Part shown: piece by piece, positions 1 to 39,888 of the stretch
How the letters are laid out: the number at the start of each line of letters is the position of its first letter
Position numbering within the stretch: the stretch's first letter is position 1
Position numbers and translations under genes: made by a program
The notes under the pieces: generated by a model
Seen by the model: only the letters and a program-made list of their open reading frames with translations
Databases searched by the model: none
What the model was told of the DNA's origin: nothing
Source: Bacillota bacterium
GTDB lineage: Bacteria > Bacillota > Sulfobacillia > Sulfobacillales > JAIMBI01
Length of the DNA stretch: 39,888 nt
Reading direction: 5' to 3'
Assembly (NCBI GenBank): GCA_021797815.1
Contig: JAJZYZ010000020.1
Coordinates: forward strand, 1 to 39,888

Positions 1-1
1 C

Positions 2-76
2 ACGGACGACGACGTGGAACTGCTTGACCGGGCGTTCCCGTCCGCGGGGCGGGACATTGCGCTGGAGAGGCTCTAG
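2..76 (+). CDS. C-terminal end of an unidentified protein (partial)
   Basis: An open frame enters from the left edge and ends at a TAG (74-76), giving about 24 residues that end in DIALERL. The fragment is too short to assign a family. It lies directly before a strong hairpin, which fits the end of a transcription unit, and it converges on the minus-strand asparaginase-like gene. Confidence 0.55.
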   Translation, partial: TDDDVELLDRAFPSAGRDIALERL

Positions 77-86
77 ACCGCGAATC

Positions 87-125
87 AAGGAGAAGGGCGG
101 TCCCTCAGGGACCGCCCTTCTCCTT
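87..125. terminator. Bidirectional terminator hairpin
   Basis: A perfect 18-bp inverted repeat (87-104 and 108-125) encloses a 3-nt TCA loop. The arms begin AAGGAGAAGG on one side and end CTTCTCCTT on the other, so both strands have a short T-rich exit. It sits between two convergent genes (stops at 76 and 133), so it probably ends transcripts from both sides. Confidence 0.85.
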
Positions 126-132
126 TCCGGAA

Positions 133-1080
133 CTAGGCGGGGTTCCGCGACCCTTTGACAGGGACGAGCCGGCGGGGAGCCTGCCGGACGTCCTCTGACG
201 TGTCGGTCATGAACACGTAGGACGTGTCAGGCACGGTCGAGAAGGCCGCGTGACGGCCGTCCGGTGCCAGCACCACACAGTTCATGGCGCTCCAGAACGG
301 GTCCACCAGGTGGTCCAGTTCCTCCATGGCCCGGGCGCCCGCCTCTTCGGGACTGAGCCCGGCCCGCATGTGCATGACGACGCTGTGGGCGGTGGCGGCG
401 CGGATGGCCATCTCCCCGCGACCGGTGCAGGCGGCCGCCCCGTAACGGTCATCGCAATAGTTGCCGGCACCGATGACGGCGGAGTCGCCCACACGCCCGG
501 GATATTTCCAGGCAAATCCGCTGGTGGAAACGCCCATGGCGAGGTGGCCGTTCCGGTCCAGCGCCGCCACATTCACGGTTCCGGTGTCCTTGCCCGACGC
601 GCGGTTGGGGTCAAGGGCGAGGCGGCCCACCATCACCTTCAAAATCTTGCTGGCGTAGCGGGACTCCTCGCTGGAGTCGCCACGGATGCCGGTCTCATAG
701 ATGCGGCGCGCCTCGTCGGTGAGGAGATTGACCTCGGCAAACCCGCATTCACGGGCAAACCGCTCGGCGCCGGGCCCCACGAGGAGCGAATGGGGCAGGT
801 CGGTCATGACGCGCCGGGCGATCGAAATGGGGTGCTCGAATCCCCGCACCCCGCCCACGGCTCCGGCGGCCAGCGTGTCGCCGTCCATGATGCTGGCGTC
901 CAGCTCCACCTCGCCCAGCATATTGGGGAGGCCGCCAAACCCTACGCTGTGGTCGTCAGGATTACTTTCCACCAGGAGGATGGCGGCTTCCACCGCATCG
1001 ACGGCGCTCTGGCCCGCGCGGAGAAGATCCATCCCGGCCTTTAGCCCGACCCGGGCGTTGCTGCTGCCGATAATGACCAT
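133..1080 (-). CDS. Isoaspartyl peptidase / L-asparaginase family (Ntn hydrolase)
   Basis: A 315-residue protein of the plant-type asparaginase / glycosylasparaginase family. These are made as a proenzyme that cleaves itself before a threonine, which then becomes the nucleophile; they hydrolyse asparagine side-chain amides or isoaspartyl peptides. The GTVN motif places the likely catalytic threonine at residue 158, followed by GHLAMGVSTSG and the GRVGDSAVIGAGNY substrate-loop motif. The frame is open upstream to 1206, but the ATG at 1080 is chosen because AGGAGG lies 5 nt before it and the family N-terminus begins there. It is divergent from the S9 peptidase gene, which suggests a shared role in peptide or amino-acid breakdown. 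There is no signal peptide, so it is cytoplasmic. Asparaginase versus isoaspartyl peptidase cannot be decided from sequence. Confidence 0.9.
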   Translation of the reverse strand: MVIIGSSNARVGLKAGMDLLRAGQSAVDAVEAAILLVESNPDDHSVGFGGLPNMLGEVELDASIMDGDTLAAGAVGGVRGFEHPISIARRVMTDLPHSLLVGPGAERFARECGFAEVNLLTDEARRIYETGIRGDSSEESRYASKILKVMVGRLALDPNRASGKDTGTVNVAALDRNGHLAMGVSTSGFAWKYPGRVGDSAVIGAGNYCDDRYGAAACTGRGEMAIRAATAHSVVMHMRAGLSPEEAGARAMEELDHLVDPFWSAMNCVVLAPDGRHAAFSTVPDTSYVFMTDTSEDVRQAPRRLVPVKGSRNPA

Positions 1081-1210
1081 GACTGCCTCCTGAACATTCA
1101 GCGCTCTTTGACGATCCGACCCGGAATGCGGATGCCCGTACCCGGGTCTTATCCCGGAAGATTTAAGGATCAGAACCCGCAATCCCTGCCAGGACAGTTC
1201 AGGCATGACA

Positions 1211-1247
1211 CGATCCCGGTTGCAAGGGATTCTGCCGACCGGGATCG
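1211..1247. promoter_or_regulatory. Inverted repeat in the divergent asparaginase/S9 promoter region
   Basis: A perfect 10-bp inverted repeat (CGATCCCGGT at 1211-1220, ACCGGGATCG at 1238-1247) is separated by 17 nt. A further direct copy of its outer half, CGATCCCG, lies at 1278-1285. It sits between two divergent genes and lacks a T-run, so an operator is more likely than a terminator. The cognate regulator is unknown. Confidence 0.4.
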
Positions 1248-1313
1248 AACAGAAGAACGCTGAACGGAAGCATCAATCGATCCCGCATCAGGCTTGACGA
1301 AAGAGGTGGCTTC

Positions 1314-3236
1314 TTGCATAAAGCGCCGGCCCCCAGCGGATCCTGGACCTCTCCCATTACCCCCGAGTATCTCGTAGGCGACGGCGTGTCGCTTGGCTGG
1401 CCCATGGCCGATGGCGCCGACATCTACTGGACTGAAGGGCGGCCCCGGGAGCAGGGGCGCGAGGTGATCGTGCGGCGGTCACCGGACGGCCGTCTCACCG
1501 ACGTGAATCCGCCGTCGTTTGATGCGCGCACGAAGGCCCATGAATACGGCGGCGGGGCATATACCGTGTCCGGCGGGATCGTGTACTTCGCAAACTTCGC
1601 GGACCAGCGTCTCTACCGGGTCCGCGCGGGGAGCCTTCCTGAGGCCCTGACCGATCCCGGCGACGTCCGGTTCGCGGACTTTTTTGTGGATGGGGCGCGG
1701 AGCCGGATCATCGCCGTCCGGGAAGACCACGGAACCGGCGATCGAGAGGCTCAAACCACGCTGGTGGAGGTGCCGCTCACCGGCGGTGGCCATGGCCGCA
1801 TCCTGAGCTCGGGTCATGACTTCTATATGGCGCCGCGGATGTCGCGAGACGGGCAGAGGCTCGCCTGGCTCAGCTGGGATCATTCGAACATGCCCTGGGA
1901 CGGCACCGAACTGCACGTGGCGCCCGTGATTCCGGACGGCTCCCTGGGGCCGTCGACCATGGTGGCGGGCGGCCCCGAGGAAAGCGTGCTCCAGCCGGTC
2001 TTTGCCGACGATGGGTCCCTGTATTTTGTCTCTGACCGGACAGGATTTTGGAATCTCTACCGGTGGGACGGAGAGACGGTCACGGCGGTGTTCCCGAAAG
2101 ACGCGGAGTTTGCGGGGCCGGCCTGGCAGTTTGGGGACAAGACGTTCGCGCCCGCCCTGGGCGGACTGGCGGCGATTTATGAACAGGATGGCAGAAGCCA
2201 TCTCATCCGAATTACGGAGGCGGGGGTCGAGGAAATTCCGCTCCCCTTCTCCGTCATGATCGGGCTGGATGCGGTGGGATCGGATCGAGTGGTGCTGCTG
2301 GCCGGATCCGGGACGGAGCCGGCGCAGATGGTCCTGGTGGAAGCGGACGGGCGCTTTCAGGTGTTGAAACGCGCCCGGACCAGCATCCCGGACCCGGATT
2401 ACCTGAGTGAACCCGCAGCCATTCGCTTTCCGACCGGCGAGGGAGCGCTGGCCTACGCGTTCTACTACGCGCCCAAGAACCCCGGCTTCGCTCCGCTGGA
2501 GGGAGAAAGGCCGCCCCTCATCGTGTTCACCCATGGGGGTCCCACCGGTGCGTCGTCGCCGATGCTGCATCTCGAGGTCCAGTTCTGGACCTCGCGCGGA
2601 TTCGCCGTGGTTGACGTCAACTATCGCGGGAGCACCGGATACGGGCGCGCGTTTCGAAATGCCCTGAGGGGCAAGTGGGGCGTGTACGACATCGAGGACA
2701 CGGTGGCGGCGGCGCGCTATCTGGTGGCCCGCGGGCTTGCGGATGCCGAGCGGCTCGCCATCCGCGGCGGAAGCGCGGGAGGATACACGACGCTGGCGGC
2801 TGTGGCGTTTACGGATGTGTTTCGGGCGGGAGCCAGCTACTTCGGCGTCTCAGACCTGGGGGCACTGGCGCGGGACACGCACAAGTTTGAGTCGCACTAC
2901 CTCGATCAGATGGTGGGGCCGTGGCCGGAGGCGGAGGCCACGTACCGGGCCCGCTCGCCCCTGTTCCACCTGGACCGCGTCAAGACCCCGCTTCTTCTCC
3001 TCCAGGGGCTCGATGACCATGTGGTGCCGCCGAGCCAGGCCGAACGGATGGTGGAGGCGCTCCGCGAGCGGGGCGTGCCGGTCGCGTATGTCCCGTTTGA
3101 GGGCGAGGGCCACGGCTTCGTGCGGGCGGCCAACATCATGCGCGCCCTGCGTGCCGAGTACACTTTCTACACCCGGATCTTCAACATTCCACCGGCCGAC
3201 GATCCGGAACCGCTCGACATCTCGAACCTTTCATGA
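1314..3236 (+). CDS. S9 family peptidase (acylaminoacyl/dipeptidyl peptidase type)
   Basis: A 640-residue cytoplasmic serine peptidase of the prolyl oligopeptidase family, which cleaves short peptides after binding them in a beta-propeller-capped cavity. The N-terminal part (about residues 1-360) has the repetitive blades; the C-terminal part is an alpha/beta hydrolase. The nucleophile is Ser487 in GGSAGGY, the acid lies in GLDDHVVPP (Asp567 or 568) and the base is His600 in EGEGHGF. HGGPT near residue 410 forms the oxyanion region. Translation starts at a TTG preceded by GAGGTGG 4 nt upstream; no better ATG lies before the family N-terminus. It is a single gene divergent from the asparaginase-like gene and upstream of a peptide-binding lipoprotein, consistent with use of imported peptides. 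Exact specificity is open. Confidence 0.93.
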   Translation: MHKAPAPSGSWTSPITPEYLVGDGVSLGWPMADGADIYWTEGRPREQGREVIVRRSPDGRLTDVNPPSFDARTKAHEYGGGAYTVSGGIVYFANFADQRLYRVRAGSLPEALTDPGDVRFADFFVDGARSRIIAVREDHGTGDREAQTTLVEVPLTGGGHGRILSSGHDFYMAPRMSRDGQRLAWLSWDHSNMPWDGTELHVAPVIPDGSLGPSTMVAGGPEESVLQPVFADDGSLYFVSDRTGFWNLYRWDGETVTAVFPKDAEFAGPAWQFGDKTFAPALGGLAAIYEQDGRSHLIRITEAGVEEIPLPFSVMIGLDAVGSDRVVLLAGSGTEPAQMVLVEADGRFQVLKRARTSIPDPDYLSEPAAIRFPTGEGALAYAFYYAPKNPGFAPLEGERPPLIVFTHGGPTGASSPMLHLEVQFWTSRGFAVVDVNYRGSTGYGRAFRNALRGKWGVYDIEDTVAAARYLVARGLADAERLAIRGGSAGGYTTLAAVAFTDVFRAGASYFGVSDLGALARDTHKFESHYLDQMVGPWPEAEATYRARSPLFHLDRVKTPLLLLQGLDDHVVPPSQAERMVEALRERGVPVAYVPFEGEGHGFVRAANIMRALRAEYTFYTRIFNIPPADDPEPLDISNLS

Positions 3237-3282
3237 CGCCAATCTGACGGGGGTCTGGAGCACAAAGCTTTGGACCTCCTGA

Positions 3283-3335
3283 AATTTTCCTGTACATAAG
3301 CTTGACAGGGGGTAGATGTTTGCAATTTCTTAAGA
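3283..3335 (+). promoter_or_regulatory. AT-rich promoter region of the solute-binding protein gene, with a CodY-box-like half site
   Basis: This AT-rich island contrasts with its surroundings. It holds a perfect -35 hexamer TTGACA (3302-3307) followed by a poor -10 (TTTCTT or the later TTAAGA), so the spacing is uncertain. AATTTTCCTGTACAT at 3283-3297 matches 9 of 15 positions of the Firmicute CodY box, with the left half AATTTTC perfect. As codY is in this window and peptide transporters are classical CodY targets, control by CodY is plausible but unproven. Confidence 0.35.
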
Positions 3336-3493
3336 CATGACGTATGCGGTCGGAACCTCCAATTCTTTGGGGAAACTTCCGGACCGTTCGTGACCCTACC
3401 CGCATGGCGGGAGGGCCTTCTTGCTCCGGGCATCGCGATTCCACGGCAGAGATTTCTTAGTGAACACCCGTCGAAGGAGGATTGGAGCATTCC

Positions 3494-5251
3494 ATGGCTG
3501 GAAGCAAACACCGAAGAACATGGCTGGCATCGGGCGTGGTGGCCGGGGTTCTGGCCCTGGTACTCGCCGCCTGCGGCAGTCAGCCGACGACCACTTCCGG
3601 CACCGGGACTGGCCCTACCACCATCACGCTCGTGGGCGGCATCCAGACCGAACCGACCTGGTGGCTTCCCATCGTGCCGGTCTCGTTTAACTCGACATCC
3701 AATGACAGCACGGGCCTATTGTGGTGGCCCCTTCTGTGGATCAATCCATCGGGCATCGATTTCCAGCGGTCCATCGTCGACCATATCGCCATCAGCCACA
3801 ACGACACCGTTTATACCCTGACCTTCAACACCAAGAAGTGGCACTGGTCAAATGGCAAGCCGGTGACGGCTTACGACGCGGCCTTCTCCTGGTCCATCGA
3901 CGCCGCGACCAACACCACGTCGAACGGCCCCTGGGTGAATGCGGCCGCCGGATCCAACTCGTTTGACATCATCAAGAGCGAGGTGGCCACAAACGCTCAG
4001 ACCCTGGTCGTCACCATCAAGCATCCGGCCAACCCCCTGTGGATTGAGCTGAACGCGCTCAACTACGCGGAGCCGATGCCGAAGTCGGTGTGGGACAAAT
4101 ATCCGAATAACATGCACCAGGAACTCACCTGGATGTACTCGATGGGCAACAAGCCCAGCAACGCGGCCTTCAACGTCGTCGACGGGCCTTACATGGAGAA
4201 GAACTTCGTGCAGGACCAGTACTGGACCCTGAAGGCGAACCCGAACTTCTCCGGTCACAAGGCCACGATCAAGACGCTGGTGTACACCTATGAGACCGGC
4301 GACAGCTCGGTGTTCGCCGCTCTCAAGAAGGGCAACTTTGCCACCACCGACCTGCCGTCGGCTTACACCACGGCCGCGTCTCAGCTGAAGCACATCTACC
4401 GGATCACGAGCGCGCCTTACGTGTACGCCTGGAACCTGATTGAGCCGAACATGTCGTCGAAGGCACCGGTCATCGGCAACCTGTTCACCAAGCTCTACTT
4501 CCGCCAGGCGATGCAGATGGGCATCAACGAGCCGGCCATCGTGAAGGACTTCTACGGCGGGTATGCCGTTGCCAACTACATCCCGTTGCCGAAGCAGCCG
4601 ATCAACAAGTTCTACGACTACAAGATCCCGGTCTATTACGGGTACAATCCCGCCCGCGGCCGCAAGCTCTTGGAGTCCCACGGCTGGCATATGGTCAACG
4701 GGGTCATGCAGCGGAACGGCGTGAAGCTCGCGTTCCAGTTCCTGGCCATGTCCGGTGACAACACCGACAACACGATCGAGCAGTACCTGAAGTCCACCTG
4801 GGCCAAAGAGGGGATCGACGTCACCATCAAGACGGAGCCCTTCACCCAGCTGATTGACGTCGTCACGAACCCGAAAGACGTCAATCAGTGGACGCTTGCG
4901 TGGTGGGGTGCCGGGTGGTTTACGGGAACCGGCTTCCCGTTCCTGTCGGCGTACACCTGCGGATCCGCCTATAACTTCAGCGGGTACTGCAGCCACACGC
5001 TTGACAACATCGTCACCCAGGCCTACAAGCCCGGGAGCATCGCCAACACGTACAAGATCGTAAACCAGTACGAGCAGTACACGGCCCGCAACCTGCCGGT
5101 GCTGCTGCTGCCGGAATACGTGGGCGCCAGCGGGAGCCCGGCTCCGCTCCAGGTGATTCAGCCGTGGCTGCACGGCGTGGTCAAGTGGAACGAGCCGACC
5201 ACCGGCGGCCAGGAAGTCTGGCACTGGACAACCAGCAAACCAACGACCTAA
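3494..5251 (+). CDS. ABC transporter substrate-binding lipoprotein (family 5, peptide type)
   Basis: A 585-residue extracytoplasmic solute-binding protein of the oligopeptide/dipeptide/nickel class. The N-terminus has a basic stretch (KHRR), a hydrophobic core and a lipobox LVLAAC with Cys27 as the lipidation site, followed by a Ser/Thr/Gly-rich linker. SNGKPVTAYDAAFSWS is the conserved family signature near residue 125. The ATG at 3494 is preferred, with AAGGAGG 13 nt and GGAG 6 nt upstream; a TTG at 3482 would leave almost no spacing from the Shine-Dalgarno. No permease or ATPase gene adjoins it, and a hairpin closes the unit after the stop, so it is an orphan binding protein that must borrow a transporter. 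The ligand cannot be predicted; peptides are likely. Confidence 0.92.
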   Translation: MAGSKHRRTWLASGVVAGVLALVLAACGSQPTTTSGTGTGPTTITLVGGIQTEPTWWLPIVPVSFNSTSNDSTGLLWWPLLWINPSGIDFQRSIVDHIAISHNDTVYTLTFNTKKWHWSNGKPVTAYDAAFSWSIDAATNTTSNGPWVNAAAGSNSFDIIKSEVATNAQTLVVTIKHPANPLWIELNALNYAEPMPKSVWDKYPNNMHQELTWMYSMGNKPSNAAFNVVDGPYMEKNFVQDQYWTLKANPNFSGHKATIKTLVYTYETGDSSVFAALKKGNFATTDLPSAYTTAASQLKHIYRITSAPYVYAWNLIEPNMSSKAPVIGNLFTKLYFRQAMQMGINEPAIVKDFYGGYAVANYIPLPKQPINKFYDYKIPVYYGYNPARGRKLLESHGWHMVNGVMQRNGVKLAFQFLAMSGDNTDNTIEQYLKSTWAKEGIDVTIKTEPFTQLIDVVTNPKDVNQWTLAWWGAGWFTGTGFPFLSAYTCGSAYNFSGYCSHTLDNIVTQAYKPGSIANTYKIVNQYEQYTARNLPVLLLPEYVGASGSPAPLQVIQPWLHGVVKWNEPTTGGQEVWHWTTSKPTT

Positions 5252-5265
5252 GACCGATAGTCGGG

Positions 5266-5299
5266 GCCGGCCCGGGTGCAAGACACCCGGGCCGGCTTG
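5266..5299 (+). terminator. Terminator after the solute-binding protein gene
   Basis: A perfect 13-bp stem (GCCGGCCCGGGTG at 5266-5278 with its complement at 5284-5296) has a 5-nt CAAGA loop. It starts 14 nt after the stop codon and is followed by TTGCTGTTG, a weak T-rich tail. It separates the monocistronic lipoprotein gene from the next operon. Confidence 0.75.
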
Positions 5300-5357
5300 C
5301 TGTTGCGGGAGGGATCGCGCGTCCACCGGTGAATGTCGAAAGAACGGGAGGGACGCT

Positions 5358-8300
5358 ATGGACGCGCGCGTGGCAAAAGACATCCGGTGGCGGCTGGCGG
5401 GTCCGTTCCGCGGGGGGCGCGTGGTGGCGGTGGCCGGCCATCCTGAGCGTCCCGGAACATTTTACTTCGGGGGGGTCGCGGGCGGGGTCTTCAAGACCGA
5501 TGATGGGGCCGCCACCTGGCGCAATGTGTCAGACGGCTTTTTCAAAGCGTCGTCGGTGGGGGCGCTGGCCCTGTCTTCCTCCGAGCCGTCAATCATCTAT
5601 GCGGGCATGGGCGAGGCGTGCATCCGCGGCAACGTGGTGGCGGGCGATGGGGTCTGGCGATCACCGGATGGGGGACGGACCTGGGAGCACCGGGGCCTGG
5701 CCGAGACGCGGCACATTGCCCGGGTCCGCGTGCACCCGCACGACCCGGATGTCCTCTATGTGGCCGCCTTTGGCCATGCCTACGCTCCCAGCTCCGAGCG
5801 GGGCGTGTTCAAAAGCCGCGACGGGGGGCGCCACTGGGAGCGGATTCTCTATCGCAATGACCATGTCGGCGCCATCGACCTGGTGATGGACCCTAAACGG
5901 CCCAGTGTGCTGTATGCGGCGCTCTGGGACGCCCACCGTACGCCCTGGTCACTGGAAAGCGGCGGCGTCGGAAGCGGCATCTTTCGAAGCCTCGACGCCG
6001 GTGAGCACTGGGAGGAACTTTCCGACCGCCCGGGCCTGCCGACCGGAATCAAAGGGCGGATCGGGCTTGCGCTGGCTCCCCGGGGCGAGCGCCTGTGGGC
6101 CATCATCGAGGCCAAGGACGGGGGGATTTTCCGTTCCGATGACGGGGGCGAGCGGTGGGAACTCATGACCGACAACCCCGATCTGAAGCAGCGGCCGTTT
6201 TACTACATGCACATCTTCGGGCATCCCACAGACTCCGACACGCTTTTTTGCCTCAACCTGGGCGCCTGGCGCTCGCGTGATGGGGGAAAGAGCTTCCAGT
6301 CGATCCCGACGCCGCACGGCGACAACCACGATCTCTGGATCGACCCGCGCGACCCCGAGCGCATGATTGAAGGAAACGACGGCGGGGCGTCCGTGACCTA
6401 TAACGGAGGCCGCACCTGGACCCTGCCGTACAATCAGCCGACCGGCCAGTTTTACCACGTCACCACTGACAACCAGTTCCCCTACCGCATCTACGGTGCC
6501 CAGCAGGACAACTCGACGCTCTCGCTGCCGTCGTACTCCGACAAGGGGTTCATCACGGCCGGCGACACGCACCCGGTCGGCGGGGGAGAAAGCGGCTACA
6601 TCGCGGTGCGGCCCGACGCGCCCCACATCGTCTACGCTGGCAACTATGCTTCCCGGATGACGCGCTACGACCATCGAAGCCACCGGGAGGTGGACATCAC
6701 CGTGTGGCCCGAGGATCCCATCGGCTATGGCGGTGCCGACCTCCGCTATCGTGTGCAGTGGACGTTCCCCCTGGTCCTCTCGCCGCACGATCCGAACCTG
6801 CTCTACGCGGCCGGGAATGTGGTGTTTCAGTCACGGGACGGGGGAGACAGCTTTACCCCCATGAGCCCGGATCTGACCCGGGCCGCCCCGCACACGATGC
6901 AGTCGTCCGGCGGGCCCATCACCAAGGACAACGTCAGCACGGAAATGTACGCCACCGTGTTTGCCCTCGCGGAGTCGCCCGTCGCCCCCGGCCTCATCTG
7001 GGCCGGGTCGGACGACGGGCTTGTCCACGTCACGAGAGACGGCGGACAGAGCTGGACGCCGGTCACGCCGCCGGACCTGCCTGAGTGGGCGCTCATCAGC
7101 ATCATCGAGCCCTCGCCCCATGCGGCGCTGTCCGCTTACGTGGCGGCGACACGCTACAAGTCGGGAGACCTTCGTCCCTACCTGTTCCGAACCCGGGACG
7201 GCGGAGCCAGCTGGACCGACGTCACCGGCGATCTGCCGGCCGACGACTTCACCCGCGTCATCCGCGAGGACCCGCTGGTGCCGGACCTCCTATACGCGGG
7301 CACCGAGTCGGGGCTTTACGTATCGGCCGACGGCGGCCAGCACTGGCATCGTTTCGGCGGACTTCCGGTGGTGCCGGTGCACGACGTGGCGGTCCACGGC
7401 GATGACCTCATCGCGGCCACCCACGGGCGGGGATTCTTCATTCTCGATGACCTGACGGCGCTGCGTGAGGCCGGCGAGCCGGGGCCGGACGCGCTTCACC
7501 TCTATCCGTCCCGGCCCGCCATCCGGATGAAGACCGGACGGCGCATGCGGCGGCCTGCCGCCGGCGACTTTCACCAATATCGTCAGGCGGGAGGGGAGAT
7601 GGTGATGGGCGAGCTGCGCGACGGCCGCTTCACCCCCCTCAATGCGGGCGAGAATCCGGAGCTCGGGGCCGTGTTCACGGTGTTTGTGCCGCAAGACGCA
7701 CCGCTCCACATCCGCATCCGTGACGAGGGCGGCGCACTCTTGCGCGAGGCCTCCGGAATGGACCGAGACGGCTGGGGATTGGAACTGCCCCGCACGCGGG
7801 GCCTGCACCGGATTGTGTGGGACATGCGGGTGGAGCAGGGGACCGTGCTTCCAGACGGCACCCTGTCCGCTTACTGGGGAGGCAGCACCATCGGGCCGAG
7901 GGTGGTGCCCGGCCGCTATCGGGTCGAGATCGAACAGGCGGGCACCCGGGTGCAGGGGACATTTCACGTGCAGAAAGATCCCCGGCTTGACACATCGACC
8001 GCAGACTTTGCGGCGCAGTTTGCCCTCCTCCTTCAGATCCGGGACAAGCTCAGCGAGGTGCATGGGGCGGTGCTCGAATCTCGCACCCTCACCGAGGAGA
8101 TTCTCCGGCACGCTGTGCGGCTTCAAGCGGCGCATCTTCCCGAGCTTGCCGCCCGGGCCCGTGCCGCCTCCGACGCGATACAGGAGGCGGCGGGCCGTCT
8201 GAACGAGTCGCGAAGCCGCGGCAATGCCGACTCGTTCAACTATCCGCCCAAGGTGAACAGCAAGCTCGCGTCGCTCGAGTCGACGGTGAGCTTCGGCGAT

Positions 8301-8477
8301 GCGCGTCCGCCGGCCCAGTGCTACGAGGTGTACGCACGGCTGTCGGCCGAGGCCGACCGGGAACTCGCCGAGCTTCGCCGGCTCATGGACGAGGCGCGCG
8401 CGAGCCTGGAGCCGGCTATCCGCGAGAGCGGGCTCCCGCTTTTTGGCGGGGCCGGGGAGGAGGGGCAGGACCGATGA
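5358..8477 (+). CDS. Large Asp-box (BNR) beta-propeller protein
   Basis: A 1039-residue protein with about eleven Asp-box/BNR motifs (pattern S-x-D-G-G-x-x-W) spread over roughly residues 46-690, for example KTDDGAATW, RSPDGGRTW, RSRDGGDSF and RTRDGGASW. Such repeats build sialidase/sortilin-like propellers. Residues of about 700-900 look like an Ig/FlgD-like beta domain (GLHRIVWDMR, VVPGRYRVEIE), and the last 150 are helical. Related proteins are annotated as glycosyl hydrolases or YCF48-like proteins and are often secreted; here the N-terminus (MDARVAKDIRWRL) has no signal peptide, so it is probably cytoplasmic. The ATG has GGGAGGG 5 nt upstream. The stop overlaps the ATG of a SIS-domain gene, implying translational coupling. 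The substrate or binding partner is unknown. Confidence 0.85.
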   Translation: MDARVAKDIRWRLAGPFRGGRVVAVAGHPERPGTFYFGGVAGGVFKTDDGAATWRNVSDGFFKASSVGALALSSSEPSIIYAGMGEACIRGNVVAGDGVWRSPDGGRTWEHRGLAETRHIARVRVHPHDPDVLYVAAFGHAYAPSSERGVFKSRDGGRHWERILYRNDHVGAIDLVMDPKRPSVLYAALWDAHRTPWSLESGGVGSGIFRSLDAGEHWEELSDRPGLPTGIKGRIGLALAPRGERLWAIIEAKDGGIFRSDDGGERWELMTDNPDLKQRPFYYMHIFGHPTDSDTLFCLNLGAWRSRDGGKSFQSIPTPHGDNHDLWIDPRDPERMIEGNDGGASVTYNGGRTWTLPYNQPTGQFYHVTTDNQFPYRIYGAQQDNSTLSLPSYSDKGFITAGDTHPVGGGESGYIAVRPDAPHIVYAGNYASRMTRYDHRSHREVDITVWPEDPIGYGGADLRYRVQWTFPLVLSPHDPNLLYAAGNVVFQSRDGGDSFTPMSPDLTRAAPHTMQSSGGPITKDNVSTEMYATVFALAESPVAPGLIWAGSDDGLVHVTRDGGQSWTPVTPPDLPEWALISIIEPSPHAALSAYVAATRYKSGDLRPYLFRTRDGGASWTDVTGDLPADDFTRVIREDPLVPDLLYAGTESGLYVSADGGQHWHRFGGLPVVPVHDVAVHGDDLIAATHGRGFFILDDLTALREAGEPGPDALHLYPSRPAIRMKTGRRMRRPAAGDFHQYRQAGGEMVMGELRDGRFTPLNAGENPELGAVFTVFVPQDAPLHIRIRDEGGALLREASGMDRDGWGLELPRTRGLHRIVWDMRVEQGTVLPDGTLSAYWGGSTIGPRVVPGRYRVEIEQAGTRVQGTFHVQKDPRLDTSTADFAAQFALLLQIRDKLSEVHGAVLESRTLTEEILRHAVRLQAAHLPELAARARAASDAIQEAAGRLNESRSRGNADSFNYPPKVNSKLASLESTVSFGDARPPAQCYEVYARLSAEADRELAELRRLMDEARASLEPAIRESGLPLFGGAGEEGQDR

Positions 8478-9220
8478 CCGCGACCCGCTACCTTGACCGT
8501 CTGACCGAGATTCTGGGGGAGATCCGTACCCGGGAACTTCCCCGGATCGAACAGTTGGCCGGGCAGATTGCAGACGCGGTTATCGCCGGCGGTCTCCTCT
8601 ACGTGTATGACAACGGCCACATGCTCAATACCGAGCTTTTCAACCGGGCCGGAGGGCTGGCGCTTCTCGCGCCGGTGGAGCTCTTGCTCCCGCGCCTGGG
8701 GACCGCGGCCGTGCGGCCGGGCGGAGAACCGGCGGCCGTGCCGCCTTCGCTCGAGGACGACCTGGCGCTGGCCCGGATGGCGGTCCGACGGGCGGGGGTG
8801 AAGGCCGGAGATGTGGTCTTGTTGGGATCGGTTTCGGGCCGGAGTCCGCTCGTCGTCGAAATGGCGGAGGAGGCCGCGCGCCTGGGGGCGCTTACGGTGG
8901 GACTGACGGCCCTTCAGTATTCGACCACACTGCCCGCGTCCCATCCCTCCGGACGTCGCCTCTACGAGGCGGTCGCGGTGGTGCTGGATACGCACACGGG
9001 CATCGGGGACGCGGAGGTGGCGGTGGAAGGGCTCCCGGAGAAGGTGCTTCCGTCATCCGGCATCAGTGCGGCCCTGGTGGCGTGGTGTCTCGTGGCGGCG
9101 CTCATCGACGCCCTCCTGCAGCGCGGGGTGGAGCCGACGGTGTTTCGGAGCATCAATTATCCGGACGGGCCGGAGCGCCATGCGGCGGCGCTTGAACGCT
9201 ACCGGCGCCTCGGATACTGA
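8474..9220 (+). CDS. SIS-domain phosphosugar-binding protein (UPF0309-like)
   Basis: A 248-residue protein with a sugar isomerase (SIS) fold, the domain that binds phosphosugars in isomerases and regulators. Visible parts are YDNGHMLNTELFNRAGG near residue 40 (in UPF0309 relatives usually GxGHSHxLAEExFYRAGG, so the glycine-rich loop has changed), the nucleotide-sugar-like loop GSVSGRSPLVVEMAEEA near 120, and a C-terminal INYPDG and RYRRLGY motif. The frame is open further upstream, but the ATG at 8474 fits family length, follows GGGGAGG, and overlaps the previous stop by ATGA. The coupling suggests it acts with the Asp-box protein, perhaps in sugar turnover. The ligand is not predictable. Confidence 0.85.
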   Translation: MTATRYLDRLTEILGEIRTRELPRIEQLAGQIADAVIAGGLLYVYDNGHMLNTELFNRAGGLALLAPVELLLPRLGTAAVRPGGEPAAVPPSLEDDLALARMAVRRAGVKAGDVVLLGSVSGRSPLVVEMAEEAARLGALTVGLTALQYSTTLPASHPSGRRLYEAVAVVLDTHTGIGDAEVAVEGLPEKVLPSSGISAALVAWCLVAALIDALLQRGVEPTVFRSINYPDGPERHAAALERYRRLGY

Positions 9221-9321
9221 GCCGACACGCCGGGCTGCCGGGTTTACTGCAGAGCGGCTTTCGCATACGAACCAACGGTGCCGGCCGCGGCGTCATGGTA
9301 GACCCGCCGCGCGGCCCAGGG

Positions 9322-9483
9322 TCATGGCAGAAGTTCGTGCAGGGAGAGCAGGATCGACAGGATTCCGAGCGCCAGAAACAACAGGGCAAGCCTTCGTTGT
9401 CCCGTACGGCGGTACAGGGCCCGCCCCGACCACACGGCCGCGAGGACCCCGAGGGCGAGCCCCAGCCACGGTGAGGAGCCCAC
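9322..9483 (-). CDS. Small two-helix membrane protein
   Basis: A 53-residue frame starts with GTG and ends with TGA. It encodes two hydrophobic segments (WLGLALGVLAAVW and LALLFLALGILSILLSL) joined by a basic loop (YRRTGQRR), the inside-loop pattern of a hairpin membrane protein. An in-frame stop lies six codons upstream, so it cannot be longer. No strong Shine-Dalgarno is visible, which lowers confidence. It lies downstream of the dienelactone hydrolase gene and its hairpin. No family is recognised. Confidence 0.5.
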   Translation of the reverse strand: MGSSPWLGLALGVLAAVWSGRALYRRTGQRRLALLFLALGILSILLSLHELLP

Positions 9484-9502
9484 GGCTTTCGCTCGTCAGA
9501 GG

Positions 9503-9539
9503 CGGGAGGCGGGGGGCGTGCGCAACCCCCCGCCTCCCG
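9503..9539 (-). terminator. Hairpin after the dienelactone hydrolase gene
   Basis: A perfect 14-bp GC-rich stem (9503-9516 and 9526-9539, CGGGAGGCGGGGGG type) has a 9-nt loop. It begins 2 nt after the minus-strand stop at 9542. There is no clear T-run, so it may be a weak terminator or a 3' end stabiliser. Confidence 0.6.
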
Positions 9540-9541
9540 AC

Positions 9542-10354
9542 TTATGACAGGACGCGGTTGAAAATCTCAAGCGTTCGGGCCCAGGCGTCCCGCGCCGCGT
9601 CCACATGATACGAGGAGCGGGAGTCGTTGAAGAAGGCATGACCGGCCCCCTTGTACACATGGGCCTCGTAGTGCTTGTGGTGCGCCTTCATGGCCGCCTC
9701 CACGTCCGGAACCTGACCCGTGATGCGGGTGTCCGTCTCGCCGTAGAAACCGTAGACCGGACACTCGATGCTCGCCATGGCCTCGGGCGCCGGCGCCGTG
9801 CCGTAGTAGCAGAGCGCGGCCCGAAGGGACGGGGCCCGCGTGGCCAACGCGAACGAGAGGGCGCCGCCCATGCAGTAGCCCGTGCTGGCCACCGGCATTT
9901 CACGCGTTTCCGGGGCTTCGTGAAGCCAGCCTACCCAGCTTAAAAGGTCTTCCACCATGCCGTCCGTGTCCCGGGGGCCGAAGAGCGTCCCGATGGTCGC
10001 GCCGACTTTGGCGCCCTCATCGCCGGGAAGGCGATCGAGGTGCTCTTGGAGGACGCTGCGGTCCCCCCATGCGCCGGGCGGCACCGTGTTCATGAAGGTC
10101 TTGACGGCCTCGATGCGTTCGGGCGAAAGGGCTTCGGGGCGCCCGCCCCGCGAATAGAGGTCAGGGGCAAGGGCGGCATAGCCGGCCGTGGCCAGACGCT
10201 CGGCGATTTCCTGGATATGGTCGTCAGGACCCCAGATTTCCTGGATGACGATGACGGCGGGGAGGGGATGACTTACCCTCGGCGGCATTACGAGATATGC
10301 GTTCATAACCTGTCCGTCGCGGGCGTGCTCCACCCATCGTCGGTTAAACTCCAT
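9542..10354 (-). CDS. Dienelactone hydrolase family protein
   Basis: A 270-residue cytoplasmic alpha/beta hydrolase of the carboxymethylenebutenolidase family, which opens lactone rings or cleaves small esters. The Cys-His-Asp triad is visible: Cys161 in GYCMGG, Asp208 in YGETDTR and His239 in GAGHAFFND, with the family glutamate in IQEIWG (Glu39). The ATG at 10354 follows a GAAAGGGG Shine-Dalgarno. No aromatic degradation genes are near, so the lactone specificity is uncertain. A hairpin follows the stop. The next upstream gene on this strand, codY, has its own terminator, so this is probably a separate unit. Confidence 0.92.
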   Translation of the reverse strand: MEFNRRWVEHARDGQVMNAYLVMPPRVSHPLPAVIVIQEIWGPDDHIQEIAERLATAGYAALAPDLYSRGGRPEALSPERIEAVKTFMNTVPPGAWGDRSVLQEHLDRLPGDEGAKVGATIGTLFGPRDTDGMVEDLLSWVGWLHEAPETREMPVASTGYCMGGALSFALATRAPSLRAALCYYGTAPAPEAMASIECPVYGFYGETDTRITGQVPDVEAAMKAHHKHYEAHVYKGAGHAFFNDSRSSYHVDAARDAWARTLEIFNRVLS

Positions 10355-10643
10355 ATCGGACCCCTTTCTCGGTGACGGACCATCGCTGCGCGGCGTACTG
10401 TTCTCCGTCCCATCTTAGACTACCGGAAACGGCCGCCCCGTCGCGAGGAATGGCTTCGGCCCCCGTCGGCCATTTCTGCCCCGGTCCCGCCGTGGCTTCT
10501 CCGCGGTCGCGCATCCTCCAGTCACGGACGTCCGCCAAGGCGCTTTCCGGCCCCCATCCGAGCCCCGGGGGTTAAGCCGCCGCGCCGGGAAAAGCATCCG
10601 TGCCGGCGGACTCATGCTAGATGGCGGCGCGAGTCTCAAGGAC

Positions 10644-10697
10644 GCCCGGCTGGCAAAGAAGGCGGCCCTGTGTGCCCGCCTTCTTTGCCAGCCGGGC
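10644..10697. repeat. Perfect 22-bp inverted repeat
   Basis: Arms at 10644-10665 (starting GCCCGGCTGGCAAAG) and 10676-10697 are exact reverse complements with a 10-nt loop. It lies 9 nt past the codY terminator hairpin on the minus strand. It may be a back-up terminator, a processed RNA end or a short mobile repeat; no second copy of it exists in this window. Confidence 0.8.
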
Positions 10698-10705
10698 ACG
10701 AAACA

Positions 10706-10732
10706 GGGCCGGGGCCTCAAGTGCCCCGGCCC
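10706..10732 (-). terminator. codY terminator
   Basis: A perfect 10-bp stem (GGGCCGGGGC at 10706-10715 with its complement at 10723-10732) has a 7-nt loop, read on the minus strand after the codY stop. It is followed by TGTTTCG, a short T-rich tail. Confidence 0.7.
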
Positions 10733-10765
10733 GCCCGCCGGCTCGCATCGCGCGCGTCCACGGCT

Positions 10766-11473
10766 CTAGAGCTTCAAGGCTTCCAAAGCCGGCTTCAAGT
10801 GGTCGTTCAAGACCCGGATGAGGGTCCCTTTCATCCCGAGGGATCGGGTTTCAATGACCCCCGCGCTCTCAAGCTTGCGGAGGGCATTGACGATAACGGA
10901 GCGGGTGATGCCGACCCGGTCGGCCACATTCGAGGTCACGACGAGGCCCTGATTGCCCCCAAGTTCGTTCAGGAGCTGCTGCACCGCGGTGAGCTCGGAA
11001 TAGGTGAGCGCCTCCAGCACCGCCTGGACCGCCGATTCCTGCCGGCCCTCCGCCTCACGCTGGGAGAGTTCGGTCTGACGCAGAATGAGGCTGATGGCCG
11101 TGATGCCGCTTTCCACCAGCACCCACTGGTCGTCGCTCATCTCGTCTTCGTCCTTGCCGATAACGAGCGTCCCGAGGGTCCGGTCCTGCGAATGAATGGG
11201 AATGCGGGTGGTCGGGTGGTCGATGACTTGCAGGCGCCCGCGCCCCCCACGCCGTCTCGTGGACGTGCCGAGAGCCGCTTCGTCGCTGTACTCCGTATCG
11301 TCCAGCCCCCCGGCGGCGATGACCACCTGGCGGCTGCGGTCAAGAAGGGACACCGGCAATTCCAATGTGTCGCTGAGTTCCTGAACAATCGGACCCGCTT
11401 CCCAGGTGTTGGCCGCCCGGTCCACGGTCCGTCCGAGACGCCTGACCTTTTCGAGAAGCGTCATCGTAGCCAT
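10766..11473 (-). CDS. codY: GTP/branched-chain amino acid-sensing global regulator CodY
   Basis: A 235-residue DNA-binding regulator that in Bacillota represses nutrient-scavenging and biosynthetic genes when GTP and branched-chain amino acids are plentiful. The C-terminal winged helix is near-canonical: SNVADRVGITRSVIVNALRK at residues 181-200, then LESAGVIETRSLGMKGT. The N-terminal GAF ligand domain is diverged and shorter; classical CodY is about 259 residues, and a basic RRRGGRGR stretch lies near residue 73. The ATG at 11473 has AAGGAG 8 nt upstream. Upstream lies an AT-rich leader with a CodY-box-like palindrome, suggesting autoregulation. The dacA-like gene lies upstream on the same strand. 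Whether both GTP and branched-chain amino acids are still sensed cannot be judged. Confidence 0.95.
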   Translation of the reverse strand: MATMTLLEKVRRLGRTVDRAANTWEAGPIVQELSDTLELPVSLLDRSRQVVIAAGGLDDTEYSDEAALGTSTRRRGGRGRLQVIDHPTTRIPIHSQDRTLGTLVIGKDEDEMSDDQWVLVESGITAISLILRQTELSQREAEGRQESAVQAVLEALTYSELTAVQQLLNELGGNQGLVVTSNVADRVGITRSVIVNALRKLESAGVIETRSLGMKGTLIRVLNDHLKPALEALKL

Positions 11474-11552
11474 GATCGTGACTCCTTTCGTAATCCGATT
11501 AAAACCCTGGCTGCCTGTCGAATGTGAAACCCTTCACAATCACGATAACACG

Positions 11553-11605
11553 AATACCCAGTCCGAAGCCCAATTATTCGGAGAATTTTTTGGGACGGAA
11601 GTATT
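11553..11605 (-). promoter_or_regulatory. Dyad-rich codY leader with a CodY-box-like core
   Basis: Inside this AT-rich stretch, 11572-11587 reads on the minus strand as AATTCTCCGAATAATT, matching 11 of 15 positions of the CodY box AATTTTCWGAAAATT. It is nested in a larger imperfect dyad: GTCC/GGAC and AATAC/GTATT arms at the outer ends, and CCAA/TTGG around the core. The arms could also form alternative RNA hairpins. Direct autoregulation is likely by position but not shown. Confidence 0.5.
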
Positions 11606-11628
11606 GGGTTTTTTCCTTGATCTAGCCC

Positions 11629-11657
11629 ATCATATCCGATTCCGTGTCTCCTCTCAG
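11629..11657 (-). promoter_or_regulatory. Candidate codY promoter
   Basis: On the minus strand, CTGAGA (11652-11657, 4 of 6 to TTGACA) is followed by 17 nt and TATGAT (11629-11634, 5 of 6 to TATAAT). Transcription would start near 11622, leaving a leader of about 150 nt that contains the CodY-like site roughly 35-50 nt downstream of the start, a position suited to roadblock repression. Confidence 0.5.
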
Positions 11658-11723
11658 GGTACAGCATTCGCATCCGCCACGTAAAATATGGGGGATAAGT
11701 CAAACGGATTTCACAGCTTGAAC

Positions 11724-12908
11724 TCAGAGACGACTGAGCCGCCAGTGTTTGGAAGGGGGTGGAAGAGCGCCGCTGGTCTTGAGCGGCACCGTGGCGGTCT
11801 GCTGACCGGCCACGATGCGCAGGGTGCCGACCGGCGTGCCGGCCGTGACCTGCTTCGGAAGCGGACGGGCGGTGAACACGATGTGGGTGGTGAATCCGGG
11901 CCAGCCGACGAAAGACACGCTTTGGGGAACCAGGGCGTTTACGCCGGTGGTGAGCCAGGGCGCCGTCACGACGGCACCGGGCGTTCCGGCCGCGACCACC
12001 TGACGCACCTCCAGGAAAGGCACCGAGTTGAGAAGTTTCTGGGCGGCCGCAAACGCCGCGTACAGTTCGGACTGGTGGCTCTGCTGGCCGAGAACCGCGG
12101 CCAGCACCAGCACCTTGGTGGCGCCGGCGTTCCGGTAGGCGGCGGCCACGTAGCATCCGCCGGCGGCGGCCGTGCTCCCGGTCTTGACGCCGATGATGCC
12201 CGAATGGCCGAGGTAGTAGTTGACGTTGTATACGACGTTGGCCACCGGCAGTGTGGCCTGGGGCATGCGGACGATGCTCCGGAAGATGGGGTTTTTCATG
12301 TCGTGTTCGGCTATCACGAGCTGGTCAGAGGCGGTGGAGACGGTGGCGGCGCTCACGCCGCTGGCATCGGTGTAGGTCGTGTGGGTCATGCCGAGCTTCT
12401 TGGCGTCGGCATTCATCATCTTGACGAAGTTCGCCTGGCTGCCGCCCACCCAGTCGGCCAGAATCTGCGCGTAGTCGTTGCCGGATGGAATGAGGAGGCC
12501 TTCTAACAGCTGGAGCTCATTCAGCCGCTCGCCGGGCACGACGGCCACCACCGACTGCGTGCTCTTCTCCTGCAGGTAGAGAGCCACCTGGGCCGGCGTG
12601 ACCGTGACGGTGGGTCCGGTCTGGCCGGTGGTGAGCGGATGGGCCTTCAAGACCACGTACGCCGTCATCAGCTTGGCAAGGCTCGCGATGGCGACGGGAG
12701 TCTGGCTGGGGGTGGCGCCAATCGTGCCGACCCCCTCGACCGCCAGCGCCGACTGGCCCTGAGTAGGGAAGGGAAGGGCCGGCACACTGCCGGAAAATTT
12801 ATAGGTGGTGGACAGGGCCGCGTGCACGCTCGGCGGGGGGAGCGGGCGAAACCATTGGACGAGAGCCAGAATCACTACAATCACGATGGCACTGACGACG
12901 ACTCGCAT
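11724..12908 (-). CDS. D-alanyl-D-alanine carboxypeptidase (low-molecular-weight PBP, S11)
   Basis: A 394-residue penicillin-binding protein that trims the terminal D-Ala of peptidoglycan stem peptides. The active-site motifs are all present: SLAK with Ser76 and Lys79, SGN at 142-144, and KTG at 242-244. The N-terminus (residues 2-19) is a hydrophobic signal or anchor segment, followed by a proline-rich linker, so the enzyme acts outside the membrane. The last 100 residues resemble the beta-rich C-terminal domain of PBP5. The ATG at 12908 has GGGAGG about 10 nt upstream. It lies upstream of codY on the same strand, but codY appears to have its own promoter. DacF and DacA are both possible names. 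Confidence 0.93.
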   Translation of the reverse strand: MRVVVSAIVIVVILALVQWFRPLPPPSVHAALSTTYKFSGSVPALPFPTQGQSALAVEGVGTIGATPSQTPVAIASLAKLMTAYVVLKAHPLTTGQTGPTVTVTPAQVALYLQEKSTQSVVAVVPGERLNELQLLEGLLIPSGNDYAQILADWVGGSQANFVKMMNADAKKLGMTHTTYTDASGVSAATVSTASDQLVIAEHDMKNPIFRSIVRMPQATLPVANVVYNVNYYLGHSGIIGVKTGSTAAAGGCYVAAAYRNAGATKVLVLAAVLGQQSHQSELYAAFAAAQKLLNSVPFLEVRQVVAAGTPGAVVTAPWLTTGVNALVPQSVSFVGWPGFTTHIVFTARPLPKQVTAGTPVGTLRIVAGQQTATVPLKTSGALPPPSKHWRLSRL

Positions 12909-13279
12909 CCGTCGGGTTCCTCCCTGGGCATCCTGCCTGCACGAACTGTTGGCGACTTTTCCAATGCCACCTTAGCACGGCGGCTTCGTGGGATGCCATG
13001 CCGGAAACTGCCTAAAGTCGAGAGGCGTCGACCCGGCCGCACAGGGGAGGGCGGCCGCGGGGCGTTATGCCATAAGGCTCGGGGGCTGTCGGACGTCCGG
13101 CCAAGCCGGGAATCGGCGGCTCAAAACTAAGACGCGGCCGCCGCGTCCGGAGCCTGCGGTCGCGGCGCGTGGTGGTGCCGACACGATCCTCAACACAGGA
13201 AATAATCGCCGTCCCGGCGACGCGGCCCGCTCCTCTTTCTCCCTCTCCCTACAGGCCGCGGAGGGTCCAGCGGCCCCTG
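12909..13279. other. Intergenic region without a gene, between the ilvA-like and dacA-like genes
   Basis: No convincing gene is seen. It holds a small perfect hairpin (7-bp GACGCGG arms, 13131-13147) and the candidate terminator of the upstream operon at 13251-13279. The promoter of the D,D-carboxypeptidase should lie at its left end, but no clear hexamers stand out. Confidence 0.5.
13251..13279 (-). terminator. Weak candidate terminator of the cysE/ilvA-like operon
   Basis: Directly after the minus-strand stop, ACAGGCCGC (13251-13259) pairs with GCGGCCCCTGT with a 2-nt bulge. The exit is purine-rich rather than T-rich, so termination is uncertain. Confidence 0.35.
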
Positions 13280-14245
13280 TTAGGCCGACCGGGCGAGGAT
13301 GCGGCCCAGGACGGCCAGGTCAACATTGCCGCCCGAGAGCACCGCGACCGCCTTTCGTCCAGACAGCGGCCGCGACGGCAACAAGGCGTATGCCGCGGCA
13401 CACGCGCCGGACGGCTCGACCACCGTCTTCGCCCTCGACACGATGAGGCGGAGCGCCGCTTCAATGGCGGCGTCCGGAACGGTGACCAGCTCATCCACCG
13501 TCTCTTCGATAACGGGAAAGGTGAGGGAACCGGGAATCACCGTGCGAAGGCCGTCGGCCACGGTCAGGCCGGCCGGGATCTCGACGCGCCGTCCGGCCTG
13601 CCGCGACAGGAAAGCCGCGCATGCTCCTTCGGGCTCCACCCCGATCACCCGCACCTCCGGGCGGAGCGCCTTGATGGCGGATGCGATCCCGGAGATGAGG
13701 CCGCCGCCGCCGATGGGCACCAGAACGGTGTCCAGGCCGGGTGCCTGTTCCAGAATCTCGAGACCCACTGTCCCCTGACCCGCCATCACGTCGGGGTCGT
13801 CGTAGGGGGGCACCATCAGGTACCCGAGTTCCTCGGCCACGGCCGCGGCCCGTAAAAGGCGCTCCCGGCTCGTGGTTCCGCAGAACTCCACCTCGGCGCC
13901 GAACGCCCGCGCGGCCTCCACCTTGGCCGCGCTCGCGTCTGTGGGCACCACTATATGGGCGGGGACGCCCACGCGCGCGGCCGCGTAGGCCACGGCCTGC
14001 CCATGGTTGCCGGACGATCCGGTCACCACCCCCACAAGCCCCCCGGACTCGGCCGCCAGCCGCACCCGGTTCAGCGCGCCGCGGGCCTTGAAGCTCCCGG
14101 TCCGCTGCAGGTTCTCAGCCTTCAACAGGAGCCGTCCGCCGGTCATCTCGGAGAGAGAGCGGCTTTCGAGGAGCGGCGTCTTGATCAGCACGTCCGCGAT
14201 GCGCTCCCGCGCGGCCAGGATCCTCGCATGCTCAATCACGGCCAT
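13280..14245 (-). CDS. Threonine dehydratase-like PLP enzyme (threonine/serine ammonia-lyase)
   Basis: A 321-residue fold-type II PLP enzyme. It probably deaminates threonine to 2-oxobutanoate, the first step to isoleucine, or serine to pyruvate. The PLP lysine is Lys53 in GSFKARGA, the substrate loop is SSGNH (77-81) and the phosphate-binding glycines are IGGGGL (179-184). The protein ends after the catalytic domain with no ACT-type regulatory domain, as in catabolic TdcB enzymes and serine racemases, so allosteric inhibition by isoleucine is not expected. The ATG at 14245 follows a GAAAGGG Shine-Dalgarno. It is the last gene of an operon with cysE and an unknown gene (25-nt gap), linking serine, threonine and cysteine metabolism. 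Confidence 0.88.
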   Translation of the reverse strand: MAVIEHARILAARERIADVLIKTPLLESRSLSEMTGGRLLLKAENLQRTGSFKARGALNRVRLAAESGGLVGVVTGSSGNHGQAVAYAAARVGVPAHIVVPTDASAAKVEAARAFGAEVEFCGTTSRERLLRAAAVAEELGYLMVPPYDDPDVMAGQGTVGLEILEQAPGLDTVLVPIGGGGLISGIASAIKALRPEVRVIGVEPEGACAAFLSRQAGRRVEIPAGLTVADGLRTVIPGSLTFPVIEETVDELVTVPDAAIEAALRLIVSRAKTVVEPSGACAAAYALLPSRPLSGRKAVAVLSGGNVDLAVLGRILARSA

Positions 14246-14270
14246 CGCCCTTTCTAAAAGTCGGCGCGTC

Positions 14271-14696
14271 TCAGAACGTCAGCGTCCACCACACCGGCGT
14301 GTCGCTGCCGGGTCTCCCCTCCACCACATGGCTCACCGGCATCCGCCGCCGCCGTGCCGCCTTGTGCAGGCCGACCGTGAAGGCGCGGGTGTCGTACTCG
14401 ATGGCGCGCGGCCGGTAGTGAGCGTTCACCTCGGTCAGAAAATCGGTGACCGCCCGGGCGGCTTCCTGCCACTGAGCGTCCCCGAGCTTGGTCAGGTACT
14501 CCCGACGCCACATCGTGAGCCGGACGGTGAACTTGTCGAGCCAGACGACGGTCTGCGAACGCTCGCCGAGCTGATATCGCTGCAGGAGGTCCGTGAGCGG
14601 CTTGTCCTCGCGCACCCGCGGACGCCAGATGATGAGGTCGATGGCGTAACTGGAGGGCCGGTTCACCACCGACGGCTTTTCGTCATGTAAGCGCAT
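14271..14696 (-). CDS. Conserved-looking hypothetical protein in the cysE operon
   Basis: A 141-residue basic, Trp- and Arg-rich protein with no signal peptide or membrane segment. I do not recognise a family. Its ATG lies 3 nt after the cysE stop, with GGGAAG 6 nt upstream inside the cysE end, so the genes are translationally linked. Central WRREYLTKLGDAQWQEAAR and a KAARRRRMPVSHVV stretch suggest a nucleic-acid or acidic-partner surface, but this is only composition. It may tune the neighbouring amino-acid enzymes. Confidence 0.7.
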   Translation of the reverse strand: MRLHDEKPSVVNRPSSYAIDLIIWRPRVREDKPLTDLLQRYQLGERSQTVVWLDKFTVRLTMWRREYLTKLGDAQWQEAARAVTDFLTEVNAHYRPRAIEYDTRAFTVGLHKAARRRRMPVSHVVEGRPGSDTPVWWTLTF

Positions 14697-14699
14697 GCG

Positions 14700-15644
14700 T
14701 CACTTCCCTTGTTTTCTCTGCCGGCCGTCGGATCCCGGTTCGTCCTCCGCCGACAGACGCGGCTCCTTCAGCTCCAGCTGGGCGGGTGCCACGACGCGGC
14801 TCTGCGCCGGTACCCCGTGGGTGAGCCACACGTTGCCGCCAATTTCCGAGTAGGCGCCCACCACGGTGTCGCCGCCCAGGATCGTGGCCTCCGCATAGAT
14901 GACCACGCCGTCCTCGATGGTGGGGTGGCGTTTTTGTCCCCGGAGAATGTCGCCCTGGGCGTCCCGGGGAAAGTTGAGGGCGCCGAGCGTCACGCCCTGA
15001 TAAAGCGTGACGCCGGCGCCGATCACGGTCGTCTCGCCAATAACGACCCCGGTGCCGTGATCGATAAAAAATCGCGGCCCGATGGAAGCTGCCGGATGAA
15101 TGTCGATGCCGGTGCGCCCGTGCGCCCACTCCGTCATCATCCGCGGCAGGAGTTCGACGCCGAGGCCATGCAGCGCATGGGCGAGCCGGTAGACGAGAAC
15201 CGCCAGAAAGCCGGGGTAGGTGGCCATAATCTCGTCGCGGCCGTGAGCGGCCGGATCTCCCCGGTAGGCCGCATCGGCGTCGGACAGAAGCTTGGCCCGG
15301 ATGTCGGGCAGCGTGTGAAGGAAGCGAAGCGCCCGTCCGGCTTCCGCGTCGATCTGGGGACAGGCGGACACATCCGGGCAGTCGTGGGCCCGCACCGCGT
15401 GCAGCATGCGGGTGAGGTCCCAAAACGTTTCGGTCACGTCCCAGAAGGGAGCGCCGGGCGGCCGTCCGTCCACTGCGGCGACCGGCAGATGGCGGGGAAA
15501 CAAGAGGTGCCCGAGCCGGGAGACCAGGCGGCCGATTGCCGTCCGCTCCGGCAATGGATCCCGAACATGCAGGGCGTCGTCGGAGAGCCGGGCGGCCACG
15601 GCCGCCAGGTCCGAAAGGAGCGCCTCCCGTGACCCGTTATCCAC
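14700..15644 (-). CDS. cysE: Serine O-acetyltransferase (EpsC/CysE type)
   Basis: A 314-residue enzyme that acetylates serine with acetyl-CoA to O-acetylserine, the precursor used by cysteine synthase. An N-terminal helical region of about 170 residues precedes the left-handed beta-helix with hexapeptide repeats: TGIDIHPAASIGPRFFIDHG, GVVIGETTVIGAGVTLYQGVTLGA, and AEATILGGDTVVGAYSEIGGNVWL. The histidines in DIHP and DHG are the usual active-site residues. The length and N-terminus match the EpsC-like subfamily. Translation starts at GTG (15644) with GGGAGG 6 nt upstream. It heads a three-gene operon. A cysteine synthase gene lies at the far right of the window, well away from this operon. Confidence 0.92.
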   Translation of the reverse strand: MDNGSREALLSDLAAVAARLSDDALHVRDPLPERTAIGRLVSRLGHLLFPRHLPVAAVDGRPPGAPFWDVTETFWDLTRMLHAVRAHDCPDVSACPQIDAEAGRALRFLHTLPDIRAKLLSDADAAYRGDPAAHGRDEIMATYPGFLAVLVYRLAHALHGLGVELLPRMMTEWAHGRTGIDIHPAASIGPRFFIDHGTGVVIGETTVIGAGVTLYQGVTLGALNFPRDAQGDILRGQKRHPTIEDGVVIYAEATILGGDTVVGAYSEIGGNVWLTHGVPAQSRVVAPAQLELKEPRLSAEDEPGSDGRQRKQGK

Positions 15645-15678
15645 GCCGTCCCTCCCATTGCGCCTTACCGAAATTTCC

Positions 15679-15722
15679 GGCCCTCAATCTGGCCGCTCCC
15701 GACCGCGGTCAGGTTGAGGGCC
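15679..15722. repeat. Inverted repeat upstream of cysE
   Basis: A perfect 9-bp pair (GGCCCTCAA at 15679-15687, TTGAGGGCC at 15714-15722) encloses a 26-nt loop containing the 10-bp palindrome GACCGCGGTC (15701-15710). It lies about 35 nt upstream of the cysE start, so it would be in the cysE leader RNA or its promoter. It lacks the full T-box or SAM-riboswitch signatures. Confidence 0.5.
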
Positions 15723-15840
15723 AGTGGGTCCGCGAGTCCGCGATTCAATTGTAGAACACCGCGACACCACCCGGGCGGGGGAGGACTTTGGCACCTCGAT
15801 GGCCAACGTCTAGGGCAGTCCGTCTTTGGGGGAGGACGCT

Positions 15841-16050
15841 ATGCCCCGCCACTGGTCCCGGTCGCTCTGGGTGCTGGGTGTCATCGTGTTTTTCGGTGGA
15901 GAATGGCTCCATGTCCATGCCCTCTCCTTCTTCGCCGCCCTGGGCACGGTGGCGGGCCTCTTTTACGGATACTGGCCGCGCACCCGCAAGCGCCGCGCCG
16001 CGGCGGCGCCTATCCCGGCCGCGTCGCCCGCACCGCCTGCCCGCCTCTAA
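15841..16050 (+). CDS. Small membrane protein
   Basis: A 69-residue protein with a basic N-terminus (MPRHWSRS), one or two hydrophobic helices (LWVLGVIVFFGGEWL and ALSFFAALGTVAGLFYGY), then a basic stretch (RTRKRRA) and an Ala/Pro-rich tail. The ATG at 15841 is chosen because GGGGGAGG lies 5 nt upstream; the frame is open slightly further. The TAA overlaps the stop of the convergent amidohydrolase gene. No family is recognised. Confidence 0.75.
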   Translation: MPRHWSRSLWVLGVIVFFGGEWLHVHALSFFAALGTVAGLFYGYWPRTRKRRAAAAPIPAASPAPPARL

Positions 16051-17360
16051 CCCGGCGTCCCCCACGACCGGCTTCTGGCCCTGAGATCCGGCGCTCCCAA
16101 AAACACGGTCCGGCCCCCGCGCACAACTTCCTGTCCGCCGACGAAAACCCGCCGCACCGCCCGCGGTGACAGGGCGTACACCAGGTGGCGGACAGTGGGA
16201 GGGCCCGGCAAAAGCGACCAGTCGTCCAGATCGAGGCTGACAAGATCTGCCAGCCGCCCCGCCTCAATGGTGCCGGCCGGGACCTGCAAAGCTTTCGCCC
16301 CGCCCTCGCTGCCCATGAGCCAGGCGTGTTCGGCGTCCATTGCGCGCCCGTCCTCGGCCGCCACCTTCTGCAGGAGGGCGGCCGTCCGCATCTCGTCAAA
16401 GAGACTTGAGCGGTCGTTGGTGCACCCGCCGTCGGTGCCGAGCCCGACCGTGATGCCGCGGGCCAGCATTCCCGGCACCGGGGCTATCCCGTCGCCGAGA
16501 ATCATGTTGCTGGAGGGACAGTGAATGACCGAGGCGCCCGCCTCCGCGATGAGATCAAGGTCACGGTCGTCCACCCACACCGCATGGATCAACACGGTCC
16601 GCGGGCCGAGCGCGCCGTGCTGCTTTAAGAGTCCTACCGGCGTGAGGCCGTAGTCCCGGAGGCACTGTTCACGCTCGTAGCGTCCTTCGGCGCAATGAAT
16701 GTGGAGCGGCACCCGGAGTTCCTCCGACGCCGCCACCGCCGCCTCGATCATGGCCGGGGAGGCGCCGTGGGGGCTGTGCGGGGCCACCTGGATCGTCACC
16801 AGCGGATCATCATCGCCCACCGCGGCGCTGAGCGCGCGGACATTGGCCGTCGCCTGCGCCGGCGTCTCCCGGTACCGGGCGGGCGCCCCTTCCCAATCGT
16901 AGAAAGAGCGGGCCAGCACCAGGCGGATGCCCACCGTGCGGGCGGCATCGGCCACGGCCAGCGCCTGCTCGATGCCCTGATCATTCAGGTAAAAGAAGTC
17001 GGCGACGGTGGTGATGCCGCTCTCCAGCATGTCCGCAAAGGCAAGGAGGGCGCCGTCGCGGATGTCACTCGTGCTGAGCCGCTCCGACACCGGATAGAGA
17101 ACCCGGCTCCGCCAGCCAAAGAAGTCGTCGTCCTCACCGAGTCCCCTCAGGAGAATCTGAAAACTGTGGTTGTGGCCGTTGATGCCGCCCGCCACCAAAA
17201 GCTCCCGGGCAAGGACCGTGCGCCGGGTCGCGGGATGCCGGCGGATAAGCTCTTTGGCGTCGCCCACGGCCGCGATTCGCTCTCCCTGCACCAAAACCGC
17301 CTGGTCTGCCACGACGCGGGTGCCGACAAGCATCCGGTCCGGAATCAGAAGGGTGTCCAC
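16047..17360 (-). CDS. Amidohydrolase family protein (SAH/MTA deaminase-like)
   Basis: A 437-residue metal-dependent hydrolase of the TRZ/ATZ/SsnA/MtaD group, which deaminate purine-like compounds, adenosine derivatives or triazines. Metal-binding landmarks are NGHNHSF (HxH, near residue 65), HIHCAEG (near 225), LIHAVWVDD and GLGTDGG with the metal Asp near 315, followed by SSLFDEMR. The frame has an ATG at 17366, but the Shine-Dalgarno GGGAGG (17368-17373) is only 1 nt from it; the GTG at 17360, 7 nt away, is the better start. A few N-terminal strands and the C-terminal ADLVSLDLDDW complete the composite sheet domain. The substrate is open. Confidence 0.88.
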   Translation of the reverse strand: MDTLLIPDRMLVGTRVVADQAVLVQGERIAAVGDAKELIRRHPATRRTVLARELLVAGGINGHNHSFQILLRGLGEDDDFFGWRSRVLYPVSERLSTSDIRDGALLAFADMLESGITTVADFFYLNDQGIEQALAVADAARTVGIRLVLARSFYDWEGAPARYRETPAQATANVRALSAAVGDDDPLVTIQVAPHSPHGASPAMIEAAVAASEELRVPLHIHCAEGRYEREQCLRDYGLTPVGLLKQHGALGPRTVLIHAVWVDDRDLDLIAEAGASVIHCPSSNMILGDGIAPVPGMLARGITVGLGTDGGCTNDRSSLFDEMRTAALLQKVAAEDGRAMDAEHAWLMGSEGGAKALQVPAGTIEAGRLADLVSLDLDDWSLLPGPPTVRHLVYALSPRAVRRVFVGGQEVVRGGRTVFLGAPDLRARSRSWGTPG

Positions 17361-17470
17361 ACGCATGCCTCCCAGCCGTCTTTTCGTCGCCGCGCTGGCG
17401 GCGCGGCTTCCGGACAGGACTTCCCCGGCCCCTGGTCGAAGGCTACCCGCGGGGGTAGGCCGGTTTGTCC

Positions 17471-18736
17471 ATGGGGGAAGAGGAGAAAGTTCTCAAGGAT
17501 CCCGTGCATGGGTATATCTACATTCACGATAGCCTATTCTGGGAGCTCATCAACACGCCGGAGATGCAGCGCCTGCGCCGTGTCCGCCAGCTCGGCACCG
17601 CCTATCTCACCTATCCCGGCGGGGAGCACAGCCGCTTTTCCCACGCGCTCGGAGCGTACGAGGTGGTGCGGCGCATCCTGCAGGCGTTTGACCGGAACGG
17701 CTACTCCGTCGACCCCGACTGGGGGCGGCTCGTGATGGCCGCCGCGCTCGTGCACGATATTGGCCACGGCCCCTTCTCGCACGCGCTGGAACCTTTCTGG
17801 GGACAGACGCACGAAGATTGGGGCGAGGCCATCCTGCTTGACCCCAGCACGGCCGTCCATCAGGTGCTGGCGGCCGTCGACCCGGGCTTCCCGGGGGAGG
17901 TGGCGGCCGTCATCCAAAAACGTCACCCGAACCGGCTCGCGGTGTCGATGGTGTCAAGCCAGCTCGACGCCGACCGCCTCGACTATCTCATGCGCGACTC
18001 GCTCTTCACCGGTGTCGATTACGGCAAGTTTGATCTCGAACGCATCCTGCGCATCATCCTGCCCCATGGAGACCGGCTGGTGGTGAAGCGCAGCGGTCTT
18101 CATACCATCGAGGCATATCTGCTGGCCCGCTACTTCATGTACTGGCAGGTCTACTTCCATCCGGTGTGCCGGAGTGCCGAGGTGGTGCTGAAAAAGACCA
18201 TCGAGCGGGCCCTGGTGCTCTGCCGGGAGGGTGTGCCGGTCGGCGCCGGCGATCCTGTGCTGGAGGGCTGGCTTGGCGGCGAGCCGCTAGACGTCGACCG
18301 ATACCTGGCTCTTGACGATCACACCATCATGACCGCCCTGGCCCATTTCGCCCGGTCGGACGACGCCATTCTCCGCGACCTGGCGCGCCGGTATCGGGAC
18401 CGGCGCCTGTTCCGCTACGTCTCGTTCCCGGCTCAGAAGAGCCCGCGCATCTATGCCGAGATCGAGCGCCGCGTGCGGCAGGCCGGCTACGATCCCGCCT
18501 ACTACCTCGATGTGGACGAGACGTCGGAGGTCTACTATGACTATTACGTGGGTGATGAAGGGGGAGCGGGCCAGCGGGAGCAGGCCCTCTATCTTTGGGA
18601 CGGCGAGGAGCTCATCGAGATGTCACGCCTCTCGCGACCCCTGTCCGGTATTGCCCGCGAACCGCAGGCGGAGCGCCGTCTCTACTTTCCGGAGGCGGTG
18701 GAGCACGTGGTGAAGGAGCGGGTGAGCAGGAGATGA
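17471..18736 (+). CDS. HD-domain phosphohydrolase (YwfO-like)
   Basis: A 421-residue cytoplasmic metal-dependent phosphohydrolase related to YwfO and dGTPases, which hydrolyse nucleoside triphosphates. The HD signature is complete: His53 in GEHSRFSH, His95-Asp96 in VHDIGHGPFSH, and the later Asp in QLDADRLDYLMRDS. A helical C-terminal part follows, with YDYYVGD near residue 360. The ATG at 17471 is used; a TTG at 17465 is also possible, since GGGGGTAGG lies 5 nt before it. The stop overlaps the next ATG (ATGA), so the gene is coupled to the CsaA-like gene. A nucleotide substrate is likely, but which one is not visible. Confidence 0.88.
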   Translation: MGEEEKVLKDPVHGYIYIHDSLFWELINTPEMQRLRRVRQLGTAYLTYPGGEHSRFSHALGAYEVVRRILQAFDRNGYSVDPDWGRLVMAAALVHDIGHGPFSHALEPFWGQTHEDWGEAILLDPSTAVHQVLAAVDPGFPGEVAAVIQKRHPNRLAVSMVSSQLDADRLDYLMRDSLFTGVDYGKFDLERILRIILPHGDRLVVKRSGLHTIEAYLLARYFMYWQVYFHPVCRSAEVVLKKTIERALVLCREGVPVGAGDPVLEGWLGGEPLDVDRYLALDDHTIMTALAHFARSDDAILRDLARRYRDRRLFRYVSFPAQKSPRIYAEIERRVRQAGYDPAYYLDVDETSEVYYDYYVGDEGGAGQREQALYLWDGEELIEMSRLSRPLSGIAREPQAERRLYFPEAVEHVVKERVSRR

Positions 18737-19098
18737 CGGCGGAGGCGGATGGCGAGGGGCGGCCGGAAGAGCTTGATGTGGCGGGCTTTTTCCGCTACCG
18801 GATGGCCGTGGGGACCATTACCCACGCGGAGCCGAACCCGCGGGCGCGCGTTCCGGCCTATGTGCTGCGCGTAAATTTCGGCCCCTACGGCGAGAAATCG
18901 TCGAGCGCCCAGCTGACGGCGCGCTATCAGCCCGTCGATCTCGTGGGCCGGCAGGTGATAGGCGTCTTGAATTTTCCCGTGAAGAACATTGCCGGGGTGG
19001 CGTCCGAGGTGCTGATTCTGGGTGGAATGGCGGGAGCCGGAGACGTGGTTCTCCTGGCGCCGGATGCGCCCGTGCCTGACGGCACGCCCATCGCGTAG
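18733..19098 (+). CDS. csaA: tRNA-binding OB-fold protein (CsaA-like)
   Basis: A 121-residue protein with a single tRNA-binding OB domain as in CsaA, Trbp111 and the C-terminus of methionyl-tRNA synthetase. Typical pieces are FFRYRMAVGTITHAEPNPRARVPAYVLRV and FGPYGEKSSSAQLTARYQ, then IGVLNFPVKNIAGVASEVLILG. CsaA has been described as an export-linked chaperone and tRNA binder. The frame is open upstream, but the ATG at 18733 overlaps the HD gene stop and follows AGCAGGAG. A 12-residue acidic N-terminal tail precedes the domain. It sits between the HD gene and a deacetylase-like gene in a tight operon. Confidence 0.9.
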   Translation: MTAEADGEGRPEELDVAGFFRYRMAVGTITHAEPNPRARVPAYVLRVNFGPYGEKSSSAQLTARYQPVDLVGRQVIGVLNFPVKNIAGVASEVLILGGMAGAGDVVLLAPDAPVPDGTPIA

Positions 19099-19099
19099 C

Positions 19100-20380
19100 A
19101 TGAGCGACCTTTTCTTGCGATTTGACGTCGAGGACTGGCTCACCCCGGCCGCTGACTGGGCGCTCGAGCACATCCTGGACGAGCTTGAGCGGGTGGGCGC
19201 CCGGGCCAACTTTGCCATCGTCGGCTTGAAGGCCCGCGCGCTGGCGGAGCGCGGGCGCACGGATCTCCTGCAGCGCATGGCGCGCCTCGGCACGATCGGA
19301 TTTCACTCCTACAGCCACAGCCTCCACCCAACCCTCGCCGAAGAGCTGGAGCCCATGAGCCGGGAGGCGGCCGAAAGCCGTTTTGTGGAGCGGGAAGCCG
19401 TGGGCGTCGGCGAGCTGCAGAACGGCGGGGTGTCTCCGGTGTTCTTCACCCAGCCCGGCGCCAACTGGGTGCCGGAAGTGCTGGAGCGCGGTCCCGAGCT
19501 CGGACTGCGGGCCTTTATCTCGGAGAGCTGGAACACGTATCTTCACCCGACACGGACCCTCTACTGGTACGGGCGTGTCCTCTACTGGAGCCCGCCCGTC
19601 GATGTTCCAAAGGGCCTCCTGTTCCGCCTTCCGACCGGTGCCGAGGAGGCTGTCGGGGAGGCGGCGCAGGCGCTCTCGGCAGGTGGCCCGGCGATGGTGG
19701 TGACCCATCCCACCGAGCTTGTGACCCGTTACTTCTGGGATCAGGACAACTTCGGGGGCGGGATGACCCGTCATCCCCTGGTTGCCGGTCCCGCGCTCCC
19801 GGCCACTGACTGGGACGGGAAGCTTCGGGGCTTTCGGCGCTATGTCGACGGCCTTCACGCGCTTCAAGCCCGCTATGTGACGGTCGACGACTGGCTCTCA
19901 CGCGTCCGGCCGGCGGGCCCGGTGGCGGTTGACCGGGCGACTTTGTCGGAAGCCCTGGCCGCCCGCGGACTTGACGCCCTCTTTACCGGGGATGACTGGC
20001 TATCGGCGGCAGAGGCCGTCCTGGCCGCGGCCCTGCTGGCGGAGAGCCCCGGCGGGGCCGTGAGCGTACCCCGGCTCCTGGCGCCTTCCGGCACCATCGC
20101 CGACACCGACAGCGCGGACGCCCTGCTGGAGAAGGTGCGGCGCGATGGACGGCTCCCGGAGAGGGTCGGAGAGTGGCACATCGCGGCCTGGGCACCGCGG
20201 TTTCTTGGCCGCACGACCGGCGTCACCCCGCCCCTGCGCTTTCCGGAGCGGGTGCGGCCGGCCGCAGAACAGCATTGGGATTGGCCCATCTTCCGCCCGG
20301 GCTTTACGGCCGAACGACTCTTGGAGGAGGCGCGCCGGCAGGCCTGGACCCTCAAGCCGGCGATGCTGGCCGCGAATTAG
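19100..20380 (+). CDS. Polysaccharide deacetylase-like protein with a long C-terminal extension
   Basis: A 426-residue protein. The first 270 residues resemble the NodB/polysaccharide deacetylase fold: FDVED (Asp9, Asp12) as motif 1 and FHSYSH (His69, His73) as the metal-binding motif 2. Family members remove N- or O-acetyl groups from glycans. The remaining 150 residues are not recognisable, and contain a repeated Ala-rich helical pattern ending in WDWPIFRPGF. There is no signal peptide, which suggests a cytoplasmic substrate such as a nucleotide sugar or lipid-linked sugar. The ATG is 1 nt after the CsaA stop with no clear Shine-Dalgarno, so it relies on translational coupling. Its 3' end overlaps the convergent kinase gene by 29 bp. 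Confidence 0.75.
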   Translation: MSDLFLRFDVEDWLTPAADWALEHILDELERVGARANFAIVGLKARALAERGRTDLLQRMARLGTIGFHSYSHSLHPTLAEELEPMSREAAESRFVEREAVGVGELQNGGVSPVFFTQPGANWVPEVLERGPELGLRAFISESWNTYLHPTRTLYWYGRVLYWSPPVDVPKGLLFRLPTGAEEAVGEAAQALSAGGPAMVVTHPTELVTRYFWDQDNFGGGMTRHPLVAGPALPATDWDGKLRGFRRYVDGLHALQARYVTVDDWLSRVRPAGPVAVDRATLSEALAARGLDALFTGDDWLSAAEAVLAAALLAESPGGAVSVPRLLAPSGTIADTDSADALLEKVRRDGRLPERVGEWHIAAWAPRFLGRTTGVTPPLRFPERVRPAAEQHWDWPIFRPGFTAERLLEEARRQAWTLKPAMLAAN

Positions 20381-21770
20381 GCGGACTTGACGGCCAGTCC
20401 AGGGTGAAGCGGGCGCCGCCGCCGGGTGCGTTGTCGGCCGCGATGCGGCCTTCATGGGCCAGGACCAGACTTTCGACGATGGAAAGACCGAGACCGGCGC
20501 CTCCGCCCCGATTGGCGCGCGAGGGATCGCCGCGGTAAAACCGCTCGAACAGGTGCCGGACGGCTTCGGGGCTCAATCCGGGCCCTTCGTCTTCCACCAC
20601 GAAGCGCACCCCGTCGGGACCTGGCCCGGCGGACAGCGAGATGGTGCCGCGGCCGTGGCGGCTCGCATTGTCCACCAGGTTCAGCAACACCTCCGACAGG
20701 CGGTCGCGGTCCGCCCAGATGGTGGCCGGCCGGATCGTCAGGGACAGGCGGTCTCCCGCCAGCGTACGCAGGGTGGGCTCCAGATCCGCCATGATCCGCG
20801 CCAGGTCGTGCACGGCCGGTCTCACCGCTCCGGGACCTTTCTGGTCCAGCTGGCTTAAGTGCAGGAGCTCCTGCACGAGCCGGGTCATGCGGGCGGTTTC
20901 CCGACGCATGGCTTCAAGCGAGGTCTTTCGTTCCGCCGCGTCAAGCGACCCCGACGCCCACAGATCGAGAAAGCCGGACAGCGCGGTGAGAGGCGTCCTC
21001 AGTTCATGGGAGGCGTCGGCCACGAAGCGCCGCACCTCGGCCTGGGCTTCATGCTCGGCGTCCAGGGCCTCTTCGACCGCCCGCGACATGCGGTTTACGG
21101 CGTCGCCCAGGCGGGCAATCTCGGCCGGCGCCGGTCCCACCACCGCCTGGCGCCCGAAATCGCCGGCCGCGATATGTTCGGTGGTCTCCGTCACCTGCGC
21201 CAGCGGGACGAGACCTCGGCGCAGGGACAGGCTCCCGAACAGCCCGGCTGCCAGCAGCACCGCCGCCGACAGGAGACCGAAGAGGCGTGCGTCCTGCCAC
21301 AGGATGGTGTTGGTGGGCGCGAGGGACGACAGGAGCCAGATGGTTCCCAGATCGCCGTAATGGGAGTCGTTGATCTGGGAGCCGACCACGATGTGATGGG
21401 ACCAGATGGTGTAACGGCCGGGCGGGGGAAGCGGCGGCGTGGTGGTGGGCACCCCGGGATGCGGAGAGTTGGCGATTATGAAGCCGCCGGGACTTCCCAA
21501 CAGCACCACCACCCCCGGCGCGTGAAAGTGCTTGAAGAGGATCGGCACCAGCGTGCTGAACCGGAACGCCGGGTCGGCCGAGTTCAGGGAACGGTGCACG
21601 ACCGGCCGCAGCACCGACAGTTCGTCGCGCAGGGAATCGACGGTGTTGGAGATGAGCACATGGCGCAGAACGGCAATCTGCGTGGCCCCGAGCGCCAGCA
21701 GGATGGCCACCAGGATCAGGAGCTGCCGCCCGATGAGCGCCCGCGTGAGGGACGGCAGGCGGCGGTTCAT
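20352..21770 (-). CDS. Sensor histidine kinase (HAMP, HisKA, HATPase)
   Basis: A 472-residue membrane kinase of a two-component system. A first membrane helix (about 13-36) is followed by an extracytoplasmic sensor domain to about 160, a second helix (162-182), a HAMP linker, and the dimerisation domain with phospho-accepting His255 in ASHELRTP. The ATPase part shows LLNLVDNASRHG, EDEGPGLS and GGGAGLGLS (N, G1 and G2 boxes). The ATG at 21770 overlaps the stop of the response regulator gene by ATGA, so the pair is translationally coupled. The signal is unknown; the sensor domain has no recognisable fold here. Confidence 0.95.
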   Translation of the reverse strand: MNRRLPSLTRALIGRQLLILVAILLALGATQIAVLRHVLISNTVDSLRDELSVLRPVVHRSLNSADPAFRFSTLVPILFKHFHAPGVVVLLGSPGGFIIANSPHPGVPTTTPPLPPPGRYTIWSHHIVVGSQINDSHYGDLGTIWLLSSLAPTNTILWQDARLFGLLSAAVLLAAGLFGSLSLRRGLVPLAQVTETTEHIAAGDFGRQAVVGPAPAEIARLGDAVNRMSRAVEEALDAEHEAQAEVRRFVADASHELRTPLTALSGFLDLWASGSLDAAERKTSLEAMRRETARMTRLVQELLHLSQLDQKGPGAVRPAVHDLARIMADLEPTLRTLAGDRLSLTIRPATIWADRDRLSEVLLNLVDNASRHGRGTISLSAGPGPDGVRFVVEDEGPGLSPEAVRHLFERFYRGDPSRANRGGGAGLGLSIVESLVLAHEGRIAADNAPGGGARFTLDWPSSPPNSRPASPA

Positions 21771-22432
21771 CCGCCCAGACGGTAGCCGAAGCCGCGGACG
21801 GTGCCGATGAGCGTCTTGTCGCGATCGTTCAGTTTGTCGCGCAGGCTCGAGATGTGCACTTCCACCAGATTGTCGTCGCCGGGGAAGTCGTAGCCCCAGA
21901 CATGGGTCAGAATCTGCACTTTGGAGAGGACCCGATCGGGATTGAGCAGCAGGTAGCGCAGGAGCTCGTACTCTTTGGCGGTAAGCTGGACCGGATCCCC
22001 ATACAGGAGGACCCGATGGGCCGCGTCGTCCATCTCGATGGGTCCATGCTGGAGCGCCGGCGGATGCGGCTCTACACGCCTCAGGCCGGCGCGGAGGCGG
22101 GCGACCAGCTCGTCCAGGCTGAAAGGTTTCGGCATGTAGTCGTCCGCACCGCCCTCGAGGCCGACGATGCGGTCTTCCACGGCGTCGCGGGCCGTGAGCA
22201 TCAGAATGTAGATGCGCGGATCCTGGCGCAGCCGACGCGCCACTTCGAACCCGTTCATGTCCGGCATCATAACGTCCACGATGGCGGCATGCGGCTCCAC
22301 CTCGGCCACGGCGGCCAGTGCCGAGGGACCGTCCGCGTACGTAAAGACCTCAAAGCCCTGACGGGTGAGGCTCATGGTCAAGAGCTCCCGCAGGCTCTGC
22401 TCGTCGTCCACCACCATAATGCGGTGTGCCAC
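21767..22432 (-). CDS. OmpR/PhoB-family response regulator
   Basis: A 221-residue transcription regulator. The receiver domain has acidic residues in VVDDE, phospho-acceptor Asp53 in IVDVMMPDMNG, Thr80 and Lys102 in PKPF. The C-terminal winged helix (about 125-221) includes LTAKEYELLRYL and VEVHISSLRDKL. Translation starts at GTG (22432) with AAGGAG 5 nt upstream, the Shine-Dalgarno overlapping the end of the previous gene, 2 nt away. Its targets cannot be read from the sequence. Confidence 0.96.
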   Translation of the reverse strand: MAHRIMVVDDEQSLRELLTMSLTRQGFEVFTYADGPSALAAVAEVEPHAAIVDVMMPDMNGFEVARRLRQDPRIYILMLTARDAVEDRIVGLEGGADDYMPKPFSLDELVARLRAGLRRVEPHPPALQHGPIEMDDAAHRVLLYGDPVQLTAKEYELLRYLLLNPDRVLSKVQILTHVWGYDFPGDDNLVEVHISSLRDKLNDRDKTLIGTVRGFGYRLGG

Positions 22433-22434
22433 GG

Positions 22435-22845
22435 CTACTCCTTCGGGTGCGCCGGAAGAAAGTACTCGGCCGTGTCCCAGCCCGCCCGGGCAATGACACG
22501 GTTCAAGAGCCGGCGGTCGCGATGAAGCAGGGCCACCTCGCCCGCAAAGTCGGGTGCCGGGTCCGGCACCAATTCGGGAAAGTGCGTGTAGAGCGCGATG
22601 CGGACGAGAAGGTGGGCGGCCACCTCCTGGGCCTCCTGGGGACGAAGCTCATTGAACGGCTTTTCGTGGCCCAGAGCGGCACGGGTCACGTCAAGTTCCG
22701 TTACCACGTTGTGCTCCTGCACCTCATGATAACGATCCAGAAGATCCACGAGCCGCTGCTCCGCCTGGCTTGTCGCCGGGGTGGAGCCGTCATACCCCCA
22801 CGCGCGCACGAACGCTGTGGTTCTTACGCTCTTGACCTGATTCAT
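22435..22845 (-). CDS. Hypothetical protein heading the two-component operon
   Basis: A 136-residue soluble, mostly helical protein of no recognised family, rich in acidic and histidine residues (LLDRYHEVQEHNVV, LLVRIALYTHFPEL, VALLHRDRRLLNRV). The ATG at 22845 has GGAGG 5 nt upstream. It ends 2 nt before the response regulator start and supplies its Shine-Dalgarno region, so the three genes are one operon. It could be a partner or auxiliary regulator of the kinase, but this is guilt by association only. Confidence 0.75.
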   Translation of the reverse strand: MNQVKSVRTTAFVRAWGYDGSTPATSQAEQRLVDLLDRYHEVQEHNVVTELDVTRAALGHEKPFNELRPQEAQEVAAHLLVRIALYTHFPELVPDPAPDFAGEVALLHRDRRLLNRVIARAGWDTAEYFLPAHPKE

Positions 22846-22947
22846 GTCCGCCTCCGACCTCCCGATCCGAGAGGATGCCCTTCACTTACGCTAAACGTAG
22901 CAGATTTCCGGCCCGGTGCTAATCGCTTGCGTCGGCAACCGGCGCGG

Positions 22948-22977
22948 TCGCCAGATCCTGGGGGATCCCGCTATACT
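22948..22977 (+). promoter_or_regulatory. Candidate superoxide dismutase promoter
   Basis: TCGCCA (22948-22953, 4 of 6 to TTGACA), an 18-nt spacer and TATACT (22972-22977, 5 of 6) face the superoxide dismutase gene. Transcription would begin near 22984, leaving a leader of about 85 nt. Confidence 0.45.
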
Positions 22978-23000
22978 GGAGCCGGCGGCCGAACAGGTTT

Positions 23001-23033
23001 TCAGGGGACCGGCCCACTTTGACAGTCCCCTGA
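23001..23033 (+). promoter_or_regulatory. Hairpin in the superoxide dismutase leader
   Basis: A perfect 9-bp inverted repeat (TCAGGGGAC at 23001-23009, GTCCCCTGA at 23025-23033) has a 15-nt loop. It lies in the predicted 5' leader, about 35 nt before the start codon and 20 nt before the Shine-Dalgarno. It has no T-run, so it may stabilise the mRNA or be an operator. Confidence 0.5.
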
Positions 23034-23068
23034 CGCCAATTCTTCACGTCTTAAGGAGGACGGTACAT

Positions 23069-23668
23069 ATGGCAGAGGAGCGGAAGTTCCGCGATCTGAA
23101 AGAAAGCTGCCTCACCATGGACGGCATCAGCAAACAGGAGATGGACCAGCACTGGGGCATTCTCTACAAGGGCTATGTGGCCAAGCTGAACGAGATCCGC
23201 GCCAACCTGGAGACCGTCGACTACTCGAAGGCCAACCAGACGTACAGCGACCTGCGCGGGATGAAGACCGAAGAGATCTTTGCCTTGAACGGCGCGAAGT
23301 TGCATGAGTGGTACTTCGACAACCTGGGCGGCAAGGGCGGCCGCGCGGAGGGCCGCATCCTCGAGCTCATCGAGCGCGACTTCGGGTCCTACGAGAAGTG
23401 GGAGACCGAGTTCAAGAGCATCGGCCTCGCGGTGCGCGGCTGGGTGGTCCTGGCCTACGACCTCGACGACGGCAAGCTTCACAACTACGGTCAGGACGCG
23501 CACAACGTGGGTGTGCCCTGGGGCGCGTACCCGCTCTTGATTCTCGACGTGTACGAGCACGCCTACGGCATCGACTATGGAGTCAAGCGGGCTCCCTACC
23601 TGGACGCGTTCATGAAGAACGTGGAGTGGAGCGAGGTCAACGAGCGTCTGGCCAAGTTTCATCTCTAG
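23069..23668 (+). CDS. Fe/Mn superoxide dismutase
   Basis: A 199-residue enzyme that converts superoxide to peroxide and oxygen. The four metal ligands are in place: His28 in DQHWGILYKGYV, His79 in GAKLHEWYF, and Asp160 and His164 in DVYEHAYGIDYG. DVYEHAY replaces the usual DVWEHAY, and LHEWYF replaces NHxFFW, so this is a diverged branch; iron versus manganese cannot be told. The frame is open upstream, but the ATG at 23069 follows AAGGAGG with 9 nt spacing and fits family length. There is no signal peptide. It has its own promoter candidate and a terminator, so it is monocistronic. Confidence 0.92.
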   Translation: MAEERKFRDLKESCLTMDGISKQEMDQHWGILYKGYVAKLNEIRANLETVDYSKANQTYSDLRGMKTEEIFALNGAKLHEWYFDNLGGKGGRAEGRILELIERDFGSYEKWETEFKSIGLAVRGWVVLAYDLDDGKLHNYGQDAHNVGVPWGAYPLLILDVYEHAYGIDYGVKRAPYLDAFMKNVEWSEVNERLAKFHL

Positions 23669-23701
23669 AACCGGCGCCCGGTAAAACGAGACCCGGGACC
23701 A

Positions 23702-23731
23702 GAAAGCGGGACGGGAGGCCGTCCCGCTTTC
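23702..23731 (+). terminator. Terminator of the superoxide dismutase gene
   Basis: A perfect 13-bp stem (GAAAGCGGGACGG at 23702-23714, complement at 23719-23731) has a GAGG loop. The right arm ends CTTTC and runs into CTTG, giving a modest T-rich exit. The A-rich left arm would also serve the convergent lipoprotein gene. Confidence 0.8.
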
Positions 23732-23959
23732 CTTGTGGTCGCACACTGCCCGCAACCGCTCGGGTCCCACGGCTCAGGCTCGCTGATCTCAAAACTATTG
23801 ATTAAGGCCGTCGTGTCCCCGTGCGCGGCGCCCCCCGGGACGCCACAAGACCGCAGTGCCCGCGTCCCCTGACCGGATTCGGCCGCCATGCACGCCCTGT
23901 CTCCGTCGATGACTTGGTCACTTCGAAGTCGAAGGGCCATGGCCACAGCGCCGGAGAAA

Positions 23960-25159
23960 CTACGGGTTCACCTGCACGGCTCGCCATGTTTTGCCGCCGT
24001 TGGTCGTTACCCACAGCGCGAAGTGACCGGGATGGTGTGCCGCCTGAGGAAGCGCGGCCAATACCGACCCGTAGGACCCGGAAAAGCTTATGCTCACAAA
24101 ACTCCACGGGGAGGGAAGGGTCCTCGTCACCTGCCAGGTCCTGCCGCCGGTGCTGCTGCGATATAGACTCCTCGCCGTGGCGACCCACAAGGTTTGCGGC
24201 CGGCTGGCGGCAAGCCGCCAGCTCGACGTTGTGCCCAGAGGGAGAAGCCCTCGGAGAGTCGCCGTATGCCAACCCGGTCCCGTCACGACGAAGATGGCGA
24301 GGCGATCATGCGGACCCGCGACCGGAGCCGGCACATACCCCAGCGAGTTGTCAACGAACAGGGGTGGGAAGGTCTCCATAACGGTGCCAGACCTCATGAC
24401 CCAAGAATGCGGGCCGTGCTTCGGTCCCTGGGCTGACACGGCGGTCCAGGTCGCGAGGCCGGCGGTAGAACGGTACAGATAGAAGGCGCCGCCCGTGGAC
24501 CCGCTCAGCCAGAGATGATGCCCCGGTCCCGCTTCGAGGCCCGACTTGTCGCCCCCGTACGGGATCGCCCTTCGGGGCGTGGAAGACAGGGCATTGCGGC
24601 TCTTGGCGGCCAGAGTCCACGAGGCGCCACGCGTCGTCGTGGCCCAAAGATCCACAGCTTCGGACCCCATCCCGGAAGCGGCGTCGATGATGGCAAGCGC
24701 CCACCACTGACCTCCTCGGCCGCTCACACCGTCGCCGTTCACTACACCTGTGGGGAGTGGCACCCGCTCCCAGTGACCGCCGCGGGCGACCCAGACACTC
24801 TTGCACCCGGCCACGCCCACGTCCGGCGGCAGACTCAGCAGGAAGCCGACCGAGGCACAAAAGGAGCGGACCGGCAGGACGATCCGCTGTTGCCGGCGGC
24901 CCTTTAAGATCGTCAGGTTGATGGCCCTCTGGTTCCAGGTAGCCAGGAAGGTCTTATCACCGACCTGCATGACACTGAGTGCCATGCCCTCCCCGGCGGC
25001 CGCCGCCAGAGTCGGGGGAGAATGCGTCGGCCGGACGCTGAGAGCGGCGCGAGGAAGAGCGCACCCGGCAAGGCCCAGCACTGCGATGCCCAAGAGACCC
25101 CACACGAGGAGAAGCCCCCGGCGGTGACGGCCGGCGTGGGGCGGTATCCTTGCCCGCAA
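23960..25159 (-). CDS. Secreted lipoprotein with Asp-box-like repeats
   Basis: A 399-residue exported lipoprotein: a basic N-terminus (HAGRHRR), a hydrophobic stretch and lipobox LGLAGC with Cys33. Further along, YRSTAGLATW, YRSSTGGRTW and TTNGGKTW resemble degenerate Asp-box blades, so a beta-propeller on the cell surface is likely. Translation starts at TTG (25159), preceded by GAGGTG about 10 nt upstream. It is convergent with the superoxide dismutase gene and has no operon partner. Function is unknown; a sortilin-like or YCF48-like scaffold is possible. Confidence 0.75.
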   Translation of the reverse strand: MRARIPPHAGRHRRGLLLVWGLLGIAVLGLAGCALPRAALSVRPTHSPPTLAAAAGEGMALSVMQVGDKTFLATWNQRAINLTILKGRRQQRIVLPVRSFCASVGFLLSLPPDVGVAGCKSVWVARGGHWERVPLPTGVVNGDGVSGRGGQWWALAIIDAASGMGSEAVDLWATTTRGASWTLAAKSRNALSSTPRRAIPYGGDKSGLEAGPGHHLWLSGSTGGAFYLYRSTAGLATWTAVSAQGPKHGPHSWVMRSGTVMETFPPLFVDNSLGYVPAPVAGPHDRLAIFVVTGPGWHTATLRGLLPLGTTSSWRLAASRPQTLWVATARSLYRSSTGGRTWQVTRTLPSPWSFVSISFSGSYGSVLAALPQAAHHPGHFALWVTTNGGKTWRAVQVNP

Positions 25160-25584
25160 GATCTAGACACCTCTGTCACCCGGAACGCCCTTTGGACCCG
25201 GCAGGTTTCGGCCGACAGCGGGGCTCGGCATCCGATGTCCCTGGCCGCATCGTATGGCCTCAAAGGCGTAAGGGACTCCCGCGCCAACATCGGCCATGGG
25301 CGAGCGTCTCCGCTCGCTCTCCGGAAGCCCCGTCGGGGGCAGCGAGAAAGGGACACGCCTCGCGCCGCGACTGGCTGGCCCCGGCCCGTGCCCGCCTCCC
25401 ATGACCGTGCGTTCGGTCCCTAAAGCTCTGACGCGGCGTTCAAGAGAGGCGCCAGCGGATGGCCGCGAACACGACGTGCGGGGGCACGCCGACATGATCC
25501 CGCTCCGGCAGATGGGCGAGGGTGAGGGTGCGCTGGAGGACTTCTCGAAAAGGGCCACCGGTGCCAGTCATTGGGGGCAGACCT
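25160..25584. other. Intergenic region without a confident gene
   Basis: Several frames are open here, but none has a Shine-Dalgarno and protein-like composition together. One minus-strand frame ends at 25440 and reads through part of the next gene; I regard it as a GC-rich shadow. The lipoprotein promoter must lie near 25170-25260, yet I see no convincing hexamers or terminator. Confidence 0.45.
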
Positions 25585-26274
25585 TCAGCGGAGCGACTCC
25601 ACCAGCTGCCACACGGGGTCATCATCGTCCGGCGATCGCACGGTCTCCGTGAGAGCCTGTACCGCCGCCCGGCGCATGCTGCGGGTATAGAAGAAGAATA
25701 CTTCGGAGCCTTCCATGCGGGCAGCCGGCGTCCCGGACCCATCTGCCGAGTCTTCGAATCCCTCCACCGGGACCACAGTCCGCTCCTCTGCCGGCGCGAC
25801 CCCGGCGGCGAGCGCCTCCTCGGCGGCGTGAAGGCTCGGTGGCAGCTCCTCTCCGTCGTCGCCGGCAGCACGCCACACGGAGGCAAACGAAAAGGCGGAC
25901 AGCACCGTCCGGAGTTCTTCGGTGCGCTCTTCCCACACCGAGGCAATCAGCTCGTCCAGGATCGCCTCGTTGGCACCCGCGAAGGGAAGACCTTCAGGCA
26001 GGCGGTGGGCGGCCGCGTGACGCAAGTTGTCGCGAAAAAGCCTGTGGTGCCGGTCCCAGGCAAAGGTGGCCTCCGGCGGCTGCAGAACGGGCCGGTCCCG
26101 ATACGGGCGAAGTGTCCAGCCGAGGTTCAGAAGCTGCGCCCGGTCGTCATCCGACACGGCGCCCAGCGGCAGGTGCGCGTAGAGCAAACCCTCCGCTATA
26201 TGCTCGCGGTCGATGAGGAGCCGGAGTTCCGGCGCCATACCCTCATTCATGTGCACGAGCAAGCTCACCCCCAT
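25585..26274 (-). CDS. Hypothetical protein, acidic tail region
   Basis: A 229-residue soluble protein of no recognised family. The first 130 residues are mixed alpha/beta with many histidines (DRHHRLFRDNLRHAAAHRL); residues 130-195 are acidic, low-complexity and probably disordered (GDDGEELPP, AEERTVVPVEGFEDSADG); the end is helical. The ATG at 26274 lies only about 10 nt from the expected transcription start of a strong TATAAT promoter, with AGGA before it, so it may be nearly leaderless. In-frame GTG and ATG codons at codons 3, 7, 9 and 13 leave the exact start open. Confidence 0.65.
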   Translation of the reverse strand: MGVSLLVHMNEGMAPELRLLIDREHIAEGLLYAHLPLGAVSDDDRAQLLNLGWTLRPYRDRPVLQPPEATFAWDRHHRLFRDNLRHAAAHRLPEGLPFAGANEAILDELIASVWEERTEELRTVLSAFSFASVWRAAGDDGEELPPSLHAAEEALAAGVAPAEERTVVPVEGFEDSADGSGTPAARMEGSEVFFFYTRSMRRAAVQALTETVRSPDDDDPVWQLVESLR

Positions 26275-26290
26275 GTCCTGGACTGACCGT

Positions 26291-26319
26291 ATTATACTGC
26301 GATGCTTTCGCGGTCATAA
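26291..26319 (-). promoter_or_regulatory. Promoter of the hypothetical gene, overlapping the EamA stop codon
   Basis: On the minus strand, TTATGA (26314-26319) is followed by 17 nt and a perfect TATAAT (26291-26296). The TGA within the -35 hexamer is the stop codon of the upstream EamA-type gene. The -35 matches only 3 of 6, but the -10 and spacing are ideal. Confidence 0.65.
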
Positions 26320-27285
26320 GCGACCCGCCAGGGAGGCTGGCGGATGGCTCCCGGACCGGCCCCTGTCTTGCGGGAGAGACGCACGGCGGACCGTGCCCGC
26401 CATCAGCAGCACTCCTGCGGCGATGCCCGCGCCGCCGGTCCACTCAAGTGGACTGAGCCGGAGGTGGAGCCACAGAACGCTGGCCACCGCCGCCGCCAGC
26501 GGTTCCGCCGCCGACAGGATGGTGGCGAATGTGGGCGAGAGGCGATTTAAGGCGCCCAGATAAAGCGGAAAGGGCAGAAGGGTGCCAAAGAAGATGACGA
26601 AAGCGACAAGCTCGAGGCCCGGCAGGTCCAGGTGGGCGGGCAGGAAGGGGCGACCGCTGGCGGCCAGGCCCACGGTGAGGGCGAGTCCACCGAGGAGAAG
26701 CCCCCACGCCACCACCGGCAGGGCGCCATAGGCTCTTAGGAGCTTGACCGGATAGAGCGAGTAAAACGCCAGGGCCAAGGCCGAGAGGAGCCCGAATGTG
26801 AGGGCCAGCGGGGTGAGCGCCAGGTGGATGAACGACCCTCCGGTGACCAGAAGCGCGGTTCCCACCAGGGTCAGGAGCAGGGCCGCCACGGTCCGGGAGG
26901 CAGGAAGGGTGCGGCTCTGTAGGGCCACATACACGACTACCATGGCCGGCGCCAGATATTGGAGCAGGGTGGCGGTCGCCGCGTTGGAGGCGGCAATCGC
27001 CAGGAGATAGGTGTACTGCACGACCAGGAGCCCCAAAACCGCAAAGATGACAAGCGCGGCGAACGAATCCCGCAGCGGCGCCCAGATGACAGGAATCCCG
27101 CGCCGGAGGGCCAGGGCGGTCAGGAGGACGAAGCCCGACACCGTCATGCGGATGGCGACGAGGCCTCCCGGACTCACATGGTGGCGGGCGAAGAGAGCGC
27201 TGGCGGCCGTTCCGGACAGGCCCCACAGGACGGCGCCCAGGACCACCGCGGCCACGTTCCACCCGTGTCGGTCCGTCGCGAGCAC
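26314..27285 (-). CDS. EamA/DMT-family transporter
   Basis: A 323-residue inner-membrane protein with about ten hydrophobic helices arranged as two EamA repeats (about 10-140 and 155-300). This superfamily exports or imports amino acids, nucleotide sugars and other small metabolites. The second repeat contains the typical NRLSPTFATILSAAEPLAAAV stretch, and the C-terminus is basic and cytoplasmic. The GTG at 27285 is the only start far enough upstream of helix 1, but GGAGGTG directly abuts or includes it, leaving unusual spacing, so the start is less sure than the frame. It is divergent from menB. The substrate is unknown. Confidence 0.88.
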   Translation of the reverse strand: MLATDRHGWNVAAVVLGAVLWGLSGTAASALFARHHVSPGGLVAIRMTVSGFVLLTALALRRGIPVIWAPLRDSFAALVIFAVLGLLVVQYTYLLAIAASNAATATLLQYLAPAMVVVYVALQSRTLPASRTVAALLLTLVGTALLVTGGSFIHLALTPLALTFGLLSALALAFYSLYPVKLLRAYGALPVVAWGLLLGGLALTVGLAASGRPFLPAHLDLPGLELVAFVIFFGTLLPFPLYLGALNRLSPTFATILSAAEPLAAAVASVLWLHLRLSPLEWTGGAGIAAGVLLMAGTVRRASLPQDRGRSGSHPPASLAGRL

Positions 27286-27408
27286 CTCCAGGATCTTGTC
27301 CCTATGATATCCGCCCCGCTGCTTCGGCCGCCGGCGCTCGTTTGACTTTCCCGACGCTGAAGAGGAAACATAAAGGTGAACCGCGGTTCAGTGAGGAGGG
27401 ATTTACTG

Positions 27409-28230
27409 ATGAAATGGGATCCGGTTGAAGGCGCGCCCGCGTACGAGGACATTTTGTTCGAGCGTCAGGGGGCCATCGCCAAGATCACCATTAATCGCCC
27501 TGAAGTCCGCAACGCCTTTCGGCCCACCACTTTGTTCGAGCTGCAAGACGCGTTCTCCCGCTTTCACGAGGCACCGGACCTCGGCGTCGCCATCCTGACG
27601 GGCATGGGCGATAAAGCGTTTTGTTCAGGCGGCGACCAGCGTATTCGCGGGGACGCCGGATATGTGGGGAGCGATGGGGTCCCCCGCCTTAATGTCCTCG
27701 ACCTGCAGCGGCAGATCCGCCAGCTGCCGAAGCCTGTCATTGCCATGGTGGCCGGCTATGCCATCGGGGGCGGCCATGTGCTGCACATGGTGTGCGATCT
27801 CACGATTGCCGCCGACAACGCCCGCTTCGGGCAGACGGGCCCCAAGGTGGGAAGTTTCGACGGCGGTTACGGGGTGGCTCTCATGGCCCGCATGGTGGGG
27901 CTCAAGAAGGCCAAGGAGATCTGGTTTCTCTGCCGACAGTACGATGCCGAGGAAGCCCGCCAGATGGGGCTCGTGAACACCGTAGTCCCGCTGGCCCGGC
28001 TGGAGGAAGAGACGGTGGAGTGGTGCCAGGAAATCCTGGCCAAAAGTCCGCTCGCCATTCGCTTTCTCAAGATGGCGTTCAACGCGGACATCGACGGCGC
28101 CACCGGCTTGCAGATGCTGGCCGGCGATATGACCATGCTGTACTACATGACTCCGGAAGCGCAGGAAGGGAAAAACGCCTACCTCGAAAAGCGTTCCCCG
28201 GACTGGACCCGCTTTGAGCGCCTGCCCTAG
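27409..28230 (+). CDS. menB: 1,4-dihydroxy-2-naphthoyl-CoA synthase
   Basis: A 273-residue crotonase-fold enzyme that closes the naphthoquinone ring from o-succinylbenzoyl-CoA in menaquinone synthesis. MenB-specific features are SGGDQR near residue 85, the oxyanion loop [27 protein letters not shown], and the C-terminal [18 protein letters not shown] and EKRSPDW. The ATG at 27409 follows GAGGAGGG with 8 nt spacing; the frame extends 11 codons further. TTGACT at 27342-27347 is a possible -35, but no good -10 matches it. It heads the men cluster; menE starts 8 nt after its stop. Confidence 0.96.
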
Positions 28231-28237
28231 TTCCAAC

Positions 28238-29719
28238 ATGGCGGGCGGACGGCCGTTCGGCGGCGAGTGGGACTGGGCGCGGAACGCCGCCCGCCTGTAC
28301 ACCCGTCGTCCCTTTCTGGAAATGGACGGCCAGGTCTTCACGTTTGAGGAATGGTCCCGGCGGATAGACCGGGTGGCCGGGTTTCTCGCGGCCGAGGGGC
28401 TGACGCCCGGAGATCGTGCGGCCGTGCTGCTTCCAAGCGGCGTGCAGGCGGCTGAACTGGTGTTTGCCGCCATCCGGGCGGGCATCGTGCTGGTGCCGGT
28501 CAACACGCGCCTGCGCCCTGCTGAAGTGGAGCGGCTCCTGTCGGACGCCGATCCGCGGGTGGTGATTGCCGCCGAGGCGTTTTCGGATAGACTTTCCGGA
28601 CGCGGCCTCCGTGCGCGGGTGGTGGCGCTCCCTGCATTCGTCCTCGGGCAAGATGACGATCCTCTTCTCGGGGACGCGGCCCGGTCATCGTTTGAGCCGG
28701 GGCCGGGGCAGGTCCAGAGCCTCATCTACACCTCCGGGACCACCGGCTCCCCCAAAGGAGCGGTGCTGACACTTGGCCAGCATTGGTGGAACGCCGTCGG
28801 ATCTTTTCTCCGCCTCGGGCATGATCCGCGGGATACGTGGCTCCTGTGTCTGCCGCTGTTCCATGTGGGAGGCCAGGCCATCCTGCTCCGGGCCGCCATC
28901 GGGGGCAACCGGGTGATGCTGGAGCCGCGTTTTGACGCCGGTCGGGTGGCGCGCTCGCTGAGCTTGGGCGAGGCGACCCTGGTGTCGTTGGTGCCGACCA
29001 TGCTGCAACGGGTGCTGGATGCGGCCGTGGAGCCGTTCTCGCCCCGCGTCCGCGTCGTTCTTGTGGGAGGGGCGGCGGTGGCGCCGGCGCTTCTCGCACG
29101 CGGCCGCGAGGCCGGGCTCCCGCTGGTGCCGACGTACGGCATGACCGAGACGGGATCGCAGATGGCGACGGTCGACCCCCTGGACGGCAATCCCGACGCG
29201 GGCGCGCGTCCGCTGTACGCGGCCGACATCGACATCTTTCAACCGGATGCGGACGGAGTGGGCGAGATCCGGGTGCGTGGTCCCCAGGTGTCGCCCGGCT
29301 ACTGGGCGGGGGGACAGCTGCGCGAAGAGACGGACTGGCTCTACACGGGGGACCTGGGGCAGCTTGATGAGGAGGGACGGCTCCGCGTCATGGACCGGCG
29401 GGACGACCTTATCGTGTCCGGGGGGGAGAACGTGTATCCGGCCGAAGTGGAGGCCGCGCTGCTGCAGGACCCGCGCATCGCGCGGGCCGCCGTGGTGCCG
29501 GTGCCCGACCCCGAATGGGGTCAGGTGCCGGCCGCGGCCGTGGTCCTGGCCGTCGGGGCGGTCGTCGATGCTGAGGAGTTGTCGTCGGCGCTGCGCACGC
29601 GCCTGGCGGGCTTCAAGGTTCCCCGATTCTGGAAGGTGGTGCCGGAGCTTCCGGAGACCGCCAACGGCAAGGTTCTCCGCCGGAATGTGCAAGGCTGGTT
29701 CCGGGAGGCGGGTATGTGA
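28238..29719 (+). CDS. menE: o-Succinylbenzoate-CoA ligase
   Basis: A 493-residue acyl-CoA synthetase of the ANL superfamily that activates o-succinylbenzoate with ATP and CoA. Landmarks are the P-loop-like YTSGTTGSPKGA (near 175), YGMTETGSQM (near 305), YTGDLGQLDEEGRLRV and DRRDDLIVSGGENVYP, and the C-terminal catalytic lysine in ETANGKVLRR. The ATG at 28238 gives the family N-terminus; a TTG at 28214 would overlap menB. No strong Shine-Dalgarno is visible, so coupling to menB is likely. MenE is assigned mainly because of its neighbours; by sequence alone it could be another acyl-CoA ligase. Confidence 0.92.
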   Translation: MAGGRPFGGEWDWARNAARLYTRRPFLEMDGQVFTFEEWSRRIDRVAGFLAAEGLTPGDRAAVLLPSGVQAAELVFAAIRAGIVLVPVNTRLRPAEVERLLSDADPRVVIAAEAFSDRLSGRGLRARVVALPAFVLGQDDDPLLGDAARSSFEPGPGQVQSLIYTSGTTGSPKGAVLTLGQHWWNAVGSFLRLGHDPRDTWLLCLPLFHVGGQAILLRAAIGGNRVMLEPRFDAGRVARSLSLGEATLVSLVPTMLQRVLDAAVEPFSPRVRVVLVGGAAVAPALLARGREAGLPLVPTYGMTETGSQMATVDPLDGNPDAGARPLYAADIDIFQPDADGVGEIRVRGPQVSPGYWAGGQLREETDWLYTGDLGQLDEEGRLRVMDRRDDLIVSGGENVYPAEVEAALLQDPRIARAAVVPVPDPEWGQVPAAAVVLAVGAVVDAEELSSALRTRLAGFKVPRFWKVVPELPETANGKVLRRNVQGWFREAGM

Positions 29720-30588
29720 ACCTTCGCGAGTGGTGGACGCTTGCCCGCCCGCCGACCCTCCCAGCCTCGGTCGTGCCGGTCGCCGTGGGAACGGCGGCCG
29801 CGGCGGCGTCCGGATCGATCAACCTGGGCGCGGCGGCGGTGATGGCTCTCGTGGCGGTCCTGCTTCAGATTGCCACCAACATGGCCAACGAATACGCCGA
29901 TTTCCGGCGCGGACTGGACGCGCCGGACTCGGTCGGCATCGCGGGCTCATTGGTGCACGGGCGGATGGAGCCCGGGGCCGTCAGGGGCTGGGCCCTTATG
30001 AGCTACGGGATCGCCTTTGTCCTCGGTCTCGTGCTGGTGGTCATTCGGGGACCGGTCATGCTGGTCATGGGGGTGGCCGGGATCCTGGCCGGCTACTTTT
30101 ACAACGCGGGACCGCGGCCGCTCTCGGCCACGGCTCTGGGAGAAGCGGCCGTGTTTCTCATCATGGGACCGATCGAGGTGGCGGCCAGCGAGATTGCGGC
30201 CGGCGGGCGCGTGACCGGGGCCGGCATCTTCGCATCTTTTACAGTCGGGGTGATGGTGGCGGCGATCCTGCTGGCCAACAATATCCGTGACCGGGTCAAG
30301 GACGCCGAAGGCGGACGGCACACGCTTGCCATCCGGCTCGGGCCGCGGCGCGGCGGCCAGATGCTTTCGGTTCTGGTGGTGCTGGGGACGCTGTGGCCGG
30401 TCGCGGCGGCGGCGTCTGGCCTGCTGCCTCTCGCCGCCGGCCTCCCGGTCCTGGTCCTGCCATGGGGGCTCGGACAGATCCGGCGCCTGCAGGACGGGGG
30501 CCTGGCCCGCGGCGTCTTGGTGATGGGCCGCATCCATCTGGTGGCGGGGCTGCTGTTGGCGGCCGGGCTGGCGCTTGGCCGGGTGTGA
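29716..30588 (+). CDS. menA: 1,4-dihydroxy-2-naphthoate prenyltransferase
   Basis: A 290-residue integral membrane prenyltransferase of the UbiA family that attaches the isoprenoid chain to dihydroxynaphthoate with loss of CO2. About eight membrane helices are visible. The first diphosphate-binding motif is NMANEYADFRRGLD (near residues 55-70, in place of the more common NDYFDYKRG), and the second is NNIRDRVKDAEGGRHTLAIRLG (near 193), a MenA hallmark. The GTG start at 29716 overlaps the menE stop (GTGA), so translation is coupled. The chain length cannot be predicted. Confidence 0.94.
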   Translation: MNLREWWTLARPPTLPASVVPVAVGTAAAAASGSINLGAAAVMALVAVLLQIATNMANEYADFRRGLDAPDSVGIAGSLVHGRMEPGAVRGWALMSYGIAFVLGLVLVVIRGPVMLVMGVAGILAGYFYNAGPRPLSATALGEAAVFLIMGPIEVAASEIAAGGRVTGAGIFASFTVGVMVAAILLANNIRDRVKDAEGGRHTLAIRLGPRRGGQMLSVLVVLGTLWPVAAAASGLLPLAAGLPVLVLPWGLGQIRRLQDGGLARGVLVMGRIHLVAGLLLAAGLALGRV

Positions 30589-30612
30589 GGGGAGCCCCTG
30601 TGGCAGGTCCCC
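30589..30612 (+). promoter_or_regulatory. Hairpin between menA and menF
   Basis: Immediately after the menA stop, GGGGA (30589-30593) pairs with TCCCC (30608-30612), with an inner CCTG/CAGG stem (30597-30600, 30604-30607) and a 3-nt loop. It has no T-run. It may partly uncouple menFDH expression from menBEA or mark an RNA processing point. Confidence 0.35.
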
Positions 30613-30661
30613 GGACGTGATGTAAAAATTTCAGGGCGTCAGAGGAATCGGAGGCGGAACG

Positions 30662-32002
30662 ATGTCAGGACCGGCCGTGGGCACGATTCGAGAGTGGATG
30701 CAAGACGTGCTGGAAACCGGTGTGCGGGTGCTGCACCGACGGAGGCGGGAGATGTGGTGGGGAGGAACCATCAGCGTGCCCGAGAGCGAGGCGCCACGCC
30801 CGGCCCGCCCCGAAGACGTCCCCTGGCACTTTGCCGGTCCGGAAGGGGAAGCATACGGCATCGGCGAGGCGGCCCGTTTCGCTTTCGAACGGGCGCCGGT
30901 CCTCGGATCCATGGCCACTGCCGCCCGCGAACTCGGCCGTGAGCGGGACCTGCCCGAAGGCGCGCGGCTCGGCGGCGGGACCGCCTTTTTGAGTCGGACC
31001 CCGGGCGGGGCCTGGCGCGGTTTCCCGGCCGGGCAGCTGGTGCTGCCGGTGTTGACGGTGGAAAGGCCGGGTGACGGAACGGCGCGCGTGCATCTGGCCG
31101 CCAACCTGAAGCCGGAGGCACCGGTGCGGCGTCTCTATCACCTCCTTCTCCCGCCCGACGCAGAGGCGCCGCCATCCCCGCCGGCTCCCGAGGCGCGCCT
31201 GGTGGACGTGCAGTTTCGCACCGCACCAGCCCGGTTTCGGGAGCTGGTGCGAGAAGCCCTGGTCTTTATCGAGCAGGGGCGATTCGAGAAGGTAGTGCTG
31301 GCCCGGAGCGTGGAGCTGCGCCTTGAGGAAGCAATGGCGGCGGAGCGCCTCTTTGACGCGCTGGCGCCGGACGCGGAGCGGGCGGAGAGATTTTTCGTGC
31401 GGTGCGGGGCGGGCGTGCTGGTGGGCGCGAGCCCCGAGCTGCTCGCACGGGTTCGGGATGGGCGGGTAACGAGCGCCAGCCTCGCCGGCACGGCGGAGCG
31501 GGGAAGCGACCCCGATCTGCTGCTGCGCAATCCGAAGGAGCGGAGGGAACACGAATGGGTGCGGCGGTTTCTGGCCGATGCGCTGGGAGAGGTGGCCGAC
31601 CGTGTGGACATTCCGGACGTGCCGGTGGTGCAGGAGGCGGGGCCGGTGCAGCACCTCTACACGCCCGCCGGCGGTCAGCTGAAGGACGGGCTCGACATCT
31701 GGGATGTGCTGCAGGCCCTCCATCCCACCCCGGCCGTCGGCGGCTTTCCGCGCGAGACAGCCGTGAGCTTCATCCGCGACCGGGAGGGGTTTGACCGCGG
31801 CTGGTATGCCGGCGTGGTGGGATCCGTGTCACTGGGCGGCGCGGGCGCTTTTCACGTCGCCCTGCGCTCAGGCCTGGTGCGCGGACCCAGCGTGGTGCTG
31901 TACGGGGGCGCCGGCGTGGTGAGCGGCTCCGAGCCCGAGCACGAGCTGATGGAGACAGGCTGGAAGTGCCTGCCCATGCTGCGCGCCCTGGCGCGGGCCT
32001 GA
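30662..32002 (+). CDS. menF: Isochorismate synthase
   Basis: A 446-residue chorismate-binding enzyme that converts chorismate to isochorismate, the entry to menaquinone. The C-terminal 260 residues carry the family signatures: KVVLARSVEL, GASPELLARV, SLAGTAERG, LLRNPKERREHEWV, LHPTPAVGGFPRETA and DRGWYAGVVG. The N-terminal 190 residues form the usual long beta lobe. The ATG at 30662 has GGAGG 8-9 nt upstream. It starts after a 73-nt gap from menA. Its stop is 17 nt before the menD start, so menF, menD and menH are tightly linked. Salicylate or siderophore genes are absent, favouring the menaquinone role. Confidence 0.95.
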   Translation: MSGPAVGTIREWMQDVLETGVRVLHRRRREMWWGGTISVPESEAPRPARPEDVPWHFAGPEGEAYGIGEAARFAFERAPVLGSMATAARELGRERDLPEGARLGGGTAFLSRTPGGAWRGFPAGQLVLPVLTVERPGDGTARVHLAANLKPEAPVRRLYHLLLPPDAEAPPSPPAPEARLVDVQFRTAPARFRELVREALVFIEQGRFEKVVLARSVELRLEEAMAAERLFDALAPDAERAERFFVRCGAGVLVGASPELLARVRDGRVTSASLAGTAERGSDPDLLLRNPKERREHEWVRRFLADALGEVADRVDIPDVPVVQEAGPVQHLYTPAGGQLKDGLDIWDVLQALHPTPAVGGFPRETAVSFIRDREGFDRGWYAGVVGSVSLGGAGAFHVALRSGLVRGPSVVLYGGAGVVSGSEPEHELMETGWKCLPMLRALARA

Positions 32003-32019
32003 AGGTGAAGGCAAAGGCG

Positions 32020-33774
32020 ATGGAAGAGCAGGCGCAGCGGGCGCTCACGGGTGCGGTCTTCGAGCTTGTGGAGGGGCTTTCGGCAGGCGGGGTGAAAGCG
32101 GTGGTGGTGGCGCCGGGTTCACGCTCCACGCCGCTGGCGCTGGCGTTTGCCCGGCATCCGGCGGTGCGCCTCTTCATGCATTACGACGAGCGTGCGGCCG
32201 CCTACTTTGCCCTCGGTCTGGCCGACGCGGCCCGAAGGCCCGTAGCCCTGGTCTGCACGTCGGGGACGGCGGCCGCCAATTTCCTGCCGGCCGTGGTGGA
32301 GGCCTCACTGGCCGATATCCCGCTGGTGGTGCTGACCGCCGACCGACCGCCTGAACTCCGCGACGTCGGCGCCCCCCAGACCGTCGAGCAACGCAATCTT
32401 TACGGCTCGTTTGTGCGCTGGTTCTATGAGTGTCCGCTGCCGGATATGAAGGAGAGCCAGGACGGCCGCTATGCCCGGATCGGGTTTCGGGCCGCCACGC
32501 GGGCCGCGTCGACGCACCCCGGCCCCGTGCATGTAAACGCTCCCTTCCGGGAGCCGCTGCTCATCGGGGAACGGCCCGCGTCCCTTCCGGTGAGTCTGGC
32601 GGATGCAGGCGGGAACGACACGGCGGCCCCGTTCCGATCCCGGACGGACCTGCAAGCCCTGGCCGGGGCGCTGGCCGGACGCCACGGCGTGGTTATCGCG
32701 GGGGCGGAGAACCTGGAGGCGGCGGCGCCCGCCATCACGAGTTTCGCCCGGGCGCTCTCGTGGCCGCTACTGGCGGATCCGCTGTCCAATCTGCGCCGGT
32801 CGGGTGCCCCGGTTCTCACGCATTATGACGCCTGGCTCACGGCGGACGACTGGCGGCGCCAGAAGCTAGATGTGCAGGTGCGCTTCGGGCCTCCCCCCAT
32901 TTCGAAGGCGCTCAATCAAGGCCTGGGAGAGGTGCCGCTGGTCCTGGTCGATCGTGACCCCCACTGGCGCGACCCGCTCTTTCAGACCATGCGCCTTATC
33001 TCGGTGCCGGACTACGGCGTCCTGGAGCCTGTCGCCCGGCAATGGACGGCTCCGAGCGGCGTGGTCGGCGCCGAAGCCTTCCGGGCCGCGGATGCGCGCG
33101 CGGCAGCGGCGATAGCGGCCGCCGTCGCCGACCTTCCGGGGGCGGGCGCGCGATTCGAAGGCGCCCTGTTTGCGGCGCTCGGCCGACACCTTGCCGGCTA
33201 TGAGGCGGTGCTGGTCGGAAACAGCATGCCGGTGCGCGACCTGGACAGCTTCGCCGAAGGGCTGACGCCCCGTGTTTTCGGTCAGCGGGGCGCAAGTGGG
33301 ATCGATGGGGTCATGTCCCACGGCTTTGGCATTGCGGCCGCCCTCGGACGCACGCTGGTCGTGGTGGGCGATCTCTCATTTGCCCACGACCTGAACGGAC
33401 TCATGGCCGCGCACCTCCATGCGCTTCCGGTCACGGTGGTGGTGGTGAACAATGGCGGGGGCGGGATCTTCTCATTTCTGAGTCAGCGGACCGCCCTCCC
33501 GGAGGAAGAATTCGAAGAGCTGTTCGGGACGCCCCACACCCTCGACCTCAAGCAGGCGGCGGGGGCTTTCGGCGTGCCGTACCGGCGGGCGACGGACGTG
33601 CGCGATGTCCTGGCGGCCGTGGCCGCAGAGGCGGCGGCGCCAGGAGCATGCGTGGTGGAATGGCGGGTGGCGGAGCGCGAGGACAATCTCACGTGGCATC
33701 GTCTGGTAAAAGAGCAGGCGCGCCGGGCCGCGCTCGGAAAGGAGTGGCCGGATGCCGAAGGCCGCGTCGTCTGA
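32020..33774 (+). CDS. menD: SEPHCHC synthase
   Basis: A 584-residue thiamine diphosphate-dependent enzyme that joins 2-oxoglutarate-derived succinic semialdehyde to isochorismate. N-terminal pyrimidine-binding pieces are VVVAPGSRSTPLALAF, the glutamate in HYDERAAAYFALGLA, and SGTAAANFLPAV near residue 90, followed by LTADRPPELRDVGAPQT. The cofactor region near the end has GASGIDG, VVGDLSFAHDLNGL and NNGGGGIFSFL. The ATG at 32020 fits the family; a GTG at 32005 is possible. Its 3' end overlaps menH by 23 bp, so translation is coupled. Confidence 0.96.
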   Translation: MEEQAQRALTGAVFELVEGLSAGGVKAVVVAPGSRSTPLALAFARHPAVRLFMHYDERAAAYFALGLADAARRPVALVCTSGTAAANFLPAVVEASLADIPLVVLTADRPPELRDVGAPQTVEQRNLYGSFVRWFYECPLPDMKESQDGRYARIGFRAATRAASTHPGPVHVNAPFREPLLIGERPASLPVSLADAGGNDTAAPFRSRTDLQALAGALAGRHGVVIAGAENLEAAAPAITSFARALSWPLLADPLSNLRRSGAPVLTHYDAWLTADDWRRQKLDVQVRFGPPPISKALNQGLGEVPLVLVDRDPHWRDPLFQTMRLISVPDYGVLEPVARQWTAPSGVVGAEAFRAADARAAAAIAAAVADLPGAGARFEGALFAALGRHLAGYEAVLVGNSMPVRDLDSFAEGLTPRVFGQRGASGIDGVMSHGFGIAAALGRTLVVVGDLSFAHDLNGLMAAHLHALPVTVVVVNNGGGGIFSFLSQRTALPEEEFEELFGTPHTLDLKQAAGAFGVPYRRATDVRDVLAAVAAEAAAPGACVVEWRVAEREDNLTWHRLVKEQARRAALGKEWPDAEGRVV

Positions 33775-34603
33775 GGGGTCTGGCCTCTGGTACCAGGACC
33801 GGGGGTTGCGGCGCGCGCCCACGGTGCTGGCGCTTCATGGCTTTACGGGAAGCCACCGGACCTTCGGGGCCCTCGCCGCATGCGCCGGTCCGAGGCTCAG
33901 GACCGTGGCGCCGGATCTCCCCGGACACGGGCGCACGGGAGGCTCGGATCCGGCGAGCATGACCATGGCCCGCACCGCCGCGGCGCTTCTGTCCCTGCCG
34001 CTCCCCCGCGCCTTTCACCTGGTGGGCTACTCGATGGGTGCCCGTACGGCGCTCTATCTCGCCCTCAGCGCGCCGGAGCGCGTCCTGTCGCTGGTGCTGG
34101 AGAGCGGCTCGCCAGGCCTTGCGGACGCCCGCGAGCGGGAAGCGCGGCGGGCTTCTGACGAACACTGGGTGCGGGTGCTCATGGAAGAAGGCCTGTCTGT
34201 TTTCGCCGCCCGATGGGGCGCGCAGCCCCTCTTTGCCACTCAACGGCGGCTCCCGGCGCCCGTGCGGCGCCGCATTGGCCGGGAACGTCGACGTCAGGAC
34301 CCGGCGGGACTGGCGGCGAGTTTGCGGGGCGCCGGAACCGGCGTCCAGGAAAGCCAGTGGGAAAATCTGCGGCGGCTCTCCCTTCCCGTTCTGGTGGTGG
34401 CGGGTGAGCGCGATGCGAAATTCGTAAGCATCGCCGGCGCCATGGCGGCCCGCATGCCGACCGCCCGCGTCGTCGTCCTGCCGGATTGCGGACACGCCCC
34501 GCACCTTGAGGCCCCGGCACCGTTTCTCCGGCTCCTGGCGGAGTTCTGGTCAGGGCTCCCGGACGCGCCGCGCCTGCCGCCGCCCTGGGGCGCCGCCGGC
34601 TAG
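33752..34603 (+). CDS. menH: SHCHC synthase-like alpha/beta hydrolase
   Basis: A 283-residue alpha/beta hydrolase that removes pyruvate from SEPHCHC in menaquinone synthesis. The oxyanion region is LHGFTGS (near 29), the nucleophile Ser94 in GYSMGAR, the acid in AGERDAKF and the base in DCGHAPHLE. The GYSMGxR motif with the men context supports MenH over a generic hydrolase. The ATG at 33752 has AAGGAG 7 nt upstream and lies inside menD. The last 54 bp overlap the convergent anti-sigma-like gene. The next step, menC, is not found in the window. Confidence 0.9.
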   Translation: MPKAASSEGSGLWYQDRGLRRAPTVLALHGFTGSHRTFGALAACAGPRLRTVAPDLPGHGRTGGSDPASMTMARTAAALLSLPLPRAFHLVGYSMGARTALYLALSAPERVLSLVLESGSPGLADAREREARRASDEHWVRVLMEEGLSVFAARWGAQPLFATQRRLPAPVRRRIGRERRRQDPAGLAASLRGAGTGVQESQWENLRRLSLPVLVVAGERDAKFVSIAGAMAARMPTARVVVLPDCGHAPHLEAPAPFLRLLAEFWSGLPDAPRLPPPWGAAG

Positions 34604-34918
34604 GAGTGCGACGAGAAGCCCGCCGGCCCCGCACAGGAGCGTCGACAGGGCCGCCTCCGGTCTCAGAGTCGCGATCGTGCGGTCGGCCATGACCATGAGG
34701 CTCCCGCCGACGCGGGCGTCGAGGGCCGGCCAGGCTGCCATGGCGCCGGTACTCACGATGGCGGCCAGCACGCTTGCAGGAAGGACCCAAGGGGTAGGGG
34801 GCAGGGGGCGGGGACGCACCAGCGGCGGACGCGGAGGAATCGCCACCGGGAGCGCCGCAAGGCTCCGCATCAGTTGGTCCTGTTCTTCTTCTGGCGGCCT
34901 ACGTGTGGGTCCGGACAT
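34550..34918 (-). CDS. Short membrane protein, putative anti-sigma factor
   Basis: A 122-residue protein starting 3 nt after the sigma factor stop; its Shine-Dalgarno GGAGG lies in the sigma gene end. The first 40 residues (EEEQDQLMRSL, then a proline-rich stretch) would be cytoplasmic, followed by two hydrophobic helices (WVLPASVLAAIVSTGAMAAW and LSTLLCGAGGLLVALLAGG). Position and topology suggest it holds the sigma factor at the membrane. It lacks the HxxxCxxC zinc motif of the common anti-sigma domain. The anti-sigma role is inference from context. Its 3' end overlaps menH. Confidence 0.65.
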   Translation of the reverse strand: MSGPTRRPPEEEQDQLMRSLAALPVAIPPRPPLVRPRPLPPTPWVLPASVLAAIVSTGAMAAWPALDARVGGSLMVMADRTIATLRPEAALSTLLCGAGGLLVALLAGGAPGRRQARRVREP

Positions 34919-34921
34919 GCC

Positions 34922-35488
34922 TCATGCCTCCACTTCTCGGATCTCAGGGAGGACGGGCGGCCGTGCCGCGGGGCGACTGTCTCCCCACGCCTCCCGGAGC
35001 CGGATGCGCGCGCGATGGATCCAATTCCGGAGGGTGCTCACGGGCACCGATAGGACCTTGGCCGCCTCCGAATAGGAAAGCCCCTGCACCGCGACGCACT
35101 CGATGGCCGCCCGCCAGAGCGGGGGAAGCGCCATCAGGGCCTGCTCCAGGCGCGCGGCCTCCTCGCGCGCGAAGAACGCGTCTTCGGCCGACGGTCCGGT
35201 TTCCCGAGGAGTCTCCAGTTCGGCGGCAAGACGCAGCCGCGGTTTTCTGGCCGCGCTTCGGGCCAGGTTGAGCGCGATGGCCAGCACCCAGGTGGAAAAG
35301 CGGCTCTGACCACGGAAGGTGTGAAGGCGCGCCCAGGCCTGAGTCAGGGCCTCCTGGGCCACGTCCTCGGCCTCACCGGCGTCTCCGAGGTACCGGTAGG
35401 CGACCCGGTACACGACCGGCCAGAGATCGTCGGCCAGGGCGCGAAAGGCGTCGTCATCTCCCGCCCGGGCCATTTCCCAAAGCTCCAT
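34922..35488 (-). CDS. ECF-family RNA polymerase sigma factor
   Basis: A 188-residue sigma-70-like factor of the extracytoplasmic function type. Region 2 runs from about 14 to 85 (YRYLGDAGEAEDVAQEAL, RGQSRFSTWVLAIALN) and region 4 from about 115 to 170 (LPPLWRAAIECVAVQGLSYSEAAKVLSVPVSTL split into helices, ending RARIRLREAW). There are only about 30 residues between the domains, normal for this class. The frame is open to 35524, but the ATG at 35488 follows GGGAGG with 5 nt spacing and gives the family N-terminus. A TGAAAT-N16-CGTC promoter lies upstream, suggesting autoregulation. The membrane partner gene follows by 3 nt. Confidence 0.95.
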   Translation of the reverse strand: MELWEMARAGDDDAFRALADDLWPVVYRVAYRYLGDAGEAEDVAQEALTQAWARLHTFRGQSRFSTWVLAIALNLARSAARKPRLRLAAELETPRETGPSAEDAFFAREEAARLEQALMALPPLWRAAIECVAVQGLSYSEAAKVLSVPVSTLRNWIHRARIRLREAWGDSRPAARPPVLPEIREVEA

Positions 35489-35506
35489 GCGAGCCTCCCG
35501 ATATCT

Positions 35507-35532
35507 GACGCGCGCTTTTCCCAAAAATTTCA
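35507..35532 (-). promoter_or_regulatory. ECF-type autoregulatory promoter of the sigma gene
   Basis: On the minus strand, TGAAAT (35527-35532), a 16-nt spacer and CGTC (35507-35510) match the TGAAAC-N16-CGTC class used by Bacillus ECF factors. The start would lie near 35500, only a few bases before the Shine-Dalgarno GGGAGG (35494-35499). Confidence 0.55.
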
Positions 35533-35533
35533 G

Positions 35534-35561
35534 TTGAAACTTTTCGGCCCCATCCTACACC
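35534..35561 (+). promoter_or_regulatory. Divergent promoter candidate of the DUF4097-like gene
   Basis: TTGAAA (35534-35539) is followed by 16 nt and TACACC. Read as an ECF element it is TGAAAC (35535-35540), but the matching -10 is not CGTC. The TGAAA motifs of the two promoters face away from each other in a small dyad (TTTCAGTTGAAA, 35528-35539). Confidence 0.4.
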
Positions 35562-35609
35562 AATGAGGCAAGCACGAGTCCGACGGCCAGGAGAAGGGGA
35601 GCGGCTTTT

Positions 35610-36434
35610 ATGCGACGTGGGATAGGCATCGTCGCGATGGGCCTCGGAGTGGCCGCGCTGGTGGCGGCGGCCTGGTCCCTCACGGGCGGTGGGCGGTCGT
35701 TTCACTTAGGCGGCTCGTGGTTCGCCCCGGTCCGCTTTGTGAGCGTGACCCGCCGCGTGCAGCTCCGGCCCGGCGCCACCATCACCATTGACGCCCAGGC
35801 GGCGCACGTGAGCGTCCGCACCGGCCGGCCCGGGGTGATGGATGTGGGCTATACGCTGCCGAGGGGGACGTTTCGCCTGACAGCCGGACCCGGACAGGTC
35901 ACCGTCAGCGATCAGGTGCGAAACCTGAACTTCGGCCTCTTCGCTCCTTCCCTGTTCATGCGGATTACGGTCCCGGCCGGAAGCGTCGTCACCGTGACGT
36001 CGGCAGCCGGGCCCGTCACGATTACCGGGCTCTACTCACGTCTTTCGGTGGCCGCGCTGGCCGGGACCGTTACGGTGCGGGGCACGGTCACCGGTCAGAT
36101 CCGGCTGACAGACGCGGCAGGCCCCATTTCTGCGGACTTTGGCGCTGCTGCCTCCCGCGCGTCCATCGCGGACGCCGCCGGGTCGATTATCCTCGACGGA
36201 CCCTGGGCGCGTGTGGAGTCGGTGCACGCCGAAGCCGGGTCGGTCACCATGAAGGGCGGTCCCGCCGTCAGGACCGCCGTGTCCGTCACCGTAGCCGCGG
36301 GACAGCTGCAGTCCAGCATGGCCGGCCTGCCGTCCGGCGGCAACGGCACGTTCTCGGGGACCGTGGGGCGCCGGGGTGCGGGCGGATCTCTCACCATTCT
36401 GGCCACGGCCGGGTCGGTCACCCTGCGTCCGTAG
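35610..36434 (+). CDS. Exported DUF4097-like beta-helix protein
   Basis: A 274-residue protein with a short basic N-terminus (MRRG), a hydrophobic segment (IGIVAMGLGVAALVAAAW) and then an all-beta, Gly/Thr/Val-rich body in repeated strands of the type TVTSAAGPVTITG, VAALAGTVTVRGTV and AEAGSVTMKGG. This pattern is that of DUF4097/LiaG-like putative adhesins, often linked to envelope-stress regulators. The N-terminal segment is a signal peptide or anchor, so the body is outside the membrane. The ATG is preceded by GGAGAAGGGGAG about 8 nt upstream. It is divergent from the sigma factor. Confidence 0.8.
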   Translation: MRRGIGIVAMGLGVAALVAAAWSLTGGGRSFHLGGSWFAPVRFVSVTRRVQLRPGATITIDAQAAHVSVRTGRPGVMDVGYTLPRGTFRLTAGPGQVTVSDQVRNLNFGLFAPSLFMRITVPAGSVVTVTSAAGPVTITGLYSRLSVAALAGTVTVRGTVTGQIRLTDAAGPISADFGAAASRASIADAAGSIILDGPWARVESVHAEAGSVTMKGGPAVRTAVSVTVAAGQLQSSMAGLPSGGNGTFSGTVGRRGAGGSLTILATAGSVTLRP

Positions 36435-36484
36435 GGGATGCCCCCTCCCGCCGCACCGAGACGTTTACGAGGGAAGGAGACACT

Positions 36485-37009
36485 ATGAGCCTGGTCGCGC
36501 CGGCACTGCTCATCCCCATCATTGCGGTCGGAGGCTTCTGGGCCGTGATTATCCTCGGTCTCGTGTTCTGGCACCGCGAGCGCATGGCCCGCCTCCAGAA
36601 CCCGACGCCGGCTTCGGGGACGACCATGACGACGGCGAGCCCATGGGCGGCCCGGTCCGAGGTAGAGCGCGGCATCCGGCTCGCCGCTCTCGGGACCGGG
36701 CTCGTCGCCGGTCTCTTGCCCATCGGTTTCGGGCCCTGGCTCATCATCGGCCTCATCCCGTTCATCCTCGGCTGCTACCGGGTCGCCATGGTGAGTCTGG
36801 GGCTTGAGCCCGAAGGACATCCCTCTCTTCCTCCCGAAGTGTGGCTCCGGCGAGGCATCCGCACTGCCGTCACCGGCCTCATCGTCAGCATGGTGCTGCT
36901 GTGGATAGGGGTCGGCCCCTGGCTCATCGCCGGCTTCATCCCCTTCTTTATCGGTCTCGGGGACGTCGGGGTGGCTTTTTGGTGGCGGCGGCCAGCGGAT
37001 TCCGCCTGA
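36485..37009 (+). CDS. Membrane protein with duplicated helical hairpin
   Basis: A 174-residue protein: an N-terminal helix (ALLIPIIAVGGFWAVIILGLVFW), a basic and Ser/Thr-rich linker, then two similar hairpins (GIRLAALGTGLVAGLLPIGFGPWLIIGLIPFILG near 59-98 and GIRTAVTGLIVSMVLLWIGVGPWLIAGFIPFFIG near 122-157, both split in membrane segments). The repeat is visible in the DNA too, around 36731 and 36913. The start ATG has AAGGAG 5 nt upstream. It is 50 bp after the DUF4097-like gene and 21 bp before an MscS gene, so these are probably one operon. The N-terminal part resembles small DUF6249-like proteins. Confidence 0.8.
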   Translation: MSLVAPALLIPIIAVGGFWAVIILGLVFWHRERMARLQNPTPASGTTMTTASPWAARSEVERGIRLAALGTGLVAGLLPIGFGPWLIIGLIPFILGCYRVAMVSLGLEPEGHPSLPPEVWLRRGIRTAVTGLIVSMVLLWIGVGPWLIAGFIPFFIGLGDVGVAFWWRRPADSA

Positions 37010-37030
37010 CATGTTCGGGAGGGGATCGGG

Positions 37031-37933
37031 GTGCAGAACAAAGACCGTATCTGGTGGCGCCGTGCCGCCACCCTAGGCGGCCTGCTGTTTTTGGTGGCGG
37101 CAGGCCTGTCCATCGTGCTGAACCATCAGACCGGGCCGATTGCGCTGGTGCCGCACACGTTCCGCGATCCGGCGCGGGCTCTCGTGGTGCTGGCCGTCGG
37201 CTCGATGGTCTCGCTGATTCTGGAGCGGTATGTGTTCCGGACCGGGCTTCCCGGCCTTCCGGCCCGGCAGGTGACGGTTTTCCGGTTCCTGAGCCGGCTC
37301 GTGCTGTATGTGGCCGTCGTTCTGTCCATCGTGGCCGCCTTCGGGGCCAGCGTCACCTCGGTGCTGTTTGGGAGCGCCTTTCTGACCGTCATGCTGGGTC
37401 TCGCCGGTCAGAGCATGCTGGGCAACATTCTGGCCGGGGTGTGGCTCGTCGTCTTTCATCCGTTTGACGTGGGCGACCGCATCGAGTTCATGACCTGGCA
37501 GTACCCGGTCGTCATGCCGTCCTTCCCGCATGAGGTGATGGTGCCGACCCACTCGGGCACGGTCGTGGATGTGAATCTCATGTACACGACAGTCGCGTTT
37601 GACAGCGGCCTCCGGTACGCGGTGCCAAACGGCATCCTGGTGCAGGCGGCGGTGGCGAACCGCTCCCGTCTCGACCGGCGCCGGCTCCGAATCCGGGTCG
37701 ACGTGAAGTTCGCGCACGCGCCGGCCGAGGTGCTGGACGGGGTACGCGAACGCCTTCGCCGGGTGCTGCCACATCCGCTGGTGGATTCGCTGGAGGTGCT
37801 GGTGGGGGACATCGGACCCGATACGTACGGCCTTGTCATTCACGTTACGCACAACGACCGCACGGATGATGAATTGAAGAGCCAGATCCTGGCCGAGGTG
37901 GCGGGGGTGCTGACGGCAAGCGCGGTGGGCTAG
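37031..37933 (+). CDS. MscS-family mechanosensitive ion channel
   Basis: A 300-residue membrane channel of the small-conductance mechanosensitive family, which opens on membrane tension to relieve osmotic stress. Helices lie at about 15-31, 45-65 and 85-105, followed by the pore helix region SVTSVLFGSAFLTVMLGLAGQSMLGNILAG. The cytoplasmic beta domain shows HPFDVGDRIEF and the conserved VPNGILVQAAVANRSR (usually PNS/N). A PHEVMVPTHSG insertion precedes the beta strand. The GTG start has GGAGGGG 6 nt upstream. It is last in the DUF4097-like operon. Its stop overlaps the convergent gene's stop (CTAG). Confidence 0.9.
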   Translation: MQNKDRIWWRRAATLGGLLFLVAAGLSIVLNHQTGPIALVPHTFRDPARALVVLAVGSMVSLILERYVFRTGLPGLPARQVTVFRFLSRLVLYVAVVLSIVAAFGASVTSVLFGSAFLTVMLGLAGQSMLGNILAGVWLVVFHPFDVGDRIEFMTWQYPVVMPSFPHEVMVPTHSGTVVDVNLMYTTVAFDSGLRYAVPNGILVQAAVANRSRLDRRRLRIRVDVKFAHAPAEVLDGVRERLRRVLPHPLVDSLEVLVGDIGPDTYGLVIHVTHNDRTDDELKSQILAEVAGVLTASAVG

Positions 37934-38430
37934 AAGCCGCGCGCCGGCCGCATGCCCTCGGTGTCGAGACGGATGTCCACCGCAAACGCGCCGGTGACCT
38001 GCTGCAGGTCGGGAGGGGCCAGGCAGATCCAGATGGACGGGTCTCCGGCCGAGAGCCACAGGGCGTCTTCCTGCATGAGCACCGCGTCGATGAAGACCGG
38101 CATCATCCAGGCGAGTCCGGCCGGCGTCGAGCCCTGCACGTGGGTGCCGGCCAGGACCGACACCTCGATGGGGGTGGCGGGCCGGATGCTGTAGCCGAAC
38201 CACTCCGCGAAGCGGTCGAAATTAAGCCGCGTGTCGACCGTGGAAAGAATCATGATGGGCCGGTTGCCGCACCACACGATGCTGGCGCTCAGCACCTGCG
38301 AGAGGGGCGCCGGAATCAGTTCGGCCGCCTCGTAAGGGCTCCGCGTGAGATGGTGAAGACGCCGGCGCCCCAGCACCGGCACCTGACGCGAGCGAACGAT
38401 GTCCCAAAAGGGCAGGACGACGGGATCCAC
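37930..38430 (-). CDS. Divergent YbaK/ProX-like (aminoacyl-tRNA deacylase fold) protein
   Basis: A 166-residue protein. Its order of segments (YEAAELIPAPLSQVL, then PIMILSTVDTRLNFDRFAEWFG, AGTHVQGSTPAGL, PVFIDAVLMQEDALWLSAGDP and LAPPDLQQVTGAFAVDI) follows the YbaK/EbsC fold, where the family has a catalytic lysine (K-x-L), GxxPGGxxPFG, a vDe and GaG motif and a dL-lt-a strand. The lysine position reads VLSASIV, so the usual catalytic Lys is missing and the PGGxxPFG loop is altered. The GTG start (38430) has GAGGTG 4 nt upstream. The fold assignment is by eye and the function is open. Confidence 0.5.
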   Translation of the reverse strand: MDPVVLPFWDIVRSRQVPVLGRRRLHHLTRSPYEAAELIPAPLSQVLSASIVWCGNRPIMILSTVDTRLNFDRFAEWFGYSIRPATPIEVSVLAGTHVQGSTPAGLAWMMPVFIDAVLMQEDALWLSAGDPSIWICLAPPDLQQVTGAFAVDIRLDTEGMRPARGF

Positions 38431-38527
38431 GGTTCACCTCATGTTATTGTCGCCGCGCGCCACCGCACGACGTCAAGTTTATGCCCCGCTTTCAAGAGCC
38501 GATCATCCGGTCATCACGGGTGGGGGA

Positions 38528-38533
38528 TATAAT
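38528..38533 (+). promoter_or_regulatory. Consensus -10 element upstream of gatD
   Basis: A perfect TATAAT lies 30 nt before the gatD start codon. The -35 region (ATCCGG or CATCCG at 38504-38510) is poor. Transcription would start near 38540, leaving a 24-nt leader with the Shine-Dalgarno. Confidence 0.5.
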
Positions 38534-38563
38534 GTGGCGATCCGGACAGGGGAGGTCAAGCTC

Positions 38564-39313
38564 ATGGACGGCCGACGGCTGGTGTTTGCGCACCTGTACC
38601 CGGGGCACATGAACCTCTACGGCGATAGGGGAAACGTGCTGGCGCTTCGGCGACGGGCCGAGTGGCGGGGCTACGATGTCGACGTCCTGGACGTGAACCC
38701 CACCGATCCGCTTCCGTTAGCCTCGATTGATCTCCTCTTTGTCGGAGGCGGTGAGGACCGCCATCAGGAATTGGTGGTGGAGGACTTCGTGAGCCGACGG
38801 CAGGAGCTGGTCGCGGCTTTTCAGGATGGGCTGCCGACCCTGGCCGTTTGCGGCGCGTACCAGCTTCTCGGCCACCGGTATCAGGTGGCGGACGGCCGGT
38901 GGCTTCCGGGGATCGCGTGGTTCGATCTCGAGACCCGGAGCGGGACCGACCGCGCCGTCGGCAACGTGGTCATCGAAAGCCGCCTCGATCTCTCACCGAA
39001 GACGCTCGTGGGTTTCGAGAATCATGGCGGCCGCACATTTCTCGCCCCTGGTCAGGAGCCCCTCGGGCGCGTGATCGCCGGACACGGCAACAACGGCCAG
39101 GATCACATGGAGGGAGCGGTGCGGGAGCAGGTGGTGGGCACGTACCTTCATGGCTCCCTCCTGCCGAAGAATCCGCAGCTCGCTGACTGGTTGCTATCGC
39201 GTGCGATCGGTTTCAAGACCGGAAACGGCGAGCTTTCGCCGCTCGAGGCAGAATTTGAGCTCCGTGCGCACGCGGCGATGGTGGAGCGGTTTACGGGCGG
39301 CGGTCGTAGTTAG
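38564..39313 (+). CDS. gatD: GatD-type glutamine amidotransferase (lipid II isoglutaminyl synthase glutaminase)
   Basis: A 249-residue class I amidotransferase resembling cobyric acid synthase glutaminases. GatD supplies ammonia to MurT to amidate the glutamate of the peptidoglycan stem. Signatures are HLYPGHMNLYGDRGN at the N-terminus, the nucleophile Cys96 in VCGAYQLLG, and His196 in YLHGSLLPKNP. The frame is open upstream, but the ATG at 38564 follows AGGGGAGG with 8 nt spacing and gives the family N-terminus. MurT normally sits beside gatD, and here it does not; it may lie elsewhere. Confidence 0.9.
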   Translation: MDGRRLVFAHLYPGHMNLYGDRGNVLALRRRAEWRGYDVDVLDVNPTDPLPLASIDLLFVGGGEDRHQELVVEDFVSRRQELVAAFQDGLPTLAVCGAYQLLGHRYQVADGRWLPGIAWFDLETRSGTDRAVGNVVIESRLDLSPKTLVGFENHGGRTFLAPGQEPLGRVIAGHGNNGQDHMEGAVREQVVGTYLHGSLLPKNPQLADWLLSRAIGFKTGNGELSPLEAEFELRAHAAMVERFTGGGRS

Positions 39314-39326
39314 GGACGCGCGGCGG

Positions 39327-39332
39327 TATAAT
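39327..39332 (+). promoter_or_regulatory. Consensus -10 element upstream of tatA
   Basis: A perfect TATAAT lies 37 nt before the tatA start. The best -35 with 17-nt spacing (TCGTAG, 39304-39309) is weak and overlaps the gatD end. It resembles the gatD promoter in having a strong -10 and a poor -35. Confidence 0.45.
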
Positions 39333-39368
39333 ACGCGGTAATCGAGCTGCGAAAAGGGGGCGTCAACG

Positions 39369-39581
39369 GTGGCCGACCTTGTCAGTCCTATCCACATCCT
39401 GCTTCTTCTAATCGTGGCGCTGCTGGTTTTTGGTCCGCGCCGCCTGCCTGAGATCGGGCAGGGCATCGGCAAGGGCATCCGGGAGTTTCGCCGGGCCATG
39501 AGCGGTTTGACGGACACCCCGGAAGACGAGAAGCCCGATTACACCGTCAAGGTTGACGACCCGCCGACCAAGGGAGACTAG
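39369..39581 (+). CDS. tatA: Sec-independent protein translocase TatA
   Basis: A 70-residue pore-forming component of the twin-arginine export system. An N-terminal membrane helix (IHILLLLIVALLVF) is followed by the conserved hinge FGPRRLPEIG, an amphipathic helix (KGIREFRRAM) and an acidic soluble tail. The GTG start follows AAGGGGG about 8 nt upstream. The size fits TatA/E. TatC is not in the window. Confidence 0.93.
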   Translation: MADLVSPIHILLLLIVALLVFGPRRLPEIGQGIGKGIREFRRAMSGLTDTPEDEKPDYTVKVDDPPTKGD

Positions 39582-39591
39582 GAGTCTGCTC

Positions 39592-39753
39592 GTGTACTGG
39601 CTCTTACTCCTCATGATCCTGGCGGTCTCCATAGCCATCGGAACAATTTTGAGCCGGCCGCGGGCGCAGGCTCGCGCGGCGCCAACGGCGCCGCGGCGTA
39701 TCCGGGCCGTACGAACCCTTCCCCGCAGCCGGGACGGCGGGGCTCGGCGTTGA
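39592..39753 (+). CDS. Small membrane protein between tatA and cysK
   Basis: A 53-residue protein with a single N-terminal membrane helix (YWLLLLMILAVSIAIGTIL) and a basic Arg-rich tail. The GTG at 39592 has AGGAG 7 nt upstream, itself overlapping the tatA stop. Its stop overlaps the next start (TTGA). No family is recognised. A longer reading starts at 39553 but would overlap tatA without a Shine-Dalgarno. Confidence 0.65.
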   Translation: MYWLLLLMILAVSIAIGTILSRPRAQARAAPTAPRRIRAVRTLPRSRDGGARR

Positions 39754-39888
39754 CGCTGGAGGACGGCATCGGGCGCACACCGCTCGTGGACTTAAAGCAT
39801 CTGTCCGGTGCGTCGAACAGCCGCGCGGTAGCCAAACTTGAGCGCGCCAATCCCGGCGGTTCCGTGAAAGACCGGACCGCCCTGGCCC
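39750..39888 (+). CDS. cysK: Cysteine synthase, N-terminal part (cut by window edge)
   Basis: The frame runs off the right edge; 46 residues are visible. IGRTPLVDL and AKLERANPGGSVKDR are the start of O-acetylserine sulfhydrylase-type PLP enzymes, the lysine in SVKDR being the PLP attachment site. The TTG at 39750 overlaps the previous stop (TTGA), so translation is coupled; no better start is seen. It would use the O-acetylserine made by the distant cysE. Cystathionine beta-synthase is an alternative, since only the N-terminus is seen. Confidence 0.85.
   Translation, partial: MTLEDGIGRTPLVDLKHLSGASNSRAVAKLERANPGGSVKDRTALA

Follow-up and report, generated by a model that had tools for sequence, protein, structure and literature searches.

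The window analysed here is a stretch of DNA of 39,888 nucleotides from a Bacillota bacterium (Sulfobacillia), in which the genes of interest occupy positions 34550-37933 (Table 1). All five open reading frames that a preliminary description had placed in this interval were found there by reading of the frames and by family searches. The genes of an ECF sigma factor and of a small partner protein lie on the minus strand and are divergent from three plus-strand genes coding for a toastrack (DUF4097-like) protein, a DUF6249 protein and an MscS-type channel. The locus is flanked on one side by menH and an apparent menD, and on the other by genes for a YbaK-like editing domain and a GatD-like amidotransferase. 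The partner gene and menH are convergent, and their 3' ends overlap by about 54 bases (34550-34603).

Table 1. Genes and putative promoters of the divergent sigma factor locus (positions in the window)
Feature	Position	Strand	Basis or remark
Partner, putative minimal anti-sigma factor, 122 aa	34550..34918	-	starts 3 nt past the sigma stop codon
ECF sigma factor, 188 aa	34922..35488	-	family search; ATG at 35488, GGGAGG upstream
Putative ECF promoter for sigma and partner	35503..35533	-	motif; CTGAAAT (35533-35527), 17 nt, GTCAGAT (35509-35503)
Putative ECF promoter for toastrack and DUF6249	35534..35564	+	motif; TTGAAAC (35534-35540), 17 nt, CACCAAT (35558-35564)
Toastrack (DUF4097-like) protein, 274 aa	35610..36434	+	relatives' Pfam score, predicted structure
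DUF6249 protein, 174 aa	36485..37009	+	Pfam profile
MscS-type channel, 300 aa	37031..37933	+	Pfam profile; starts 21 nt after DUF6249

The sigma factor is matched by Sigma70_r2 (PF04542, 8e-16), r4_2 (PF08281, 1.4e-12) and TIGR02937 (2.9e-28), and it has Sigma70 regions 2 and 4 only and the length (about 180-200 aa) of an ECF sigma factor. Its reading frame stops at 34922 on the minus strand. As its start, ATG 35488 is to be preferred over the first TTG (35524), given that the putative -10 element occupies 35509-35503. The sigma factors linked to this module form one clade in the tree (support 97/86). Most of the other ECF sigma factors that we read in the class have larger downstream partners, many of them with an HxxxCxxC motif.

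The partner had been described as a short protein with two transmembrane helices and without HxxxCxxC, and this description holds: two hydrophobic segments are present and the motif is absent throughout. Its predicted topology consists of a cytoplasmic N-terminus (residues 1-44, with a helix at 10-22 and a Pro-rich segment at 23-44), TM1 (~45-61), an amphipathic helix (68-84) and TM2 (~87-107), and the structural model, computed on the single chain and of low confidence (pLDDT 68, pTM 0.25), has a helix at 10-22, an extended segment at 23-44, TM1, a surface helix at 68-84 and TM2. Residues 1-44 of the window's protein contain neither Cys nor His. The relatives of this protein are poorly conserved (22-40% identity to it), and in the alignment all 12 of the 12 family members have a short stretch before TM1, lack the zinc motif HxxxCxxC, and have in that stretch a short helical region and after it a proline-rich segment with the consensus VPPMPxLRLPxRP. 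At most of the orthologous loci the partner gene overlaps the sigma gene or begins almost at its end.

Sequence and profile searches of Pfam and the PDB did not link the partner with any known anti-sigma family. Scanned against Pfam at E 10, the 12 members returned scattered chance matches only, none of them to the DUF5345/YxlC-type or zf-HC2 families, a PDB profile search returned only the ATP synthase c-subunit (E 6), and hhalign comparison with the anti-sigma candidates of other DUF6249-linked sigma factors gave a probability under 1%. Class I anti-sigma domains (ASDI) are four-helix domains of about 101 residues on average and at least 50, and about 44% of them lack HxxxCxxC (PMC7406223), so the missing motif is in itself ordinary; its absence from all 12 members sets the family apart from the zinc-type class I only. 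The part before TM1 in the window's protein, at about 44 residues with one predicted helix, falls short of the class I domain as a whole, the length being clear and the helix count depending on the model with pLDDT 68. Domains of fewer than 50 residues were put aside by the authors of that survey as possible class II, the solved anti-sigma domains described there use at least two helices (PMC7406223), and CnrY, of the class II type, embraces its sigma factor with two helices (PMC4598750). The CnrH/CnrY pair resembles the pair in the window in that the cytoplasmic anti-sigma part is below 50 residues, is carried on a membrane protein and involves no zinc, whereas the window's partner offers one predicted helix and a proline-rich segment, on two transmembrane helices, in place of the two helices with which CnrY wraps its sigma factor. 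Because of this comparison of size and helices with class I and CnrY, we do not file the partner under class I, and consider that it most likely acts like an anti-sigma factor. The earlier proposal of a different anti-sigma type thus finds a basis in the unusual size of the cytoplasmic part and its make-up, but not in the missing HxxxCxxC alone. We would go further only tentatively: it is possible, though rather doubtful, that the family represents a new and smallest-yet kind of ECF anti-sigma factor, in which a single helix and the conserved PPMPxLxLPxRP strand, mounted on two transmembrane helices, would form a clasp unlike those of classes I-III and hold the sigma factor at the membrane.

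Of the plus-strand products, the DUF4097-like protein matches its Pfam family with E=0.027, which is under the Pfam cut-off, and its relatives score up to 8.8e-6. Its AlphaFold2 model (pLDDT 81) consists of an N-terminal helix (6-25) followed by a beta-helix, and the best PDB match of the model is 4qrk (Foldseek 8.9e-10; VIA Z 15.6, rmsd 2.1 over 157 residues), followed by 3pet (Z 15.5) and 4opw (Z 13.5). As 4QRK and 4OPW are structures named for the toastrack fold (PMC11237479), the predicted structure has this fold. The N-terminal helix, a membrane anchor or signal, is preceded by MRR, which by the positive-inside rule suggests that the toastrack domain would lie outside the membrane; the toastrack is usually intracellular according to the argument of PMC11237479. 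A second toastrack (DUF4097) gene of the same genome, above the Pfam cut-off, is located at G000:C115:24402-24977.

The product of the next gene, introduced in the preliminary description as a "duplicated-hairpin" protein, is a member of DUF6249 (PF19762, 2.3e-9, two stretches matched), with 37.6 bits against a Pfam gathering score of 33. It consists of an N-terminal TM helix, a conserved HRERM, and two tandem GxGPWLxxGxIPxxxG hairpins. No DUF6249 match was found in a search of plasmids, and the literature searched held no relevant paper on this domain of unknown function, for which the module supplies a function-bearing context.

The class to which the window belongs comprises 154 genomes, in which close relatives of the sigma factor were read with their surroundings in three families (f1, f24 and f25). 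Wherever all four genes are legible, the order is identical in the three families, with partner and sigma pointing one way and toastrack and DUF6249 the other, and this four-gene core was found again in about ten other genomes. At L047-L049, where the sequence is high in GC, some genes escaped the simple gene caller, and there we located the partner by inspecting the sequence that follows sigma. A profile of the partner matched 13 of the 154 genomes below 1e-20, in every case directly beside this sigma clade, and the next match (6e-5) had no sigma factor with it. Full-length DUF6249, again by profile, is present in the same 13 genomes and in G054, where the rest of the unit lies off the contig, since the DUF6249 gene starts 668 bases from the contig end. 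Three members of the window's own family (G001-G003) have neither the partner nor a close sigma factor nor DUF6249. One weak partner match (L146), which no sigma factor adjoins, was treated as false together with the other weak matches. The comparison with relatives that had been proposed as a check therefore shows the four-gene unit to be kept, in an arrangement beyond chance, and on the evidence of these genome sequences the partner, sigma, toastrack and DUF6249 genes are a conserved unit.

Reading of the intergenic regions at ten orthologous loci brought out a common outward-facing pattern on both strands, GAAAY followed after 16-18 nt by GTC or CAC. This ECF-type pattern was found on 19 of the 20 outward sides, and in 9 of the 10 regions on both; from dinucleotide shuffles, 0.73 sides and 0.01 regions would be expected. 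The comparison with the shuffles overstates the evidence, because the consensus was drawn up after the sequences had been inspected. When only GTC is accepted at -10, 15 of 20 sides carry the pattern; CAC occurs at four sites, which are the promoters of family f1 that face the toastrack gene. The usual form of an ECF promoter is GAAAC at -35 and GTC at -10, with which the shared pattern agrees. The spacer between -35 and -10 is 17 in f1 and 18 in f24 and f25, and within each genome it is equal on both sides. The -35 elements of the window's two putative promoters lie directly side by side (35527-35533 and 35534-35540), and a sigma-70 promoter scan of the divergent region found none. Exact matches to the two module motifs elsewhere in the genome number 5 and 9, which is not far above the control counts, and all of them lie inside predicted genes, except for one (L228) where no gene was called; we therefore claim no wider regulon. 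The position of these other matches in predicted coding sequence supports a closed circuit, with weaker targets still possible.

Taken together, the gene content, the conservation and co-inheritance of the unit, the predicted toastrack fold and the paired promoter-like motifs make it likely, in our assessment, that the four genes form an ECF sigma module which is autoregulated and serves in the response to envelope stress (membrane or wall), with the partner as its putative anti-sigma factor. Thus, of the self-contained surface or osmotic stress module initially proposed, the sigma module is backed by the arrangement, the co-inheritance and the paired ECF-type motifs, but the osmotic part is not. 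In such a module, the two-TM partner would hold the sigma factor inactive at the membrane, its short cytoplasmic end clasping sigma with the amphipathic helix and the Pro-rich strand PPxPxLxLPxR. A signal at the membrane, sensed by the TM pair itself with its very small external loop or by way of the membrane proteins encoded alongside, would then release sigma, and the freed sigma would fire two outward promoters with one common centre. The first would renew sigma and partner, which would amount to autoregulation, and the second would make the membrane-anchored toastrack protein and DUF6249, which may serve as effectors and protect the envelope or act as feedback partners; the MscS gene of this genome is probably carried along on that second transcript. 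It counts against this model that the partner matches neither a known anti-sigma family nor the anti-sigma candidates of other DUF6249-linked sigma factors, that it has a single predicted cytoplasmic helix, and that the promoter consensus was set post hoc, with CAC rather than GTC as the forward -10 of f1.

An alternative is that the partner is a small membrane accessory and that control of sigma falls to DUF6249, to the toastrack protein or to sigma's own level of expression. The want of a recognisable anti-sigma domain in the poorly conserved partner would fit this, as would the invariant cytoplasmic residues of DUF6249 (HRERM after TM1), but we consider it unlikely, as the partner always directly follows sigma and is never a strong match elsewhere, and as other DUF6249-linked sigma factors have a separate gene before DUF6249 which, where legible, resembles a two-TM anti-sigma factor. 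These other loci come from a phylum sample in which DUF6249 occurs in 23 of 398 genomes. Among the 18 DUF6249 loci read, a toastrack gene adjoins in nine or ten, an ECF sigma gene in six, and an MscS gene in one. The six ECF operons (L188, L189, L192, L197, L198 and L200) are like the window in having an ECF sigma gene, a two-TM gene after it where legible, and DUF6249, with a toastrack gene in 3 of 6; they differ from it in that they run in a single direction and their anti-sigma candidates are larger, and the tree does not show their sigma factors to be sisters of the window's clade. Where legible, the gene between sigma and DUF6249 codes for a larger two-TM protein, CxxC-bearing in L189 and L192 and zinc-less in L197, L198 and L200. 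Five further Bacillota loci (L190, L191, L193, L194 and L195, family f55) show a DUF6249-toastrack-DUF6249 triplet, with no ECF sigma gene in the stretch read.

Improbable, too, is an osmotic-stress module in which the MscS channel (PF00924, 5e-11) would be a designed output of sigma. The short distance between the DUF6249 and MscS genes speaks for it, as does a distant Bacillota locus (L196:5686-7490) with MscS, toastrack and DUF6249 in a row, the only other MscS link found. Against it, the surroundings read of the other copies in the class, including that of the same genus (G006), contain no MscS homologue, and the genes after DUF6249 vary there, with an apparent transporter in L046 and L047 and unrelated genes elsewhere. 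Among the class relatives read, MscS adjoins the unit only in this genome; it is probably co-transcribed here with toastrack and DUF6249 rather than being a conserved member of the module, and probably a mere neighbour in this lineage. The osmotic role put forward earlier drew on MscS only and is weak, and finds no support. That the genes are chance neighbours forming no functional unit, as their restriction to a small number of genomes (14 of 154) might suggest, is practically negligible given the conserved arrangement, the co-inheritance and the paired promoter motifs.

By analogy with known systems, the four-gene sigma module is in concept most likely a PspA-free relative of the toastrack systems, such as lia and yvl. 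We take the B. subtilis protein CAB15517.1 to be YvlB. This protein has been assigned as a toastrack, and a linked sigma factor has been suggested as the route by which toastrack operons may signal (PMC11237479); the core regulon of sigma-W in B. subtilis includes yvlABCD (PMC3498285). As would be the case in the window, an ECF sigma factor drives an operon with a toastrack and small membrane proteins, but sigma-W is not linked to its target, its anti-sigma factor RsiW carries a complete class I domain, and PspC stands in place of DUF6249 as the TM partner of the toastrack. Since sigma-W drives yvlABCD and linked-sigma toastrack signalling has been proposed (PMC11237479), this kind of system is known in outline, and what is new here is the divergent layout and the minimal partner. 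For uncultured Bacillota this adds a compact and apparently closed circuit, from an ECF sigma factor to toastrack and DUF6249 envelope proteins through one divergent promoter, and the smallness of the partner tests the minimum needed to inhibit an ECF sigma factor. The lia operon (LiaIHGFSR) and PspA-free toastrack systems (PMC11237479) share with the window a toastrack and a small multi-TM protein tied to an envelope-stress transcriptional switch, whereas in the window an ECF sigma factor and its tiny partner replace the two-component system of lia. There is no pspA in the operon, as there would be in a PSP/Lia system; the only PspA match of the genome, a PspA/IM30 gene, is found on another contig (G000:C15:7697-8386), so that PspA could still cooperate in trans with the toastrack module.
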